From Tannerella sp. (GTDB lineage: Bacteria; Bacteroidota; Bacteroidia; Bacteroidales; Tannerellaceae): DNA of 64,000 nucleotides. The stretch lies in assembly GCA_031285565.1 (NCBI GenBank), contig JAITVY010000020.1, forward strand, positions 62,001 through 126,000, written 5' to 3'. Positions 1-64,000 of this stretch are shown here, in pieces. How positions within the stretch are numbered: the stretch's first letter is position 1; every line of letters begins with the position of its first letter. Under the pieces are notes generated by a model. That model was not told the DNA's origin. It saw nothing but the letters and a program-made list of their open reading frames with translations, and searched no databases. Made by a program: the position numbers and the translations under genes.

Positions 1-144
1 GATTGTCACTTAGAAAAAAGGAAAAATGCCTTCATAAGGTGAAGGTTATCTCAATTACTAAAATACATTTTTAATAGAAAAATGAGAGGTAGAAAAACAA
101 ATGCATGAATTAAAGAATTTTTTCTGTATTTATTTCCTGAATCT

Positions 145-175
145 GTTTTAGAACATGAAAAAAAGTGTAATTTTG
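145..175 (+). promoter_or_regulatory. Promoter of the nqr operon
   Basis: A Bacteroidota-type -7 element TAATTTTG (TAnnTTTG) lies at 168-175, with a TTTA-like -33 element about 19 nt upstream at 145-148. The predicted RNA start is near 182, giving a leader of about 30 nt before nqrA. Assigned by match to the known consensus only. Confidence 0.55.
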
Positions 176-210
176 CGGGACAATTAAACAATGACAATAT
201 TTGGTTACGT

Positions 211-1560
211 ATGGCAAATCTGATTAAAATTAAGAAAGGTTTGGATATCAACCTAAAAGGTAAAGCTACCGAGGCGCTGATTGACGTTGGCAAGTCGGAA
301 ACATATGCTATTATTCCGGATAGTTACAATGGGATTATTCCTAAGTTAGCTGTAAAGGTAGGGGATAAAGTGAAAGCGGGCACGCCTTTAATGTTTGATA
401 AAAACCATCCTGATGTGAAATTTGTATCGCCGGTTAGTGGCGAAGTTACTGCAGTTAATCGAGGGGAGAAACGCAAGATCCTGAGTATCGTTGTAACACC
501 AGACGCAGAAATGGTGTATGAATCATTTGATGTAAAAGAACCGTCGTCTATGGGTAAAGATGAAGTCAAATCGATTCTATTAAATGCTGGCTTATGGCCA
601 TACATTAAACAACGTCCATATGATATTGTAGCTTCTCCGGATACAGAGCCACGTGATATATTTATAACATCTTATAATTCTGCACCATTAGCGCCTTCGT
701 TTGATTTTGTAGCAAAAGGAGAAGAAGACGTTTATCAAACAGGAATTGATGCCTTAAAAAAGCTTACAGACGGCAAAATTTATGTAGGCGTTAAGAGAGG
801 TGCAACAATTGTTCCTAAAGGTGTTGAAATTATTGAACTGGATGGACCGCATCCGGCAGGAAATGTAGGAGTTTTGATAAACCATACCAAACCGGTCAAT
901 AAAGGAGAAGTCGTTTGGACGATGAACGCGGCCGATGTATTATATATTGGACGTTTATTTAAGAAAGGTTCTGTTGATTTTACCCGTATGGTTGCATTAA
1001 CGGGCTCGGAAATGACAGAACGGGGATATGCAAAAGTTATTGCAGGATGTTCAATTGAAAGTCTTGTCGGACGTAAAGTTATTGAAGGGAACAAACATGT
1101 ACGTTTGATCAGTGGAAATGTTTTGACCGGGACAAAAGTAGAACGCAATGATTATCTGAGGGCATATGATAACCAGATTACAGCGATACCCGAAGGTGAC
1201 GATGTTGACGAATTTGTTGGTTGGGCAACTCCCGGATTTGGTAAATACAGTGTCAGCCATACCTATTTCACCTGGTTATTAGGAAGAAACAAAGAATATG
1301 CAATGGATGCACGCATACGTGGAGGAAAGCGTGCCATGATTATGTCCAATGAATATGATAAAGTATTTCCGATGGATATTTTACCGGAATACCTTCTGAA
1401 AGCCATTATTGCATTTGATATTGACAAAATGGAGAACCTGGGCATTTACGAAGTCGCGCCAGAAGATTTTGCTTTGTGTGAATTTGTCGACACATCGAAA
1501 ATCGAAATACAAAAAATTGTCCGTAACGGATTAGATTTATTGTATAAGGAAATGAATTAA
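211..1560 (+). CDS. nqrA: Na+-translocating NADH:quinone reductase subunit A
   Basis: NqrA is the peripheral cytoplasmic subunit of the Na+-NQR complex. The complex oxidises NADH, reduces quinone and pumps Na+ across the inner membrane. The 449-residue length is normal for the family. The protein has no membrane segment and has the barrel-sandwich (lipoyl-like) N-terminal region typical of NqrA (residues about 1-100). It is the first gene of a complete six-gene nqrABCDEF operon in canonical order, which makes the assignment secure. The ATG at 211 follows a recognisable promoter by a short leader. NQR is the usual primary sodium pump and respiratory entry point in Bacteroidota. Confidence 0.97.
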   Translation: MANLIKIKKGLDINLKGKATEALIDVGKSETYAIIPDSYNGIIPKLAVKVGDKVKAGTPLMFDKNHPDVKFVSPVSGEVTAVNRGEKRKILSIVVTPDAEMVYESFDVKEPSSMGKDEVKSILLNAGLWPYIKQRPYDIVASPDTEPRDIFITSYNSAPLAPSFDFVAKGEEDVYQTGIDALKKLTDGKIYVGVKRGATIVPKGVEIIELDGPHPAGNVGVLINHTKPVNKGEVVWTMNAADVLYIGRLFKKGSVDFTRMVALTGSEMTERGYAKVIAGCSIESLVGRKVIEGNKHVRLISGNVLTGTKVERNDYLRAYDNQITAIPEGDDVDEFVGWATPGFGKYSVSHTYFTWLLGRNKEYAMDARIRGGKRAMIMSNEYDKVFPMDILPEYLLKAIIAFDIDKMENLGIYEVAPEDFALCEFVDTSKIEIQKIVRNGLDLLYKEMN

Positions 1561-1582
1561 TAACTATAAAAAATAAAGAAGA

Positions 1583-2788
1583 TTGAAAGCGTTAAGAAAT
1601 TTTCTCAACAAGATTAAACCTAACTTTGAGGAAGGTGGCAAGTTGTCGATGTTTCAATCGGTTTTTGATGGATTCGAAACATTCTTATTCGTTCCGAATA
1701 GCACTTCAAAATCGGGTGTTCATATTCACGACAGCATTGATTCGAAACGTACGATGTCTGCGGTTATCATAGCGTTGTTGCCGGCGTTGCTCTTCGGTAT
1801 GTATAATACCGGTTACCAACACAATCTGGCGACAGGTTTGAACCCAGGTTTCTTGATGACATTTATTTATGGTTTTCTGGCAGTACTGCCGAAGATCATA
1901 GTTTCGTACGTAGTAGGGTTAGGCATTGAGTTTATTGTAGCTCAATGGAAAAAAGAAGAGATACAGGAAGGATTTCTTGTGTCGGGTATATTAATTCCCA
2001 TGATTGTGCCGATTGATACGCCATTATGGATGATAGCCGTAGCAACTGCTTTTGCTGTTGTTTTTGCAAAAGAAGTATTTGGCGGAACAGGCTATAATAT
2101 ATTTAATGTAGCGTTGGTAACACGTGCTTTTTTGTTTTTTGCTTATCCGGCAGCTATGTCGGGCGACCAGGTTTTTGTTCGCACTGATGCAACATTTGGA
2201 ATCGGAGGTGCTCCGGTTGTTGATGCATTTTCGGGAGCAACACCACTCGGTCAAATCGGTACAGCAGCCAAAGAAACAATCGGTTCATTTCATACCATAG
2301 ATGTTTTGGGTAATCCGCTATCTACCTGGGACTACTTTCTTGGTTTGATTCCCGGATCAATAGGCGAAACATCTGTTCTGGCTATTTTGATCGGAGCAGC
2401 TATACTTATATTTACAGGAGTAGCCAGTTGGAAAACAATGGTGTCTGTTTTTGCAGGAGGAGCAGTAATGGCTGCAGTATTCAATCTGATAGGAACTACG
2501 GTTGTAATGACAGTATCTCCTGTTGACCATTTGTTTTTAGGAGGATTTGCATTTGGTGCTGTATTTATGGCAACCGATCCGGTTACATCAGCACGTACCG
2601 AAACCGGTAAATATATTTACGGTTTCTTAGTTGGTGCATTTGCTATTATTATTCGTGCATTGAATCCGGGATACCCCGAAGGTATGATGTTGGCTATTCT
2701 GTTGATGAATACATTTGCTCCGCTGATTGATTATTATGTGGTGGAAGGTAATATAAAACGTCGCCTCAAAAGGGTATCAGTAAAGTAA
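1583..2788 (+). CDS. nqrB: Na+-translocating NADH:quinone reductase subunit B
   Basis: NqrB is an integral membrane subunit of Na+-NQR that carries a covalently bound FMN and forms part of the quinone and Na+ path. The covalent FMN site SGAT is visible at residues 217-220, with Thr220 the attachment residue by family knowledge. About ten hydrophobic segments run from residue 55 to the C-terminus, and the length of 401 is normal. The reading frame opens with TTG at 1583, 22 nt after the nqrA stop. The N-terminal Lys-rich segment resembles other NqrB proteins, so the TTG start is plausible, with Met23 (1649) the next in-frame ATG. Confidence 0.96.
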   Translation: MKALRNFLNKIKPNFEEGGKLSMFQSVFDGFETFLFVPNSTSKSGVHIHDSIDSKRTMSAVIIALLPALLFGMYNTGYQHNLATGLNPGFLMTFIYGFLAVLPKIIVSYVVGLGIEFIVAQWKKEEIQEGFLVSGILIPMIVPIDTPLWMIAVATAFAVVFAKEVFGGTGYNIFNVALVTRAFLFFAYPAAMSGDQVFVRTDATFGIGGAPVVDAFSGATPLGQIGTAAKETIGSFHTIDVLGNPLSTWDYFLGLIPGSIGETSVLAILIGAAILIFTGVASWKTMVSVFAGGAVMAAVFNLIGTTVVMTVSPVDHLFLGGFAFGAVFMATDPVTSARTETGKYIYGFLVGAFAIIIRALNPGYPEGMMLAILLMNTFAPLIDYYVVEGNIKRRLKRVSVK

Positions 2789-2805
2789 TTTAATACGAAA
2801 AGATT

Positions 2806-3486
2806 ATGAATAGAGATAGTAATGTATACACAATAATATACGCCTCTGTAATGGTCGTTTTGGTTGCAGTTTTGCTGGCATTTACATCTGAATCATTGAG
2901 GGACTTCCAGAAAAAAAATGAAGCAAATGATAAAAGACAACAAATCCTGCGGTCTATTAATGTATCAGTGTCTGGTGATGAAACAGAAGCGAAATATAAC
3001 GAATTGATCAAAGATGCATTTTTAGTGAATGACAAAGGTCAGAGAATTGATGGAGACGCATTTTCTGTTGATGCATCAAAAATGTTCGTGGAAAAAACGT
3101 TTCCTGTTTTTATTGCAACTGTTGATGGACAATCAAAATATATCATGACCATGTATGGAACAGGTCTTTGGGGGCCAATCTGGGGTTATATATCCTTCAA
3201 CGATGATAAAAATACAGTCTATGGAACAGATTTCAGTCATCAGGGAGAAACTCCGGGATTAGGTGCAGAGATTGTGACGCATGCTTTTAGTTCTCAATTT
3301 GCAGGTAAAGAGATTTTTAAAAATAATGATTTCAAGAGTATTGCAATTGTGAAACCGGGAAAAGCAGCTCAGGGACAGGATTATGTAGATGGTATTTCGG
3401 GAGGTACAATCACCAGTAACGGGGTAGATCGTATGCTCAAAAACAGCCTGGGACATTATGTGGAATTTTTAAAAACGACTAAATAA
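2806..3486 (+). CDS. nqrC: Na+-translocating NADH:quinone reductase subunit C
   Basis: NqrC is anchored by one N-terminal transmembrane helix (residues about 9-27), with a periplasmic FMN-binding domain. The flavinylation motif appears as SGGT at residues 198-201 (DGISGGTIT), so Thr201 is the expected FMN-linked residue; this is SGGT rather than the SGAT seen in NqrB. The 226-residue length is a little short compared with proteobacterial NqrC, as is usual in this phylum. It lies 17 nt after nqrB and 2 nt before nqrD. FMN attachment needs an ApbE flavin transferase, which is not in this window. Confidence 0.95.
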   Translation: MNRDSNVYTIIYASVMVVLVAVLLAFTSESLRDFQKKNEANDKRQQILRSINVSVSGDETEAKYNELIKDAFLVNDKGQRIDGDAFSVDASKMFVEKTFPVFIATVDGQSKYIMTMYGTGLWGPIWGYISFNDDKNTVYGTDFSHQGETPGLGAEIVTHAFSSQFAGKEIFKNNDFKSIAIVKPGKAAQGQDYVDGISGGTITSNGVDRMLKNSLGHYVEFLKTTK

Positions 3487-3488
3487 TT

Positions 3489-4118
3489 ATGGGACTATTA
3501 TCTGGAAAAAATAAAGAAATTCTGTTAGGTCCGTTAAGCAAGAATAATCCGGTCATTGTTCAGATGCTGGGTATTTGTTCTGCATTAGCTGTAACAGCAA
3601 AACTTGAGCCATCGATAGTAATGGCTATTTCAGTTACGGCTGTAGTGGCTTTTGCTAACGTAATCATTTCATTGTTAAGAAATACTATTCCAAACCGTAT
3701 TCGTATTATTGTACAGTTAGTTGTTGTTGCAGCATTAGTTACGGTAGTTAGTGAAGTATTGAAAGCATTTGCTTATGATGTAAGCAAGCAATTATCCGTA
3801 TTTATCGGGTTAATCATCACAAACTGTATTTTAATGGGACGTTTGGAAGCTTTCGCTTTGGCCAATCGTCCGTGGGAGTCTTTTTTGGATGGTATTGGTA
3901 ATGGATTAGGGTATGGTATTATTTTAATTATTGTTGGTTTCTTTCGGGAGCTATTAGGCTCGGGTACCTTATTGGGTTTTCAAGTAATTCCAAAGGTATG
4001 CTACGATTGGGGCTATGTAAATAACGGATTGATGATTATGCCTCCGATGGCACTGATTCTCTGTGCTGTTATTATATGGGTACATCGTTCAAGGAATAAA
4101 GACCTTCAGGAAAAATAA
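3489..4118 (+). CDS. nqrD: Na+-translocating NADH:quinone reductase subunit D
   Basis: NqrD is one of two homologous small membrane subunits (with NqrE) that form the inverted-topology core of the Na+-NQR pump. The 209-residue protein consists of about six hydrophobic helices, and family-typical polar motifs such as ITNC (residues 110-113) and GRLEAF are visible. It starts 2 nt after the nqrC stop, implying translational coupling. Confidence 0.96.
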   Translation: MGLLSGKNKEILLGPLSKNNPVIVQMLGICSALAVTAKLEPSIVMAISVTAVVAFANVIISLLRNTIPNRIRIIVQLVVVAALVTVVSEVLKAFAYDVSKQLSVFIGLIITNCILMGRLEAFALANRPWESFLDGIGNGLGYGIILIIVGFFRELLGSGTLLGFQVIPKVCYDWGYVNNGLMIMPPMALILCAVIIWVHRSRNKDLQEK

Positions 4119-4146
4119 TGCTTAATCATAAAAAAATAACGAAAGC

Positions 4147-4764
4147 ATGGAACAAATATTAAGCACATTCGTACGGTCTATTTTTGTTGAGAACATGATC
4201 TTTGCATACTATCTGGGTATGTGTTCGTATCTGGCTGTCTCTAAAAATGTAAAGACTGCTTTAGGGTTAGGTATCGCGGTAACATTTGTACTTGTTTGTA
4301 CATTACCGATTAATTATATGTTGGAGAACTATGTCTTGAAAGAAGGCGCATTAAGCTGGCTGGGGCCGCAATATGCAAATGTGAACATGAGCTTCCTGTC
4401 ATTGATCCTTTTTATTGCGATCATTGCTTCATTTGTACAATTGGTAGAGATGGTCGTTGAAAAGTTTGCACCGGCATTATATGCATCATTAGGGATCTTC
4501 CTCCCATTGATTGCTGTGAACTGCGCTATTCTGGGTGGTTCATTATTTATGCAGCAAAAAGCATTTATTAATGTTGGAGAAGCGACGGTATATGGATTCG
4601 GCTCCGGAATCGGTTGGTTACTGGCTATTTTAGGAATGGCTGCTATCCGCGAAAAACTGGCATATTCGGATATCCCCAAACCTTTAAAAGGATTAGGTAT
4701 AACTTTTATCATTACCGGTTTGATGGGACTCGGATTCTTATGCTTCTCAGGACTTAGTATCTAA
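4147..4764 (+). CDS. nqrE: Na+-translocating NADH:quinone reductase subunit E
   Basis: NqrE is the paralogue of NqrD and, with it, coordinates an intramembrane iron centre and lines the ion path. The 205-residue sequence has six hydrophobic helices. It contains the expected FVENM segment near residue 13 and the AVNCAILGG motif near residue 120, whose Cys is the conserved membrane cysteine. It is 28 nt after nqrD. Confidence 0.96.
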   Translation: MEQILSTFVRSIFVENMIFAYYLGMCSYLAVSKNVKTALGLGIAVTFVLVCTLPINYMLENYVLKEGALSWLGPQYANVNMSFLSLILFIAIIASFVQLVEMVVEKFAPALYASLGIFLPLIAVNCAILGGSLFMQQKAFINVGEATVYGFGSGIGWLLAILGMAAIREKLAYSDIPKPLKGLGITFIITGLMGLGFLCFSGLSI

Positions 4765-4789
4765 TGTATTAATAAAAAAAGATTGTAAA

Positions 4790-6076
4790 ATGATAATATT
4801 AATGTCAGGCGGACTAACAATCATGACCGGAGCTGTGATCTTTTTGATCATTACGTTGATTTTGGTTGGTGTGTTGTTGTTTGCCAAAGCAAAACTGATA
4901 CCATCCGGTAATGTAAAGGTGGTAGTTAATGGTGAAAAAGAGTTTGAAACTCCGATGGGAGGAACAGTACTAAATACACTTCAAGGCCAGGGGATTTTCC
5001 TGTCTTCTGCATGTGGTGGTGGTGGAAGCTGCGGACAGTGTCGCTGTCAGATTCTTGAAGGAGGTGGAAATATTCTGCCAACGGAAGTAGGATTCTTTTC
5101 ACGAAAACAGATTCAGGATCACTGGCGTTTGGGATGTCAGGCTAAAGTGAAGGAAGATCTCAAAATTAAAGTACCTGATGATGTATTTGGAGTGAAAGAG
5201 TGGGAGTGTACTGTTATTTCGAACAAAAATGTTTCTACTTTTATCAAGGAATTCATTGTTGCATTGCCGGAAGGTGAACATATGGACTTTGTCCCGGGCT
5301 CTTATGCACAGATTAAGATACCTAAGTTCTCAATGGACTATAATAAAGATATCGATAAAGATACTATCGGTGCAGGTTTCTTGCCGGCATGGGAACAGTT
5401 CGGATTATTCGGCCTCAAATGCCAGAACGATGAAGAAACGATCCGTGCCTATTCAATGGCTAACTATCCTGCTGAAGGCGACCGTATCATGTTGACAGTG
5501 CGTATTGCAACACCTCCGTTCAAACCGAAACCACAGGTTGGATTTATGGATGTAAAACCAGGTATTGCGTCTTCTTATATCTTTACGTTAAAGCCGGGAG
5601 ATAAAGTTACGATGAGTGGCCCTTATGGTGATTTTCATCCTATATTCGATTCTAAACGTGAAATGATGTGGATTGGTGGTGGCGCCGGTATGGCTCCGTT
5701 GCGTGCACAAATCATGCACATGACTAAAACACTTCGTACAACAGACCGTAAAATGTCTTATTTCTATGGAGCACGTGCACTGAATGAAGTATTCTATCTG
5801 GAAGATTTCTTAGCTATTGAAAAAGACTTTCCGAATTTTACTTTCAATCTGGCGCTTGACCGTCCGGATCCGGTAGCTGATAAAGCCGGGGTAAAATATA
5901 CAGCTGGCTTTGTACACCAGGTAATATATGAAACATACCTGAAAGATCATGACGAACCGGAAGAAATAGAATATTATATGTGTGGTCCCGGCCCGATGGC
6001 TGTAGCTGTTGAAGGTATGCTTGATAGTGTAGGGGTTCCGCGTGAAATGCTTCATTTCGATGATTTCGGAGCTTAA
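4790..6076 (+). CDS. nqrF: Na+-translocating NADH:quinone reductase subunit F
   Basis: NqrF is the NADH-oxidising subunit. An N-terminal helix (residues about 12-32) anchors it. A ferredoxin-like 2Fe-2S domain has cysteines at 75, 81, 84 and 116 (CGGGGSCGQC followed by LGC). An FAD domain follows, with the RAYSMANYP flavin motif, and an NADH domain with GGGAGMAPLRAQ. The C-terminal residues (CGPGPMAVAVEGML to the end) are the family signature. The length of 428 is slightly longer than the proteobacterial form. Last gene of the operon, followed by a strong terminator. Confidence 0.97.
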   Translation: MIILMSGGLTIMTGAVIFLIITLILVGVLLFAKAKLIPSGNVKVVVNGEKEFETPMGGTVLNTLQGQGIFLSSACGGGGSCGQCRCQILEGGGNILPTEVGFFSRKQIQDHWRLGCQAKVKEDLKIKVPDDVFGVKEWECTVISNKNVSTFIKEFIVALPEGEHMDFVPGSYAQIKIPKFSMDYNKDIDKDTIGAGFLPAWEQFGLFGLKCQNDEETIRAYSMANYPAEGDRIMLTVRIATPPFKPKPQVGFMDVKPGIASSYIFTLKPGDKVTMSGPYGDFHPIFDSKREMMWIGGGAGMAPLRAQIMHMTKTLRTTDRKMSYFYGARALNEVFYLEDFLAIEKDFPNFTFNLALDRPDPVADKAGVKYTAGFVHQVIYETYLKDHDEPEEIEYYMCGPGPMAVAVEGMLDSVGVPREMLHFDDFGA

Positions 6077-6102
6077 AACAATATTTTTTATTATGATATT
6101 AA

Positions 6103-6134
6103 AAGAGCGGAGATTAATTTCTTCGCTCTTTTTA
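6103..6134 (+). terminator. Rho-independent terminator of the nqr operon
   Basis: A 10-bp stem (left arm 6103-6112, right arm 6121-6130, one G-T pair) with an 8-nt loop is followed by a T run. It sits 27 nt after the nqrF stop and closes the operon. Confidence 0.85.
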
Positions 6135-6158
6135 TAATTTCATGTCATCTGATTTTTT

Positions 6159-6166
6159 TATATTTG
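6159..6166 (+). promoter_or_regulatory. -7 element of the glutamine synthetase promoter
   Basis: TATATTTG matches TAnnTTTG. A weak TTTC-like -33 lies about 19 nt upstream. The predicted transcript would start near 6173, about 30 nt before the ATG at 6204. Confidence 0.5.
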
Positions 6167-6203
6167 CAGACATTACTCAATTTTTGATCAATACATAATA
6201 ACC

Positions 6204-7691
6204 ATGAAATCATTAAACGAATTGGCACGTTTTTTAGGGAAACCTGCATATGAATTTACTAAAAAAGATATTATCTCATTCATCAAGGAAAAAGATATTC
6301 AAATGGTGAATTTTATGTATCCTGCAAGCGATGGCCGGTTAAAAACCTTGAATTTTGTTGTAAACGATAATGAATATTTAGATACGATTCTAACTTGTGG
6401 CGAACGGGTTGACGGATCGAGCCTGTTTCCCTTTATTGAAGCCGGAAGTAGTGATTTATATGTTGTACCTCGTTTTCGTACAGCGTTTGTTGATCCTTTC
6501 TCTGAAATACCAACCCTGTGTTTACTTTGTTCTTATTTTAATAAAGACGGGGAATTATTAAACAGTTCACCGGAATATACTTTACATAAGGCAAATCAAT
6601 CATTTACAGAGGTGACCGGGATGACATTTGAGGCTATGGGTGAATTGGAATATTATGTTATTGCAAATGAGGAAAATATATTTCCTGCAACCGATCAGCG
6701 GGGGTATCACGAATCAGAGCCCTTTGCCAAGTTTAATCAGTTTCGTACTCATTGTATGCACCTGATAGCCCAAACAGGAGGATTAATTAAATACGGACAC
6801 TCTGAAGTCGGTAATTTTACACTTGATGGGAAGATTTACGAACAAAATGAAATAGAGTTCCTTCCAACAATGGTTGAAGATGCAGCTGACCAGCTGGTGC
6901 TAGCTAAATGGATTATCCGGAACGCAGCCTATAAATATGGTCTGGATGTAACTTTTGCTCCCAAAATTACATCCGGCAAAGCCGGTTCCGGATTACATGT
7001 ACACATGCGTATTATGAAAGATGGCAAAAATCAAATGCTGGATAAAGGAGTCCTGTCGGATATTGCAAAAAGAGCTATTGCCGGAATGATGGTATTGGCA
7101 CCATCTATCACAGCTTTTGGTAATACCAATCCAACATCCTATTTTAGGTTGGTCCCTCGCCAGGAAGCTCCAACCAATATTTGCTGGGGAGACAGGAATA
7201 GGTCAGTATTGGTGCGTGTACCTCTTGGATGGACATCAGGAGCGAATATGTGTTCGAAAGTAAATCCTTTTGAAATAAACAATAGTATTGATACTGCTCA
7301 AAAGCAAACGGTTGAAATACGTTCAGCCGATGGATCTGCTGATATCTATCAGCTATTAGCCGGTTTAGCTGTTGCATGTCGTTACGGACTTGAAATGAAA
7401 GATGCATTAACAATTGCCGGACAAACATATGTAGACGTAAATATTCATTCGGCTGAACATCAGGATAAAGCAAATCTCCTGGATCATTTGCCTGATAGCT
7501 CTGCTGCATCCGCAAAACAACTACAGCAACAACGCACTATTTATGAAAAGTATGATATATTCAGCCCGGCTATGATAGATGGCATTATTAAAAAGTTGGA
7601 GAGTTATAACGATGCCGATTTACGTAAAGACGTAGAGAGTAATCCGTCTAAAATGCACGAATTAGTCAATGCTTACTTCTATTGCGGATAG
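6204..7691 (+). CDS. glnA: Glutamine synthetase, type I-like
   Basis: Glutamine synthetase condenses glutamate and ammonia with ATP in the cytoplasm. The 495-residue protein has the beta-grasp N-domain (about 20-105, with DGSS at 70-73) and the catalytic domain. Visible ligand motifs are ELE (Glu147/Glu149), HVHMR (His265/His267) and FRLVPRQEAP (314-323). The usual ERPDPSAN loop is altered to EIRSADGSAD (371-380). The adenylylation motif NLYDLP reads NLLDHLP at 424-430, so the modified tyrosine is absent and GlnE-type control is not expected. It is not the long type III GlnN enzyme. A related ligase of the glutamine synthetase fold (for example acting on polyamines) cannot be fully excluded. 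Confidence 0.85.
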   Translation: MKSLNELARFLGKPAYEFTKKDIISFIKEKDIQMVNFMYPASDGRLKTLNFVVNDNEYLDTILTCGERVDGSSLFPFIEAGSSDLYVVPRFRTAFVDPFSEIPTLCLLCSYFNKDGELLNSSPEYTLHKANQSFTEVTGMTFEAMGELEYYVIANEENIFPATDQRGYHESEPFAKFNQFRTHCMHLIAQTGGLIKYGHSEVGNFTLDGKIYEQNEIEFLPTMVEDAADQLVLAKWIIRNAAYKYGLDVTFAPKITSGKAGSGLHVHMRIMKDGKNQMLDKGVLSDIAKRAIAGMMVLAPSITAFGNTNPTSYFRLVPRQEAPTNICWGDRNRSVLVRVPLGWTSGANMCSKVNPFEINNSIDTAQKQTVEIRSADGSADIYQLLAGLAVACRYGLEMKDALTIAGQTYVDVNIHSAEHQDKANLLDHLPDSSAASAKQLQQQRTIYEKYDIFSPAMIDGIIKKLESYNDADLRKDVESNPSKMHELVNAYFYCG

Positions 7692-7708
7692 CAAGAGGAA
7701 ATATCCGT

Positions 7709-8221
7709 TCAATGCCATCTGAAATTCGTATCTGCCAGAGGATCAATGTGGCAAAATTCGTAAAAGTGATTATGTTTGTTTGTTATCCACCAATTATAAT
7801 AGGCATCTGAAGCAATACGATGCGACTCTTTTTTGGGTACTAATTGCATCCCTTCTCCTTTTAACTCAAAAATAGGGTTTTGGGATGGAAATCCCATTGT
7901 ATTACTTCCTATGGCACGAACTCTGATAGATTCGATTATCCACAAAGCATATGTTCCGAGTTCGCATTCGCCGCCCCAAAAAGAGGATATCGGATTAACC
8001 GGATATTCGGAAATAAGTTGGGTCTTATCCCTGTATTCAAGTAGTGCAGGTATGTCATGATAGGTGAATTCGGGCAAAGCCATTGCATCGTATTTACCTG
8101 ATTTTAATTGTTTAATGAATGCTTCTACATCCGGACTTCCTGATGTGTCAGATTCGTCTTTTTGACAGCTACTTATACTTACACAAATTACTAATATCAA
8201 TAAAATATTACAGATTCTCAT
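7709..8221 (-). CDS. Small lipoprotein, probably DUF4943 family
   Basis: A 170-residue protein with a lipoprotein signal ending in the lipobox SISSC (Cys19), so it should be anchored in the envelope. The mature part has the pattern LKSGKYDAMALPEFTYHDIP, followed by an ESIRVRAIG segment. This resembles a Bacteroidetes lipoprotein family I recall as DUF4943, whose function is unknown. It converges with the glutamine synthetase gene, with only 17 nt between stops, and is separated from the upstream minus-strand gene by 177 nt. No catalytic motif is recognised. Confidence 0.7.
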   Translation of the reverse strand: MRICNILLILVICVSISSCQKDESDTSGSPDVEAFIKQLKSGKYDAMALPEFTYHDIPALLEYRDKTQLISEYPVNPISSFWGGECELGTYALWIIESIRVRAIGSNTMGFPSQNPIFELKGEGMQLVPKKESHRIASDAYYNWWITNKHNHFYEFCHIDPLADTNFRWH

Positions 8222-8350
8222 ATCATTAAATTTTTAGGGTAAAACAAAGGTGTTTATTTATAAGATGGCAATAAACAGAAAAATGCTGCACGATAGCATT
8301 AAAATCTATTCTGATCTCTGCAACTATTTCATATTAGTTTATGAAAGACA

Positions 8351-8379
8351 CTCTCTACCATATCAAAATATGGAGAGAG
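8351..8379. terminator. Hairpin downstream of the TIM-barrel gene
   Basis: Arms CTCTCT-a-CCATAT (8351-8363) and ATATGGAGAGAG (8368-8379) form a 12-bp stem with a one-base bulge and a CAAA loop. It lies 20 nt beyond the stop of the minus-strand gene at 8399. A T run follows only on the plus side, so its role as minus-strand terminator is likely but not textbook. Confidence 0.5.
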
Positions 8380-8398
8380 CGCCCTTTTTATATATTTG

Positions 8399-9358
8399 CT
8401 ATTTTACAAAATTGGCTACCAATAAATAATCGGCACATCCTTTTACGCCTTCAAACTGCGTACCGCCTTTCATACCTTCAAGCTCAACGAAGTAATTCTT
8501 AATACCATTTGCATATGCCTGTTTGTATATCTGCTCGAAATTCATCATTCCTGATTGACCTAAAATTGCCCGGTCTTTAATATGAAGCACAGTAATACGA
8601 TTTGGATATTTTTTCAAATATTCAACCGGATCATTTTGGCCCATTACAGCCCAATAGACATCCAATTCAAAAAAAACCAACGATGGATCTGTATTGCGCA
8701 TCAAACAGTCGTATACAACTTCTTCACCTTCCGGTTTTTCACCAAAAAACCGATACCCAAAATCCATTTTCGTACCACCCGGAACAACACGTGCAAATTC
8801 CATGTGGTGATTATGATATCCGAACGACATACCGGCTGCTTTTGCTATTTTTCCGGCTTCATTGAAAATCTCACCAACGTATGATGTCTCTTCCACACTC
8901 TGGGTAGATGGCTGACCAGGTTGAATTAATAATTTTACCCCAATTTTAGCATGATCATCAGCCGCTTTCTTCCAGAAGTCCAGAATCTCCTGTTTATTTC
9001 CATCATTGTATTCCCGAACGGGTGGGTTTACATGCGTACTGACAATGCGCAATCCGGCATCATCACACATCTTTTTGAAATCGGCCATTTCAATGTCATT
9101 GATCTTTCCATCTTTGTAACCTGCTAATTCTAAATAAGTATATCCGTAATCTTTCAGCTTTTTCAATCCGCCCGGTACGTCTTCATATAATTCCTTTCCT
9201 AATGAATAAATCTGTAAACCGATTTCTTTGGATGCAGATGATGCGGTTTGATGAGTTGTAGCATTCACGGATGCCATAGCCTGACTACCTTTACCAGCCA
9301 AAACGCCTCCAATTGTTAGCAACGAAGCGTTCTTTAAAAAGTTTCTTCTGTTTGTCAT
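8399..9358 (-). CDS. Tat-exported sugar isomerase/epimerase-like TIM-barrel protein
   Basis: The 319-residue protein starts with a twin-arginine signal (NRRNFLK, cleavage near residue 30). The xylose-isomerase-like TIM barrel follows. Likely metal or acid/base residues are Glu77 (YLEL), the HNHHMEF cluster at 182-188, Glu241/Asp243 (FELDVYW), His259 (HIKD) and Glu292/Glu294 (VELEG). Export suggests it acts on free sugars or glycosides in the periplasm, not on sugar phosphates. It is 12 nt downstream of a Tat-exported Gfo/Idh/MocA oxidoreductase. Such pairs have been linked to keto-sugar chemistry during glycoside breakdown in Bacteroidetes; the actual substrate is unknown. Confidence 0.85.
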   Translation of the reverse strand: MTNRRNFLKNASLLTIGGVLAGKGSQAMASVNATTHQTASSASKEIGLQIYSLGKELYEDVPGGLKKLKDYGYTYLELAGYKDGKINDIEMADFKKMCDDAGLRIVSTHVNPPVREYNDGNKQEILDFWKKAADDHAKIGVKLLIQPGQPSTQSVEETSYVGEIFNEAGKIAKAAGMSFGYHNHHMEFARVVPGGTKMDFGYRFFGEKPEGEEVVYDCLMRNTDPSLVFFELDVYWAVMGQNDPVEYLKKYPNRITVLHIKDRAILGQSGMMNFEQIYKQAYANGIKNYFVELEGMKGGTQFEGVKGCADYLLVANFVK

Positions 9359-9370
9359 GATATATTGTTT

Positions 9371-10798
9371 TTAATAAAGTGAATAAGGATTTCTGTATTG
9401 GTAATAGTAAAGACGGTGTGCAGTAGCATCTTTGTCTTTACCAAAACTTAATGTAGCCGGATCACATTTTACCGGACGGCCTAATTCGAGCGAAATATTG
9501 GCAATACAACATAAGGTATTTGTACTACATCCCACTTCAACAGGAGCAATCGGATTTTCACGCGAACGGACACAATCAATGAAGTCCTGCATATGTGGTG
9601 AACTGATCTCATGTTGTAGTGCCTGGCCACGATTCTTTTCACTCTGGCGGGAACGCTGTGCTGCTGTTTCCGCACGTTTTGCCTCTTGTTGAGCTGGTGT
9701 CAAAGGACGCTCACCAGCCAATTCTGCTGGCACTTTTGATGCGTCAGAGCACGCCAGGTAGCCACGGGCAACTTCAATCCATCCCTTTGTCCCAATGAAT
9801 TTAATTCCTTGTGCCGAATCATTATCATCTAAATAAGGTTGCTCTGTCATCACAATGCCATTCGTATATTTCATAGTAGCATATTGTGCACCATTATATC
9901 CTTTTGGAATATATTCAACCGGACCTGACCCATCCATGCCAATGGCAGCTTGAGCTATATCAAACATATGAGCGCCCCAATCCGCGGTATACCCGTTTCC
10001 TGTTTCACGATACCAACGCCATGCACCCCATAAGGTTTCTTCCTTTTCCGGATTCAATGAAATAGGAGGGCACAAATCCGGATGATAATGAATTTTCGGA
10101 TCATTCAGAGGACCCATCCATTGATTAAAATTCAGGTTAGCAGGTACAACTTCTTCCGGTAGATCTAATGCTACAGGAGGTTCTCCGACCCGGGCATAAA
10201 TTTTTTCGATATGTCCGATAGCTCCGGCTTGTACCAACTCAATGGCTTTTTGGAATTCTTTGCTTGAACGTTGCTGACTTCCTACCTGCAATACTCGTTT
10301 GTTATTGCGAACAGCTTTTACCATTTCCAATCCTTCAGTTATAGTATAAGCTAATGGCTTCTGGCAATATACATCTTTACCCGCCTGACAAGCATGAATT
10401 GTCATCAATGCATGCCAATGGTCTGGTGTAACCACTTCTATCGCATCAATGTCTTTACGGTTTAATAAGTCTTCGTAAAACTCATATCCATCACAACGTT
10501 CGTTCATCCCTTTCGATTTTTGCCAGGCTGCAACCCGTTTTTGAAAACGTGTGATTTTCATAGAATCTACATCACAACAAGCTGCGACCTGTACACCCGG
10601 ACAAGCTGCAAATCCGCTGAAATCACTTAAAGCCTGACGTCCCAAACCCAGAAATCCTAATACGACACGATCACTTGGAGCTATGCGGAGACCTTCTATA
10701 GACCAACTGGGCAAAATTGTTAAACCAGCCAATCCTAACGCAGAATAGCTCAGGAATTGTCTCCTGTTAATTACTTTCTTCTTGTTTTCTTCGTTCAT
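9371..10798 (-). CDS. Tat-exported Gfo/Idh/MocA family oxidoreductase
   Basis: This 475-residue protein begins with a twin-arginine signal (NRRQFL, then a hydrophobic stretch to about residue 35). It has a Rossmann NAD(P)-binding fold (GLGR at 51-54, CDVD at 75-78) and the family's catalytic lysine motif, here CQKP with Lys147 instead of the usual EKP. The C-terminal substrate domain contains the GADWGAHMFD-like segment (TADWGAHMFD). Secreted members of this kind keep the nucleotide cofactor tightly bound, because free NAD is absent from the periplasm. It is the promoter-proximal gene of a two-gene unit with the TIM-barrel protein. It probably oxidises or epimerises a sugar through a keto intermediate. 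Confidence 0.88.
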   Translation of the reverse strand: MNEENKKKVINRRQFLSYSALGLAGLTILPSWSIEGLRIAPSDRVVLGFLGLGRQALSDFSGFAACPGVQVAACCDVDSMKITRFQKRVAAWQKSKGMNERCDGYEFYEDLLNRKDIDAIEVVTPDHWHALMTIHACQAGKDVYCQKPLAYTITEGLEMVKAVRNNKRVLQVGSQQRSSKEFQKAIELVQAGAIGHIEKIYARVGEPPVALDLPEEVVPANLNFNQWMGPLNDPKIHYHPDLCPPISLNPEKEETLWGAWRWYRETGNGYTADWGAHMFDIAQAAIGMDGSGPVEYIPKGYNGAQYATMKYTNGIVMTEQPYLDDNDSAQGIKFIGTKGWIEVARGYLACSDASKVPAELAGERPLTPAQQEAKRAETAAQRSRQSEKNRGQALQHEISSPHMQDFIDCVRSRENPIAPVEVGCSTNTLCCIANISLELGRPVKCDPATLSFGKDKDATAHRLYYYQYRNPYSLY

Positions 10799-11347
10799 TG
10801 ATTTATAAAATTAAAATATTGATAAAGTTTTAATTTATGTAGAAATTTCTTTATTACTATAATATTTAATCGTTCAATATTAAGATTAGATGGGACTTAC
10901 TATGTTTTGTCAGGTTGTTAGATTCATAATCAACAAATATATAAAAATAATTCTACCGATTCATTAAAAACCAAGAAATAGTACAAGCACTTACCATAAA
11001 TTGATAATAAAGTATCAGAAATCAGGAGTAAGATATCGCATAATACTCTATTGATAGTATATAAAAATGCGTCGCATCTGGTAACTCAGTATTAAGAATT
11101 GTAGATTATTTATGAACAATTTCTAACTATATTGAAAGAATGACAAATATGTGAACAATATATATGATGAGTTGTTGTTATCTATAAATGAGGTAGTTCT
11201 GGCAAAATGGAAAATTACATTAATATAGTAGGAGCTTAATTTCTTTGTTAAAATGTAATTTTTTTTTAAATCGACACAATTTTTATGTTGTATGCAGCGT
11301 TTTAGTACAAAGTTACATCTATAGAGATAAAGCATCAAAAAATTATT
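10799..11347. other. Gene-free divergent intergenic region
   Basis: About 550 AT-rich bases separate the Gfo/Idh gene (minus) from the small hydrophobic ORF (plus). A minus-strand -7 element is visible at 10934-10941. No convincing coding frame, RNA gene or repeat was found. No TAnnTTTG was seen for the plus-strand genes. Confidence 0.6.
10934..10941 (-). promoter_or_regulatory. -7 element for the Tat-exported sugar enzyme pair
   Basis: The minus strand reads TATATTTG here (TAnnTTTG). No clear TTTG is present at -33. The leader to the Gfo/Idh start would be about 130 nt. Confidence 0.35.
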
Positions 11348-11560
11348 ATGAAACAATTGTTATTATCTTTTTTCGCTGTAATATTATGCTATTCTTTGTT
11401 TTTTGACAGAAAAGAACGTCATATGCATGTAGACGAGGTAAACTATACGATTCAGTCGGAAGCACACGATTCGTTTCTTCGCCAGGTGCCGGATTCTTTT
11501 TTTTATGCAAAAAATTTAGTTGATTTCTATTATACAGGCTATATACTAAGCGAAGAATGA
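11348..11560 (+). CDS. Small hydrophobic-N-terminus protein, unknown
   Basis: A 70-residue ORF with a hydrophobic N-terminal segment (residues 3-18) followed by a polar, mixed-charge tail ending in ILSEE. Its stop overlaps the start of the following lipoprotein gene (ATGA), which supports translation and coupling. It does not show the NVEALA motif often found in short peptides beside beta-propeller lipoproteins in this order, although the genomic position is similar. It could be a signal-anchored or secreted peptide. No function can be assigned. Confidence 0.55.
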   Translation: MKQLLLSFFAVILCYSLFFDRKERHMHVDEVNYTIQSEAHDSFLRQVPDSFFYAKNLVDFYYTGYILSEE

Positions 11561-12603
11561 AAATCCCGTATGTTCCTTTATTATTACTTTTTCTTGGTGT
11601 ATTTTCATGCACCTACCATGAAAAAAATATTTATATTAATGATAAAGCAATTACTAAAAATACCCTTTCAGATATTTCAAAAAAAATCATTGCAGTACCT
11701 TTAGAAACGACTCCGGCATGTCAGATAAAAGAAGTAAAGCAGGTACAACAAACCGGATCAGATATATTTTTACTAAATGAAAATGAAATTTACCACTTTA
11801 ATCATTCCGGTAATTATCTGAATAAAATATCCCTTGATAACGATGCTATTATATATAGCTATACAATTAATCCTGAAAACCGGCAGTTGGCAGTATTAGA
11901 TAGTATGCAGCAACTTCACTACTTTTCTTATAGCGGTCATAAGCAAGAATTAAAAGATTTAAGTAGTTCTTTACTTTGTAAAACATTATATAAAGTCGCA
12001 TACCATAATAGCAGTTTTTGGGCTATAGGTGAGAATATTTCAGCAAGTAATTGTTTTGAAAAATGGCTTTATAAATTTGATGCTGACTTTAATTTACAGG
12101 AAAGGATTATGCTTTCAAATGTCGAAATGGGGCGTTTTTGTTTAAATAATTGCTTTACTCCTGAATTATCTGTTGCGGATAATATGTTGTATGTATATTC
12201 ACCTTTCTCATTCAAAGAAACCATCTTGCAGGATACATTATATTTAGCTTCAAGTAACCAACTTTCGCAAAATCTGATTAACAATACAATCGATAAAAGC
12301 CAGTCTGTGTACACCTTACCTTTTCGAATGAACCAACGCTACATGATTGCTTCTTATCAGACCAATAGTAGGGAAGAAGAAAATTACTTGTTTTGTTACG
12401 ACCGTAAAGAACAAAAAGCATTTCCATTTCATGGCTTTAACGACGATTTCTATCAAACAGGCCTGGTGACAGATCTGCAATCTGCAGATATATATAATAA
12501 TCAATTTTATTTTTATAAATTCGGACAGGATGTTCTCAGATCATTTCCGGAAAGAACTGTTACTGATAATCCGGTATTGTTTTTTATTACGCTAAAAAGC
12601 TGA
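11557..12603 (+). CDS. Six-bladed beta-propeller lipoprotein
   Basis: A 348-residue protein with a lipoprotein signal (lipobox GVFSC, Cys18). The mature N-terminus has the phrase KKIIAVPLETTPACQIKEV, characteristic of the Bacteroidetes six-bladed beta-propeller lipoproteins (BF3164-like), which read 'ipLETtdeclI' at this place. Repeated hydrophobic-polar strands compatible with blades run through residues 55-340. It should sit in the outer envelope; family members have no established activity. It starts within the stop codon of the 70-residue ORF and ends 2 nt before the pentapeptide gene, so the three are likely co-transcribed. Confidence 0.7.
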   Translation: MKIPYVPLLLLFLGVFSCTYHEKNIYINDKAITKNTLSDISKKIIAVPLETTPACQIKEVKQVQQTGSDIFLLNENEIYHFNHSGNYLNKISLDNDAIIYSYTINPENRQLAVLDSMQQLHYFSYSGHKQELKDLSSSLLCKTLYKVAYHNSSFWAIGENISASNCFEKWLYKFDADFNLQERIMLSNVEMGRFCLNNCFTPELSVADNMLYVYSPFSFKETILQDTLYLASSNQLSQNLINNTIDKSQSVYTLPFRMNQRYMIASYQTNSREEENYLFCYDRKEQKAFPFHGFNDDFYQTGLVTDLQSADIYNNQFYFYKFGQDVLRSFPERTVTDNPVLFFITLKS

Positions 12604-12605
12604 AT

Positions 12606-13160
12606 ATGTTAGAGAATCAAACTCTTGAGAAGATTGATTTCACCGAGGCTTTACCAGATAAAGAATATGTAGACTGCACCTTTGTGAACTGTAATTTTGA
12701 ACAACTGCTATTTAAAAATATTGTTTTCGAAGAATGTCATTTTAAATTCTGTAATTTCAGTTTAGTCAAGACTACTAAAATGTCATGGCATAATGTACAT
12801 TTTACTGAATGTAAAATGGTGGGAGCAGATTTTACCGGAAGTAATCCTTTCTCTTCGTTTCATTTTGACAGCTCAAACCTTCAATACGCATCTTTTACAC
12901 AAATGAAACTAAAAGCAACACCTTTCATTAATTGCAATTTGCAAGAAGCCGATTTTAGCGATGCTGATCTATCTTCAGCTATATTTGAGCAATGTGAAAT
13001 GAGTCGTACTATTTTCTCACATACAAATCTGGAAAAAGCAGATTTCACTTCAGCCTATCATTTCGTGATTGATCCACAGAATAATCGCCTGAAAAATGCC
13101 CGCTTTTCACGTAGTAACCTGGAAGGATTGGTTGTCCCTTTTGGTGTACTTATTGAGTAA
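12606..13160 (+). CDS. Pentapeptide repeat protein
   Basis: The 184-residue protein consists of pentapeptide repeats of the A(D/N)LXX type, for example CTFVN CNFEQ, NLQYA SFTQM and DADLS SAIFE. This predicts a right-handed quadrilateral beta-helix. There is no signal peptide, so it is probably cytoplasmic. Some relatives mimic DNA and bind gyrase (Qnr, MfpA), but the repeats here are cysteine-rich and irregular and no resistance role can be inferred. The gene follows the propeller lipoprotein by 2 nt, and its last 11 nt overlap the convergent membrane-protein gene. Confidence 0.85.
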   Translation: MLENQTLEKIDFTEALPDKEYVDCTFVNCNFEQLLFKNIVFEECHFKFCNFSLVKTTKMSWHNVHFTECKMVGADFTGSNPFSSFHFDSSNLQYASFTQMKLKATPFINCNLQEADFSDADLSSAIFEQCEMSRTIFSHTNLEKADFTSAYHFVIDPQNNRLKNARFSRSNLEGLVVPFGVLIE

Positions 13161-13977
13161 CCGGAATAGGAGGAGGCTGATTTCGTAGCTTTTTTCTGTG
13201 AAGCAGGCAAGCTATAAAAATCTCTATTGCAGGTATTAAAACACCTAATAAAAGTATAAGTAGAACATTCATTTTGAACCCTCCAAACAAATGCTTAACA
13301 TGTTTCTCCAAAACCGTATTAATAACACCATTATCAAGGAGCTTTTGAATCTCAGTATCGAAAAAATCCTTCGTTAGCTCTTTATCCATAAGTAATACTT
13401 TCCCAATCCGATTTCTGGCCTCCGAAACAATCAGTTCTCTCACATAACTACTTTCTAAGAGTGTTTGCACAAGATATTCGGAGATCTTGTCTTTATATGA
13501 TGCAGCTTGTAACTTATCTTTTGAGTCGCTCTTTAACGTTGTTCCGACATAAGACTGAGCAATATTAACAGCACCCTCTAATAATTCATTCCCACTTTGT
13601 TTCAAGATTTCTTCAGCAACTATTTTTTCTACTTCAGCTTTCAAATATGTATTGTAAAGCATGTGGGTGTCTCCTAGATATTTGGGTATATTTTGGATGA
13701 TTTGTCTTTCACAATTGTGTAAAGCTGACCATTGTGCAAATGAAAAACCTATAAATAATGGCAGAAAAATAATATATGCATACGATAACCATTTCAATAT
13801 CCAATGACGTCGTGTTACAAAAATTTGTTTTCGTAAAGCAAGTAACAATATGATAGCTAAAACGATTCCGGTTAATCCGCCGATAATAGCCCACAACAGA
13901 ATAAGTAAAGGATTAATATACTGAACCAGAATATCCCAGTATTTAAAAATTTCAAAACCCAAAAAAGATAAGTCCAT
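13150..13977 (-). CDS. Three-TM membrane protein with helical loop domain, unknown
   Basis: A 275-residue protein with hydrophobic segments at about 20-46, 62-84 and 239-261. A 150-residue helical soluble domain lies between the second and third, and the tail is proline-rich (PPPIPVTQ). No signal peptide or catalytic motif was recognised, and the family is not known to me. The stop region overlaps the convergent pentapeptide gene by 11 nt. It appears monocistronic, with its own 270-bp upstream region shared divergently with the PorT-like gene. Confidence 0.75.
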   Translation of the reverse strand: MDLSFLGFEIFKYWDILVQYINPLLILLWAIIGGLTGIVLAIILLLALRKQIFVTRRHWILKWLSYAYIIFLPLFIGFSFAQWSALHNCERQIIQNIPKYLGDTHMLYNTYLKAEVEKIVAEEILKQSGNELLEGAVNIAQSYVGTTLKSDSKDKLQAASYKDKISEYLVQTLLESSYVRELIVSEARNRIGKVLLMDKELTKDFFDTEIQKLLDNGVINTVLEKHVKHLFGGFKMNVLLILLLGVLIPAIEIFIACLLHRKKLRNQPPPIPVTQ

Positions 13978-14247
13978 CGATAGTTTTTACTTGTTTTTTA
14001 TTAGATGCAAAACTAGCTGTTTTTCCATAAATAAATAAGAAAATAAAAGTCCAGGAACCCTGTAAGGCAAAAATAATGCATTTTTACAAACTGTAATGAG
14101 TTACGGATATTCCGAATTCTTTATTGTTACAAACAATAATTATTTATGAATAGCGTTTTTATATTGAACAGAATTTTGTAAAAAGAATCACAGGCGCCAG
14201 TAAAACTTACTAGTAAACCATAAAAATCATATTATAAAAGAAATCCT

Positions 14248-14874
14248 ATGAAAAAAGTAATTTTAGTTACTATAATAGCATTAACTATGTCTTTGCATTC
14301 ATATGCGCAGTTTACCATTGGTCCGAAAGCAGGGTTAAATTTATCTACCGTACACAGTACAAAAGTAGATGATTATGCGGATTACAAAACCGGACTCAAT
14401 GCAGGTTTTTTTGGTAAATATTCCATCAATAATTCGTTTGATCTTCAAGTCGAATTATTATATGCTCAGTTGGGTTATAAAGATAATATGCCAACGTTCG
14501 ATTACGATGGAAGTGGATTTGAAAATTTTAATTATAAACTTATAGCACATAATTTAGATGTGCCATTATTAGTAAAATATAACTTACTTGGTCGTCCATG
14601 GATATTTTTTGAAGGAGGAGTCCAATTGGGATTTTCTTTATCAAATAAATATTCATGTAATGATAAAGACGTGGAGCGGGCGATGAATGAATTAAAACCG
14701 GAATTTAATACGTTTGATTTTCAATTATTAGGTGGATTAGGGTTTTATCTGGGTAGTGGCTTTTCTGTAAATGCACGGTATTGCCATGGACTTACAGATA
14801 TGATGGACTCAGGACTTCATATGCGAAATAGAGCATTTCAATTTTCCCTGGCATACAATCTATGGCAATTTTAA
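14248..14874 (+). CDS. PorT-family outer membrane beta-barrel protein
   Basis: The 208-residue protein has a cleavable signal (cut after SYAQ, residue 21). The mature sequence opens FTIGPKAGLNLST, the typical start of the small Bacteroidetes PorT/OMP_b-brl barrels. Alternating hydrophobic strands and a final LAYNLWQF support an eight-stranded outer-membrane barrel ending in Phe. PorT itself serves type IX secretion in Porphyromonas, but this family is broad and there are no neighbouring T9SS genes here, so only the fold is assigned. It is followed by a strong terminator. Confidence 0.82.
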   Translation: MKKVILVTIIALTMSLHSYAQFTIGPKAGLNLSTVHSTKVDDYADYKTGLNAGFFGKYSINNSFDLQVELLYAQLGYKDNMPTFDYDGSGFENFNYKLIAHNLDVPLLVKYNLLGRPWIFFEGGVQLGFSLSNKYSCNDKDVERAMNELKPEFNTFDFQLLGGLGFYLGSGFSVNARYCHGLTDMMDSGLHMRNRAFQFSLAYNLWQF

Positions 14875-14906
14875 ACAGGTTTAATATCAGGCGAATGTAG
14901 AATAGG

Positions 14907-14936
14907 AGGGGACCAAAGTCCCCTTTTTATTTTTTA
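14907..14936. terminator. Terminator between convergent PorT-like and DUF486 genes
   Basis: A perfect 7-bp GC-rich stem (AGGGGAC at 14907-14913, GTCCCCT at 14918-14924) with a CAAA loop is followed by a T-rich tail. It ends the PorT-like transcript. The tail overlaps the stop codon of the convergent gene at 14927. Confidence 0.85.
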
Positions 14937-15301
14937 AAAATGAAATAAACAGCCAAAATCAAAAAGATAAAACCGATCAGATGATTGATCCGGAATGTTT
15001 CGCTCTTAAAAAAGATCGTACTGAATATGACAAAAACAACAAGTGTTATCACTTCCTGTATTACTTTTAGCTGTAAAAGAGAAAACGGACCACCGTTTTG
15101 ATCAAATCCGATCCGGTTGGCAGGAACCTGAAAACAATACTCAAAAAAAGCAATGCACCAGCAAAATACGATTACACCAATCAACGGAAGACTTTCAAAC
15201 CATTTAAAATCTTTCAATTTCAAATGCCCATACCAGGCGAATGTCATAAACGTATTGGAGGCAATCAATAATAGGATTGAATAAAGACCTTTCATCATCA
15301 C
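14927..15301 (-). CDS. DMT-family membrane protein (DUF486)
   Basis: A 124-residue protein with four hydrophobic segments (about 5-22, 38-55, 75-95, 103-121). The central FEYCFQVPANRIG segment, conserved in DUF486 proteins, is present. DUF486 belongs to the drug/metabolite transporter superfamily as half-size units that are presumed to dimerise. The substrate is unknown. It starts at 15301 after a 160-bp gap and converges on the PorT-like gene. Confidence 0.85.
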   Translation of the reverse strand: MMMKGLYSILLLIASNTFMTFAWYGHLKLKDFKWFESLPLIGVIVFCWCIAFFEYCFQVPANRIGFDQNGGPFSLLQLKVIQEVITLVVFVIFSTIFFKSETFRINHLIGFIFLILAVYFIFKK

Positions 15302-15464
15302 TTAGTTTAAAAAATCGTGCAAAGATAAAAGCCTTTTTCTATTTCCTGCGCTATTAAGCAATAATAAATGAATGTAAAAAGATAATATGCGAATGATATT
15401 CTTTTAATTTTTAGAAATATCAATCCATAAAATATGTGGTGATTTTAACATTTAAAGAAAGATA

Positions 15465-15899
15465 TTATTCAATTCTACGTTCGTAAGTAGTTCTTTGTAA
15501 ATGATATATATCTTCCTTTTCGTAAATTCCCTCTATTTCCAATTCTGATTCGGTCAGTTTCAAAACATTCATTTGGGTTCCATCCGAAAGGGTTATTGTT
15601 TGCTTTTCAGCATCATATGAATAAGTTCTTTTAACGGCTCCATTTGTATTCATTGTAGGCCCCCACATACCATAATATACTCCATCGAAGCTCAGCGATA
15701 CAAATCCTGGATATTCATTATAATCAGTCCATTCTTCACCTTCAGACTTATGATATGAATAAATAAGTCGGCTATCCCAGATTCCAACTAATAAGCTCGT
15801 ATCTACTTCTGTTTCTGTATCATCTTTGTTACATGATAAAAAGGATGACGTTATAACGCTTAAAATAAGTATCTTAAAAAAAGTTATGCTATGTTTCAT
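15465..15899 (-). CDS. Lipocalin-like lipoprotein, copy 1
   Basis: The start chosen here (MKHS) gives 144 residues with a lipobox SFLSC at Cys23. A longer frame opens at 15944, but that Met lies inside the predicted promoter, so it is rejected. The mature protein begins LLVGIWDSR and has the beta-rich pattern of Bacteroidetes lipocalin-like lipoproteins (calycin fold). It is paralogous to the gene at 16011, including the DTSLLVG.WD, MNT, YDAE and LKLTE segments. It is preceded by an ECF-type promoter (15931-15956) that matches the one upstream of the sigma gene at 25064. Ligand unknown; a cell-envelope stress role is an inference from the promoter. Confidence 0.72.
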   Translation of the reverse strand: MKHSITFFKILILSVITSSFLSCNKDDTETEVDTSLLVGIWDSRLIYSYHKSEGEEWTDYNEYPGFVSLSFDGVYYGMWGPTMNTNGAVKRTYSYDAEKQTITLSDGTQMNVLKLTESELEIEGIYEKEDIYHLQRTTYERRIE

Positions 15900-15930
15900 A
15901 AATATATTATTTATTGTTACTATGTATAAA

Positions 15931-15956
15931 GATGCAAGTATCAACCAAAAGGTTGC
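15931..15956 (-). promoter_or_regulatory. ECF-type promoter of lipocalin-like copy 1
   Basis: On the minus strand GCAACCT (15950-15956) is followed after exactly 15 nt by CATC (15931-15934) and TTTATA. The same elements and spacing occur at 16471-16496 and, on the plus strand, at 25014-25039 before an ECF sigma gene. The AAC core at -35 is typical of ECF-sigma promoters. The predicted RNA start is about 20-25 nt upstream of the MKHS start codon. Confidence 0.6.
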
Positions 15957-16010
15957 ATTAAAAGAGTAAATTAAAAAAAATGAGCAAAGATATGTTTCGT
16001 GAGTAAGCCA

Positions 16011-16439
16011 TTATTCTATCATGCGCTCGAGAGTCAATCTTCTTATAGTACATTGTTCTCCACTTTTGCATATTGTTTCTATCTCTAAATCCGTTTCTGT
16101 TAACTTTAACACTTTATTTGTTCCGCCACTAGAGAAAGAAATGACTTGGTTCTCTGCATCATAAAAATAAGGTTGTCTATTATCGCCGGACGTGTTCATA
16201 GCAATTCCACCCCAACCAAAATATTTGCCATCAAAGACTAAATAGAGTTCTCCCGAATAAGTAGTTTCATGTTCAATAACCCATTCATCGTTTTCATAAA
16301 CAGAAATTATACGACAGTCCCAGTTCCCCACCAATAAGCTTGTATCTTTCTCGTCGTCATCATTACTGCATGTTATAAAAACAAATATACTTATAATGCT
16401 AAAAATAAATGTATTGACAGTGCGCATGCCGGATTTCAT
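16011..16439 (-). CDS. Lipocalin-like lipoprotein, copy 2
   Basis: With the start at MKSG this is 142 residues, with a lipobox VFITC (Cys24). A frame opening upstream at 16484 would run through the promoter and is not used; a further Met (MRTV) four codons in is also possible. The mature sequence starts with SNDDDEKDTSLLVGNWDCR and parallels copy 1 over its whole length, so the pair arose by tandem duplication. Copy 2 has an extra cysteine pair near the C-terminus (ETICKSGEQC). Its promoter and 5' leader are almost identical to those of copy 1. Confidence 0.72.
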   Translation of the reverse strand: MKSGMRTVNTFIFSIISIFVFITCSNDDDEKDTSLLVGNWDCRIISVYENDEWVIEHETTYSGELYLVFDGKYFGWGGIAMNTSGDNRQPYFYDAENQVISFSSGGTNKVLKLTETDLEIETICKSGEQCTIRRLTLERMIE

Positions 16440-16470
16440 AAATAGATTATTTGTTGCTACTATATATAAA

Positions 16471-16496
16471 GATGCAGACACCAATCAAAAGGTTGC
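16471..16496 (-). promoter_or_regulatory. ECF-type promoter of lipocalin-like copy 2
   Basis: On the minus strand GCAACCT (16490-16496), a 15-nt spacer and CATC (16471-16474) are followed by TTTATATATAG. This is the same architecture as at 15931-15956 and 25014-25039. Confidence 0.6.
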
Positions 16497-16558
16497 ATAA
16501 AAAAATGTAGAAAATCTATTTTGATTATCTACATTTCCGAATATAAAATATCTGATTA

Positions 16559-17635
16559 CTATAATGCCCTTCGTAAAAAGTCTATTACGTTTTTATTAAA
16601 TATTGCTTCGATATCAGCATCACTATAACCTCTGTTTCTCAGGATATCAGGCACTTTCTGAATGTCGGCAATTGTTTTCAGGTCGTATGGACATTGCTCG
16701 GTCCCAAATGCACCATCCAGATCACTTCCAATTGCAGCATATTTTGTATTTCCGGCAATCTGACAAATATGGTCAATATTATTCGCCATAATCTCCAGAT
16801 TGCAATTCATACCTTTCGGCGTTGAAATACCTCTCACCCAATTGGGTACCATCATCCAGGCATCCAATGCCAGACCAATCACAGCATCACGCTCAATCAA
16901 TGCTTTAATCATCTCATCACTAAACTGACGGTTATGATTAACAAATGCGCGGCAGTTATTATGACTTGCCCATATGTTTCCCTTATATATATCCAGGGCA
17001 TGCCAGAAGGCATCATCATTCAAATGGGTTACATCCAGAATCATGTCTAACTCGTCCATCTTTTTCAATAATGCCTGACCCATTTCATTCAATCGACCCG
17101 ACGAATCAGTTCCGTTAGCATAACGTCCCGGACCATAATGGGCTGGTCCGACAGCTCTTAATCCGTACTGATAAGCTCTTTCCACATGTTCAACCGTAAT
17201 GAATGAATCAGCTCCTTCAATACTTAACACATATCCAATCGGTTTCTTATCCGTAGGCTCACCATCATTCCAATATCCTAAATGAGCATCTAATTCTTCT
17301 TTTGTGCGGATCATAAGCATATGACCGTCTTCTTCCATCGCCTTATACCAGGCTAATTGACCTTGTGTCTGTGCCCAGGCCTGTTCTGGTGATTTCCAGC
17401 CCGGCATTGTACTGTCAGGTGTGACGTAACGGGCAATCTGTGTTGCCACAACAATGCCGAAGTTTCCTTTACGTAGCTCATCAAACGAAATGGTTGCATT
17501 GCCACGATCCGGCTTATCAGTCATGCCGGCTTCCCGGCGGTTAATTTCTTCAACCGAAACACGTAAATCACGGTTCCATTCCAAAGCATTCATACTCAGG
17601 TCAAGATGTAAATCTATAATTAACGGTTTGTTCAT
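16559..17635 (-). CDS. Membrane dipeptidase family (peptidase M19)
   Basis: The 358-residue protein is a zinc dipeptidase of the renal dipeptidase family. The N-terminal metal motif HxD is seen as DLHLDL (His10, Asp12). Other visible motifs are SIEGAD (bridging Glu), LDVTHLND and ASHNNCRAF (metal His), and IGSDLDGAFG. There is no signal peptide, so it should be cytoplasmic. M19 enzymes are known for accepting dipeptides with a C-terminal D-residue. It is the last gene of a four-gene minus-strand cluster (GntP-RidA-PLP enzyme-dipeptidase), which fits release of D-amino acids inside the cell. It is 131 nt behind the PLP enzyme gene. Confidence 0.88.
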   Translation of the reverse strand: MNKPLIIDLHLDLSMNALEWNRDLRVSVEEINRREAGMTDKPDRGNATISFDELRKGNFGIVVATQIARYVTPDSTMPGWKSPEQAWAQTQGQLAWYKAMEEDGHMLMIRTKEELDAHLGYWNDGEPTDKKPIGYVLSIEGADSFITVEHVERAYQYGLRAVGPAHYGPGRYANGTDSSGRLNEMGQALLKKMDELDMILDVTHLNDDAFWHALDIYKGNIWASHNNCRAFVNHNRQFSDEMIKALIERDAVIGLALDAWMMVPNWVRGISTPKGMNCNLEIMANNIDHICQIAGNTKYAAIGSDLDGAFGTEQCPYDLKTIADIQKVPDILRNRGYSDADIEAIFNKNVIDFLRRAL

Positions 17636-17766
17636 TGTCTATTTATTTATGCGTTGATTTGTTAAATTGTTGGGTTCTCAAAATACACTCTTAACCTCTT
17701 TCAAGAGAGAGAAGTCTTTCCCTGAGAGAGATTAATTATTAGAACAACTTCTCTTCAATTTGTCTA

Positions 17767-18870
17767 TTATATTGTAATCGACCTGTTTCTGGCAATAACT
17801 TTCCATAGGGTTGTCATTTCTCCATTCTCAATAACGTATGCTTTATCATACAAAGCTACTGTCGGGCAAATATGTTTGGGTACCCCGTAAAAAACATCGC
17901 CGATTGTATACTGACAACTATCCGGAACTTCCAATACTAAATGTTCTTCGCTGTGGGCAACAGGTTTTGCCTCCGGAGCGTTCAAAAAATAAACGCGGGG
18001 TAACGGACTTTCTGAAGAAACGGATTTATACCCCAGATCGATACAAATATGATGCTCATCAACAATCGATATAACACGACTAACCACCAATGCAGCATAT
18101 TCGAATGGTAAATCCTGAAGCATATGTTTATACCCCCAATCCCAAAATACAAAGGTCCCGGGACTACATTCACAATCCGGACGCTTCGCATGGATTGGAA
18201 AAGTTGGAGTTCCTCCCATCACAATCGTCAACGAATACGCAAACAGTGGTTGAATAGATTGATGCAACAGATGCGCTGTTTCATACGATTCATTAGCGGC
18301 AATTGTCCTTTCTATTATATCCTCCTGATGAATATGACCATCGTAACCATGAATTCCCACCAGACGTAAATTACTACACATACGAATCTGATTGACTAAA
18401 TCAACCGCATTTTCAGGACAGACACCTGTACGGTTCATGCCCACATTCAGGTCAATAAATACATCCAATACTATATTATTTTCCTTACATGAAGCCTGCA
18501 AAGCTGCCACATTGGATATATGATCAACCAGGCATGAGAAACGAGTATTCGGATATTCTTTTATCAGCTTCAACAAGCGAGCAATCTTTGGTCCGACCGG
18601 TTGATAAGCCAGTAATACATCAGGCGCACTAATCATAGCCAGCATTTCAGCTTCAGCAATGGTTGCACATTTGTATTTGGAAATACCAGCCTGCAACATC
18701 ATACTGCAAACTTCGCCCATCTTATTGGTTTTTACATGCGGACGAAGCCTGGCTGTTCCTCCTGCAATATCAATCGTTTTTTTTATATTGGACGCAATAA
18801 TATCAGGATAGACCACCAATGCCGGTGAGTCTATCTGTCCGATGTTATTAATTTTATACCACTTTTGCAT
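17767..18870 (-). CDS. D-threonine aldolase / D-serine dehydratase-like PLP enzyme
   Basis: A 367-residue fold-type III (alanine racemase-like) PLP enzyme. The PLP lysine motif RPHVKTNK is at 43-50 (Lys47). The C-terminal metal ligands typical of the eukaryote-type D-serine dehydratase and D-threonine aldolase families appear as HIC (His333, Cys335) in PKHICPTVALYD. The phosphate-binding SPGTFVFWD segment is present. It starts with a TAATG overlap on the ridA stop. Aldolase and dehydratase activities cannot be separated from sequence. The adjacent RidA favours a reaction that makes reactive enamines, that is dehydratase. Confidence 0.85.
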   Translation of the reverse strand: MQKWYKINNIGQIDSPALVVYPDIIASNIKKTIDIAGGTARLRPHVKTNKMGEVCSMMLQAGISKYKCATIAEAEMLAMISAPDVLLAYQPVGPKIARLLKLIKEYPNTRFSCLVDHISNVAALQASCKENNIVLDVFIDLNVGMNRTGVCPENAVDLVNQIRMCSNLRLVGIHGYDGHIHQEDIIERTIAANESYETAHLLHQSIQPLFAYSLTIVMGGTPTFPIHAKRPDCECSPGTFVFWDWGYKHMLQDLPFEYAALVVSRVISIVDEHHICIDLGYKSVSSESPLPRVYFLNAPEAKPVAHSEEHLVLEVPDSCQYTIGDVFYGVPKHICPTVALYDKAYVIENGEMTTLWKVIARNRSITI

Positions 18871-19340
18871 TACTCATCATATAATTCAAATAACGCTTCT
18901 ATTTCGACCGGAATATTGTCCGGTAACGATCCAAACCCTACCGCACTTCGTACACCCACACCGTTATCTTCACCCCAAACATGGGCAAACAATTCACTAC
19001 ATCCGTTAATGATGTAAGGATGGTATTCAAATTCGGGTGTACAATTAACCATTCCTAATACTTTAATTACCCGCTTCACCCTATTCAGACTACCAAGATT
19101 TGTTTTGATGGTAGATAGCATTGTCAAACCTACCTGACGGGCTGCCAGTTTACCTTCTTCCTGTGTCAACTCTCGTCCGATACGTCCTATAATCAATGAT
19201 TTATCGTCTTGAACCGGTCCGTGTCCCGACAGATACAGGTATTTTCCTTCGATTAGACAGGGTTTGTAAACTCCTTTTGGAGCAGGGGCAGGAGGTAAGT
19301 TTAATCCTAATTTCTCAAATTGTTCATCTGCATTATACAT
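18870..19340 (-). CDS. ridA: RidA family enamine/imine deaminase
   Basis: The 156-residue protein belongs to the YjgF/YER057c/UK114 superfamily. The conserved arginine and glutamate are seen in VRSAVGFGSLP (Arg131) and VEIEALFEL. It has an N-terminal extension of about 25 residues relative to E. coli RidA, as in the longer Rid subgroup. RidA proteins hydrolyse 2-aminoacrylate and related enamines to 2-oxo acids. The position between a GntP-type permease and a PLP enzyme of D-amino-acid type suggests a dedicated clean-up role. The stop overlaps the next start. Confidence 0.88.
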   Translation of the reverse strand: MYNADEQFEKLGLNLPPAPAPKGVYKPCLIEGKYLYLSGHGPVQDDKSLIIGRIGRELTQEEGKLAARQVGLTMLSTIKTNLGSLNRVKRVIKVLGMVNCTPEFEYHPYIINGCSELFAHVWGEDNGVGVRSAVGFGSLPDNIPVEIEALFELYDE

Positions 19341-19361
19341 AATTAATTTATTTATAATATA

Positions 19362-20675
19362 TTACATAAATATATCCAATACTAATACGCCCGCTAACCC
19401 TACTATCGAAACAATTGTTTCCATCATAGTCCAGGATTTAAACGTATCTTTTAAACTTAAATTGAAATATTCTTTAAACATCCAGAAGCCCGAATCATTT
19501 ACATGTGAGAAGAAAAGGCTTCCTGCCCCTAAGGACAATACCATCAGAGTTGGGTCGACACCTGCTTCTATAACGAGCTCGCCTAAACATGATGCTGCTG
19601 TTATGGCAGCAACTGTAGCAGACCCCACACACACGCGAATAATGGCTGTGATCAGCCAACCCAAAATAAGCGGATGGAGAGGCAGTTCTTTTAAGCTGTC
19701 AGCTAACTCCTTACTAAACCCGCTTGTTTCCATTGCTTCTTTGAAAATTCCGGCACCACCAACAATTAATAATATCGGAGCAATGTCTTTCATGGCTTCC
19801 AGATAAATGTTCATGACCTCTTTTATGGTTCGTCCCTGGCAAGTTCCCAGCGAGTAGGTAGCTACAATTAAGGAAATCAACATTACCACCGAAGGTGCTT
19901 TAAAAAATATCAAAACCGGATTTTGATCTGAACCGGGAAACATATAAGGAATTGCAGTAGCCAAAATCAATAACAGAACAGGCAGCAATGCGCTCATTAA
20001 ACTGTTAAATTTCCCAGGCGTTCCATACTGAGAACTCGTATCTTTTTGATCAAATAAGGTCACTGGACCAGCTTTGATATTCTTCAACGTTTTGGCAAAC
20101 ACCGGACCGGCAATGATTATGGACGGAATAGAGACTACGATTCCGACAATCAGTACCTTTCCAATATCAGCATTAAACTGACCGATTAACGCAACAGGCG
20201 AAGGACTTGGAGGTAAAAAACCATGTGCTACAGACAAGGCTGCCAACATTGGCAACCCTACATATACGGACGGCAACTTATATTGATTCACAACAGAGAA
20301 AATCAGTGGTACCAACAGTACAAATCCGACACCATAAAACAACGGAATGCCGACAATGAAACCGGCAATCATCAACCCCCATTGTATGTATTTTTCACCA
20401 AATGCACTTACAATCAACGCTCCAACACTTTTTGCAGCTCCACTTTCGGCTATCAGTTTTCCTAACATTGCACCGAAAACAATGATCAGCGTCAAGTCTC
20501 CCAGCATTTTTCCTATACCCTGATTAATCACATCCGGCATTTTATCCAACGGGATACCCAAAGCAAGACCTACTCCTATAGAGACGATGACAAATGACAG
20601 AAACGTATCTACCTTAAAATAGGAGATTAGCAGAATCAATGCAGCAATAAAAAAAATAACAATAATGAATGACAT
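19362..20675 (-). CDS. GntP family permease
   Basis: A 437-residue integral membrane protein with about twelve hydrophobic segments. It contains typical GntP features such as the HGFLPPSPSPVAL loop near residue 150 and the C-terminal HVNDSGFWMFKEY motif. The family includes gluconate permeases and the D-serine permease DsdX. There are no gluconate-catabolic genes nearby, whereas RidA, a D-amino-acid-type PLP enzyme and an M19 dipeptidase follow at short spacing, so D-serine or D-threonine is the likelier cargo (inference). First gene of the minus-strand cluster. Confidence 0.87.
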   Translation of the reverse strand: MSFIIVIFFIAALILLISYFKVDTFLSFVIVSIGVGLALGIPLDKMPDVINQGIGKMLGDLTLIIVFGAMLGKLIAESGAAKSVGALIVSAFGEKYIQWGLMIAGFIVGIPLFYGVGFVLLVPLIFSVVNQYKLPSVYVGLPMLAALSVAHGFLPPSPSPVALIGQFNADIGKVLIVGIVVSIPSIIIAGPVFAKTLKNIKAGPVTLFDQKDTSSQYGTPGKFNSLMSALLPVLLLILATAIPYMFPGSDQNPVLIFFKAPSVVMLISLIVATYSLGTCQGRTIKEVMNIYLEAMKDIAPILLIVGGAGIFKEAMETSGFSKELADSLKELPLHPLILGWLITAIIRVCVGSATVAAITAASCLGELVIEAGVDPTLMVLSLGAGSLFFSHVNDSGFWMFKEYFNLSLKDTFKSWTMMETIVSIVGLAGVLVLDIFM

Positions 20676-21011
20676 TGGCGTAAGACATTAAATGTGTTTA
20701 TGGTCTGAATTATAACTATGCAATCAATTTATGTAGCTACAAAGAAAACATTTATTTGTGAATTTACGAACTAATATGACATGTTATGTGAACATACTTC
20801 ATCTCTTTATAAAATATTATTTACAATTTAAATAAATTGTATCTATGTGACTTATAATAAAAAGTTTAGATATTTATTCTCCGCTTATTTTGCGGATTTG
20901 TTAAATCAAAATATTAGATATATTTGTATTGAAAAAACGAATGTTTTTCATTATTTTTTGTCTCCCGGTAGAAGTTGATTAATTTTGTCTCAACAATAAA
21001 AGACAAATCCT
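20676..21011. other. Divergent intergenic region
   Basis: This 336-bp AT-rich region separates the GntP cluster (minus) from a methyltransferase-like gene (plus). It holds a good plus-strand promoter at 20897-20926. No clear TAnnTTTG is seen for the minus-strand cluster, which may use another sigma factor or an activator. Confidence 0.55.
20897..20926 (+). promoter_or_regulatory. Promoter of the ICMT-like gene
   Basis: TTTG at 20897-20900, an 18-nt spacer and TATATTTG at 20919-20926 match the Bacteroidota housekeeping consensus. The leader would be about 78 nt. Confidence 0.6.
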
Positions 21012-21605
21012 ATGAATCAAATTCAAATAGCTGGAGTCGTAATTTTAACGGTATTTTATGGCAGTTATTATTTCAAACTATTCTCTCAAAAACGAAAAGG
21101 TATTAAGACAGACCGACTTGGGAAAGGAACAAAAGACTTTAGTACGATAAATGCCGAACGGTCATTAAAACGAACTACAGTGGCGCTTGCTGTTATTCAG
21201 ATTTGCAGCCTCTTTATCACTGATCCGAATATGAGTATATCTGTAAATGAGATTATTCGTTATATAGGCTTGGGTGTAGCATGTTTAGGAATCATATTCT
21301 TTATATCAGCTATTTTTGCTATGGGAAATAATTGGCGTGCCGGAGTTGATAAAGACCAACAAACACAATTGGTAATAAATGGGATCTATCGCTATAGCCG
21401 TAATCCGGCCTTTCTGGGTTTTGATCTGCTATACATTGGAATTACAATGGCTTTCCCTAATTGGATATTATTGATTGTTTCATGCATGGGTATTGTGATG
21501 ATGCATTTTCAGATTATTGAAGAAGAAAGACATTTGCCGGATATTTTCGGAGATGAATACATAGCATATAAAAAACAAACACCCCGATATCTTTTATTTT
21601 TCTGA
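21012..21605 (+). CDS. Isoprenylcysteine/phospholipid methyltransferase-like membrane protein
   Basis: A 197-residue protein with about four hydrophobic segments. The C-terminal half holds the ICMT/PEMT-type SAM-binding signature: NGIYRYSRNPAFLGF (about 128-142), then EEERHLPDIFGDEYIAYKK ending in TPRYL. Bacterial members of this membrane methyltransferase superfamily have mostly unknown substrates, with lipids or small molecules likely. It stands alone between two intergenic gaps, with its own promoter. Confidence 0.8.
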   Translation: MNQIQIAGVVILTVFYGSYYFKLFSQKRKGIKTDRLGKGTKDFSTINAERSLKRTTVALAVIQICSLFITDPNMSISVNEIIRYIGLGVACLGIIFFISAIFAMGNNWRAGVDKDQQTQLVINGIYRYSRNPAFLGFDLLYIGITMAFPNWILLIVSCMGIVMMHFQIIEEERHLPDIFGDEYIAYKKQTPRYLLFF

Positions 21606-21791
21606 TATACTGGTAGAACTATATTATTATAAATGCTTGATTACCAGCAAATGTAGTATGTTATAGCCTCTTTAGCTACTACAGATTAGTATTATTTATT
21701 AAAACCGGCAAATTTATTAGTCGTTTAAACGAATCAACGTATTCACAAATAAACAAAACTAAATACCTGCATTTAGTCACACAACAGCTGT

Positions 21792-23030
21792 TTACCGTAA
21801 TTTATTCTGTAAGAAATGTGGAGCGGCAACTTTAATAAATATAAGTAAAGATATAGTAGCAGCAATTGCCCCAACTAAATAAGCCAAAGGTAATCCTCCT
21901 GTCGAGTCGGCTATTTTACCACCACAAACCAGTCCGATTCCGATGCCGACATCCCAACTCGTCAGATAAGTTGAACTGGCTGTCGCACGCCGGTTATGAG
22001 GAGCCAGATTTACAAATAAAGTATTATATGCGGGAAACAACATGCCATAGCCAATCCCAAGCAAAAAAGGAACCAGATAAAAGCCAATAATAGGCAACAC
22101 CTCCGAAATAGTTTCACAAAGTTTTAATGAAGACAGTATAAAAAAACCGATAGAACAAATCAAAGCGCCCCAGGATATAATATTAGTCAAATAACCCCTA
22201 TCAACTAATTTACCGGAAAACAAACGTGAGCCAATTAAACCGACAGCCATTAACGAGAAAAAAATTCCCATTCCACTTTCAAGCCCCAATTGTTTACCGT
22301 AAATGGACACATAGCTGGTTGCCATGCCATAAGGGATTGCCAGTAGCATTAGACAAATCCCCGCGCGTAAACCTTTAACTAAGAAAAATCGGTCGTATGA
22401 ATGATAATTGGCAGGGTTAGGCTCTTCTGTGATAACCGGAGACTGAAGTTTTTGGGGCATACGGATCGAACTGGCAAAACAGAAACCAATCAAACCCATC
22501 CCTACAGCAAAATAAAAAATAAACAGGATACTGTAATTCTCAATCAAAAACAAGCTGATCATCGGGCCTGTAGCCATTGCCAGGTTATTAGCTACTCCGA
22601 AATATCCTAATCCCTCACCACGTCTTTCGGAAGGCATAATATCAACGATAATTGTGTTTCCGGCTGTTGTAACCAAACCAAATGTTAATCCGTGAAGCAC
22701 ACGCATAAAGATAAATAAACTGATAAGGGTCGCTTCAGCATACCCGACAAATACCAGAATAAATGATAAATAAGCAATCAGGTATATGGGCTTACGTCGG
22801 AAACGGTCCAGAATAAATCCGGAAAACGGTCGTACAACCAATGCCGCAATTGTATAGCTGGAAAGAATTATCCCAACAATTGAATTGCTCGTGTGAAATG
22901 TCTCTATAAGATATATTGGCAGTACGGGGAGCAATAGATAAAAAGCGAAAAATAACAAAAAATTACCTATACATGCAGCAATAAAACTGCCAGTCCACAA
23001 CCTGGGAGCTGTTTGTTTGCCATTATTCAT
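21792..23030 (-). CDS. MFS transporter
   Basis: A 412-residue major facilitator with twelve hydrophobic segments. The loop 2-3 signature appears as GFILDRFRRKP (about 75-85), and SGKLVDRGYL is the equivalent in the second half. It resembles the arabinose/drug efflux-like group (YfcJ/YhhS class), so export of a small molecule is more likely than sugar uptake. No regulator or partner gene is adjacent. A minus-strand -7 element, TACCTTTG, is at 23050-23057. Confidence 0.85.
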   Translation of the reverse strand: MNNGKQTAPRLWTGSFIAACIGNFLLFFAFYLLLPVLPIYLIETFHTSNSIVGIILSSYTIAALVVRPFSGFILDRFRRKPIYLIAYLSFILVFVGYAEATLISLFIFMRVLHGLTFGLVTTAGNTIIVDIMPSERRGEGLGYFGVANNLAMATGPMISLFLIENYSILFIFYFAVGMGLIGFCFASSIRMPQKLQSPVITEEPNPANYHSYDRFFLVKGLRAGICLMLLAIPYGMATSYVSIYGKQLGLESGMGIFFSLMAVGLIGSRLFSGKLVDRGYLTNIISWGALICSIGFFILSSLKLCETISEVLPIIGFYLVPFLLGIGYGMLFPAYNTLFVNLAPHNRRATASSTYLTSWDVGIGIGLVCGGKIADSTGGLPLAYLVGAIAATISLLIFIKVAAPHFLQNKLR

Positions 23031-23049
23031 AACCTAAATTTAACCGCTA

Positions 23050-23057
23050 CAAAGGTA
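23050..23057 (-). promoter_or_regulatory. -7 element of the MFS gene
   Basis: The minus strand reads TACCTTTG (TAnnTTTG), about 20 nt upstream of the start codon. The -33 element is weak. Confidence 0.45.
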
Positions 23058-23108
23058 CCTTGTTTTTCCTGAAAGATACCGGAATTTATAAGAAAAAGTG
23101 AAAAAACT

Positions 23109-24740
23109 TTATTTTTCTATTTCCCTGAGGTTCTCCATATTTTTCTTACGCAAAAATCCGTAGATGTCTTCGAGATGCTCAGTTACACGCTGATTACCGA
23201 ACTCATATACTTTAGCTACCAACCCGTCCAGGAAATCACGATCATGTGAAACGACAATTAACGTCCCGTCAAAATCTTTTAATGCCTGTTTCAGTACATC
23301 TTTGGTTTTCATATCCAGATGATTCGTGGGCTCATCGAGTATTAATAGATTGACGGGTTCCAGTAATAATTTGATCATTGCCAATCGTTGGCGTTCACCA
23401 CCAGATAGCACTTTTACCTTTTTATCTATATCTTCCCGGCCAAACATAAATGCGCCCAGTAAATCCCGGATCTTTGTACGGATATCTCCGACAGCAATAT
23501 CATCAATCGTTTGAAAAACAGTCAATGACTCATCCAGGGTCGCTGCTTGATTTTGGGCGAAATATCCTATCTTTACATTATGACCAAGCTGGAGGTTTCC
23601 TCCAAACTCTATTTCATTCATAATACATTTAACCAGCGTAGATTTTCCCTCTCCGTTTTTACCAACAAAAGCAATTTTCTCACCCCGTTCGATCATAAAA
23701 TTAACATTGTCAAAGATCAGTTTGTCGCCATATGATTTGGAAACCATTTCAGCCGTTACCGGATAATTACCTGAACGTGGAGCAGGAGGGAACTTCAACC
23801 GAAGAGCAGACGTATCCTCCTCATCAACTTCAACCAAATCCAGTTTTTCAAGCATTTTTACACGTGATTGCACTTGTAAAGTTTTAGAATAAGTTCCTTT
23901 GAAACGCTCGATAAACTCCTTTGTTTCGGCAATCATTTTTTGCTGGTCGTCATATTGTTTCTGTTGCTGTTCACGACGTTCGCGACGCAATTCAAGATAA
24001 TGCGAATATTTAGCCTTATAATCATAAATACGCCCCAACGTAACCTCTATTGTACGATTGGTAATATTGTCTACAAATGCACGGTCATGTGAAATAACAA
24101 TTACTGCTTTAGCCGAATTGATTAGAAAATTCTCCAGCCACTGGATAGAATCTATGTCCAGATGATTTGTAGGCTCATCAAGAAGGATAAGATCCGGCTC
24201 ACGAAGAAGCATTTTAGCCAATTCAATACGCATACGCCATCCTCCACTGAATTCGGAAGTCATGCGTGTAAAATCACTTCGTTTGAAACCTAAACCAATC
24301 AGTTTTTTTTCTACTTCTGCATCATAATTACGTTCTTCTATACTATAAAAACGTTCGCTAAGTGTCGAAACCTGCTCAATCAGCTGCATGTACTCGTCTG
24401 ATTCGTAGTCCGTTCGTGTTTCTAGCTGTTCATTGATCTCATTGATTTTCGCTTCCATTTGTTGAATTTCAGCAAATGCAAGCGAAGCCTCTTCAAATAC
24501 GGTTCGGCTATCTTCTGTTAGTAAGTGTTGGGGGAGATAAGCTATAGTTGCACCTTCAGGAGCTGAAACTTTTCCCCGCGACGGTTCGCGTGCACCAGCC
24601 AGAATTTTCAATAAAGTCGATTTCCCTGCTCCATTTTTACCCATTAAAGCAATACGGTCATTCTCGTTTATAACAAAAGATATGTCTTTAAATAGACTTT
24701 GGCCTCCAAACTCAACAGCCAGCGAATCAACTGAAATCAT
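23109..24740 (-). CDS. ABC-F family ATPase
   Basis: The start at 24740 (MISVDSLAVEF) gives 543 residues, the normal ABC-F length. A frame extending to 24794 would translate the promoter and repeat and is rejected. Two ATP-binding cassettes are visible: Walker A GKNGAGKST at 34-42 and GKNGEGKST in the second half; signatures EFSGGWRMR and LSGGERQR; Walker B LILLDEPTNHLD and LLILDEPTNHLD. They are joined by a charged linker helix and there is no membrane domain. ABC-F proteins act on ribosomes (EttA, Uup, YdiF groups). This one looks closest to the Uup/YdiF type. A resistance role is not indicated by context. Confidence 0.9.
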   Translation of the reverse strand: MISVDSLAVEFGGQSLFKDISFVINENDRIALMGKNGAGKSTLLKILAGAREPSRGKVSAPEGATIAYLPQHLLTEDSRTVFEEASLAFAEIQQMEAKINEINEQLETRTDYESDEYMQLIEQVSTLSERFYSIEERNYDAEVEKKLIGLGFKRSDFTRMTSEFSGGWRMRIELAKMLLREPDLILLDEPTNHLDIDSIQWLENFLINSAKAVIVISHDRAFVDNITNRTIEVTLGRIYDYKAKYSHYLELRRERREQQQKQYDDQQKMIAETKEFIERFKGTYSKTLQVQSRVKMLEKLDLVEVDEEDTSALRLKFPPAPRSGNYPVTAEMVSKSYGDKLIFDNVNFMIERGEKIAFVGKNGEGKSTLVKCIMNEIEFGGNLQLGHNVKIGYFAQNQAATLDESLTVFQTIDDIAVGDIRTKIRDLLGAFMFGREDIDKKVKVLSGGERQRLAMIKLLLEPVNLLILDEPTNHLDMKTKDVLKQALKDFDGTLIVVSHDRDFLDGLVAKVYEFGNQRVTEHLEDIYGFLRKKNMENLREIEK

Positions 24741-24764
24741 AATGCACCTATTAAAAATGAGCGG

Positions 24765-24795
24765 CAAAGATAGTGCAAGCCGAGAGTTATACAAA
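24765..24795 (-). promoter_or_regulatory. Promoter of the ABC-F gene inside a repeat unit
   Basis: On the minus strand TTTG (24792-24795), exactly 19 nt and TATCTTTG (24765-24772) form a near-ideal Bacteroidota promoter. It lies in the first unit of the 80-bp repeat. The leader to the start at 24740 is under 20 nt. Confidence 0.65.
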
Positions 24796-24945
24796 ATGAA
24801 AGCTTGCTTTTATTTTGTATAACCGAGGCGCAGCCTATATTCTGAAAATTTAGTGCAAATCGAATGGAAAGACAAATGAAAATAAATTTCCATTTGTCTT
24901 TGCTGAGATGCCGCCTATATTCTGAAAATATTATGCAAATCGAAT
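24774..24945. repeat. Tandem 80-bp structured intergenic repeat
   Basis: TGCAA recurs at 24774, 24854 and 24934, exactly 80 nt apart. TGCAAATCGAAT is identical at 24854-24865 and 24934-24945. GCCTATATTCTGAAAAT is identical at 24833-24849 and 24913-24929. Between these blocks each unit carries a different hairpin: 18-bp arms at 24786-24803/24806-24823 and 11-bp arms at 24868-24878/24891-24901. The stem sequences differ while the flanks are conserved, which points to conservation of structure. It separates the divergent ABC-F and ECF sigma genes. Confidence 0.8.
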
Positions 24946-25013
24946 CCTCTGGCAAAAGAAAATACAAACAGAATATAATTTCAGAAGAATTTCTGTATTT
25001 TTACAATACAGAT

Positions 25014-25039
25014 GCAACCTTTCATTTTTCTCTTGCATC
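25014..25039 (+). promoter_or_regulatory. ECF-type promoter of the sigma factor gene
   Basis: GCAACCT (25014-25020), 15 nt and CATC (25036-25039) followed by ATATAAA match the promoters of the two lipocalin-like genes in sequence and spacing. The predicted RNA start is near 25047, giving a leader of about 17 nt. This implies autoregulation by the encoded sigma factor. Confidence 0.6.
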
Positions 25040-25063
25040 ATATAAAAGAGAGCGTAACATTCT

Positions 25064-25609
25064 ATGAGGGAACAAGAGCTAATCACGGCATGTGTGCAGG
25101 GTGAGTCATGGGCTCGTAAAGAGATTTACGAAACATACGCTCCTACCATGATGAGTCTTTGCATACGTTATGTTGGTAATAAAGAAACAGCGCGTGATTT
25201 ATTACAGGATGGCTTTATAAAAGTGTTCACTCATATCCATGCGTATTCTTACAAAGGTGCATTTGGCGGTTGGATACACAGGATATTTGTTACAACAGCT
25301 CTCGAATATCTTCGAAAAACAGACGCATTGAAGTCAGCGACTGATATCACGGAGTATAGTCAACAACTCAAAGATGTTGAAGTCTCCGTTTTAGATCAAT
25401 TGTCGGCTGATGAGTTAATGAATTGTGTCAAAGCTCTCCCTCCAGGCTACCGGACTGTCTTTAATCTATATGCGATAGAAGGCTATTCGCATCAGGAAAT
25501 AGCAGACATGTTGGGTATTAGTGTAACAACATCAAAAACACAATTTTTACGAGCCAGAAACGCCCTGAAAAAAAGTGTTGAATTATTAACCAAAAATGGA
25601 CATGTCTGA
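25064..25609 (+). CDS. ECF-family RNA polymerase sigma factor
   Basis: The 181-residue protein has sigma region 2 (about 22-80, including RDLLQDGFIKVFTH and WIHRIFVTTALEYLRK) and sigma region 4 (about 115-175, with the helix-turn-helix SHQEIADMLGISVTTSKTQF). There is no region 3 or 1.1, as expected for ECF sigma factors. Its last 14 nt overlap the downstream gene, which is the usual arrangement with an anti-sigma factor. The promoter upstream matches two other promoters in this window, so the gene is probably autoregulated and controls the lipocalin-like lipoproteins. Confidence 0.92.
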   Translation: MREQELITACVQGESWARKEIYETYAPTMMSLCIRYVGNKETARDLLQDGFIKVFTHIHAYSYKGAFGGWIHRIFVTTALEYLRKTDALKSATDITEYSQQLKDVEVSVLDQLSADELMNCVKALPPGYRTVFNLYAIEGYSHQEIADMLGISVTTSKTQFLRARNALKKSVELLTKNGHV

Positions 25610-26885
25610 TAATAAAAAAACAAATAAGTCAGCTGATCCTTTCAGCGAATATATCCGAAAACGATTAAAAACGCATTCCATTCCTCCGGATGAAAATTGC
25701 TGGAATGAGATTGAAGCCCGTTTACAAATAAAAAGGAAACGTTTTCCGGTTCGGGCTGCAATAGCTATTGCAGCATCTGTTCTTAGTGCAGTTTTACTAT
25801 TATATCATATAATCATCAATAATGAGCAAGAAACACAATATGCTTTTGTAGAAAGTAATGACATTTCAATCCAAAATCCTATACCTGAAGATACACATAC
25901 TATAATTGCAAATAGAGCAGGAGAGAAGACAGACAAGATCGACAAGCGAACGGAACATAAGGCAAATATCGGTTTTCCACAAAACCGGATAGATAACAGC
26001 AATGCATCTGTTGTCACTGACGAACATAAAGAAGATGCGGTTGAACAAGAAGAGCCAACAATATGTACGACGGAGGAAAAAAGTACGGAAAATAGTGAAG
26101 GTGATAAAACAAAAAGTGCTGATTTTTATGAAAATAAAAAACAAGATGAATGTCAAATGTCTGAAAATCAGTATGCCTATAATTTGCCATCAGATAAATT
26201 AAAAAGAAGAAAAAGCTGGCAAATAAATGCAGGGTTTGGTACCGGAGCAGGTGCTACAAACTCTTTATTAAACTCTCCCGGCAGACAACCCCCAGGAAAT
26301 GACTTTGCTTCAGGAAATAATGGCCTGCAATTTGGGAATAGTGATAATAGCTTATCAAATGGAACATCAAGTAGTTGTATTACAAACATAGATTATGCAA
26401 TTCCTATATCTGTTGGTCTCACAGTTCGTAAAAAACTAAATAAAACGATTGGAATAGAAACCGGACTTATATATACGTATTTATCAACAGATTATGATGT
26501 TACAGATAATCAGTCCCACAAAGCAACATTAAACTTACATTATTTGGGGATACCGGCTAATCTTATTGTTAACCTCTGGGATAAACGACAATGGAATCTT
26601 TATTTATCTGGTGGTGGAATGGTTGAAAAAGGATTACAAGCTGTATACAAGCAAAAAAGTAAAGTTAATTATCATTTTTTGCAGGATAAAAATAAAAGTA
26701 ATATTTCAGGACTGCAATGGGCATTGAATGGAGGTCTCGGTATTTCTTACAATCTTTATAAGGATATGAATTTATATGTAGAACCTACCATATCATATTA
26801 TTTTGATTGCAATCAACCGTTAAGTAAACGTACTGAAGATCCTTTGAACTTCAGTATCCGTGCAGGTATCCGATATGATTTTTAA
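25596..26885 (+). CDS. Putative anti-sigma protein with C-terminal outer-membrane barrel
   Basis: A 429-residue protein, translationally coupled to the ECF sigma (14-nt overlap). Residues 1-50 are charged and include PPDENCWNEIEARL, resembling the cytoplasmic part of Bacteroidetes anti-sigma-like proteins. One transmembrane helix lies at about 51-73. Residues 74-207 are a low-complexity, Glu/Lys/Asn/Asp-rich linker. From 208 to 429, glycine-rich alternating strands (QINAGFGTGAGAT onward) end in FSIRAGIRYDF, a typical outer-membrane barrel C-terminus. A single chain could therefore run from cytoplasm to outer membrane. Sigma binding is inferred from context only. An alternative start is Met3 at 25602. 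Confidence 0.72.
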   Translation: MDMSDNKKTNKSADPFSEYIRKRLKTHSIPPDENCWNEIEARLQIKRKRFPVRAAIAIAASVLSAVLLLYHIIINNEQETQYAFVESNDISIQNPIPEDTHTIIANRAGEKTDKIDKRTEHKANIGFPQNRIDNSNASVVTDEHKEDAVEQEEPTICTTEEKSTENSEGDKTKSADFYENKKQDECQMSENQYAYNLPSDKLKRRKSWQINAGFGTGAGATNSLLNSPGRQPPGNDFASGNNGLQFGNSDNSLSNGTSSSCITNIDYAIPISVGLTVRKKLNKTIGIETGLIYTYLSTDYDVTDNQSHKATLNLHYLGIPANLIVNLWDKRQWNLYLSGGGMVEKGLQAVYKQKSKVNYHFLQDKNKSNISGLQWALNGGLGISYNLYKDMNLYVEPTISYYFDCNQPLSKRTEDPLNFSIRAGIRYDF

Positions 26886-26932
26886 TACACATAATCCGAC
26901 ATTTTATAACAACTGGAAATTAAGAATATTCT

Positions 26933-26953
26933 AAAAAATCACAATGATTTTTT
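26933..26953. terminator. AT-rich hairpin after the anti-sigma gene
   Basis: A perfect 9-bp stem (AAAAAATCA at 26933-26941, TGATTTTTT at 26945-26953) with a CAA loop lies about 50 nt after the stop. It contains its own T run in both directions and could act as a weak bidirectional terminator. Confidence 0.4.
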
Positions 26954-27038
26954 GCAAGAAAAATACAATAAGGTGAAGAGACAATAAGTGTACCGTGAAA
27001 AGATGAAAATGGTATGCATACAATAAGGATAGTATATA

Positions 27039-27046
27039 CAAAGGTA
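27039..27046 (-). promoter_or_regulatory. Orphan minus-strand -7 element
   Basis: The minus strand reads TACCTTTG (TAnnTTTG) with no ORF downstream on that strand before the hairpin at 26953. It may drive a short RNA, or be a chance match in AT-rich DNA. Confidence 0.3.
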
Positions 27047-27068
27047 CAAATTTTTTTTGACACAACCA

Positions 27069-27101
27069 ACTCATAGGATACTCATACGATACTTATACGA
27101 T
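27069..27101. repeat. Three tandem 11-bp repeats
   Basis: ACTCATAGGAT, ACTCATACGAT and ACTTATACGAT follow each other without gaps. Each differs from the consensus at one base or none. They lie about 20 nt upstream of the orphan -7 element, so they could be regulator-binding iterons or a dispersed repeat of the lineage. Confidence 0.65.
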
Positions 27102-27454
27102 CCCTACGGAAAGAATAAATATGTCATAGGTTCTTCGAAGTAGTACTGTCAAAATGTAAAAATAAAGCATACACCAATAAGAAGTCTGCAGCAACAAAGT
27201 CGTAACATTCCTCCAAGTGGATCAAAAGTAACAAAATGCAACTAATTGCATCCTTTAAATTTCATTTTGTTAATAGTGATGCTGCTTTTTGTTGAAAAAA
27301 GTTTACGTATTTTTAACAAAAGGGTTTGAGCCAAGGGCCTGATTTCGCGTTTTATCCGGATAAAATGTAGGATAAAAAATATAGAAATGGAGTGATTGTA
27401 TATGTTAAAAAATACAATAAGCCTCCTCAGAAAAGACACCCTCTGCCACTAATA

Positions 27455-28267
27455 TCAATTGACTGATTTAACAGGATATAAATTGCCTTTGTAGCTTTTT
27501 AGAATAGCACGGGTTGAACCCACTTTAAGTTTTGAATCTATACGAATAGGAATACGATTATAATCATTCGTAATATAAACCGTCATAGCCTCCTTTTTAT
27601 CTTCGAAAGCATCAGCATTAATTACCAAAACTAACTTAATACAGTCATATTTTTTATTGTCATTCGCAGTTATAGTTTCTATGCCGTGATCTTCAATGTC
27701 CATACGGGCAATTTTCTTTCCTGATAAGCAAGAGATGCTAACCTTATCTCCTTTCATCATAGTTGAATAATCTAACGTACGAGCGTAATATACAACACTC
27801 AACATGTCATATATACACGATTCGGATATTAACTCTTCATCAAAACGAGGTTGATCATTGCGTATCCGGTTTGTTTTTATCGTGATTTTACTACCGGCAT
27901 ACGAATAAGTTGCTTTTTCTATTGTATGATCTCCTGACTCATGTGCATTTTTCTGGTAGGCTAACGGAACAAGTTCTTTTGTCATAACACATGAAAGTGT
28001 ATCTGATAAAGAAAAAAGTTTATTGGCCATACCTTTGGTATTTCCTATCAAATGCATTTTCAGAACTTCCTTCCCTTCATATTTTGTCCCCGATACAGTC
28101 ATTGAAGATTTGCCGGCTTTGGTATTAATTAAACCGTATTTGAAATACATATCATATGACAACTCTTCCCCCGCAGCAAAATATTTGTTCTCAACCTTAC
28201 ACTGTGCATTTAACCAGGCACATCCAAAGACCAGACAAATTAATAATATATATCTTATATTTTTCAT
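27455..28267 (-). CDS. DUF3108 domain-containing secreted protein
   Basis: Starting at MKNIRYIL (28267), the protein is 270 residues with a signal peptide cleaved after NAQ (about residue 21). An upstream Met at 28318 would put 17 polar residues before the signal and is rejected. The mature part begins with the family pattern GEELSYDMYFKYGLINTKAG, characteristic of DUF3108, and continues as a beta-rich domain. Function is unknown; the protein should be periplasmic. It lies 22 nt downstream of the phage-holin-like gene (ATG at 28625), so the two are probably co-transcribed. Confidence 0.85.
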   Translation of the reverse strand: MKNIRYILLICLVFGCAWLNAQCKVENKYFAAGEELSYDMYFKYGLINTKAGKSSMTVSGTKYEGKEVLKMHLIGNTKGMANKLFSLSDTLSCVMTKELVPLAYQKNAHESGDHTIEKATYSYAGSKITIKTNRIRNDQPRFDEELISESCIYDMLSVVYYARTLDYSTMMKGDKVSISCLSGKKIARMDIEDHGIETITANDNKKYDCIKLVLVINADAFEDKKEAMTVYITNDYNRIPIRIDSKLKVGSTRAILKSYKGNLYPVKSVN

Positions 28268-28289
28268 TTTAGATAAGATTTTGTAAACG

Positions 28290-28625
28290 TCAGACGAAAC
28301 TTTCCATAATACTGACAACTATACTCATGATGATACTAAAAAGCAATGCCCACCAAAAATTTTCTACATGAAAACTATTGCCCATCAGAGCACTGGCTAT
28401 CAAAATGATAATTGTATTAATAACGAACAAGAAAAGCCCTAACGTAATAATTGTAACAGGAAACGAAATAAACTGCAGAATAGGTTTTAATATTGCATTC
28501 AATATTCCTAAAACAATTGCGACTAAAATTGACGCACCAAAACTTTTTACCGACACACCCGGTAACAACCATGCCGTAAAATATACAGCCACACTTGATA
28601 ATAGTATTTGTAATAGTAAACTCAT
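28290..28625 (-). CDS. Phage holin family 4-like / YvlD-type membrane protein
   Basis: A 111-residue protein with four hydrophobic segments. The conserved NAILKPILQFISFPVTIITLG core is characteristic of the PF04020 family (YvlD, 'phage holin family 4'). Despite the name, members are common chromosomal proteins and there is no phage gene nearby, so lysis is not implied. It precedes the DUF3108 gene on the same strand. Confidence 0.85.
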   Translation of the reverse strand: MSLLLQILLSSVAVYFTAWLLPGVSVKSFGASILVAIVLGILNAILKPILQFISFPVTIITLGLFLFVINTIIILIASALMGNSFHVENFWWALLFSIIMSIVVSIMESFV

Positions 28626-28730
28626 GCTTTAATATATTAATAAGTTGGTTTTATAATAACACATACAGTCATACATTGGTTTATTATAAACTTATGACTA
28701 TTTTTAGTAGTAATAGTTTACTTTGGCTAT

Positions 28731-29312
28731 TTATAAATTTCGTATAACACGACAGGGGTTGCCGACGGCAAGACTGTTATCAGGAATGGATTTAGTTACC
28801 ACGCTACCGGCACCGATTGTTACATTATTACCAATTGATACTCCAGGTAGAATAACAGAATTACCACCGATCCACACATTATCTCCAATAGTAACCGGTG
28901 CTGTGATTGATTGACAAAAAGCAAAATCTTCAGTTTGTGATATAGGAAAACGATCCGACGCTTTTACAGGATGGCCTACTGCATAAATCTGTACATTCGG
29001 ACCAATCAATGCATTTTTACCAATCGTAATAGTGTTACAATCCAAAAAAACACAATTGCAATTAATTTCGCAGTTTTCACCTAAATGGATGTTTTCACCG
29101 TAGTCAACGAAAAAAGGAGCTGTGATCCAAACCTTTTCACCATGTGATCCGAGTAATTCGTCCAAGAGCAACATCAACCTCTTATGATCAGTAGTGTCAG
29201 CAGCATTATATAATTGAGTTAATTGTTTTGCTTTATGCCAACGATTTAATAATTCGGGGTCTCCGCCATCGTAAGACTCACCGGCCAACATTTTTTGTTT
29301 TTCTGTTTTCAT
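28731..29312 (-). CDS. Sugar O-acetyltransferase (maltose/galactoside type)
   Basis: A 193-residue acetyl-CoA-dependent transferase with an N-terminal Mac domain (KMLAGESYDGGDPEL, about 8-22) and a left-handed beta-helix built of hexapeptide repeats (about 75-190). The catalytic His is visible in YAVGHPV. It resembles Maa/LacA, which acetylate the 6-OH of sugars, probably for detoxification or export. It is cytoplasmic and appears monocistronic; no adjacent sugar genes indicate the substrate. Confidence 0.9.
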   Translation of the reverse strand: MKTEKQKMLAGESYDGGDPELLNRWHKAKQLTQLYNAADTTDHKRLMLLLDELLGSHGEKVWITAPFFVDYGENIHLGENCEINCNCVFLDCNTITIGKNALIGPNVQIYAVGHPVKASDRFPISQTEDFAFCQSITAPVTIGDNVWIGGNSVILPGVSIGNNVTIGAGSVVTKSIPDNSLAVGNPCRVIRNL

Positions 29313-29383
29313 TTTTGATAGAAGTATTACATTTGATTAAACCATTAAAATATAGCTGTTTGAAAATTCCGATTCAAATGTTT

Positions 29384-29842
29384 TTACTTTTGAACCAAAC
29401 TACTATAAAAAGGAATTTCTTCTAAATAGGTGTAAGTTTGATTGATATAATCAATTTCACAGCAATAATGCTGTAACCCGTTTGAGACGATTAAAAACTG
29501 TACACGCAAAGAAATATTGTAACGAGCAATTTGTTCAAACACATTTTGCGTAATCGGAACCGAAGGTGCTTTATATTCGACCACAACTAATGGCTCAAGA
29601 AAACAATTGTAAACAACTGTATCACATCGTTTTGATAAACTGTTTACTGATATAGCCACTTCATTTGCAATTAACCCGGCCGGGTACTCCTTTTCGGATA
29701 TCAGATAATTTACAAAATGTTGCCTGACCCATTCTTCAGGGGTCAATGCTACGTGTTTACGACGAATCGGATCGAAAATTAAATTTTTCCCGTTTTTTTG
29801 AGACACTTTAGGAGTATATGATGGCAGATTTAATGACAGCAT
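29384..29842 (-). CDS. Solo HsdR N-terminal nuclease-domain protein
   Basis: A 152-residue protein that corresponds to the type I restriction HsdR_N_2 domain alone. A PD-(D/E)xK core is visible: Asp in RCDTVVY followed by VVEYKAP. There is no helicase part and no HsdM or HsdS gene nearby, so it is not a restriction system. Short stand-alone forms are widespread in Bacteroidota, often beside DNA-metabolism genes. Here it is divergent from AMP nucleosidase and holA. Its promoter overlaps theirs. The nucleic-acid substrate is unknown. Confidence 0.82.
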   Translation of the reverse strand: MLSLNLPSYTPKVSQKNGKNLIFDPIRRKHVALTPEEWVRQHFVNYLISEKEYPAGLIANEVAISVNSLSKRCDTVVYNCFLEPLVVVEYKAPSVPITQNVFEQIARYNISLRVQFLIVSNGLQHYCCEIDYINQTYTYLEEIPFYSSLVQK

Positions 29843-29846
29843 TTCT

Positions 29847-29854
29847 TATATTTG
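29847..29854 (+). promoter_or_regulatory. -7 element of the amn-holA unit
   Basis: TATATTTG matches TAnnTTTG, about 36 nt upstream of the ATG at 29890. The -33 element is weak. It overlaps the divergent promoter at 29874-29881. Confidence 0.45.
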
Positions 29855-29873
29855 CTTGCTAAAATTATTTCTT

Positions 29874-29881
29874 CAAAGATA
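29874..29881 (-). promoter_or_regulatory. -7 element of the solo HsdR_N gene
   Basis: The minus strand reads TATCTTTG (TAnnTTTG), about 32 nt upstream of the start at 29842. It faces the plus-strand promoter, so the transcripts' 5' ends would overlap. Confidence 0.45.
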
Positions 29882-29889
29882 CTCCGTTT

Positions 29890-30666
29890 ATGAAAACAAA
29901 ACAAGAAATTGTAGAGAACTGGCTACCCAGATATACAGAACGCAAAATAGAGGACTTTACCGATTATCTCCTGTTGACAAACTTTACTAAATATGTGGAA
30001 TTGTTTGCCGACCATTTTAAAGTTCCTATTGTTGGTTTACAAAGCTCCATGCCAAATGCTTCATCGGGAAAAATCACAATCATTAATTTTGGTATGGGTA
30101 GCTCGAATGCTGCAACAATCATGGATCTGCTATCTGCTATTAAGCCCAAAGCTGTACTTTTCCTGGGAAAATGCGGTGGATTGAAAAAAGCAAATAATCT
30201 GGGTGACTATGTGTTGCCGATTGCAGCTATTCGTGGTGAAGGAACTTCTAATGATTATTTACCTCCTGAAGTGCCCTCTTTGCCGGCATTCTCTATGCTC
30301 CGCGCGATTTCATCGGCTGTCCGCGACCAGGGAAAAGACTACTGGACAGGCACAATTTATACTACAAATCGTAGAGTTTGGGAATATGACAGCAAATTCA
30401 AAGAATATCTCATTTCAACTCATGCTACAGGTATTGATATGGAAACAGCTACATTACTGACTGCAGGTTTTGCAAATAAGATACCAACAGGAGCATTACT
30501 GATGATCTCAGATAAACCATTGGAAGAAAATGGTGTTAAAACGGAAGAAAGTGATCGTATGGTAACCAAGAAGTTCGCAAAAGAACATGTAAAATTAGGT
30601 ATAGAAGCATTAAATCAGATTATTGAAGGAAAACAAACCATCCGGCACATTTTGTTCAGCTGGTAA
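29890..30666 (+). CDS. amn: AMP nucleosidase
   Basis: A 258-residue member of the PNP/UDP phosphorylase superfamily. It matches the short Bacteroidetes AMP nucleosidase, which hydrolyses AMP to adenine and ribose-5-phosphate. Visible features are the glycine-rich NFGMGSSNAATIMD, the GKCGGLK loop, the ribose-binding GIDMETATLL and the catalytic Asp in ISDKPLEENGVK. It lacks the N-terminal regulatory domain of the larger proteobacterial Amn. holA follows 10 nt downstream on the same strand. Confidence 0.88.
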   Translation: MKTKQEIVENWLPRYTERKIEDFTDYLLLTNFTKYVELFADHFKVPIVGLQSSMPNASSGKITIINFGMGSSNAATIMDLLSAIKPKAVLFLGKCGGLKKANNLGDYVLPIAAIRGEGTSNDYLPPEVPSLPAFSMLRAISSAVRDQGKDYWTGTIYTTNRRVWEYDSKFKEYLISTHATGIDMETATLLTAGFANKIPTGALLMISDKPLEENGVKTEESDRMVTKKFAKEHVKLGIEALNQIIEGKQTIRHILFSW

Positions 30667-30676
30667 AAAGTGATTC

Positions 30677-31702
30677 ATGGCAAAAAAAGAGTATACATAC
30701 AACGAAATCTGCAGTGAAATTAAAGCGAAAAAATTTCATCCGGTTTACGTATTAATGGGAGATGAACCCTATTTTATCGATCGGCTAACAGATTTGCTGA
30801 TCGAAAATGTGTTGAAAGAAAATGAAAGGGATTTTAACCAAATAATCCTTTATGGTGCAGATACAAAAGCAACAGATATCTTAAATGCTGCTCGCCGATT
30901 TTCAATGATGTCTGATTACCAATTAGTTGTTGTCAGGGAGGCACAACTTGTAAATAATTTGGAATTGTTACTTAATTATGTAAATAACCCGTTGCAATCA
31001 ACAATTCTGGTCATTAATTATAAATACAAAACATTAGACAGACGAAAAACGTTTACTGCAGCTATAGAAAAAAATGGAGTATTGTTTGACTCGAAAAAAA
31101 TTCCGGATTATAAAATGCCGGAGTTTATAACTTCAATTATGCGCCAACGTGGCATCGAAACAAATGGAAAAGCTGCACTGATGTTGGCCGATTACTTAGG
31201 TAACGATTTGGATTTATTAAATAAAGAGTTAGACAAACTACTCATTTTACTTGCTAATGAACCTAAGAAAGTAATTACTCCCGAGTTAATAGAAAAAAAC
31301 GTTGGAATCAGTAAAGATTACAATAATTTTGAATTGCAGAGTTCGATTGCAAATAAAGACATTTTGAAATCCAACCGTATCATAGCGTATTTTAAAAAGA
31401 ATCCGAATAACCACCCGGTTACTATGACATTATCAACTTTATTTAATTACTTCTCCAACCTATTGATTTGCTATTACTCACCTGATAAATCAGAAAAGAC
31501 ATTAATGACAACCTTAGGGTTCAGGTTTCCCATTCAGGTAAAAGATTATATAACAGGATTACGTAGTTATCCCGCAATGAAAGTTTTTTCTATTATTCAT
31601 GAAATTCGTATGGCTGACGCTCGTACCAAAGGCATTGAAGCAACATCATCGCTTACTGACGGAGACATATTAAAAGAGTTGATGTATAAAATTCTGCATT
31701 GA
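30677..31702 (+). CDS. holA: DNA polymerase III delta subunit
   Basis: A 341-residue clamp-loader delta subunit that opens the sliding clamp during replication. The N-terminal FHPVYVLMGDEPYFIDRLTD is the HolA hallmark, followed by an AAA+-like fold without a functional Walker A, and the helical collar domain (about 215-341). The ISKDYNNFELQ segment is the typical delta collar entry. It is 10 nt behind amn, which is the usual neighbour in this order. Confidence 0.93.
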   Translation: MAKKEYTYNEICSEIKAKKFHPVYVLMGDEPYFIDRLTDLLIENVLKENERDFNQIILYGADTKATDILNAARRFSMMSDYQLVVVREAQLVNNLELLLNYVNNPLQSTILVINYKYKTLDRRKTFTAAIEKNGVLFDSKKIPDYKMPEFITSIMRQRGIETNGKAALMLADYLGNDLDLLNKELDKLLILLANEPKKVITPELIEKNVGISKDYNNFELQSSIANKDILKSNRIIAYFKKNPNNHPVTMTLSTLFNYFSNLLICYYSPDKSEKTLMTTLGFRFPIQVKDYITGLRSYPAMKVFSIIHEIRMADARTKGIEATSSLTDGDILKELMYKILH

Positions 31703-31761
31703 AATAAATTTTAGAGTCTCTTATTTTTCATAAAATAATTGGGTTCATAAAAGAATTAAAC

Positions 31762-31769
31762 TATCTTTG
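31762..31769 (+). promoter_or_regulatory. -7 element of the RNA-binding protein gene
   Basis: TATCTTTG matches TAnnTTTG. It implies a long, AT-rich leader of about 115 nt before the ATG at 31890, as is common for cold-responsive RNA-binding protein genes. Confidence 0.5.
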
Positions 31770-31889
31770 CTCCCAATATGAGTGTTGAATTTTTATAGTT
31801 ATTCTCCTTTTTATTAATCATCTTAAGAAGTGTTCCTTAATCGTTCAGCTCATTCAAAAAAATATTTATTTATTCAAATTTATTATTTA

Positions 31890-32192
31890 ATGAACATTTA
31901 CATTTCAAGTTTAAGCTTCAACGTTAACGATGAAGATTTAAGGGACGTATTTTCAGATTATGGAGAAGTTGCTTCTGCAAAAGTAATTACCGATAAATTT
32001 ACGGGAAGATCAAAAGGTTTTGGTTTTGTAGAAATGCCAAACGATGACGACGCAAAAAATGCTATCAAGGAGTTAAACGGAGCGCAATATGATGGAAGAA
32101 CCATCAACGTGAACGAAGCTCGACCAAGAGAAGACAAACCGAGGACAAATAATAATAATCGAAGAAGTTTTAACGGTCCAAGAAAATACTAA
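31890..32192 (+). CDS. RRM-type RNA-binding protein
   Basis: Starting at ATG 31890 gives 100 residues; a longer frame from 31830 adds 20 unrelated residues and is rejected. One RRM domain covers residues 1-78, with RNP2 IYISSL (3-8) and RNP1 KGFGFVEM (42-49). A short basic, Asn/Arg-rich tail (RPREDKPRTNNNNRRSF) follows. Single-RRM proteins of this kind are abundant in Bacteroidetes, act as global RNA-binding proteins and are often cold-induced. The long leader suggests post-transcriptional control. Confidence 0.92.
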   Translation: MNIYISSLSFNVNDEDLRDVFSDYGEVASAKVITDKFTGRSKGFGFVEMPNDDDAKNAIKELNGAQYDGRTINVNEARPREDKPRTNNNNRRSFNGPRKY

Positions 32193-32202
32193 CAAAACAA
32201 GT

Positions 32203-32233
32203 AAAAAGAGGTCTGATATACCTCTTTTTTTTT
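32203..32233 (+). terminator. Terminator of the RRM protein gene
   Basis: A perfect 10-bp stem (AAAAAGAGGT at 32203-32212, ACCTCTTTTT at 32220-32229) with a 7-nt loop runs into a T tract, 11 nt after the stop. Confidence 0.85.
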
Positions 32234-32241
32234 AGAATAAG

Positions 32242-32637
32242 ATGAAAAAAATTATACTATTACTTGTCAGCATAATCACTTTTAATTGTTATGCCGTACA
32301 AGCTGCAGAACCAGATCCTGTATATGCAGGTACAATTTGGTACAATATTGTCGATGGACAGTTAAATCATGATTCTTTTATAAGATTCGACAAACAAGTT
32401 GCCATATGTACACTTGGGTTTATGGGAGAAGGAAAACCATCTCAGGTATTTGATTATATATACAATACAAACGATAAAAACGAAATCCTTTTATGTAGAC
32501 TGGAAGAACCTATGCGGCCGTCGGTCATTTTGACAATACATGAGGATAATACATTGGAATTCAATATCGTTGATTTACCTGTTGGGAAAAAATTCAAGAA
32601 GATTCAATATAACGGAATATCGAATACAACTCCCTGA
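32242..32637 (+). CDS. Small secreted protein, unknown
   Basis: A 131-residue protein with a signal peptide (cleavage after VQAA, about residue 22). The mature part is beta-rich, with no cysteine motif or known domain recognised. Segments such as GTIWYNIVDGQLNHDSF and DEHEDNTLEF-like strands suggest a small beta-sandwich. It starts just after the RRM-gene terminator, with little room for a promoter of its own, so read-through may supply it. Confidence 0.65.
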   Translation: MKKIILLLVSIITFNCYAVQAAEPDPVYAGTIWYNIVDGQLNHDSFIRFDKQVAICTLGFMGEGKPSQVFDYIYNTNDKNEILLCRLEEPMRPSVILTIHEDNTLEFNIVDLPVGKKFKKIQYNGISNTTP

Positions 32638-32755
32638 TTTTTTATAGTGTAAAAAACTTTTTCAGACCAAATAGTAGTATTGGCGTAAGTTTATATAGCT
32701 GAATATCAATAGTATATATATGATAGAGTGGGGGAGTACTCTTTTACGTGACTAA

Positions 32756-33712
32756 CTATTTGGATTTTAATTTCTCAAAAATAGCCTCTGAAACTTTAAA
32801 AGCTGTTCCATGTCGAACTCCCTTCGGAAACGAAATAATATCCGATACGTCTTCCCATATAATCATATCATTTGAGCGAACCGCGCCATATGTATGATCA
32901 CGATATTTATCAAAATAAACATATACATACTCTCCAACCTGTAAAGGTGCAGGTCCTTCAGCCCAATAATTACCTGTAATCGGATCAGATGTAATAACCG
33001 GAAAATCATATGGCTTATCGTTTGAAATAAAACGAATGTTTTTCTCCGGAGGATCAGAATTCTCATTCTTCACAAATAAATAATATTTTCCTTCCTTTTC
33101 TAAAATAGAACCGTCGATTACACTGAAACCCGGATCAAAGAAAATATTTGTTTCGCTAAACGTCTTAAAATCTTTAGTTGTTACATAAAACTGACGGTGA
33201 TTCAAACCTTTTTCACTTTCAGATGTAGGAACTTCAGGAAACATTCCGGGAATAGTAGATGCCCAAAAAATATAAAAGACTTGCTCAGTTCGGTCATAAA
33301 ATAATTCGGGAGCCCATGAATTTTTGACTCCTTTAAATGATTCCATTACCGGAATATTTTTTTGTTCAGACCAATGAATCAAGTCGGGCGACGATGCATA
33401 ACCTATACCTTGATCCCACCAGCCGGTAGTCCAAACCATATGAAAAATTCCTTTTTCGTCTTGAACAATACTCGGATCCCGCATTAACTTATCCTTTCCG
33501 ATCTGAGGCTTTAAATAAGAAGAATCGTTATTTAAAGAAAACCAACGGTGCCCATCTAAACTATAAGCAAGATGCAATCCGTCTTCACCATTTCCGGTAA
33601 AATAAGAAAACATATATATATCATTTTCAGATGTTTGTGCGTGTATACAATTGTATAGCGATGTATACAGAAATGTGAATATACACATGTAAATTAAATG
33701 TTTGTTTATCAT
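32756..33712 (-). CDS. Secreted glycoside hydrolase family 43-like enzyme
   Basis: With the start at MINKHL (33712) the protein is 318 residues and has a signal peptide ending at HAQ (about 26). A longer frame to 33736 is less likely. A five-bladed propeller of GH43 type is indicated by MRDPSI (catalytic base Asp), SWAPELFYD, VIDGSILEKEG (pKa-modulating Asp) and the YWAEGPAPL segment (candidate acid Glu). GH43 enzymes remove arabinose, xylose or galactose residues from plant polysaccharides. No SusC/SusD pair or regulator lies beside it, so it is not in a recognisable polysaccharide locus. Confidence 0.82.
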   Translation of the reverse strand: MINKHLIYMCIFTFLYTSLYNCIHAQTSENDIYMFSYFTGNGEDGLHLAYSLDGHRWFSLNNDSSYLKPQIGKDKLMRDPSIVQDEKGIFHMVWTTGWWDQGIGYASSPDLIHWSEQKNIPVMESFKGVKNSWAPELFYDRTEQVFYIFWASTIPGMFPEVPTSESEKGLNHRQFYVTTKDFKTFSETNIFFDPGFSVIDGSILEKEGKYYLFVKNENSDPPEKNIRFISNDKPYDFPVITSDPITGNYWAEGPAPLQVGEYVYVYFDKYRDHTYGAVRSNDMIIWEDVSDIISFPKGVRHGTAFKVSEAIFEKLKSK

Positions 33713-34460
33713 GTTAAATTCATATATTAATAACATTTGTAATTATAAAGCAGTATAGTCTTATAGTTATTCCTCTTAAATAAAAGATAACATCAGATAA
33801 TACCTTTTGATGAAATCATACAGTACAATTATACAAAATAAAAACTGTTTCTTAAAACTCTTTCTTATTTTATTAAAATATCCTTCCTTTTTAAAAAGGA
33901 GAACCTCAGGATTTATATATTTCTACCTAACTTTATCAAAATTGAAAGATTTTTTTGATATAACCGTAGCTACCAAATTAAATTTATAAAAACAGTCCTT
34001 AACTGCATAAGTTTATATATCCTTTATTTGTTTACCTTATTATAAGCAGAAAGGCTACAAGCCAGTCTGCATGTGTATACCATGATTAACCAGACAATAT
34101 TCTGCTATTACTTATTATCAAAGGAAATTAATTATGTATATGAACGAATCCAGGTAACTCTAAGCGTCATATAGATGTGCTTTAAAGCTTATATCCATAT
34201 AACTGATCTGCTATGCCTTTTATCTTTTTATTCAATTATAGAGTGATAAATAGCTATCTAAGCATATAAGTTATGATGCTGGATAGAACTCTGCATTACT
34301 ATGATAAATTCCTGAGTATGCATCATGAGAATTCAATATTTGAACATAGCAAAGATATTGTTCGGAAATATGCGATTTATTCGATATCAAGAAAAATATA
34401 TGGTTTATTTATAAAGGCAATGTGACAAAATGACGCATTCGAAATCTTCATATAATCAGG

Positions 34461-34476
34461 ATGAATAAATATTCAT
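34461..34476. repeat. Perfect 16-bp palindrome
   Basis: ATGAATAAATATTCAT reads as 7-bp arms around AA. It lies about 520 nt upstream of the XRE regulator gene in otherwise gene-free DNA. It may be a protein-binding site; AT-richness makes chance possible. Confidence 0.4.
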
Positions 34477-34900
34477 GTGATATTTGTATACAATATTAAT
34501 TAATAAAATCTTCAGTCGTTACATTTGTATAACAAAGCGTAGTGTATACAAAAATAAACACAACGACTTGGTTTATACATGTAAACTATGCTAATACAAT
34601 AAGAATGGATGTATTTATAGCAATATAAATTAATTATTGAGCATAATATCAGTTATTTATGCGTTGTATTTAAACTATTAGTTTAAATTTTAAAAGTAAA
34701 TCATATCGAAATACATTTGTAATAAGCCATATCACAGGTATTATTGATATTAATGTTATTATAAATCAGCATTTTAATCTATTTTTCTAAAGCTTTACTT
34801 TTCTATATTATTACAATATTCTATTAGACCGTATCTTGTTTGTTTATGTTTGTATCAATGATGTATTACTTTTGTAAATTGAATTAATATACAAATGTAA

Positions 34901-34931
34901 TTTGCAAATATATTTTTAATGTTTATATTTG
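34901..34931 (+). promoter_or_regulatory. Promoter of the XRE regulator with overlapping dyad
   Basis: TTTG (34901-34904), exactly 19 nt and TATATTTG (34924-34931) match the consensus fully. The -33 element overlaps the inverted repeat CAAAT-GTA-ATTTG (34892-34904), and a second dyad TTTGTA-N13-TACAAA spans 34871-34895. This is a plausible operator for autoregulation. Confidence 0.6.
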
Positions 34932-34992
34932 TATATTCCTTTGTATTCTCTATGAATAAGTCAAATTGGCAGTTTACAACTGTTATATTTAT

Positions 34993-35478
34993 ATGAAAGA
35001 TCGAATTATCCAAATAATGAATGCAGAAGGTTTAACACCTTCTCGATTTGCAGAAGAAATCGGTATTCAACGTGCCGCTATGTCACATATTACTTCCGGC
35101 AGAAATAACCCTAGTTTAGATGTTGTTACTAGAATTCTGGAACGGTTTCCATCTATTAATCCTAATTGGTTATTGTTTGGAACTGGTGATATGAAAGCAA
35201 ATTCGGTAAAAGATGATTCGACCTTATTCACATCCGGATCTCAACCTTTAGTTAATACACCCGATTTATTCGCAAATCCTTCGAATATTCGGCCACAAAT
35301 AGAAAAAAAAACTGAATATCGCACAGATTCGTTAGATAAAAGGACTTCAATACCTCCAAAATCCACTGAAAAAGAGGTTCTTATTATAAAAGAAAGTCCT
35401 ATAAGAAAAATCGAGAAAATAATGATTTTTTACTCAGATAATACGTATGAGATATTTAATCCTGAAAAAAAGGAATAA
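34993..35478 (+). CDS. XRE-family helix-turn-helix regulator
   Basis: The ATG at 34993 (MKDRIIQIM) gives 161 residues; an upstream TTG at 34966 is less likely. The N-terminal HTH_3 domain covers about residues 1-58 (SRFAEEIGIQRAAMSHITSGRNNPSLD), followed by the INPNWLLFGTGDM motif shared by many Bacteroidetes XRE proteins. The rest is a polar linker and a short conserved C-terminal strand motif (IEKIMIFYSDNTYEIF). There is no protease or ligand domain. Dyads around its promoter suggest autorepression. It is followed by the alcohol dehydrogenase gene on the same strand, 105 nt away. Confidence 0.85.
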   Translation: MKDRIIQIMNAEGLTPSRFAEEIGIQRAAMSHITSGRNNPSLDVVTRILERFPSINPNWLLFGTGDMKANSVKDDSTLFTSGSQPLVNTPDLFANPSNIRPQIEKKTEYRTDSLDKRTSIPPKSTEKEVLIIKESPIRKIEKIMIFYSDNTYEIFNPEKKE

Positions 35479-35583
35479 TTTACCATTATCTATAAACAGA
35501 TTTTCATTACTTCACAAAAACATTCTTTGTTAAGAAAAAAAACTAACTTACTTTTGTCCGGAATTAACCAATATAATATAAAG

Positions 35584-36681
35584 ATGAAAGTACTGGCCTC
35601 TGTTACTCATAAACAAGGAGAATTATCAATTGAAGAAGTCGAATTAGCTTCACCTAAAGCCTCAGAAGTCTTAGTAAGAACGATTGCTTGCGGAGTATGC
35701 CATACCGATGCGGCAGCAATGAATTTATTTATACCGATTACACTTCCGGCCATTTTAGGGCATGAAGGTGTTGGCATTGTAGAAGAAGTTGGAAGTGAAG
35801 TCACAACATTAAAGAAAGGTGATCGTGTAATTATGTCATTTCCTTCATGCGGTCATTGTGATTATTGCCACGAAGATCATCCATATGCCTGCGATAATTT
35901 GAATACACTTTTTTTTGACGGCACTTATATGGATGGAACCAAACGTTTTTCACAGGATGGCATCGAGATCTCATCGTTTTTCGGACAGGGATCTTTTGCT
36001 GACCATGTAATCGTTGATGCCCGGAATGCAGTAAAAGTAAATATAAACTCTGACGATGATCTGGCTAATCTGTGTTCACTTGGTTGTGGTGTTCAGACAG
36101 GAGCTGGTGCAGTCTTAAATCGTATTAAACCTAAGCCAGGTTCATCACTAGTCGTATTCGGATGTGGAGGCGTAGGTATGAGTGCAATTATGGCCGGAGT
36201 AATCGCAGGGTGCACCACAATCATAGGTGTGGATATTGTTCCTGAAAGGTTGGATTTAGCTAAAAAACTAGGGGCTACGCATGTTATTAATTTCAATCAA
36301 AAAGATGTTGTTGAAGAAATCAAACGGATAACAGGAGGTGGAGCTCATAGTAGTATAGAATCATCAGGAGTTGCTGAAATGACACTACAAGCCTTAGCTT
36401 GTTTGCGACGTGAAGGAATTGCTGTATTACTCAGTGTTACAGGTCCGGAAAAAATAGATCTCCCTTTAGAAGCATATATAATGAATCCCAGTGTAACGCT
36501 TGCCGGATTAAGTGAAGGAGGCTCCAATCCGCAAACGTTTATTCCCGAATTAGTACAATACTATAAAGAAGGGCGTCTTCCTGTCGATAAGTTAGTGAAA
36601 TTTTACGATTTCAAGGATATACATACAGCATTTGAGGACTCTCACAAGGGTATAACAATTAAACCCGTTTTACGATTCTGA
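35584..36681 (+). CDS. Zinc-dependent alcohol dehydrogenase
   Basis: Starting at MKVLAS (35584) gives 365 residues; the longer frame from 35527 adds a non-conserved tail. It is a medium-chain dehydrogenase with catalytic zinc ligands Cys39 (GVCHTD), His60-Glu61 (GHE) and a third Cys in SLGCGVQTG. The structural zinc is bound by Cys89, 92, 95 and 103 (CGHCDYCHED...C). The Rossmann motif is GCGGVGMSA. It resembles the NAD-dependent aryl/long-chain alcohol dehydrogenase group. Substrate unknown. It ends in a clear terminator. Confidence 0.9.
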   Translation: MKVLASVTHKQGELSIEEVELASPKASEVLVRTIACGVCHTDAAAMNLFIPITLPAILGHEGVGIVEEVGSEVTTLKKGDRVIMSFPSCGHCDYCHEDHPYACDNLNTLFFDGTYMDGTKRFSQDGIEISSFFGQGSFADHVIVDARNAVKVNINSDDDLANLCSLGCGVQTGAGAVLNRIKPKPGSSLVVFGCGGVGMSAIMAGVIAGCTTIIGVDIVPERLDLAKKLGATHVINFNQKDVVEEIKRITGGGAHSSIESSGVAEMTLQALACLRREGIAVLLSVTGPEKIDLPLEAYIMNPSVTLAGLSEGGSNPQTFIPELVQYYKEGRLPVDKLVKFYDFKDIHTAFEDSHKGITIKPVLRF

Positions 36682-36733
36682 TTTTTATTAAATAAGAAAA
36701 CGAGTTAACGTATTGAACGTTTTAGGTAATAGT

Positions 36734-36778
36734 TGCAGAAGTCAAGTTTATTTTTGGCTTCTGCATATTTTTTATTTT
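36734..36778 (+). terminator. Terminator of the alcohol dehydrogenase gene
   Basis: A 10-bp stem with one T-G pair (TGCAGAAGTC at 36734-36743, GGCTTCTGCA at 36756-36765) is followed by TATTTTTTATTTT. It also faces the convergent DUF2179 gene end at 36772. Confidence 0.75.
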
Positions 36779-37323
36779 CCTAATCGTGGAGCTCCGGCAG
36801 CAGAAAAGATGCCTTTCTCTTTCGAGCGAATATCTTCAATCAGATAAAACGCATCAGCATCAAAATTGTTAATGATACTGACAACTTTTTTTTCGAGTTT
36901 ACGACTCACAACAGTCTCTATTACTGATACTTCAGATATAGCACCTTCACCTTTTATATAAGTAGAACCAATGCCATTACTATTTAATATTTTCGTGAGT
37001 TCGGTTCCACTCTTCTTTGTATAGATACGAAATAACTGAAAACCGAATGCTATTTTATTCTCTACAAGAATACCCACATAATTCCCGGTAGCATATCCGC
37101 CTGCATATGCTAAATAAGCAATGATATCATTTGCATTTCTGAATATCTGGGAAATAACAATAACCCATATAAATACTTCGAAAAAACCGACAATCGGCGC
37201 TTTTTTCTTTTCACCTTTCGATACAAATATAATACGTAAAGTACCTAATGTAACATCACAAATACGACCAAAAAAAATGATGACAGGCAGTAACCAGGGA
37301 TATGCATCAAGAAACTCAAACAT
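36772..37323 (-). CDS. DUF2179/UPF0316 membrane protein
   Basis: A 183-residue protein with three N-terminal transmembrane segments (about 10-30, 42-60, 66-86) carrying the family motif FGRICDVTLGTLRIIFVSKG, then a cytoplasmic DUF2179-type alpha/beta domain (about 105-170). This matches UPF0316 (YebE-like), of unknown function. It is 22 nt downstream of the TlpA-like gene and probably the last gene of the ior-tlpA unit. Confidence 0.87.
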   Translation of the reverse strand: MFEFLDAYPWLLPVIIFFGRICDVTLGTLRIIFVSKGEKKKAPIVGFFEVFIWVIVISQIFRNANDIIAYLAYAGGYATGNYVGILVENKIAFGFQLFRIYTKKSGTELTKILNSNGIGSTYIKGEGAISEVSVIETVVSRKLEKKVVSIINNFDADAFYLIEDIRSKEKGIFSAAGAPRLGK

Positions 37324-37345
37324 TGTTGATTATTTATTTAAAATT

Positions 37346-37855
37346 TTATAACACCAAAGTATTATCAATTATCCTCAATAATCGTCCAAAAACCTTTTCA
37401 TCAAATCCCTGTGTCTCAAAAACAACATTCCCGTCTCTGTCAATCAGGAAAGCTCTGGGAATAAACTGAGAAGCAAATGAATCATATATTTTTCGGTTTT
37501 TATCCGGATATAAAGGAAAAGTAAAGCCTTTCTTTTCATTATACTTAAGCAATTCTGCATCCGAATGTTCACGACCTATAACTAATAATACGAAGTCGTT
37601 ATTCTCTTTATATTTGGGCCACAATACTTTTTCTATTTCTGTCAGCTCCAATTGACAAGGAGGACACCAGGTTGCGAAAAAAGTAATTAAAATAACTTTT
37701 CCTTCGTATTGAGAAGACAATATTTGGCTTCCATCATCCGAAACAATCGTGAATGCAGGCATCGCGCTCCCAACCTCAATAACACTGGCTGCATCTTGTG
37801 CTTTTCCGATAAAGGGAATAAGAAGCAAAAAACAAAATAAAATACTATTTTTCAT
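37346..37855 (-). CDS. TlpA-like periplasmic thioredoxin
   Basis: A 169-residue thioredoxin-fold protein with a signal peptide (cleavage after GKAQ, residue 20). The active-site motif WCPPC is at 63-67, and the cis-Pro loop appears as IPRAFLID. It belongs to the TlpA/ResA redoxin group that reduces disulfides or handles peroxides in the periplasm. No cytochrome maturation genes are nearby. It follows iorB by 32 nt on the same strand. Confidence 0.88.
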   Translation of the reverse strand: MKNSILFCFLLLIPFIGKAQDAASVIEVGSAMPAFTIVSDDGSQILSSQYEGKVILITFFATWCPPCQLELTEIEKVLWPKYKENNDFVLLVIGREHSDAELLKYNEKKGFTFPLYPDKNRKIYDSFASQFIPRAFLIDRDGNVVFETQGFDEKVFGRLLRIIDNTLVL

Positions 37856-37887
37856 ATTAAAAGCCCCATCAGGGATTTAGGGTATTA

Positions 37888-38469
37888 TTACTTCATTTGC
37901 TGAGCAACATCATAGCCTGCTTTCAATGCTTTCAGGTTCATTTCAACAATATCATTTCCTTTTCGTCCGAATATGGAGCATATACCGGCTTCAATCTTTT
38001 CATATTGAAGGCCTAAGAAAGGTGTAGCTGCACCTAACATAACTATATTGGCCATACGCACAGAACCTAACTCCTTTGCGATGGATTCGACATCTAATAT
38101 CACTTTCTGAGGTAATTTATCTATTTCAGCTTTAATCTTTTCTATTTCAGGATAATTAGGGATATTAACGAATGGTTGGGCGTTTGTCACCAGCCAACCG
38201 TCCTTTTTTAAGAACGGTAAATAACGTAAACACTCCATTGGTTCTAATGAAATAATTAAGTCAGCCTGTCCTAATGGAATCAAATCAGATGCAATTGGTT
38301 TATCTGACAAACGAAGGTTTGATTGTACATCGCCTCCCCGTTGACTCATTCCGTGTACTTCTGCTTGTTTCATATACAGATCATCTTTCAGTGCTGCTTC
38401 ACCAATTACTGCAGCGATAGAAAGAATTCCTTGCCCACCAACACCTGATAGTATAATATCTATTTTCAT
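37888..38469 (-). CDS. iorB: Indolepyruvate oxidoreductase subunit beta
   Basis: A 193-residue gamma-domain-type subunit of the 2-oxoacid:ferredoxin oxidoreductase family. It begins with the signature GVGGQGILSIAAVIGEAAL and includes QAEVHGMSQRGGDVQS. Together with IorA it oxidatively decarboxylates aryl pyruvates such as indolepyruvate to aryl-acetyl-CoA with reduction of ferredoxin, as part of aromatic amino acid fermentation. It lies 16 nt after iorA. Confidence 0.92.
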   Translation of the reverse strand: MKIDIILSGVGGQGILSIAAVIGEAALKDDLYMKQAEVHGMSQRGGDVQSNLRLSDKPIASDLIPLGQADLIISLEPMECLRYLPFLKKDGWLVTNAQPFVNIPNYPEIEKIKAEIDKLPQKVILDVESIAKELGSVRMANIVMLGAATPFLGLQYEKIEAGICSIFGRKGNDIVEMNLKALKAGYDVAQQMK

Positions 38470-38485
38470 AATTATTTGTTTTCTT

Positions 38486-40081
38486 TTAGTTCGCCTTTTT
38501 CTTCTTCTTGGTTATAGTCTGAATACATTCACGACGAGGTATAATTACAGATACCCCCTTATATTCGATTTCTTCGCGAAGAATTCTCTTCATTTCTTCA
38601 AAATTCTTTTTCAACGGAACAAAAACACGTATATGTCCTTTTGCAACTCCTATACCTTCACAAATACTTTCTATACGGCCTGTTCCGGCTGAATCCTGTC
38701 CGCCGGTCATTGCTGTCGTTTCGTTATCCGAAATGATAATTGTCACGTTCGTATTCTCATTCACACAATCCAGCAAACCAGTCATCCCGGAATGAGTAAA
38801 CGTGGAATCACCAATCATCGCAACAGATGGAAAAATCCCCGCATCCGAAGCGCCTTTGGCCATAGTAACAGAAGCACCCATATCAACACATGTATCAATT
38901 CCACGGAATGGAGGGAGTGCTCCTAATGTATAACAACCAATATCCCCAAAAACTTTTGGCGTCTTATATCCTTCCAATACAGCATTCAATGCGTCATATA
39001 AATCGCGATGTCCACAACCTTGACATAAAGCCGGTGGCCGTTGTTCTACAATATCAGGAACAGGATAATATGAACAAATTTCTTTTCCTAAAGCTTTTCC
39101 TACAAGGTCAGGAGTTAACTCGCCATCACGACGAAGAGTTCCATCTAACCGGCCTTTTACTTTTAAACCACGTCCTAAAACACCTTTCAGTTGTTCTTCT
39201 ACTACCGGATATCCTTCTTCAAGCACTAAGATTTCATCACATTCGTCTGCTAACTTTTCTAACAAATAGATAGGCAACGGATATTGACATATTTTTAATA
39301 CAGGATATTCAAAACCGTCAGGATAATTTTCTGATAAATAATTGAATGCTATTCCTGTTGTAATAATACCCATTTGTTTATTAGGAGCATCAAAATATTG
39401 ATTATAAACAGATATTTCTGATTGTTTTACCAGTTCATCCTGAGCTTCTATTAATTTTTTATAGCGTTGACGTGCTAATGCCGGAAGTAAAATAAAACGT
39501 TGTTTGCCATCAACCGGAGTATTCGTTTCATTTTCAGTTTTTAATGAACGAATGGCTACACCGGCACGTGAATGCGCCATACGGGTAGTGACGCGTAATA
39601 AAATCGGATAGCCTAGTTTTTCGGAAAGTTCAAAGCCGTCATATACCATATCATATGCCTCCTGTTGATTCGAAGGTTCTAACATCGGAAGCATTGAAAA
39701 ATTGCCATAGACTCTACTATCCTGTTCGTTCTGAGATGAATGCATCGATGGGTCATCCGCAACAACAATGATCATCCCACCATTGATACCCGTCATTGCC
39801 AGGTTCATAAAACAGTCTGCTGCAACGTTTAATCCGACATGTTTCATACAGCAAAGTGTACGTTTACCGGCATAACTCATACCCAGAGCTGTTTCCATGG
39901 CTGTTTTTTCATTAGCACACCAGCGACTGTGAATGCCTCTTTCTTTAGCAATCGGAGAATCCTGAATAAATTCGGTTATTTCCGTAGAGGGAGTTCCCGG
40001 ATAAGAATAAACACCTGATAATCCAGCATCTATAGCTGCTTGAGCAATGGCTTCATCACCCAAAAACAATCGTTTTTCCAT
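38486..40081 (-). CDS. iorA: Indolepyruvate oxidoreductase subunit alpha, lacking the ferredoxin domain
   Basis: A 531-residue thiamine-diphosphate enzyme. The N-terminal pyrimidine-binding domain has GVYSYPGTPSTEITEF. The C-terminal half has CQGCGHRD and the ThDP motif GDSTFTHSGMTGLLDC ending in SDNETTAMTG. Many archaeal and clostridial IorA proteins continue with a two-cluster 4Fe-4S ferredoxin domain. Here the chain ends with IIPRRECIQTITKKKKKAN and that domain is absent. Electron transfer must therefore use a separate ferredoxin or an unusual cluster. First gene of iorA-iorB-tlpA-DUF2179. Confidence 0.92.
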   Translation of the reverse strand: MEKRLFLGDEAIAQAAIDAGLSGVYSYPGTPSTEITEFIQDSPIAKERGIHSRWCANEKTAMETALGMSYAGKRTLCCMKHVGLNVAADCFMNLAMTGINGGMIIVVADDPSMHSSQNEQDSRVYGNFSMLPMLEPSNQQEAYDMVYDGFELSEKLGYPILLRVTTRMAHSRAGVAIRSLKTENETNTPVDGKQRFILLPALARQRYKKLIEAQDELVKQSEISVYNQYFDAPNKQMGIITTGIAFNYLSENYPDGFEYPVLKICQYPLPIYLLEKLADECDEILVLEEGYPVVEEQLKGVLGRGLKVKGRLDGTLRRDGELTPDLVGKALGKEICSYYPVPDIVEQRPPALCQGCGHRDLYDALNAVLEGYKTPKVFGDIGCYTLGALPPFRGIDTCVDMGASVTMAKGASDAGIFPSVAMIGDSTFTHSGMTGLLDCVNENTNVTIIISDNETTAMTGGQDSAGTGRIESICEGIGVAKGHIRVFVPLKKNFEEMKRILREEIEYKGVSVIIPRRECIQTITKKKKKAN

Positions 40082-40113
40082 TTATTTGGTTTTATGATAC
40101 TTTTTACAACGGG

Positions 40114-40121
40114 CAAAGATA
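40114..40121 (-). promoter_or_regulatory. -7 element of the iorAB unit
   Basis: The minus strand reads TATCTTTG (TAnnTTTG), about 33 nt upstream of the iorA start. No strong -33 element is visible. Confidence 0.45.
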
Positions 40122-40191
40122 CATTTAAAAATTAATCTTTAAAATCACTTACCCTATTTTCTATTACTGATTAAACTACTTTATTATCAGC

Positions 40192-41232
40192 TTAGCGTAT
40201 TCCTAACTGATTCAATGCTGCCCGATAACGATTAGCATTCCGGTTGTGATCAGCAAGTGTTACAGCAAAATTATGCCGACCTGAAAAATCCTCTTTCGCA
40301 CACATATACAAATAATTATGCTGTCGATAGTTAAGTACGGCATCTATTCCTTTAATAGAAGGTATCCGAATAGGTCCCGGAGGTAGACCTGCATGTAAAT
40401 ATGTATTATATGGAGAATCAATTTTCAAATGTTCGTTTAACACACGTTGGATTGCAAAATCACCAAGTGCATATTTGACTGTCGGATCAGCCTGTAATGG
40501 AATACCTTTATGCAAACGATTGATATATAGTCCTGCAATAATGGGATATTCTTCAACTACAGCCGACTCTTCTTCCACAATAGAAGCCAATATAGATACT
40601 TCTACAGGAGAAATTCCAATTTTACTGGCTTTATACTGACGCGATTCATTCCAAAATGTATTATATTCGCGTTTCATCCGTTGCATAAAACTTTCTGCCG
40701 ATATATTCCAGTAAACCTCATATGTATTGGGTATGAACATTGCTTTAATAGTATGAGGTTCAAATCCTAAAGATTCACACAACGCATTGTCATTCATCCA
40801 ATCCAACAATTCATGACTTTGAATCATAATTTGTTCACTCAAACGATCTGCCAGATCTTCTTTTATCCGGACATTATTAAATGTAACCCGTACAGGTACT
40901 TGATTCCCGTTTCGTAAACTCCGCATTAAATCCAGATTGTTCATGCCTGGTTCTACAGCATAACGTCCGGTACGCATTTTTTCAGGATACTTTAAATATT
41001 TAGCTACTTCTTTAAAAGTCTTTATATTTTTGCAATTAGCAGAATATTCTAACTGTAAACACAAATTGCTAAAGTCTTTATCCGGATATATATAAATATA
41101 TGACGTTTTCTGAGGCGCAAAATTGGGTTTAAATAAAAAATAAGCGCTGATGCCTCCTCCAATTAAGAAAATGATTAAAAAAACAGAAAATAATAATAAG
41201 GCTATTCGCTTTAATGATTTTGTATTACTCAT
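40192..41232 (-). CDS. mltG: Endolytic transglycosylase MltG
   Basis: A 346-residue inner-membrane protein with one N-terminal transmembrane helix (about 10-33) and a periplasmic YceG/MltG domain. The catalytic glutamate is seen in ASIVEEES, and the family signature INRLHKGIPLQADPTVKYAL follows. MltG cleaves nascent glycan strands and sets their length during cell wall synthesis. It is monocistronic and divergent from uvrD across a 228-bp gap. Confidence 0.93.
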   Translation of the reverse strand: MSNTKSLKRIALLLFSVFLIIFLIGGGISAYFLFKPNFAPQKTSYIYIYPDKDFSNLCLQLEYSANCKNIKTFKEVAKYLKYPEKMRTGRYAVEPGMNNLDLMRSLRNGNQVPVRVTFNNVRIKEDLADRLSEQIMIQSHELLDWMNDNALCESLGFEPHTIKAMFIPNTYEVYWNISAESFMQRMKREYNTFWNESRQYKASKIGISPVEVSILASIVEEESAVVEEYPIIAGLYINRLHKGIPLQADPTVKYALGDFAIQRVLNEHLKIDSPYNTYLHAGLPPGPIRIPSIKGIDAVLNYRQHNYLYMCAKEDFSGRHNFAVTLADHNRNANRYRAALNQLGIR

Positions 41233-41416
41233 AATCGATAATTAGCTTCTTGTAAAATTCCGTAAAAGTACGATTTTTTTTTAAAAGCTACACTCTCTGT
41301 AATTATAGAAATAAAGAAGAGGAGAAATAATTCAATTATTCACTATTCCAACCTGTTTCCACTTGATTCTCGTATAAAGATCCCATTAATTCGCATAGTT
41401 TATTTGGCGAGTAGAA

Positions 41417-41445
41417 TTTGGAATGAATAGAATTTTATACCTTTG
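41417..41445 (+). promoter_or_regulatory. Promoter of the uvrD/pcrA gene
   Basis: TTTG at 41417-41420 and TACCTTTG at 41438-41445 are separated by 17 nt. The -7 element covers an in-frame TTG at 41443, which rules out that codon as the start and supports the ATG at 41461. Confidence 0.55.
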
Positions 41446-41460
41446 CATAACTTATCTACG

Positions 41461-43776
41461 ATGGAAACAAAAAAATCATATTTAGATCAATTGAATGAAA
41501 GTCAGCGTGAGGCTGTGATTTATTCGGATGGAGCGGCATTAGTAGTTGCTGGTGCCGGATCCGGGAAAACGCGTGTATTAACTTATAAAATAGCATATTT
41601 AATACAACAAGGGTTTTCGCCTTACAATATTTTGGCACTGACATTTACTAACAAATCAGCCCGCGAAATGAAGAGTCGTATTGGTACCATTACAGATGAA
41701 TACATGGCACAACGATTATGGATGGGTACCTTTCATTCGATTTTTTATCGGATATTACGGTATGAAGCTGAACGAATAGGTTATCCTTCTGATTTTACCA
41801 TATATGATACGACCGATTCGAAAAGTCTGATCCGAAGCATAATTAAGGAAATGCAGTTAGACGACAAAATATATCGTCCCGGGATGATTCAAAGTCGTAT
41901 TTCTAATGCTAAAAATGCATTAATTACAAGTAGTGCATATGATCAGCATAAAGAATTGATCGAATATGATCTAAAGTCGAAAGTACCGTTACTTCGTGAA
42001 ATTTATAAGCGTTATCAGGCACGTTGTTTCCAGGCTGGCGCTATGGATTTTGATGAATTACTTTTACAAACAAATATCTTATTTCGTGATCATCCCGATA
42101 TATTGGCAAAATATCAGGATAAATTCCAATATGTTTTAGTGGACGAATATCAGGATACCAACTTTGCACAGCATCTGATTGTAACCCGTTTGTGTGAAAA
42201 ACATCATCGGATATGTGTTGTTGGAGATGATGCACAGAGTATATATTCTTTTCGGGGTGCAAATATAGATAATATGCTACGATTCAAAGATAATTATCCG
42301 GAATGCCGGATCTTTAAACTGGAACAAAATTATCGTTCTACACAAAATATTGTAAATGCAGCAAACAGTTTGATTCTCAAAAATAAAGGCCAGATACCCA
42401 AAACGGTTTATTCGGAGAATGAAATGGGTAATAAAATCGGTATTTTTTCATCCTATTCCGATTATGAGGAAGGATATCTCGTAGCATCTCAGATTCTTGA
42501 AAGAAAAATAAGAGACAAGAGCTCTTATTCGGATTTTGCGGTACTATACCGGACAAATGCGCAGTCACGTGTATTGGAAGAAGCACTTCGCAAACGGAAT
42601 ATTACATATAAAGTATATGGTTCGCAATCTTTCTATCAGCGAAAAGAAGTAAAAGATATTATCGCTTATTTCAGGATGGTTATTAATCCGAACGATGAAG
42701 AATCATTAAAACGAATCATTAATTATCCGGTTCGCGGAATAGGAAATACCACGGTTAATAAACTCTTAATGGCCGCTACGGCTCATCAAAAAAGTGTATG
42801 GGCTGTACTTTCGTCTCCTATCGATTATGGGGTTCAAATCAATGGAGGTACTGCTAAAAAACTTCAGGATTTTCGAATAATGATGGAGGAATTAATCGCA
42901 GAAAATACCCGGTTATCGGCTATTGAAATGGCAGAACTGATTGTAAAACGAAGCGGGATGGCTGCTGCATTATTCCAGGATCGTTCGGTAGAAGGAATCA
43001 GCAGGCAGGAAAATATGCAGGAAGTATTAAAAGCTATCACTGAATTTACTGAAATCAGACTGGAAGAAGGCACTGAACATGTTTCATTAAGTGATTTCCT
43101 GATTGAAGTTTCGTTGATTACCGATCAGGATAATGACAAAGATGAACAGGCAGATAAAGTAACCTTAATGACCGTACACGCGGCTAAAGGACTGGAATTT
43201 GATAATGTTTTTATTGTTGGTATGGAGGAAGAGTTATTCCCATCTTCTATGGTGACAAACAGCATTCAGGGGATTGAAGAAGAACGTCGGTTATTTTATG
43301 TTGCAATTACGCGGGCTCGGAAAAATTGCACAATCACATACGCTAAGAGTCGTTTTAAAAACGGACAGAGTAAATCCTGTATTCCCAGCCATTTTTTAGG
43401 TGATCTGGATCCTCAATATCTGGAACAGCCGGAAGAGTTAACAAGAGAAAAACAATTTTCAGAAAACAGGACTTATAACCAAAAATATACAACTTCATCT
43501 TTCCCATCGCAAAAAGAGGAAACAATATCTCAAAAAAGCTCACTAAAGAAATTAGTAAGCAATGAATATCAGGATAATAAACAGGTAACTGTACTTGGGG
43601 AATTTCAGGTCGGTGATACTGTACGTCATAATCGATTCGGAGAAGGAAAGATTACCTCTCTCGAAGGAAGCGGAGGAGATGCCAAAGCAATTATTTCATT
43701 TGAACATTTAGGGCAAAAAAATCTACTTCTGAAATATGCAAAACTAACCATTTTAAAAAAAGCTGCAAATGACTGA
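41461..43776 (+). CDS. UvrD/PcrA-type DNA helicase
   Basis: With the start at 41461 this is a 771-residue superfamily 1A 3'-5' helicase. Walker A GAGSGKT is at 31-37, motif Ia is LTFTNKSAREMK, Walker B/DExx is VDEYQDTN, motif III is VVGDDAQSIYSFRGA, and motifs V/VI are TVHAAKGLEF and ERRLFYVAITRARK. The C-terminus has a Tudor-like domain (FQVGDTVRHNRFGEGKI) that in PcrA contacts RNA polymerase. It acts in nucleotide excision repair, replication restart and removal of recombination intermediates. It overlaps nspC by 8 nt. Confidence 0.93.
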   Translation: METKKSYLDQLNESQREAVIYSDGAALVVAGAGSGKTRVLTYKIAYLIQQGFSPYNILALTFTNKSAREMKSRIGTITDEYMAQRLWMGTFHSIFYRILRYEAERIGYPSDFTIYDTTDSKSLIRSIIKEMQLDDKIYRPGMIQSRISNAKNALITSSAYDQHKELIEYDLKSKVPLLREIYKRYQARCFQAGAMDFDELLLQTNILFRDHPDILAKYQDKFQYVLVDEYQDTNFAQHLIVTRLCEKHHRICVVGDDAQSIYSFRGANIDNMLRFKDNYPECRIFKLEQNYRSTQNIVNAANSLILKNKGQIPKTVYSENEMGNKIGIFSSYSDYEEGYLVASQILERKIRDKSSYSDFAVLYRTNAQSRVLEEALRKRNITYKVYGSQSFYQRKEVKDIIAYFRMVINPNDEESLKRIINYPVRGIGNTTVNKLLMAATAHQKSVWAVLSSPIDYGVQINGGTAKKLQDFRIMMEELIAENTRLSAIEMAELIVKRSGMAAALFQDRSVEGISRQENMQEVLKAITEFTEIRLEEGTEHVSLSDFLIEVSLITDQDNDKDEQADKVTLMTVHAAKGLEFDNVFIVGMEEELFPSSMVTNSIQGIEEERRLFYVAITRARKNCTITYAKSRFKNGQSKSCIPSHFLGDLDPQYLEQPEELTREKQFSENRTYNQKYTTSSFPSQKEETISQKSSLKKLVSNEYQDNKQVTVLGEFQVGDTVRHNRFGEGKITSLEGSGGDAKAIISFEHLGQKNLLLKYAKLTILKKAAND

Positions 43777-44905
43777 TTTGAATATGATACCATCACCTTG
43801 TTACGTGATTGAAGAGAAATTATTAAGAAACAACATATCTCTTATAAAACAGGTAAAAGAACGTGCCGGAGTTGAAATTATTGTTGCTTTAAAAGCCTTC
43901 GCAATGTGGAAAGTATTTCCGATTTTTCGCGAATACATTCCTTATGCTACAGCCAGTTCGATTCAGGAAGCTCGACTTGTTTATGAAGAGATGGGGACAT
44001 TAGCCCACACATATGCTCCGGTATATACGGATGAAGACTTCCCAATCTTATTAAAATACAGTAGCCATATCACATTTAATTCGTTATCGCAATACGAACA
44101 TTTCAGGCCGGCAATATCAGCTAATGAGAATCGTATTTCATGTGGATTACGTATTAATCCCGAATTTTCAGTTGTTGAGACAGACTTATATAATCCGAGT
44201 ACACCCGGTTCACGTTTAGGAATTGTAAATAGCAAATTAAAAGAACTGCCCGAAGGTATCGATGGATTGCATTTCCATACGCTTTGCGAATCATCTTCGT
44301 ATGATCTGGAAAAAGTGCTGGAAGTTGTAGAACAAAAATTCGGACACCTGTTAAACCAGATTAAATGGCTGAATATGGGTGGAGGACATTTGATGACAAG
44401 AGAAGATTATGATGTGGAACATTTAGTCCGCATTCTTCAAACATTTAAAGCCAAATATCCACACTTACAGATTATTCTGGAACCGGGGAGTGCTTTTACC
44501 TGGCAAACCGGGTTCCTGAAAACGAATGTTGTGGATATCGTTGAAAACAATGGAATTCAAACAGCTATTATGAATGCATCGTTCAGTTGCCATATGCCTG
44601 ATTGTCTGGAAATGCCTTATAAACCGACTATCCGAAATGCGACCGAACCATTACCAGGTAAACCTACCTACCGAATCGGAGGATGTAGCTGCCTGAGCGG
44701 CGATTACATCGGAGACTGGTCATTCGATTTGCCTTTGAAAATCGGGGACTATTTAATTTTTGAAGATATGATTCATTATACTGTTGTAAAAACGACGATG
44801 TTCAATGGTATTTCGCATCCATCGATCGCATTATGGACAACGTCTGATGAATTGGTAATTCTTCGAAATTTCTCATATGAAGATTATAAGTCGAGAATGT
44901 GTTGA
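43769..44905 (+). CDS. nspC: Carboxynorspermidine decarboxylase
   Basis: A 378-residue fold-type III PLP decarboxylase. The PLP lysine is Lys42 in VALKAFAMW. Other active-site segments are GLHFHTLCES, NMGGGHLM, ILEPGSAFTW and FSCHMPDCLEMPYKP. It converts carboxy(nor)spermidine to (nor)spermidine in the Bacteroidetes spermidine pathway. The partner carboxynorspermidine dehydrogenase is not in this window. The start overlaps the uvrD stop by 8 nt, so the two are translationally linked. Confidence 0.92.
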   Translation: MTDLNMIPSPCYVIEEKLLRNNISLIKQVKERAGVEIIVALKAFAMWKVFPIFREYIPYATASSIQEARLVYEEMGTLAHTYAPVYTDEDFPILLKYSSHITFNSLSQYEHFRPAISANENRISCGLRINPEFSVVETDLYNPSTPGSRLGIVNSKLKELPEGIDGLHFHTLCESSSYDLEKVLEVVEQKFGHLLNQIKWLNMGGGHLMTREDYDVEHLVRILQTFKAKYPHLQIILEPGSAFTWQTGFLKTNVVDIVENNGIQTAIMNASFSCHMPDCLEMPYKPTIRNATEPLPGKPTYRIGGCSCLSGDYIGDWSFDLPLKIGDYLIFEDMIHYTVVKTTMFNGISHPSIALWTTSDELVILRNFSYEDYKSRMC

Positions 44906-44955
44906 TAAATTCGTTATTTTTTGTACCTTAGCGCCAATTTTATAATCGTTGAATC

Positions 44956-45909
44956 ATGGGAATATTCGGTTTTTTTAATAAAGAAAAAAAAGAAACATTA
45001 GATAAAGGGTTATCCAAAACAAAAGAAAGTGTTTTTACCAAGCTAACTAAAGCAATTGTCGGTAAAAGCAAAGTTGATGATTCAGTGCTGGATGAGCTTG
45101 AAGAAATACTGATTACATCGGATGTGGGAGTTGATACCACTTTAAAAATAATCTCCCGTATTGAAAAAAGAGCCGCTAACGACAAATACGTTACTACAGA
45201 AGAATTAACTACTATATTACGTGAAGAAATCGCTGCTTTATTGACGGAAAATAAAACCGAGGATATGGATGACTTCACACTTCCGGAAGATAAGAAACCT
45301 TATGTCATCATGGTAGTAGGTGTGAATGGAGTAGGAAAAACTACCACCATCGGTAAGTTGGCTTATCAATTTAAAAAGAATGGGAAAAAAGTATATTTAG
45401 GAGCGGCAGATACTTTTCGAGCTGCAGCAGTTGAACAGCTAACCATTTGGGGAGAACGCGTTGATGTGCCTGTAATTAAACAAAATATGGGGGCTGATCC
45501 GGCATCAGTCGCTTATGATACACTAAATTCGGCTAAAACAAATGATGCGGATGTTGTCATTATTGATACGGCCGGTCGGTTACATAACAAAATCAATCTG
45601 ATGAATGAGCTGACGAAAATTAAAAATGTGATGAAAAAAATTATTCCGGATGCTCCTCACGAAATTCTATTGGTTCTAGATGGTTCTACTGGGCAAAATG
45701 CTTTTGAACAAGCCAAGCAGTTTACTGCAGCAACAGAAGTAAATGCCCTGGCCATAACTAAACTTGATGGAACTGCAAAAGGCGGAGTCGTTATTGGTAT
45801 TTCAGATCATTTTCGCATTCCGGTTAAATACATTGGTTTAGGAGAAGGTTTAGAAGATTTACAGGTGTTTAGTAAAAAAGCATTCGTTGATTCTTTATTC
45901 GGAGAATGA
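44956..45909 (+). CDS. ftsY: Signal recognition particle receptor FtsY
   Basis: A 317-residue SRP-receptor GTPase. The NG domain has a P-loop GVNGVGKTT (122-130), DTAGRLHNK and TKLDGTAKGG. The acidic A domain of E. coli FtsY is missing and only a short Lys-rich N-terminus (1-30) is present, which is common outside Proteobacteria. It brings SRP-bound ribosomes to the membrane. Its stop overlaps the rimO start by 4 nt (ATGA). Confidence 0.95.
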   Translation: MGIFGFFNKEKKETLDKGLSKTKESVFTKLTKAIVGKSKVDDSVLDELEEILITSDVGVDTTLKIISRIEKRAANDKYVTTEELTTILREEIAALLTENKTEDMDDFTLPEDKKPYVIMVVGVNGVGKTTTIGKLAYQFKKNGKKVYLGAADTFRAAAVEQLTIWGERVDVPVIKQNMGADPASVAYDTLNSAKTNDADVVIIDTAGRLHNKINLMNELTKIKNVMKKIIPDAPHEILLVLDGSTGQNAFEQAKQFTAATEVNALAITKLDGTAKGGVVIGISDHFRIPVKYIGLGEGLEDLQVFSKKAFVDSLFGE

Positions 45910-47204
45910 AAAAAAATAAAGTCGATATTATCACCTTAGGTTGTTCTAAGAATCTGGTTGATTCAGAGCAGTTGATGCACCAATTTCAGTTGAATGGTTT
46001 TCAGGTAGTACATGATCCGGAAAAAATAAATGGTGAAATTGTAGTGGTTAATACGTGTGCTTTCATTGGTGATGCACAGGAAGAATCTATCAATCTCATA
46101 TTAGAACTTGAAGAAGAAAAAAGAAAAGGACGTATCGGACAATTATATGTCATGGGCTGTCTCTCCGAACGGTTTCTTAAAGAGCTTCAGAAAGAATTGC
46201 CACTGGTTGATAAGTTTTACGGAAAATTTAACTGGACGGAGTTACTTACAGATATTCAAAAAATATATTATAAGGAGCATGCTGCGGAACGGATACTTAC
46301 AACACCCAGCCATTATGCATATTTGAAAATTTCAGAAGGATGTAACAGAACATGCGCCTATTGTTCTATTCCGATCATAACCGGTAAACATCAATCACGT
46401 GCAATAGAGGACATATTAAAAGAAACGCAGCAACTGACACAAAAAGGTGTAAAAGAATTTCAATTGATTGCACAGGATCTTACTTATTACGGACTTGATA
46501 TTTATAAAAAAAAGACACTTCCTGAGTTGGTTGAGCGATTAGCTGACTTACCTGGAGTGGAATGGATTCGCCTGCATTATGGTTATCCTTCGGATTTTCC
46601 GTTTGAATTACTTAGGGTAATGCGTGAACATAAGAATGTATGCAGATATATAGATATCGCTTTGCAACATATAAGTGATCCGATGTTACGAAAAATGCAT
46701 AGAAATACTAGTAAACAAGAAACACTGGAACTAATTCACCGCCTCAGGGAAGAAGTTCCAGGTATTCATTTGCGTACAACGATGATGGTTGGCTTTCCGG
46801 GAGAGACTGAAAAAGATTTTGAAGAATTGGTTCAATTCACAAAAGACGTTCGTTTCGAGAGAATGGGGGCTTTTGCCTATAGCCATGAAATCGGTACATA
46901 TGCATATAAGCATTTTGAAGATAATGTGCCGGAAGACGTAAAAGAGGAGCGTTTGGATTACCTGATGCGTATTCAGGAGAAAATAGCTCAGGAATCAAAT
47001 GAATTAAAAGTAGGAAAAATATTTAAAACAATCATTGATCACGAAGAAAATGGTTATTATGTGGGAAGAACAGAATTTGATTCGCCTGAAGTTGATCCTG
47101 AAGTCTTAATCACTAATAATAATATAACGTTAAAGCCGGGTCATTTTTATGAGGTACAAATCGAATCTGCAGAAGCGTTCGAATTATACGGCAAAGTTGT
47201 ATAA
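45906..47204 (+). CDS. rimO: Ribosomal protein S12 methylthiotransferase RimO
   Basis: A 432-residue radical-SAM methylthiotransferase. The N-terminal cluster ligands are Cys13, Cys51 and Cys85, and the radical-SAM motif CxxxCxxC is Cys146, Cys150 and Cys153 (CNRTCAYC). A C-terminal TRAM domain ends the protein. RimO adds a methylthio group to an aspartate of S12. It lies in the ftsY-rimO pair, a common arrangement in Bacteroidales. Confidence 0.94.
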   Translation: MKKNKVDIITLGCSKNLVDSEQLMHQFQLNGFQVVHDPEKINGEIVVVNTCAFIGDAQEESINLILELEEEKRKGRIGQLYVMGCLSERFLKELQKELPLVDKFYGKFNWTELLTDIQKIYYKEHAAERILTTPSHYAYLKISEGCNRTCAYCSIPIITGKHQSRAIEDILKETQQLTQKGVKEFQLIAQDLTYYGLDIYKKKTLPELVERLADLPGVEWIRLHYGYPSDFPFELLRVMREHKNVCRYIDIALQHISDPMLRKMHRNTSKQETLELIHRLREEVPGIHLRTTMMVGFPGETEKDFEELVQFTKDVRFERMGAFAYSHEIGTYAYKHFEDNVPEDVKEERLDYLMRIQEKIAQESNELKVGKIFKTIIDHEENGYYVGRTEFDSPEVDPEVLITNNNITLKPGHFYEVQIESAEAFELYGKVV

Positions 47205-47280
47205 ATCGTAAAAAACATAAAACAGTTGTTCGTTTATAAAAAAATAATTAATATAGTAGCAAATTCAAAAACATGTTAAT

Positions 47281-47571
47281 ATGAAAGATGCAGAAGTAGT
47301 TACCGAACTATCTATCCGATTGAATTGGGAAAAAAAAGAAGTTGAGTCTATGTTGACGGCATTTAGCAATATTATCGGAAATAAATTGGCAAATAATGAT
47401 ATGATTAGTTTACACGGTTTAGGACAATTCGAGCCGAAAAAGAAAGCTGAACGGGTTTCTGCCAATCCGACTAATGGAAAACGATATATTGTTCCTCCTA
47501 AATTAGTCCCTATTTTCAAACCTGTTCCAACTATAAAATCTTACCTTAAAACATTAGACAACAATGAATGA
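47281..47571 (+). CDS. HU-family DNA-binding protein (short)
   Basis: A 96-residue HU/IHF-fold protein. The N-terminal helices (1-40) and the beta-arm segment (GQFEPKKKAERVSANPTNGKR) are recognisable, although the arm Pro is not in the standard RNP motif. It is 76 nt after rimO, and its last 8 nt overlap the next gene, which encodes a second HU domain fused to a membrane helix. The overlap suggests equal synthesis and possible HU-HU heterodimers. Confidence 0.85.
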   Translation: MKDAEVVTELSIRLNWEKKEVESMLTAFSNIIGNKLANNDMISLHGLGQFEPKKKAERVSANPTNGKRYIVPPKLVPIFKPVPTIKSYLKTLDNNE

Positions 47572-48931
47572 TAAACTTTCATTATATAATATAGCCGAGT
47601 TACTGGCAGAGAAAACCGGTGTAGAAACGGATGAAATTGAAAAATTCATCATTGAATTAATAACATTAATCAATGAAGGTATCCGGAAAGATGGATTCGT
47701 AAAAGTAAAAGGTTTTGGTACATTTAAAATTATTCTTGTAAAAGAAAGGGAAAGTGTTCATATTAATACCGGAGAACGTATTGTAATTCCGGCACATCAC
47801 AAATTATCATTTAAGCCCGAAGAAGAATTAAAAGAATTAATAAATCAACCTTTTTCTATTTTTGAAACTGTTGAAGCAACAGATGAAAATCTGAAAAAGA
47901 ATGCGGATCTATCTCTGTCAGAAATAAAAGAAGATGCTGATAATGCGGAATTAACAAATACTCAATCTCTGATATCTGATTATAAAATTGTAGATGATGA
48001 ACCCGAACAAAATTCATCCGAAGATAAAAAAGAGGAAGTAAATATTATTCCCTCTATTGAAACTCCGGATATGAATCAACAGGTAGAATCTTTATCTGTA
48101 AATGAGAATGAGGAAAATACACTTCCATCAGAAGAAGATAAACCTATTATGAATGTCAATACTTCTGATAATGAAGAAAATGATACCTCGTTGCAAGCCA
48201 ACTATAATCAACAGGATGAAATTATAACACCTCCGATGCCAAGTCAACTACCTACAAAATCAAAAAAGAGTCCTGATAAAAAGAAGAAATCAAAATCATC
48301 ATCATTGATGGCTTTATATCTCGTTTTGATTTTATTATTATTTATTTTAGCAGGCTGTATATGGTATTATTTTGCATATAGCCGTTCATTTAATTCATTT
48401 GATAAAGACTATAGTACGAAAGTTTCAAATGATACATTTGTGCTACCTGGGGATACTCTTTCTGAACAACAGGCGTTGGAAAAAGCTAAAATACCCTCTA
48501 AAGACAGCACAAACAATACCATTGGTGGTTCTCCAGCCAATACTAGTGAAGCTGTTACATCTAAATCGGCTGATCAGTCAGCAACATCTCCATCCAGACC
48601 TGCTGCGACAACGACAAACAAGCCTTCGACTACAGAAACAAATAACGCAAAACCTGCAACTTCTAATAATACTAAAGTATTAGCTAAGATAAAGATGGAG
48701 TCAGGCAATCGTTTAACTTTAGTAGCTGAAAAGTATTACGGGAATAAATTATTCTGGGTATATATTTACGATTTTAATAAAGATAAAATTGGGGCTAACC
48801 CGGATAATGTAAAAGCAGGCATGGAAATAATGGTTCCATCAAAAGAAATATATGGCATTGATGCAAATAACGCAGGTTCACTAGAAAAAGCCAGAAAGCT
48901 TCAGGCACAGTTAATGGCAGGAAAAAAATAA
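47564..48931 (+). CDS. HU domain-TM-LysM fusion protein
   Basis: A 455-residue three-part protein. Residues 1-95 are an HU DNA-binding domain (GFVKVKGFGTFKIILVKERE, then the arm and SFKPEEELKE). Residues 96-230 are an acidic, low-complexity linker. A Lys-rich patch (TKSKKSPDKKKKSKSS, 231-246) precedes a transmembrane helix at about 248-271. By the positive-inside rule this puts HU in the cytoplasm. A Thr/Ser/Asn-rich periplasmic spacer leads to a LysM-like domain (about 375-437, including NRLTLVAEKYYGNKLFWVYIY). It could tether DNA to peptidoglycan. Function is inferred. Confidence 0.82.
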   Translation: MNDKLSLYNIAELLAEKTGVETDEIEKFIIELITLINEGIRKDGFVKVKGFGTFKIILVKERESVHINTGERIVIPAHHKLSFKPEEELKELINQPFSIFETVEATDENLKKNADLSLSEIKEDADNAELTNTQSLISDYKIVDDEPEQNSSEDKKEEVNIIPSIETPDMNQQVESLSVNENEENTLPSEEDKPIMNVNTSDNEENDTSLQANYNQQDEIITPPMPSQLPTKSKKSPDKKKKSKSSSLMALYLVLILLLFILAGCIWYYFAYSRSFNSFDKDYSTKVSNDTFVLPGDTLSEQQALEKAKIPSKDSTNNTIGGSPANTSEAVTSKSADQSATSPSRPAATTTNKPSTTETNNAKPATSNNTKVLAKIKMESGNRLTLVAEKYYGNKLFWVYIYDFNKDKIGANPDNVKAGMEIMVPSKEIYGIDANNAGSLEKARKLQAQLMAGKK

Positions 48932-48961
48932 AAACTTTTTTGTAAAAATAAATAAAACCTG

Positions 48962-48995
48962 ACTTTGGCAGTTAGTATTATTTAACTGCCAAAGT
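48962..48995. repeat. Perfect 12-13 bp inverted repeat upstream of the bat operon
   Basis: ACTTTGGCAGTT (48962-48973) and AACTGCCAAAGT (48984-48995) are perfect arms, extendable by one A-T pair inward. No T run follows on either side, so a terminator is less likely than an operator or a structured RNA end. It lies 23 nt upstream of the -7 element at 49019. Confidence 0.7.
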
Positions 48996-49018
48996 TCAGA
49001 ATACAAATTTAACATTTC

Positions 49019-49026
49019 TACTTTTG
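49019..49026 (+). promoter_or_regulatory. -7 element of the bat operon
   Basis: TACTTTTG matches TAnnTTTG; the expected -33 region abuts the inverted repeat at 48962-48995. The leader to the moxR start is about 45 nt. Confidence 0.5.
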
Positions 49027-49075
49027 TATTTCGAAAAACAAGTGTAGACTAAATAACTATATAAATCATAATTTT

Positions 49076-50071
49076 ATGGATCAAACGGTAGATATTCGAG
49101 AATTAAATGAGCGAATTGAAAATAACAGTTCGTTCGTTAATATGATTACAATGGGCATGAATCAGGTGATTGTAGGTCAGAAACATTTAGTAGAATCGTT
49201 ATTGATCGGACTACTTTCTGACGGACATATCCTTTTAGAAGGAGTCCCCGGTCTTGCTAAAACTTTGGCGATTAAAACTCTTTCATCATTAATTGATGCC
49301 AAATATAGCCGGATACAGTTTACCCCTGATTTATTACCGGCCGATATAACCGGAACTATGATATATAGTCAGAAAAGCGAAGAATTCCTGGTGAAACAAG
49401 GACCCATCTTCGCTAATTTTGTATTAGCGGATGAAATTAACCGTGCTCCCGCTAAAGTACAAAGTGCTTTACTGGAAGCAATGCAGGAACGTCAGATAAC
49501 AATCGGTGAATCTACATATAAATTGCCGGAACCATTTCTCGTTATGGCAACCCAGAACCCGATTGAGCAGGAAGGAACATATCCGCTTCCGGAAGCACAA
49601 GTTGACCGTTTCATGCTGAAAGTGGTAATCAATTATCCGAAAAAAGAAGAAGAAAAATTAGTTATTCGTCAAAATATCTCCGGAGAGAAGATTGATGTAA
49701 AACCGGTTTTGGATACAAAACAAATATTGGAAGCCCGTAAAATAGTAAGAGATGTTTATCTGGATGAGAAAATCGAACAATATATTGTAGATATTGTATT
49801 TGCTACCCGTTATCCGGAACAATATAACTTATCAAATCTGAGCAGTATGATTGCATTTGCTGCTTCACCGCGTGCTTCTATTAATCTGGCTTTAGCGGCA
49901 CGTGCATACGCATTTATTAAACGTCGTGGTTATGTGATTCCTGAAGATATCCGGGCTGTATGTCATGATGTAATGCGTCATCGTATCGGTTTGAGTTATG
50001 AAGCAGAAGCCAATAATTTAACATCTGAAGAAATTATCAGTGAAATTTTGAATAAAGTTGAAGTTCCTTAA
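49076..50071 (+). CDS. MoxR-type AAA+ ATPase
   Basis: A 331-residue AAA+ chaperone-like ATPase of the MoxR family. Walker A is GVPGLAKT (56-63), Walker B is VLADEINRAPAKVQSALLEAM, and sensor 1 is FLVMATQNPIEQEGTYPLPEAQVDRF. MoxR proteins work with VWA-domain partners encoded beside them, here the DUF58 protein and BatA/BatB, probably in assembly or activation of envelope complexes. It is the first gene of the bat operon. Confidence 0.93.
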   Translation: MDQTVDIRELNERIENNSSFVNMITMGMNQVIVGQKHLVESLLIGLLSDGHILLEGVPGLAKTLAIKTLSSLIDAKYSRIQFTPDLLPADITGTMIYSQKSEEFLVKQGPIFANFVLADEINRAPAKVQSALLEAMQERQITIGESTYKLPEPFLVMATQNPIEQEGTYPLPEAQVDRFMLKVVINYPKKEEEKLVIRQNISGEKIDVKPVLDTKQILEARKIVRDVYLDEKIEQYIVDIVFATRYPEQYNLSNLSSMIAFAASPRASINLALAARAYAFIKRRGYVIPEDIRAVCHDVMRHRIGLSYEAEANNLTSEEIISEILNKVEVP

Positions 50072-50105
50072 TTAGAAACGGTTTCTTAATAGAATATATA
50101 TAATT

Positions 50106-50975
50106 ATGGAAACAAGTGAACTCTTAAAAAAAGTTCGACAAATAGAAATTAAAACCCGTGGATTATCACGTAATATCTTTGCAGGGCAATATCACTCAGC
50201 TTTCAAAGGTAGAGGGATGGCTTTTAGCGAAGTGCGTGAATATGAATTTGGTGATGATATCCGGGACATTGATTGGAATGTGACAGCTCGTTATATACGT
50301 CCGTATGTGAAAGTCTTCGAAGAAGAACGCGAACTAACAGTCATGTTATTAATAGATGTTTCTGGTAGCAAAGATTTTGGTTCTATTCATCAAATGAAAA
50401 AAGATATCGTTACTGAAATGGCAGCAACACTTGCATTTTCAGCTATCCAGAATAACGATAAAATCGGTGTTGTCTTTTTTTCAGATAAGATTGAGAAATT
50501 TATTCCGCCTCAAAAAGGGAAACGGCATATTCTATACATCATTCGTGAATTAATTGATTTTCAACCGGACGAAAAAAAAACAGATATTAGTCAGGCATTG
50601 AAATACCTAACAAATGCAATTAAAAAGCGGTGTACAGCCTTTTTGATTTCTGATTTTATTGATAAAGGTAATTACCAGGATGCGTTGACCATTGCTAACC
50701 GGAAACATGATGTTGTTGCTATACAGGTATATGATCGTCGCGAAACAGAATTACCGAAAGTTGGACTTATCAAGATTAAAGATGCTGAAACGGGTGCTGA
50801 ACGCTGGATCGATAGTTCATCCAAACGAGTAAGAGGTGCTTATTTGGAATGGTGGAACAAACGCCAGGAAGAAATGAACAATTCATTTAAAAGAAGCCGG
50901 GTTGATTCTGTTTCTGTTCGAACTGAGGATGATTATGTAAAAGCATTACTTACACTCTTTGGTAAACGAAACTAA
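50106..50975 (+). CDS. DUF58 (VWA-like) protein of the bat operon
   Basis: A 289-residue soluble protein. The DUF58 core YEFGDDIRDIDWNVTAR is at 46-62, and a VWA-like MIDAS motif DVSGS at 84-88. DUF58 proteins pair with MoxR ATPases. It has no signal peptide or membrane segment, so it is cytoplasmic. It lies between moxR (34 nt) and the next membrane protein gene (8 nt). Confidence 0.9.
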   Translation: METSELLKKVRQIEIKTRGLSRNIFAGQYHSAFKGRGMAFSEVREYEFGDDIRDIDWNVTARYIRPYVKVFEEERELTVMLLIDVSGSKDFGSIHQMKKDIVTEMAATLAFSAIQNNDKIGVVFFSDKIEKFIPPQKGKRHILYIIRELIDFQPDEKKTDISQALKYLTNAIKKRCTAFLISDFIDKGNYQDALTIANRKHDVVAIQVYDRRETELPKVGLIKIKDAETGAERWIDSSSKRVRGAYLEWWNKRQEEMNNSFKRSRVDSVSVRTEDDYVKALLTLFGKRN

Positions 50976-50983
50976 GTATACAA

Positions 50984-51991
50984 ATGAAATTAAATAAATA
51001 TAAGTGGTTGTATTTATTGCTTCCAATTATTTTACTGGGGACTAATTTAAGAGCCCAGGAAACGCTAATTGATGCAACAATTGATGTCGCCGATATTATG
51101 ATTGGTGAGCAGACGTCTATTCATTTGACAATTACAATTGATAATGGGAAAGTTGTATATTGGTCGATTCCTGCCGATATGCTTATGCCGGGTGTAGAAA
51201 TACTGTCTCTCTCAAAACCGGATACTACATTGATAGATAACAACCGATTGGTTGTTAAACAAGATATTTTGGTAACTTCATTCGATTCGTCTTTGTATCT
51301 TTTACCGCCTTTTATGGTAATAGATCAAAACGATACAATCTATTCCAATCAAATAGCATTAAAAGTATCTACTCTGGAAGTGAATGCTGATACACCGGAT
51401 GAGTTTTTTGACATTAAAGATGTCTGGAAACCGCCATTTGTACTGGCTGATTATTATCCATGGATTTTTGGTATACTATTAACATTATTCCTGATTTGTG
51501 TGGTTGGTTATATTATTCAGCGGTTACGTAATCAGAAATCGTTGATTCCAACAAAAAAAGAAGTCCCGTTATTACCTCCGCACGAAGAAGCTATCATGCA
51601 TCTGGATGAAATAAAACAACAAAAATTGTGGCAACAAGGCCGGGAAAAAGAATATTATACGGAAGTTACAGATACCCTACGCCGATATATTTTAAGGCGT
51701 TATGGTACAAATGCGATGGAAATGACATCTTATGAAATATTAGAGGTTATTCAACGTGAAAATGATGCAAATTCGGTTTATGAAACATTGAAACAAGTGC
51801 TTCAATTGGCTGATTACGTAAAATTCGCAAAATTCCATCCGCTACCGGATGAAAATGATTTAAGTATGATGAATGCATATCTGTTTATTAATCAAACAAA
51901 ACATGTAGAGTTTGTAAAACCTACCGAAACCAACGAAGTTAATGAACAGACTGAAAATAATCCTATTGATTCAAATTTAACGGAGAAATAA
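50984..51991 (+). CDS. Bat-operon single-TM protein with periplasmic beta domain
   Basis: A 335-residue protein with a signal peptide (cleavage after LRAQ, about 25), a BatD-like periplasmic beta domain (26-150), one transmembrane helix (about 158-180) and a cytoplasmic helical tail (about 200-320, containing EYYTEVTDTLRRYILRRYG). The tail motif also occurs in BatD here (EFYDEVLRAVWGYLSDKL), so the two share architecture. It corresponds to the unnamed gene between DUF58 and batA in Bacteroides bat operons. It probably recruits cytoplasmic partners to the membrane. Confidence 0.8.
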   Translation: MKLNKYKWLYLLLPIILLGTNLRAQETLIDATIDVADIMIGEQTSIHLTITIDNGKVVYWSIPADMLMPGVEILSLSKPDTTLIDNNRLVVKQDILVTSFDSSLYLLPPFMVIDQNDTIYSNQIALKVSTLEVNADTPDEFFDIKDVWKPPFVLADYYPWIFGILLTLFLICVVGYIIQRLRNQKSLIPTKKEVPLLPPHEEAIMHLDEIKQQKLWQQGREKEYYTEVTDTLRRYILRRYGTNAMEMTSYEILEVIQRENDANSVYETLKQVLQLADYVKFAKFHPLPDENDLSMMNAYLFINQTKHVEFVKPTETNEVNEQTENNPIDSNLTEK

Positions 51992-51992
51992 T

Positions 51993-52979
51993 ATGATATT
52001 TGCAAATCCTAATTATCTGTATTTATTACTATTGCTTATTCCGTTGATCGGATGGTATATCTGGAAGATTCGCAAAAATCAGGCTAGTATACAGGTATCA
52101 TCTTCCCAGGCGTTTGAAGCACCAAAGATGACTACATATAAAGTTTATTTGCGTCATCTGCCATTTGTTCTCCGAATGATTGCAATAGCATTGATTATTG
52201 TTATATTAGCCAGACCACAATCAACAAATAGCTGGCAAAATTCTACGACCGAGGGTATTGATATCATGATGGTATTGGATATCTCAACCAGTATGCTGGC
52301 AGAAGATTTAAAACCTAATCGACTGGAAGCAGCCAAAGATGTAGCTGCATCTTTTATCAATGGGCGTCCGAATGATAATATTGGTTTAGTCCTTTTTGCC
52401 GGAGAGAGTTTTACACAATGTCCGCTAACAACGGATCATACAGTACTGCTGAATCTTTTCAAAGATATTCGCGTCGGAATGATCCAGGATAGAACAGCTA
52501 TCGGATTAGGACTAGCGAATGCAGTAAGTCGAATCAAAGACAGCCAGGCAATATCAAAAGTAATTATTTTATTAACTGATGGTTCTAACAATGCGGGTGA
52601 AATTGCTCCGGTAACAGCAGCCGAAATTGCAAGAGCGTTTGGAATACGCGTTTATACAGTCGGTGTGGGAACGAGAGGTATGGCTCCTTATCCTTTTCAA
52701 ACAGCGATAGGAGTACAATATCAAAATATAGAAGTAGATATTGATGAGCCTACTTTACAACAAATTGCGGCAACAACCGGAGGTCAATATTTCCGTGCAA
52801 CAAATAACCGCAATTTGAAAGAGATTTACTCTGAGATTGATAAATTGGAGAAAACTAAAATCAGTGTACAGGAATACAGTAAAAAACAGGAAGAATATAA
52901 AACTGTTGCGATTGTTGTATTTTTATTACTGCTTTTAGAAATATTACTGAGATATACATTATTAAGAAAGATTCCATAA
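51993..52979 (+). CDS. batA: BatA, membrane VWA-domain protein
   Basis: A 328-residue protein with N-terminal membrane helices (about 8-25 and 56-73), a VWA domain with the MIDAS motif DISTS (96-100) and LLTDGSNNAGEI, and a C-terminal helix (about 305-325). The arrangement and sequence match BatA of the Bacteroides aerotolerance operon. VWA domains bind metal and mediate protein contacts. BatB follows 11 nt downstream. Confidence 0.92.
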   Translation: MIFANPNYLYLLLLLIPLIGWYIWKIRKNQASIQVSSSQAFEAPKMTTYKVYLRHLPFVLRMIAIALIIVILARPQSTNSWQNSTTEGIDIMMVLDISTSMLAEDLKPNRLEAAKDVAASFINGRPNDNIGLVLFAGESFTQCPLTTDHTVLLNLFKDIRVGMIQDRTAIGLGLANAVSRIKDSQAISKVIILLTDGSNNAGEIAPVTAAEIARAFGIRVYTVGVGTRGMAPYPFQTAIGVQYQNIEVDIDEPTLQQIAATTGGQYFRATNNRNLKEIYSEIDKLEKTKISVQEYSKKQEEYKTVAIVVFLLLLLEILLRYTLLRKIP

Positions 52980-52990
52980 AATAGAAAGTT

Positions 52991-54010
52991 ATGTTTCGTT
53001 TTGCAAATCCGGACTTTTTATATCTATTATTGATACTTCCCATATTGATTGTTTTTTATATATATACATTAATTTCTCGAAGAAAAGCAATCAAAAGATA
53101 TGGAGATCCTAAGTTAATTTCACAATTGATGCCTGAAGTGTCGCTAAAGCGCCAACATTTGAAATTCTGGCTGATGTTTGGAGCTATAACTGTAGCCATT
53201 TTTGTAATTGCAGGACCGCAGTTTGGGTCTAAGCTGGAGACGGTAAAAAAACAAGGCGTTGAAATTATGGTTTGTATGGATGTATCCAATTCCATGTTGG
53301 CTGAAGATATTAGTCCGAACCGGTTAGAGAAAGCCAAACAAATGTTATCACGAATGACAGATGGTTTTTCGAATGATAAAGTCGGATTAATCGTTTTTGC
53401 TGGTGATGCTTTTACACAATTACCAATTACTTCGGATTATATTTCAGCAAAAATGTTTCTATCATCTATAAATCCATCGATGGTTTCGTCGCAAGGTACC
53501 GCTATTGGTGCTGCGATTAACTTAGCAATGCGTTCTTTTACTCCCAATGAAGCATCCGGTAAAACTATTTTGCTGATTACAGACGGAGAGAATCATGAAG
53601 GAGATGCAATAAAAGCAGCTCAATCAGCAGCCAGTAAAAATGTTAAGATTAATGTGATTGGTATCGGATCACCTCAGGGAGCACCAATACCAATCAGTGG
53701 AACTAACAACTTTATGAAAGATGCTGAAGGAAACGTTGTTGTTACACATTTGAATGAACAAATGTGTCAGGAGATAGCAGCAGCTGGTCAAGGAATGTAT
53801 GTACGTGCTGATAATACAAACTCTGCTCTAAAAGCCATTCAAAATGAATTAGATAAGATGGATAAAACCGAATTAGACAGCAAGGTTTATTCTGAATATG
53901 ATGAACAATTTCAGTTATTAGCCTGGATTGTCCTGATATTACTCATAATTGAATTCTTGATGTTAGAACGTAAAAATCGGATTTTCAGAAAAATAAAATT
54001 ATTTTCTTAA
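52991..54010 (+). CDS. batB: BatB, membrane VWA-domain protein
   Basis: A 339-residue paralogue of BatA. It has helices near 8-28, 59-77 and 309-327. The VWA domain carries the MIDAS motif DVSNS (97-101) and LLITDGENHEGDAI. BatA and BatB probably form a membrane complex whose VWA domains face the same side. The gene is followed by batC after 8 nt. Confidence 0.92.
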   Translation: MFRFANPDFLYLLLILPILIVFYIYTLISRRKAIKRYGDPKLISQLMPEVSLKRQHLKFWLMFGAITVAIFVIAGPQFGSKLETVKKQGVEIMVCMDVSNSMLAEDISPNRLEKAKQMLSRMTDGFSNDKVGLIVFAGDAFTQLPITSDYISAKMFLSSINPSMVSSQGTAIGAAINLAMRSFTPNEASGKTILLITDGENHEGDAIKAAQSAASKNVKINVIGIGSPQGAPIPISGTNNFMKDAEGNVVVTHLNEQMCQEIAAAGQGMYVRADNTNSALKAIQNELDKMDKTELDSKVYSEYDEQFQLLAWIVLILLIIEFLMLERKNRIFRKIKLFS

Positions 54011-54018
54011 CAATTGGA

Positions 54019-54774
54019 ATGATGAAAGTAGGATATAAAATAATCATCGGAATTACAATTGGACTTCTTTGTTCGAATGCTGTATCTGGACAAAAAGAAG
54101 AACGTAAGCAGGTCCGTCAGGGAAATAAATCATATAAGAGCGAAAAATTTACCGAATCGGAAATTGCTTACCGGAAAAGTTTAGAAGTAAACCCACGGTC
54201 GACAGAAGGACTTTTTAATCTTGGAAATGCCTTATATCGCCAGGAGAAATATCCTGAAGCTGCTGAACAATATCAATTAATTGCCGCACAAAAAGAGCGA
54301 TTACTTTCTGAAAATCCTGCAAATACAGATCGTCTGGCACAAGTATTCCATAATTTAGGAAATATTGGCATGAAAAATAAAGAATATGCCAAAAGTGTTG
54401 AAGCTTATAAACAATCGCTTCGCATGAACCCGAAAGACGATGAAACACGATATAATCTTGCTTTGGCACAGAAATTGTTAGAAGATCAACAAAATCAGGA
54501 ACAAGACCAGGATCAGGATCAAAACGAAGATAATCAACAAGAAGACCAGCAGCAAGATCAAAATCAGAATGAAGAGCAGAATCAGGATCAACAGCAAGAT
54601 GATCAAAAGGAAGACAAGACACAGGAAGAGCAACAACAGAATGAACAAATGAGTCAGGATAATGCACAACAGATATTGGATGCATTCCTACAAGACGAAA
54701 AAGATACACAGGAAAAAGTAAAACAAGCGCAAGCTAAACAACAAGAACGCAGGAAAACAGACAAACAATGGTGA
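54019..54774 (+). CDS. batC: BatC, TPR protein with Gln/Asp-rich tail
   Basis: A 251-residue secreted protein (signal peptide about 1-25). Tetratricopeptide repeats occur at about 35-150 (for example STEGLFNLGNALYRQEKYPEAAEQYQ and DETRYNLALAQ). Residues 155-220 are almost entirely Gln, Asp, Glu and Asn, then a charged helix ends the protein. The domain order fits BatC. The repetitive tail may be prone to length variation between strains. It overlaps batD by 7 nt if batD starts at 54768. Confidence 0.88.
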   Translation: MMKVGYKIIIGITIGLLCSNAVSGQKEERKQVRQGNKSYKSEKFTESEIAYRKSLEVNPRSTEGLFNLGNALYRQEKYPEAAEQYQLIAAQKERLLSENPANTDRLAQVFHNLGNIGMKNKEYAKSVEAYKQSLRMNPKDDETRYNLALAQKLLEDQQNQEQDQDQDQNEDNQQEDQQQDQNQNEEQNQDQQQDDQKEDKTQEEQQQNEQMSQDNAQQILDAFLQDEKDTQEKVKQAQAKQQERRKTDKQW

Positions 54775-54785
54775 AAATATTGAAT

Positions 54786-56633
54786 ATGAAAAAGAAATTG
54801 ATTTTCTTATTTGCACTGCTATTATCCATCGGAAATTTGTCTTTGAAGGCAGATGATGTGACATTTAAGGCATCAGCTCCTGATGCAGTAGCGATGGGTG
54901 AACAATTTCGGTTGACATACACAGTCAATGCTGAAGGAAGAGAATTGCGCACTCCAGATATGAGCGACTTTGATGTATTAATGGGGCCTTCTACATCAAC
55001 CAATCGAAGTATTCAAGTTATTAATGGACAATCTTCGAGTGTATTCACACAAACATTCACCTATATTTTGATGCCCAAAAAAGAAGGTACTTTCAATTTG
55101 GCTCCTGCAACAATTAAGGTGAAAAATGCTAATTATAACTCCAATTCGTTGGTTGTAAAAGTTTTGCCACCAGATCAATCCGGCAAAAATAATTCCACAC
55201 AAAGTGGTAGTGGAAATGCCACTCCTTCTACATCTGGTTCATCCTCTGGAATTAAAAACGATGATGTATTTATACGTATGAATGTTTCTAACCGGAACGT
55301 ATATGAACAGGAAGGATTTTTGGTTACGTTTAAGATCTATACTTTGACTGAAACAGGATTTAAAAATATGAAATTTCCTGAATTTGAAGGATTTTTAGCA
55401 CAAGATATCGAATTAAATTCAAAATGGACACTTGAGAACTATAATGGTAAAAATTATCAAACTGCTATACTGAAGCAAACCGTTTTATATCCGCAGCGTC
55501 CGGGAAAAATAACAATAGAATCCGGAAAATATGATATTATTGTTAGAGTGAGAACTCAAAAACAAGTACGTAGCTTTTTCGATGATTTTTTTGATTCATA
55601 TAATGATGTAAATAAAGAAATAACATCTGCTCCGGTTACAATTGATGTAAAACCATTACCTTCCGGTAAACCGGCTTCATTTTCCGGTGCAGTGGGTAAT
55701 TATACAATGAATTCGACGATTAATTCGAATAGTGTTAAAACAAATGAGGCTGTAACAATAACTGTAACATTAAATGGAAGTGGAAACATTAAATTACTGA
55801 AAAATCCGGATGTGGTATTTCCAAATGATTTCGAAGTGTATGATCCAAAAGTAAACAATAATATTAAAACTACTACGACCGGAACCAGTGGAACAAAAAC
55901 AATCGAATACATGGCGATTCCACGCTATGCAGGTGATTTTGAAATTCCGGCTATCCAGTTTTCATACTTTGATCCGAAATCAGGTACATATAAAACACTC
56001 AATTCCGAGCCCTTTAAATTACACGTTGAGAAAGGTGCAGGAGGAGGAGAGGGGACTTCGCCTGTCGTTTCTAACTTCAATCAACAGGAAAGCCTAAAAT
56101 ATCTTGGACAAGATATACGTTACATTAAAGTAACGAAACCGCATTTTGTTTCAAATCAGGAAATATTTTTCGGGTCGTTTACATATGTGTTTGCATACAT
56201 AATTATTGCAATTTTGTTCATAGCCTTTTTTGTTATTTACCGGAAACAGGTAAAAGAAAATGCCAATTTGGCCCTTGTTCGTACGAAAAAAGCAAATAAA
56301 ATTGCTGTTAAACGCTTAAAGAAAGCAGAGAAATTATTAAAAGAAAATAAGAAAGAAGAATTTTACGATGAAGTGCTTCGTGCCGTATGGGGATATCTAA
56401 GTGATAAATTAAATATCCCTCAGGCAAACCTGACAAAAGATAATGTTGAATCCGAATTATCAAAATACGGAGTCGATGAAATACTGATTAATGATTACAT
56501 GGAGATTTTGAATACCTGTGAATTTGCCCGATATGCACCAAGTCAAGCTTCTGATGCTATGGATTCTCTATTTAAACAGACTGTCAATGCTATCGGAAAG
56601 ATGGAAAGTACGATTAAAAGTAGAAAATTATGA
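54786..56633 (+). CDS. batD: BatD, large oxygen-tolerance protein
   Basis: With the start at MKKKLIFL (54786) this is 615 residues. An in-frame ATG at 54768, overlapping the batC stop, adds MVKILN and cannot be ruled out. A signal peptide (to about LKA, residue 22) precedes a long periplasmic beta-sandwich region (about 25-440). One helix lies at about 465-487, and a cytoplasmic helical tail contains EFYDEVLRAVWGYLSDKL. It matches the BatD/'oxygen tolerance' family. Mutants in such operons lose oxygen tolerance in Bacteroides fragilis, according to published work on the locus. Confidence 0.9.
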   Translation: MKKKLIFLFALLLSIGNLSLKADDVTFKASAPDAVAMGEQFRLTYTVNAEGRELRTPDMSDFDVLMGPSTSTNRSIQVINGQSSSVFTQTFTYILMPKKEGTFNLAPATIKVKNANYNSNSLVVKVLPPDQSGKNNSTQSGSGNATPSTSGSSSGIKNDDVFIRMNVSNRNVYEQEGFLVTFKIYTLTETGFKNMKFPEFEGFLAQDIELNSKWTLENYNGKNYQTAILKQTVLYPQRPGKITIESGKYDIIVRVRTQKQVRSFFDDFFDSYNDVNKEITSAPVTIDVKPLPSGKPASFSGAVGNYTMNSTINSNSVKTNEAVTITVTLNGSGNIKLLKNPDVVFPNDFEVYDPKVNNNIKTTTTGTSGTKTIEYMAIPRYAGDFEIPAIQFSYFDPKSGTYKTLNSEPFKLHVEKGAGGGEGTSPVVSNFNQQESLKYLGQDIRYIKVTKPHFVSNQEIFFGSFTYVFAYIIIAILFIAFFVIYRKQVKENANLALVRTKKANKIAVKRLKKAEKLLKENKKEEFYDEVLRAVWGYLSDKLNIPQANLTKDNVESELSKYGVDEILINDYMEILNTCEFARYAPSQASDAMDSLFKQTVNAIGKMESTIKSRKL

Positions 56634-57388
56634 CAACTATAAAAAAACTTATTTTGCTGTTATTTATTCAAGGTTTTGGTTTTTGTCTAATCGCGCAGGA
56701 AGAGAAAATAAAAGAAGCTGAAACGGCATATACCAGTGAAGATTATATTAAAGCAATTGAGATCTATGAAGATGTCCTTTTAAATTATGGTGATTCTTAT
56801 GAGGTATATTATAATTTAGGGAATGCATATTATAAATCCGGAAAAATAGCTCCGGCTATTTTAAATTACGAACGGGCTTTGCTAATTAATCCTAGTGATG
56901 GGGATATTCGTTTTAATTTAGAAATGGCTAAATTGAAAGCTGTTGATAAGATCGAACCTATAGGTGAATTCTTTTTGATCAAATGGTTTCGTTCTGTCCA
57001 AAATATATTCAGTGTAGATACATGGGCTGCTGTAGGTATTACATGCTTTATTTTATTCATTGGCTGTTTGGTACTATTCTTTTTCTCTAAATGGATGCGC
57101 CTGAAAAAAATAGGCTTTTATTTGGGATGCGTTTTGCTTGTAATGATTATTTTTTCAAATATCTTTGCATATAATCAAAAGAAAGCATTGGTGGATCGAA
57201 ACGGAGCTATAGTTTTTGTTCCGACAGTAACAATCAAAAGCTCTCCGGACACAAGCGGAACCGATTTGTTTGTATTGCATGAAGGCACAAAAATTTTTAT
57301 TAAAAGCTCATTAGGTGAATGGAACGAAATAGAACTCGAAGATGGAAATGTAGGTTGGATTCATCAAAAAAACATTGAAAAAATATAA
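56630..57388 (+). CDS. batE: BatE, TPR and SH3-domain membrane protein
   Basis: A 252-residue protein with a signal peptide (about 1-22), TPR repeats (about 25-95, VYYNLGNAYYKSGKIAPAILNYERAL), two transmembrane segments (about 125-147 and 158-177) and a C-terminal bacterial SH3-like domain (about 190-250, ending VGWIHQKNIEKI). Overlaps batD by 4 nt. The TPR and SH3 modules suggest a scaffold role in the periplasm. Confidence 0.9.
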   Translation: MTTIKKLILLLFIQGFGFCLIAQEEKIKEAETAYTSEDYIKAIEIYEDVLLNYGDSYEVYYNLGNAYYKSGKIAPAILNYERALLINPSDGDIRFNLEMAKLKAVDKIEPIGEFFLIKWFRSVQNIFSVDTWAAVGITCFILFIGCLVLFFFSKWMRLKKIGFYLGCVLLVMIIFSNIFAYNQKKALVDRNGAIVFVPTVTIKSSPDTSGTDLFVLHEGTKIFIKSSLGEWNEIELEDGNVGWIHQKNIEKI

Positions 57389-57403
57389 TTCTTTTTTCTA
57401 TAT

Positions 57404-58090
57404 ATGCTTGAGAGAATTTTAGATTTTGAACGAGAGGCTTTTCTATTTTTAAATGGTATACATACCCCATATTTAGATCAGTTTGTTTGGCTCTATACGG
57501 GTAAAGCCATTTGGATTCCTATTGCATTATTTATTATATTCATCATTTGCTATAAGAAAAACTGGAAAGAGTCTGTATTGATTTTGTTAACAATAGTTTT
57601 AGTAATAACATTGTGCGACCAATTTTCATCAAGTATATGTAAACCCTTATTTGCACGATTCCGCCCAACACGACATCCTGAATTCATGGAGGAAGTACAT
57701 ACCGTATTCGGATATAGAGGTGGAAAATACGGCTTTATCTCAAGCCATGCCGCCAATGCTTTTGGATTTGCATTATATACGTTACTTTTATTCAAACACC
57801 GGCTTTATACATTTTTTATATTAATCTGGAGCTTCTTTATGGCATATACACGTATATACTTGGGAGTACATTTCATTTCAGATATAATACCAGGTATTGT
57901 AGTCGGTATGGGCTTTAGTTATATATGTTATAAATTATATATATTTACACGAAACAAAGTACTCAAACCTATAAATGCCCCGGAACAGCTTTATACAATT
58001 CATCAAAAACAGATGATTGTTTATGGCATTTTAGCTACAGTCTCTTTAATGCTAGTTATTAGCCTGATAAAAATTGTGATTCCTTATTAA
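57404..58090 (+). CDS. PAP2-family membrane phosphatase
   Basis: A 228-residue protein with about six transmembrane segments and all three PAP2 motifs: KPLFARFRP (80-88), FISSHAANAF (111-120) and RIYLGVHFISD. The PSGH motif reads SSHA. Enzymes of this kind dephosphorylate undecaprenyl pyrophosphate or lipid phosphates at the outer face of the inner membrane. It follows batE by 15 nt and is probably part of the same transcript, although its role in the bat system is unknown. Confidence 0.88.
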   Translation: MLERILDFEREAFLFLNGIHTPYLDQFVWLYTGKAIWIPIALFIIFIICYKKNWKESVLILLTIVLVITLCDQFSSSICKPLFARFRPTRHPEFMEEVHTVFGYRGGKYGFISSHAANAFGFALYTLLLFKHRLYTFFILIWSFFMAYTRIYLGVHFISDIIPGIVVGMGFSYICYKLYIFTRNKVLKPINAPEQLYTIHQKQMIVYGILATVSLMLVISLIKIVIPY

Positions 58091-58255
58091 AATCTTCGTA
58101 TAATATTTTTTGTTATTTTTTATAATAAAACTGATATCTCTGTTGTAAAGCATAAATAAGGAAGACTTATTCCATCTGATTTATTTGTTTTTCATAGATT
58201 TGTTTTTTACATTAGAGGCATGAATAATAGAATGCATTATTAATTAAAAAAAGAG

Positions 58256-58552
58256 ATGGCCATGACAAAAACAATCACATTCAATGAGCTTCGGGATATC
58301 AAAGACCGTTTGCCGGACGGCACAACTCATCGCATAGCAGATGAACTAGGTATAACAGTTGAAACCGTCCGGAATTATTTTGGTGGGCATAATTACAAAG
58401 AAGGAAAAAGTTGTGGATTACATATAGAACCGGGTCCTAATGGTGGTATTGTTGTTTTAAGCGATACATCTATCTTAGACCGAGCCCTTGAAATACTACA
58501 GGAGGAAGCTGCAAATAATGAAAAAAGAACTTCGATTGCAGAAGAAGCCTGA
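58256..58552 (+). CDS. Small helix-turn-helix protein
   Basis: A 98-residue protein (or 96 from the second Met at 58262). An HTH-like segment is visible (GTTHRIADELGITVETVRNYFGG, about residues 23-45). A conserved middle motif EPGPNGGIVVLSDTSIL follows, known from a short Bacteroidales DNA-binding protein family, and the tail is acidic. It lacks a ligand domain. It lies alone between the bat/PAP2 transcript and the Usp gene, and a terminator follows. Confidence 0.78.
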   Translation: MAMTKTITFNELRDIKDRLPDGTTHRIADELGITVETVRNYFGGHNYKEGKSCGLHIEPGPNGGIVVLSDTSILDRALEILQEEAANNEKRTSIAEEA

Positions 58553-58576
58553 AATTCAATTGGTTAGTACAAATAA

Positions 58577-58624
58577 AAAAAATCCTGAAGTGAAACTATT
58601 TGGTTTTACTATAGGATTTTTTCT
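58577..58624 (+). terminator. Terminator after the small HTH gene
   Basis: Outer arms AAAAAATCCT (58577-58586) and AGGATTTTTT (58613-58622) and inner arms AGTGAAAC / GTTTTACT form an extended hairpin ending in a T run. It lies 24 nt after the stop and 22 nt before the Usp gene. Confidence 0.8.
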
Positions 58625-58646
58625 GTAATTATAAAGAAAGTATTAT

Positions 58647-59765
58647 ATGGAAGATAAATTAGTTACATTAGCTATTCATACATATGAAAAGGCTCAAATA
58701 TTAAAAACAATTCTGGAATCAGAAGGTATTGATGTTTATATTCATAATGTGAACCAGATTCAACCGGTTATATCTGCAGGAGTACGTGTTCGAATAAAAG
58801 AGAGTGATTTGCCGCACGCATTGCGGATATTAGAAGGCGTTAAATGGTTGAATGATAAACCGGAAGAAGACAATACAGGAGCTATTTATACTCAAAAAAA
58901 AATATTAATACCAATCGATTTTTCCGATTATTCAATTAAGGCTTGTGAGATTGGTTTTAACTATGCATATAAGGTTGGTGCAGAAGTAATGCTATTACAC
59001 GCGTATTTTAGTGCTTACCTGCCATCTTCACTTCCTTTTGCTATATATGATAATAGTGGAGGTAGAGATGAAGAATCGGTTCATATAATATATAAGCGTG
59101 TACAAAAAGATATAGAAAACATATGTACAATAATTAATAGGAAAATTGAAGCAGGAGAATTTCCTAAAGTAAAATATAATTATACACTTCGTGAAGGGTT
59201 GCCAGAAGAAGAGATCGTAGCTTATGCTAAAGAATATCATCCAACACTTATCGTAATGGGTACACGAGGTAATAAACAAAAAAATATGGATTTGATTGGA
59301 AGTGTAACAGCTGAAGTCATTGAAGCTACTAAAGTTCCACTTTTAGCTATTCCGGAAAATATGCCTTTTGATGATATTGGAACAATAAAACAACTGGGAT
59401 TCGCAACTTCATTTAATGAATCTGATATTCTTGCTTTTGATAAGTTCGTTTCTCTATTTAACGGATATAATGCTAATATCCACATCTTTAATATTTCAAC
59501 GAGTAAAAATGAATGGAATGAAATTCGTTTAACCGGTTTCTGTGAATATCTAAAAAAACAATATCCAAATCTAGTAATTAATTTTAGTGTATTATCCGAT
59601 GGAGATTTAATCAATGCGATTGAAAAATTTGTTGAAGAAAAAGAAATTGATATGATTGCATTCAGTACATATCGCCGAAGTATAATTATGCGGATTTTTA
59701 ATCCTAGTATTACACGTAAAATGCTATTTCATAGTAATACTCCGTTGTTAGTTATTCCAGATTAG
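58647..59765 (+). CDS. DUF2007-Usp-Usp fusion protein
   Basis: A 372-residue cytoplasmic protein. Residues 1-68 are a DUF2007 'putative signal-transducing' domain (TYEKAQILKTILESEGIDVYIHN). Two universal stress domains follow (about 79-232 and 245-372). The first Usp domain has an ATP-type GTRGN(4)NMDLIGSVT signature, while the second has only a degenerate STYRRSIIMRIFNPSITRKML. The fusion suggests that the DUF2007 part senses a signal while Usp-1 binds nucleotide. It ends in a bidirectional terminator. Confidence 0.85.
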   Translation: MEDKLVTLAIHTYEKAQILKTILESEGIDVYIHNVNQIQPVISAGVRVRIKESDLPHALRILEGVKWLNDKPEEDNTGAIYTQKKILIPIDFSDYSIKACEIGFNYAYKVGAEVMLLHAYFSAYLPSSLPFAIYDNSGGRDEESVHIIYKRVQKDIENICTIINRKIEAGEFPKVKYNYTLREGLPEEEIVAYAKEYHPTLIVMGTRGNKQKNMDLIGSVTAEVIEATKVPLLAIPENMPFDDIGTIKQLGFATSFNESDILAFDKFVSLFNGYNANIHIFNISTSKNEWNEIRLTGFCEYLKKQYPNLVINFSVLSDGDLINAIEKFVEEKEIDMIAFSTYRRSIIMRIFNPSITRKMLFHSNTPLLVIPD

Positions 59766-59811
59766 CAATTTGCCATAATTACTATTATGTTAAATTAAAT
59801 TATGAAAAAAT

Positions 59812-59848
59812 AAAAAGAAGCTCTCCCACAATTAGAAAGCTTCTTTTT
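59812..59848. terminator. Bidirectional terminator between the Usp and TPR genes
   Basis: Arms AAAAAGAAGCT (59812-59822) and AGCTTCTTTTT (59838-59848) pair perfectly, with A and T runs on both sides. It serves the plus-strand Usp gene and the minus-strand TPR gene (stop at 59874). Confidence 0.85.
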
Positions 59849-59873
59849 ATATGAGAAAATATATTCAAATTAT

Positions 59874-61088
59874 TTATTCCATTTTAGCTTCCATTTCATC
59901 AAATTCTTTACTCATATCCAGATTATAATAAATGCCTCTTAAAGCAGTCATATATTCTCTTTCTTGAGGATTAATTTGGTGTGCCTTTTCAAAATTTGGT
60001 AACGCTTTTCTGAAAAATTCTTTTGCAATATCTTTTTCTTCATTATACTTTTTAGCATCAGAAATCAAATTTGCTTCACCTAACTTATTTACACCTTGGT
60101 TATAATAAATACGTCCCAAATTAGAAAGTGCAACAGGATTATTAGGATCAAGAGATAAAGCTTTAGTGTAGTATTCTTCAGCTTTTGCCGGATCCTTAAT
60201 TCCACTTTCATATACACTACCCATTGCATGGTATAATTGTGAATTATTAGGCTCTTGTGCAATTGCAGTATTCAATAAGTTTATAGCTTCGTCATTACGG
60301 TTACTGTAGATATAAAGGTTTATCAAACTTAATAAATAATAGCTTGAATCCGGAAATACCTGCATTCCTTCTTTCAATACTTTTTCTAAATTAACTGAAT
60401 CTTTTGCTTGTTCATATTCATAGCAAAGGTATTGATAAACATCAAATTGTCTGAATGGAGAGTTCTTTGCCAGATTTAATTTTTCAATTGCTAATTTGCT
60501 ATCTTCTACTTGCATAGCAGCTACAGCAGCATAAAACTGGCACATCATAAAGTTTGAATCTCTTTCAGCTGTTTTTTCACCTTTAAACATTGGTAAATTA
60601 GATACTTCTACATACTGATCAAAGAAATCTAAAGCTTTTTTATAATCTCTTTGGTCGAAGTAGTAAGCACCACCATTGATATAATAAATATGGTTAGCGC
60701 TTAATGTAGATTTTATACTCTTTTCAAATCTGGGCTTTACTTTCCCTTTATCATTAGGCTGCTGATCAAGTTCATACGCTTTCAAAAAGAAAGGAAGTAT
60801 ATTCCCTAAAGCTTCATACATCACAGGCTCATTTGGTTGCTGTCCTAATATTTGTTTTGTGTTTTCTGTACTGAACTGCGTGTCTTCGATCTGTCCTGCA
60901 ACATACCAAGTTTTAGCATCACTCGCTGTCTCTGCATCTTCTAATGCCCCTTTAATTAAATTTCTGGCTTCGTTAAAATCTGGTTTTGCATCTTTGATTA
61001 TGCGCTCTGCTCCACTTACAGCATTTTTCTGTGCAAAAGCCGCTATAGTTACAAAGCATAAACCAATTGTTAATAATACTTGTTTCAT
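59874..61088 (-). CDS. Secreted tetratricopeptide repeat protein
   Basis: A 404-residue protein with a signal peptide (cleavage after FAQ, residue 20). TPR repeats are spread over about 130-390, the clearest being NSQLYHAMGSVYESGIKDPA and NPVALSNLGRIYYNQGVNKL. No catalytic domain is present, so it is a periplasmic scaffold of unknown partner. It lies 62 nt downstream of gyrA on the same strand, a frequent neighbour pair in Bacteroidales, so co-transcription is possible. Confidence 0.85.
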   Translation of the reverse strand: MKQVLLTIGLCFVTIAAFAQKNAVSGAERIIKDAKPDFNEARNLIKGALEDAETASDAKTWYVAGQIEDTQFSTENTKQILGQQPNEPVMYEALGNILPFFLKAYELDQQPNDKGKVKPRFEKSIKSTLSANHIYYINGGAYYFDQRDYKKALDFFDQYVEVSNLPMFKGEKTAERDSNFMMCQFYAAVAAMQVEDSKLAIEKLNLAKNSPFRQFDVYQYLCYEYEQAKDSVNLEKVLKEGMQVFPDSSYYLLSLINLYIYSNRNDEAINLLNTAIAQEPNNSQLYHAMGSVYESGIKDPAKAEEYYTKALSLDPNNPVALSNLGRIYYNQGVNKLGEANLISDAKKYNEEKDIAKEFFRKALPNFEKAHQINPQEREYMTALRGIYYNLDMSKEFDEMEAKME

Positions 61089-61150
61089 CCTTGTTTAAAT
61101 TTGAAATTAATACTCTTTTTTCTTAGTTTTCAGTTGTTTTGTGTTTAATA

Positions 61151-63724
61151 TTATTGCAAATCTTCTTCATCTGTATTTGAAGAATTATTTTCTTCTATTA
61201 TGACTTCTGAAGACACATTGGGTTTAATTGAGTCGTTATTATCATTATTATCATCCAATATTTGATCTTCTTCAGTTTCAGATAATACTTTACATACCGA
61301 TGCTATTTCATCACCACGTTTTTCCAGATTAATTAAACGAACTCCCTGTGTAGCACGTCCGATTATACTTAAATCTGATATTTTCATACGAATAGTAATG
61401 CCGGATTTATTAATAATCATCAAATCATCTTCATCAGTTACAGATTTTATTCCAACCAATTTACCCGTTTTTTCTGTTACGTTAATGGTTTTAACTCCTT
61501 TACCGCCACGATTTGTTATTCGATAGTCATCTATTTTGGAACGTTTTCCATATCCTTTTTCAGAAACGACTAAAATTGTTTCTATTTCCGGTTTCTTAAT
61601 ACATACCATTCCTACGACTTCGTCATTTTCCCCATCTAATGTCATACCACGCACACCTGCTGCAGTACGTCCCATTACGCGTACTTTACTTTCATGGAAA
61701 CGAATAGCGCGGCCATTACGATTTGCAATTAAGACCTCATTATTTCCATTTGTCATACGTACTTGTATCAATCCGTCACCTTCATGTAAAGTGATTGCAT
61801 TTACTCCATTTTGCCGGGGACGTGAATATGCTTCCAAAAGAGTTTTCTTTATCACTCCTCTTTTAGTACAAAATAACAGATAATGAGAATTGATAAATTC
61901 AATATCATTTGTGAGATTTTTTACTCGAATAAATGCGTTTACGCTGTCATCCGAATCAATGTTCAATAAATTCTGGATAGCGCGACCTTTCGAGTTTTTA
62001 GCTCCTTCGGGAATTTCAAATACTTTTTTCCAGAAACAACGTCCTTTTGCAGTAAAAAACAGTATTGTAGCATGCATAGACGCCGGATAGATATATTCTA
62101 CAAAATCTTCATCACGGGTTTCAGAACCTTTAGCCCCTACTCCACCACGTCCTTGTGCATGAAATTCGCTTAAGGGTGTACGTTTAATATATCCCATATG
62201 AGAAATTGTAATAATCATCTCATCATCAGCATAAAAATCTTCCGGATTAAGTTCTTCGGATGTATATATGATATCCGTTCTACGCTCATCTCCATATTTA
62301 TCTTTAGCCTCTTGCATTTCATCCTTGATGACTTGTCTCAACACTTCTTCATTTTCAAGGATTTCTTTTAATCTGGCAATCAATTTTTCTATTTCTTCAT
62401 ATTCAGCACGTAATTTTTCTTGTTCCAAACCGGTCAACTGACGCAGACGCATTTCCACAATTGCTCTGGCCTGAATTTCAGTAAGAGTAAAACGTTCAAT
62501 TAAACGGCTGATTGCGTCTTGAGGACTACTTGAAGATTTAATAATTGCAATAACTTCATCGATATTATCCGAGGCAATAATCAAACCCTGTAAAATATGT
62601 GCTCTCTCTTCGGCTTTTTTTAGATCAAATTTCGTACGACGGATTACAACGTCTTTACGATGCTCTACAAACGAGGAGATCATATCTTTGATATTTAACA
62701 GCTTGGGACGACCATTTACTAACGCAATATTATTTACGCTGAATGAAGATTGTAATGCTGTTAATTTATATAGTTTATTTAAAACGACGTTGGAATTTGC
62801 ATCACGTTTTACATCAACAACAATACGCATTCCTTGGCGGTCAGACTCATCATTTACATTCGATATGCCTTCAATTCGCTTCTCATTAACTAAATCTGCA
62901 ATATGTTTAATTAACTCAGCTTTGTTAACTAAATAAGGTATTTCTGATATAATAATTTTTTCTGCGGAACCTTCCGTTTCTATTTCAGCTTTTCCTCGCA
63001 AAACAATACGTCCACGACCTGTTTCAAAAGCGTCTTTTACACCTGCATATCCATAGATAGTTGCTCCGGTAGGAAAATCCGGAGCTTTAATATACTGCAT
63101 TAATTCTTCAATAGTGATTTCACCATTTGAATCAATATATGCAACACATCCGTCCAACGCTTCTTTTAAATTATGAGGAGGCATATTCGTTGCCATACCA
63201 ACTGCAATACCTGATGCTCCATTGATTAATAAATTGGGTATACGGGTAGGTAAAACTGTCGGCTCTTTTAGCGTATCGTCAAAGTTAAATTGAAAGTCTA
63301 CAGTATCTTTGTCTATATCTCGAAGCATTTCTTCAGCCATCTTACTTAGGCGTGCTTCTGTATAACGCATTGCTGCCGGACTATCGCCATCAACAGAACC
63401 AAAGTTTCCTTGTCCATCAACTAAAGGATAGCGAAGCGACCAGGCCTGTGCCATACGCACCATTGCGCCATACACGGAAGAATCTCCATGTGGATGATAT
63501 TTACCCAAAACCTCTCCCACAATTCTGGCAGATTTTTTATAAGGTTTGTCAGATGTATTTCCCAGTTCATTCATTCCAAACAGTACACGTCTGTGAACCG
63601 GTTTGAATCCATCTCTTACATCAGGAAGTGCACGCGAAACAATTACTGACATTGAATAATCAATGTAAGCAGATTTCATCACTTCATCAATGTTAACCGA
63701 AATAATTCTGTCTTGTTCAGTCAT
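61151..63724 (-). CDS. gyrA: DNA gyrase subunit A
   Basis: An 857-residue type IIA topoisomerase subunit that breaks and rejoins DNA during negative supercoiling. The active-site tyrosine is Tyr121 in AAMRYTE. The quinolone-determining region is [17 protein letters not shown], with Ser82 (equivalent to E. coli Ser83) intact and Gly86 at the place of E. coli Asp87. The C-terminal beta-pinwheel contains the GyrA box QGRGGVG. The C-terminus is acidic and Asn/Asp-rich. An upstream -7 element is at 63800-63807. Confidence 0.97.
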
Positions 63725-63799
63725 TTAGTTTTATATTAATAAATTCCATTATTGTCTATTGTAAAAAACATGCTAATGTACAGCTTTTTCAATTCATGA

Positions 63800-63807
63800 C
63801 AAAAGTA
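63800..63807 (-). promoter_or_regulatory. -7 element of the gyrA promoter
   Basis: The minus strand reads TACTTTTG (TAnnTTTG), about 75 nt upstream of the gyrA start. The -33 element is weak. Confidence 0.45.
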
Positions 63808-63930
63808 TTTGACCTAAAAAACGCCAAGAGTATTCATCTATTTAGTAAAGAAAAATAGAATTAGGTAAGTTTAATTTATAATATAATGATAGTCTGAATA
63901 GTGTTCATATAAACAGAAAATAATGATATT

Positions 63931-63987
63931 TTTTGAATAATCTTAAGAGGTTTTCTTCGTTATTCAAAAGAGAATCTCTTAAATTTG
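63931..63987 (+). promoter_or_regulatory. Divergent promoter region with interlaced inverted repeats
   Basis: TAAATTTG at 63980-63987 is a plus-strand -7 element pointing out of the window. Upstream, TTTTGAATAA (63931-63940) pairs perfectly with TTATTCAAAA (63960-63969), and TTAAGAG (63943-63949) with CTCTTAA (63976-63982). In other Bacteroidales the neighbour of gyrA is often clpC, so a stress-controlled gene may start just beyond 64000 (inference). Confidence 0.4.
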
Positions 63988-64000
63988 CACATAAGTTATA

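What the first reader, a model, noticed from the sequence alone, without database searches (positions are those of the whole stretch)
25014..25039. A three-member ECF regulon visible from promoter sequence
GCAACCT-N15-CATC occurs with identical spacing before the ECF sigma gene (25014-25039, plus) and before both lipocalin-like lipoprotein genes (15931-15956 and 16471-16496, minus), about 9 kb away. The AAC core of the -35 fits ECF promoters, and TAnnTTTG is absent at these sites. This predicts that the sigma activates its own operon and the two lipoproteins.
Basis: partly seen in the sequence, partly recalled or inferred. Interest (0 to 1): 0.72.

Follow-up and report, generated by a model that had tools for sequence, protein, structure and literature searches.

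The report
Sigma factor promoter for lipoprotein genes
Three matching stretches of DNA look like start sites read by one regulatory protein that switches on its own gene and genes for surface lipoproteins, and the same start-site signal marks many more lipoprotein genes in this genome and its relatives, so the predicted control circuit appears real but larger than first thought and belongs to an already known kind.

Summary
It looks like a conserved ECF promoter. TGCARC-N16/17-MRTC precedes 28 of 29 same-order homologues of the sigma (0.04 expected) and 48 of 75 named homologues (0.1 expected), and lies in the opposite orientation in only 1 of 104 upstream regions. A profile trained on 21 sigma-gene promoters only ranks one lipoprotein site first, the other fifth and the sigma's own seventh in this genome. 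So the prediction is supported, but "three members" is an undercount: of 23 own-genome sites with E<=1, 13 have a predicted lipoprotein as first gene, 1 as second gene, 2 are sigma genes, 7 are unclear. Targets include a serpin and a NigD1/NigD2-family lipoprotein. The next gene encodes a helix-TM-tether-barrel protein, the Dma/Reo anti-sigma plan. A paralogous pair 73 kb away has a similar promoter, so which sigma reads which site is unsettled. No expression data. New member of the known EcfO-Reo/Das-Dma kind.

The parts
25014..25039 (+). ECF-type promoter of the sigma operon (TGCAACCTTT ... TTGCATCATATA)
   Evidence: exact motif; R1 hit 25011-25046 (this site was in the training set); element kept in four same-genus orthologues, one as GCAACTT
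25064..25609 (+). ECF sigma factor, 181 aa (Das/EcfO-like, putative ECF21)
   Evidence: Pfam Sigma70_r2 5.2e-14, Sigma70_r4_2 7.8e-17
25596..26885 (+). Dma/Reo-like anti-sigma: N-terminal helices, TM helix 50-76, low-confidence tether, C-terminal beta-barrel; overlaps the sigma gene by 14 nt
   Evidence: OMP_b-brl_2 4e-10; AlphaFold model, pLDDT block means 81-96 from residue 261 on; hydrophobic segment from residue 56
15931..15956 (-). ECF promoter of lipoprotein gene A
   Evidence: exact motif; best hit in this genome for a model trained only on sigma promoters, E 8.8e-5
15465..15899 (-). lipoprotein A, 144 aa, lipobox ...SFLSC, possibly lipocalin-like
   Evidence: no Pfam match
16471..16496 (-). 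ECF promoter of lipoprotein gene B
   Evidence: exact motif; R1 E 8.2e-4, fifth in genome
16011..16439 (-). lipoprotein B, 142 aa, paralogue of A (47% identity)
   Evidence: all-beta low-confidence model
   Evidence: R1 E 0.0016, sixth in genome; sites before similar small genes in three same-genus genomes (L260, L267, L272)
11348..11560 (+). 70-aa ORF, putative small secreted peptide, first gene after the 11291 promoter; overlaps the next gene (ATGA)
   Evidence: translation; likeness to the L260/L267/L272 products judged by eye
11557..12603 (+). 6-bladed beta-propeller lipoprotein (DUF5128), second gene after the 11291 promoter
   Evidence: Pfam 1.9e-15; lipobox
8258..8292 (-). weaker ECF promoter-like site (TGCAGCATTTTTCTGTTTATTGCCATC)
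   Evidence: R1 E 0.35 genome-wide, 0.046 in the smaller search
7709..8221 (-). DUF4943 lipoprotein, 170 aa
   Evidence: Pfam 2.7e-38; lipobox

Best explanation
The motif is the -35/-10 promoter read by an autoregulated ECF sigma factor of the Bacteroidota EcfO/Das (putative ECF21) kind. The sigma is encoded just before, and overlapping, a Dma/Reo-like anti-sigma that spans from the cytoplasm to an outer-membrane beta-barrel. When the envelope sensor lets go, the sigma binds TGCAAC(C/T)TT-N12-TGCATC-like promoters, raises its own operon and turns on surface lipoprotein genes: the two paralogous lipoproteins here and, with its paralogue 73 kb away, about a dozen more, including a serpin and a NigD-family protein. 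Shown here: motif, spacing, orientation, conservation, linkage to lipoprotein genes, architecture of both proteins. Inferred: that transcription starts there, that this sigma and not its paralogue reads the two lipoprotein promoters, that the barrel protein inhibits the sigma, and that the signal is outer-membrane stress.
For: Exact motif; 5 exact matches genome-wide, 3 of them the sites. Four closest orthologues (77-78% identity) keep the element 50-54 nt before the aligned start although spacer and flanks changed. 28 of 29 same-order sigma homologues (the pattern was widened after looking at them) and 48 of 75 named homologues fetched afterwards carry it. Spacing, with CATC: 56 of 104 upstream regions at N17, 8 at N16, at most 1 at any other spacing from 8 to 26. 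Orientation: 76 of 104 sigma upstream regions have it towards the gene, 1 of 104 reversed; of 23 own-genome sites 14 have a lipoprotein start within 260 nt on the CATC side, 2 on the other side. Of 30 own-genome ECF loci looked at, only this sigma and its nearest paralogue carry it. A model trained on sigma promoters alone puts a lipoprotein site first and the other fifth in this genome. Of the 23 own-genome sites with E<=1, 13 have a lipoprotein as first gene against 5 of 61 window genes by the same rule (binomial p 4e-9). Leaders of the two lipoproteins 53/63 identical against 47% at third codon positions. Second-gene architecture; ORF >280 aa with an N-terminal TM segment after the sigma in 29 of 31 named loci. 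NigD lipoproteins are reported targets of Das1-Dma1 and EcfO-Reo (PMC13088901, PMC13114119: passages and, for the first, two sections read).
Against: No 5' ends, expression or binding data. The paralogous sigma has a similar promoter (GCAGCGTTTTTCCGAATTGTTGCATC), and regulons may overlap. The sigma-specific reading of GCARCY over GCARCG is significant only when the sigma genes' own promoters and the window sites are counted (10 against 8 sites, p 7e-4; without them 3 against 5, p 0.19); 4 of the 36 'without' genomes (G061-G064) were never searched for the sigma; and one genome without a detected close orthologue (G002, 86% complete) has a serpin-like gene with a GCAACCTT promoter. Lipoproteins A and B have no clear orthologue in the 40 other same-genus genomes or the 392 other genomes, 14 of which gave weak, mostly partial matches; 0 of those 15 loci has the motif by the strict pattern and 1 by a looser one, so the link cannot be tested on orthologues. 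7 of the 23 own-genome sites have no clear target. R1 E-values are rough (shortened calibration), and 150 of 3,442 first-look candidates of this genome were scored.
Confidence: 0.8

Rival explanations
1. The same promoter class, but the two lipoproteins are read mainly or also by the paralogous ECF/Dma-like pair 73 kb away (G000:C23:160114-160638), so the regulon is shared and does not belong to the window sigma.
For: Paralogue 53% identical, followed by a protein of similar plan, promoter of the same form. Possible crosstalk among Dma loci is reported in B. thetaiotaomicron (PMC13088901 section 7).
Against: The more distant sigma group mostly has G after GCARC, while this sigma's own promoter, three of its four orthologues' and the two lipoproteins have C. 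GCARCY sites are denser in the five genomes with this sigma (0.43 against 0.08 per Mb) while GCARCG sites are not (0.34 against 0.35 per Mb); weak once the sigma promoters and window sites are removed (p 0.19), and 4 of the 36 other genomes were not searched for the sigma.
Confidence: 0.25
2. The element is a palindromic operator (GATGCAA-N15-TTGCATC at the sigma gene) for a dimeric transcription factor rather than a sigma promoter.
For: The two halves are perfect 7-base inverted repeats at the sigma gene and near-perfect in several relatives; some sites match on both strands.
Against: In 66 aligned sites TGCA[AG]C and CATC/CGTC-like ends are kept, but the base that would complete the right half is not (G before CATC in 30 of 66). 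The element is oriented: 76 forward against 1 reversed in 104 sigma upstream regions; lipoprotein starts on the CATC side at 14 of 23 own-genome sites, on the other side at 2. CGTC variants and the N16/17 spacing are as expected of ECF promoters (general knowledge).
Confidence: 0.05
3. Chance or paralogy: the lipoprotein sites match only because one gene was copied with its leader, and the sigma-gene match is a coincidence.
Against: Deep conservation before sigma homologues, rank 1 and 5 of the lipoprotein sites with a model that never saw them, lipoprotein enrichment elsewhere in the genome and in relatives.
Confidence: 0.03

Closest known systems
EcfO-Reo (Bacteroides fragilis, Phocaeicola vulgatus)
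   Same: ECF sigma gene followed by a large anti-sigma with inner-membrane helix and C-terminal outer-membrane beta-barrel; regulon with three NigD lipoproteins (PMC9308784, PMC13114119; passages read). An EcfO recognition motif is in print (Ndamukong 2013, according to PMC7366714, passages read); that paper is not held and I did not see the motif.
   Different: Different genus of Bacteroidales; the predicted lipoprotein set here is largely without Pfam names, with a serpin and rSAM-associated and DUF4943 lipoproteins; signal untested.
Das1-Dma1 and Das2-Dma2 (Bacteroides thetaiotaomicron)
   Same: The Dma domain plan (N-terminal sigma-binding part, TM, disordered tether, C-terminal barrel) matches; Das1-Dma1 controls nigD1; a DUF4943 gene is induced in the dma2 mutant (PMC13088901: outline, passages, sections 3 and 7 read).
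   Different: There the DUF4943 gene sits in the dma2 operon, here 17 kb from the sigma; effect on vesiculation unknown here; the word 'motif' does not occur in that paper's main text.
SM6 ECF promoters of Flavobacterium psychrophilum
   Same: ECF-type -10 with a CGT box, also before a sigma/anti-sigma pair (PMC9723704, passages read).
   Different: Named targets there include type IX secretion components, not a lipoprotein set; the motif's full sequence is in a figure that I could not see.

Membership tests
ECF sigma factors | sigma-70 regions 2 and 4 without regions 1 and 3 | tested here: met
   181 aa with Sigma70_r2 at 21-87 and r4_2 at 116-168; TIGR02937 over cut-off
ECF21 / Das group | restricted to Bacteroidota and encoded beside a Dma-family gene (as described in PMC13088901) | tested here: met
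   29 of 31 closest named homologues have a downstream ORF >280 aa with an N-terminal TM segment; of the 80 best named loci, one title is an 'uncultured bacterium', one a Competibacteraceae bin, the rest Bacteroidota taxa by my knowledge of the names (506 relatives were found, 80 kept)
ECF21 / Das group | match to the ECF21 subgroup model of the ECF classification | not testable with these tools
   that classification's models are not in the libraries; no direct comparison with Das1/Das2/EcfO sequences was made
Dma / Reo anti-sigma | N-terminal helical domain, TM helix, long disordered tether, C-terminal outer-membrane beta-barrel | tested here: met
   model with helices 15-48 and 50-76, pLDDT<50 at 78-203 and 220-259, strands between 208 and 428 (mean pLDDT 64.2, pTM 0.49); OMP_b-brl_2
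Dma / Reo anti-sigma | binds and inhibits the cognate sigma | not testable with these tools
   needs binding or deletion experiments
EcfO/Das regulon | NigD-family lipoprotein among the targets | tested here: inconclusive
   a NigD1/NigD2 lipoprotein (NF051862, E 7.2e-68) has a site 29 nt before its ATG, but the site's genome-wide E is 0.28; a NigD-like gene in G034 has a site with E 0.46
ECF promoter | -35 with AAC and -10 with CGTC/CATC at fixed 16-17 nt spacing before the sigma's own gene | tested here: met
   transcription start not tested
Lipocalin-like lipoproteins | calycin beta-barrel fold | tested here: inconclusive
   no Pfam or NCBIfam match; low-confidence model with weak FABP/lipocalin similarity

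The most novel reading that the evidence does not exclude
Two paralogous sigma/dual-membrane anti-sigma pairs in one genome divide a lipoprotein-dominated surface regulon (serpin, NigD-like, lipocalin-like, rSAM-associated, propeller lipoproteins) by the base after the -35 core: GCARCY for the window sigma, GCARCG for its paralogue. EcfO/Das-type systems across Bacteroidales would then be dedicated switches of the cell's lipoprotein coat, wired by one widely shared promoter code.
Probability: 0.3. Interest if true: 0.7.

Novelty: new member of a known kind. Interest (0 to 1): 0.48.

Why it matters
Dual-membrane anti-sigma systems affect vesicles, toxin tolerance and gut fitness in gut Bacteroidales, yet how their sigmas pick targets is little known. 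A promoter element that can be recognised from sequence, and that here marks lipoprotein genes in several genomes, lets anyone list the candidate targets of such systems in a Bacteroidales genome and test them. It also supplies unstudied lipoproteins, a serpin among them, as candidate effectors.

Tried and rejected
Dyad operator: considered because of the inverted repeat, rejected because the right half is not conserved beyond CATC and the element is oriented. Chance: rejected. The pattern with N10 instead of N11 was my counting error; it missed the window sites and gave 2 weak hits, an accidental spacing control; corrected.

Lipoprotein orthologues as a test of the link: none in 40 other same-genus genomes; weak matches in 14 of 392 other genomes; of those 15 loci 0 have the motif by the strict pattern, 1 (L353) by a looser one. 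Lipobox rules: a first rule flagged 11 of the 13 first genes counted here and the second gene at 11291, missing L226 and L233; a laxer rule called 15 of 61 window genes lipoproteins, too loose; a third rule, chosen after seeing the others, of 61 (four of the five follow a site, the fifth, 32756-33736, is doubtful) and was run by script on the ATG ORFs near all 23 sites: 14 on the CATC side (one being the second gene at 11291), 2 on the other side.

Parts of lists seen: one search examined 63 of the 75 sites with E<=1 in five genomes (all 23 of the own genome, 40 of 52 in the other four; the 10 own-genome sites with E above 1 were not examined). The 40, sorted by eye: 7 sigma genes, 14 lipoproteins, 3 small and 8 other secreted proteins, 8 unclear. 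One search examined 30 of 45 sites in six genomes reached through named loci: 6 sigma genes, 8 lipoproteins, 3 other secreted proteins, 13 unclear, by eye. One search examined 30 of 64 region-4 matches. One search took 79 of 80 named loci (L180 left out, too little upstream); the 75 counted exclude four that repeat loci already seen. The 41 genomes include four (G061-G064) that one search had not searched for the sigma. L295-type sites were not examined for downstream genes, and one search's L277-L279 only as mirror sites.

Literature: the searches showed me no text giving this motif, but the two papers most likely to hold it (Ndamukong 2013; Pardue 2024) are not held, so I make no claim that it is unpublished.

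Full report
What was checked. The pattern GCAACCT-N15-CATC occurs exactly at 15931-15956 (-), 16471-16496 (-) and 25014-25039 (+) and nowhere else in the window; shuffles give 0.01. The whole assembly has five exact matches; the other two lie inside open frames. The two lipoprotein genes are paralogues (47% identity), so I looked for independent evidence.

Conservation before sigma genes. Four same-genus genomes hold orthologues of the sigma at 77-78% identity, and all four carry the element 50-54 nt before the aligned start, three as GCAACCT and one as GCAACTT, while the surrounding DNA has changed. Among 29 homologues with upstream sequence (this sigma and 28 from same-genus and same-order genomes), 28 have TGCARC-N16/17-MRTC within 150 nt, 0.04 expected. 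That pattern was widened after seeing them, so I tested it on named genomes fetched afterwards: 48 of 75, 0.1 expected. All 31 named homologues from L107 to L137 carry it (two of them copies of the orthologues above); all 27 misses are at most 51% identical to the window sigma. With CATC, only spacings N17 (56) and N16 (8) are favoured among 104 upstream regions; every other spacing from 8 to 26 gives at most 1. The element points towards the gene in 76 of 104 regions and the other way in 1. In the own genome 2 of 30 ECF loci examined have it: this sigma and a 53%-identical paralogue 73 kb away.

The link to lipoproteins. A sequence-only profile was built from 21 sigma-gene promoters with no lipoprotein promoter in it. 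In the own genome its best hit is the 15931 lipoprotein site (E 8.8e-5); the 16471 site is fifth (8.2e-4), the paralogue's promoter fourth and the window sigma's seventh, the last two being training members. E-values are rough, and 150 of 3,442 first-look candidates were scored. Among all 23 own-genome sites with E<=1, 13 have a predicted lipoprotein as first gene, one (window 11291) a 70-aa putative secreted peptide followed by a lipoprotein, two are the sigma genes and seven are unclear, one of these before a 305-aa ORF that is no lipoprotein. By the same lipobox rule 5 of 61 window genes are lipoproteins, and a lipoprotein start lies within 260 nt on the CATC side at 14 of 23 sites but on the other side at 2. 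The four convincing lipoproteins of the window (7709, 11557, 15465, 16011) all follow such a site, directly or as second gene, the 7709 site being weak (E 0.35). Own-genome targets include a serpin (7.6e-112), a NigD-like protein (2.3e-32), DUF4943 and a DUF5128 propeller, and an rSAM-associated lipoprotein; of the 13 first genes, nine gave no Pfam family over its cut-off, the two window lipoproteins among them. Serpin lipoproteins with the element 35-50 nt upstream occur in G000, G027, G034 and G002 (two confirmed by Pfam, two by eye). By eye, similar lipoprotein pairs with sites recur between G000 and G034 (L219/L240, L230/L255, L233/L241, L226/L253). In four relatives 40 of 52 sites were examined: 7 sigma genes, 14 lipoproteins, 11 other secreted proteins, 8 unclear (by eye). 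In six genomes reached through named loci 30 of 45 sites were examined: 6 sigma genes, 8 lipoproteins, 3 other secreted proteins, 13 unclear (by eye).

Constraint on the leaders. The 63 nt before the start codons of the two lipoproteins are 53/63 identical, dropping to 16/42 at 58-100 nt; third codon positions are 47% and four-fold-like sites 7 of 24 identical. Identity is high in spacer (21/26 over the element) and leader too, so gene conversion of the block is not excluded.

The anti-sigma. The gene overlapping the sigma's end encodes N-terminal helices, a TM helix (50-76), a low-confidence stretch (78-203, again 220-259) and a C-terminal beta-barrel with block pLDDT 81-96 from residue 261. 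This is the plan given for Dma proteins (PMC13088901) and for the P. vulgatus anti-sigma called Reo (PMC9308784; named Reo in PMC13114119). The paralogous sigma is followed by a 416-aa protein with a TM segment near residue 49 and a similar C-terminus by eye.

Which sigma reads which site. This sigma's own promoter and the two lipoproteins have C after GCAAC, whereas the more distant sigma group mostly has G. GCARCY sites number 10 in the five genomes with this sigma (23.5 Mb) and 8 in 36 others (98.5 Mb), three of the 8 being mirror images of GCARCG sites; GCARCG sites number 8 and 34. The difference is significant (p 7e-4) but rests on the sigma promoters and the window sites; without them it is 3 against 5 (p 0.19), one of the 5 lies before a serpin-like gene (G002), and four of the 36 genomes were not searched for the sigma. 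I treat the code as a hypothesis.

Known background. EcfO-Reo in P. vulgatus drives three NigD lipoproteins and responds to antibacterial toxins and to the gut (PMC13114119, PMC9308784). Das1-Dma1 controls nigD1 and vesiculation in B. thetaiotaomicron, and a DUF4943 gene is induced in the dma2 mutant (PMC13088901). An EcfO motif is in print according to PMC7366714 but I could not read it. The system is therefore a new member of a known kind, with a larger and more lipoprotein-dominated predicted regulon than the finding states. No expression evidence was available.

Noticed in passing
G000:C23:160114-160638 (L059, L236): Second ECF sigma, 53% identical to the window's, followed by its own 416-aa Dma-like gene, with promoter GCAGCGTTTTTCCGAATTGTTGCATC.
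   Followed up: yes
window 11291-12603: Promoter-like site, 70-aa putative secreted peptide and DUF5128 propeller lipoprotein in one overlapping unit; similar small genes with similar sites in G009, G027 and G033.
   Followed up: partly
L218 (G000:C50), L266 (G027), L238 (G034), L284 (G002): Serpin lipoproteins with the element 35-50 nt before their start in four same-genus genomes.
   Followed up: partly
L246, L263, L268, L275, L328, L336: A conserved secreted protein (MKTKKLTS...FVDDVYFSS and the like) with a site about 200 nt upstream in four same-genus genomes and in two genomes titled Parabacteroides; the long leader is unexplained.
   Followed up: no
upstream of sigma orthologues L008-L012: The leader GAGAGCGTAACA between promoter and start codon is invariant in the five orthologues, more than a plain leader needs.
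   Followed up: no
G000: 64 Sigma70_r4_2 matches in one genome, 61 over the family cut-off.
   Followed up: no
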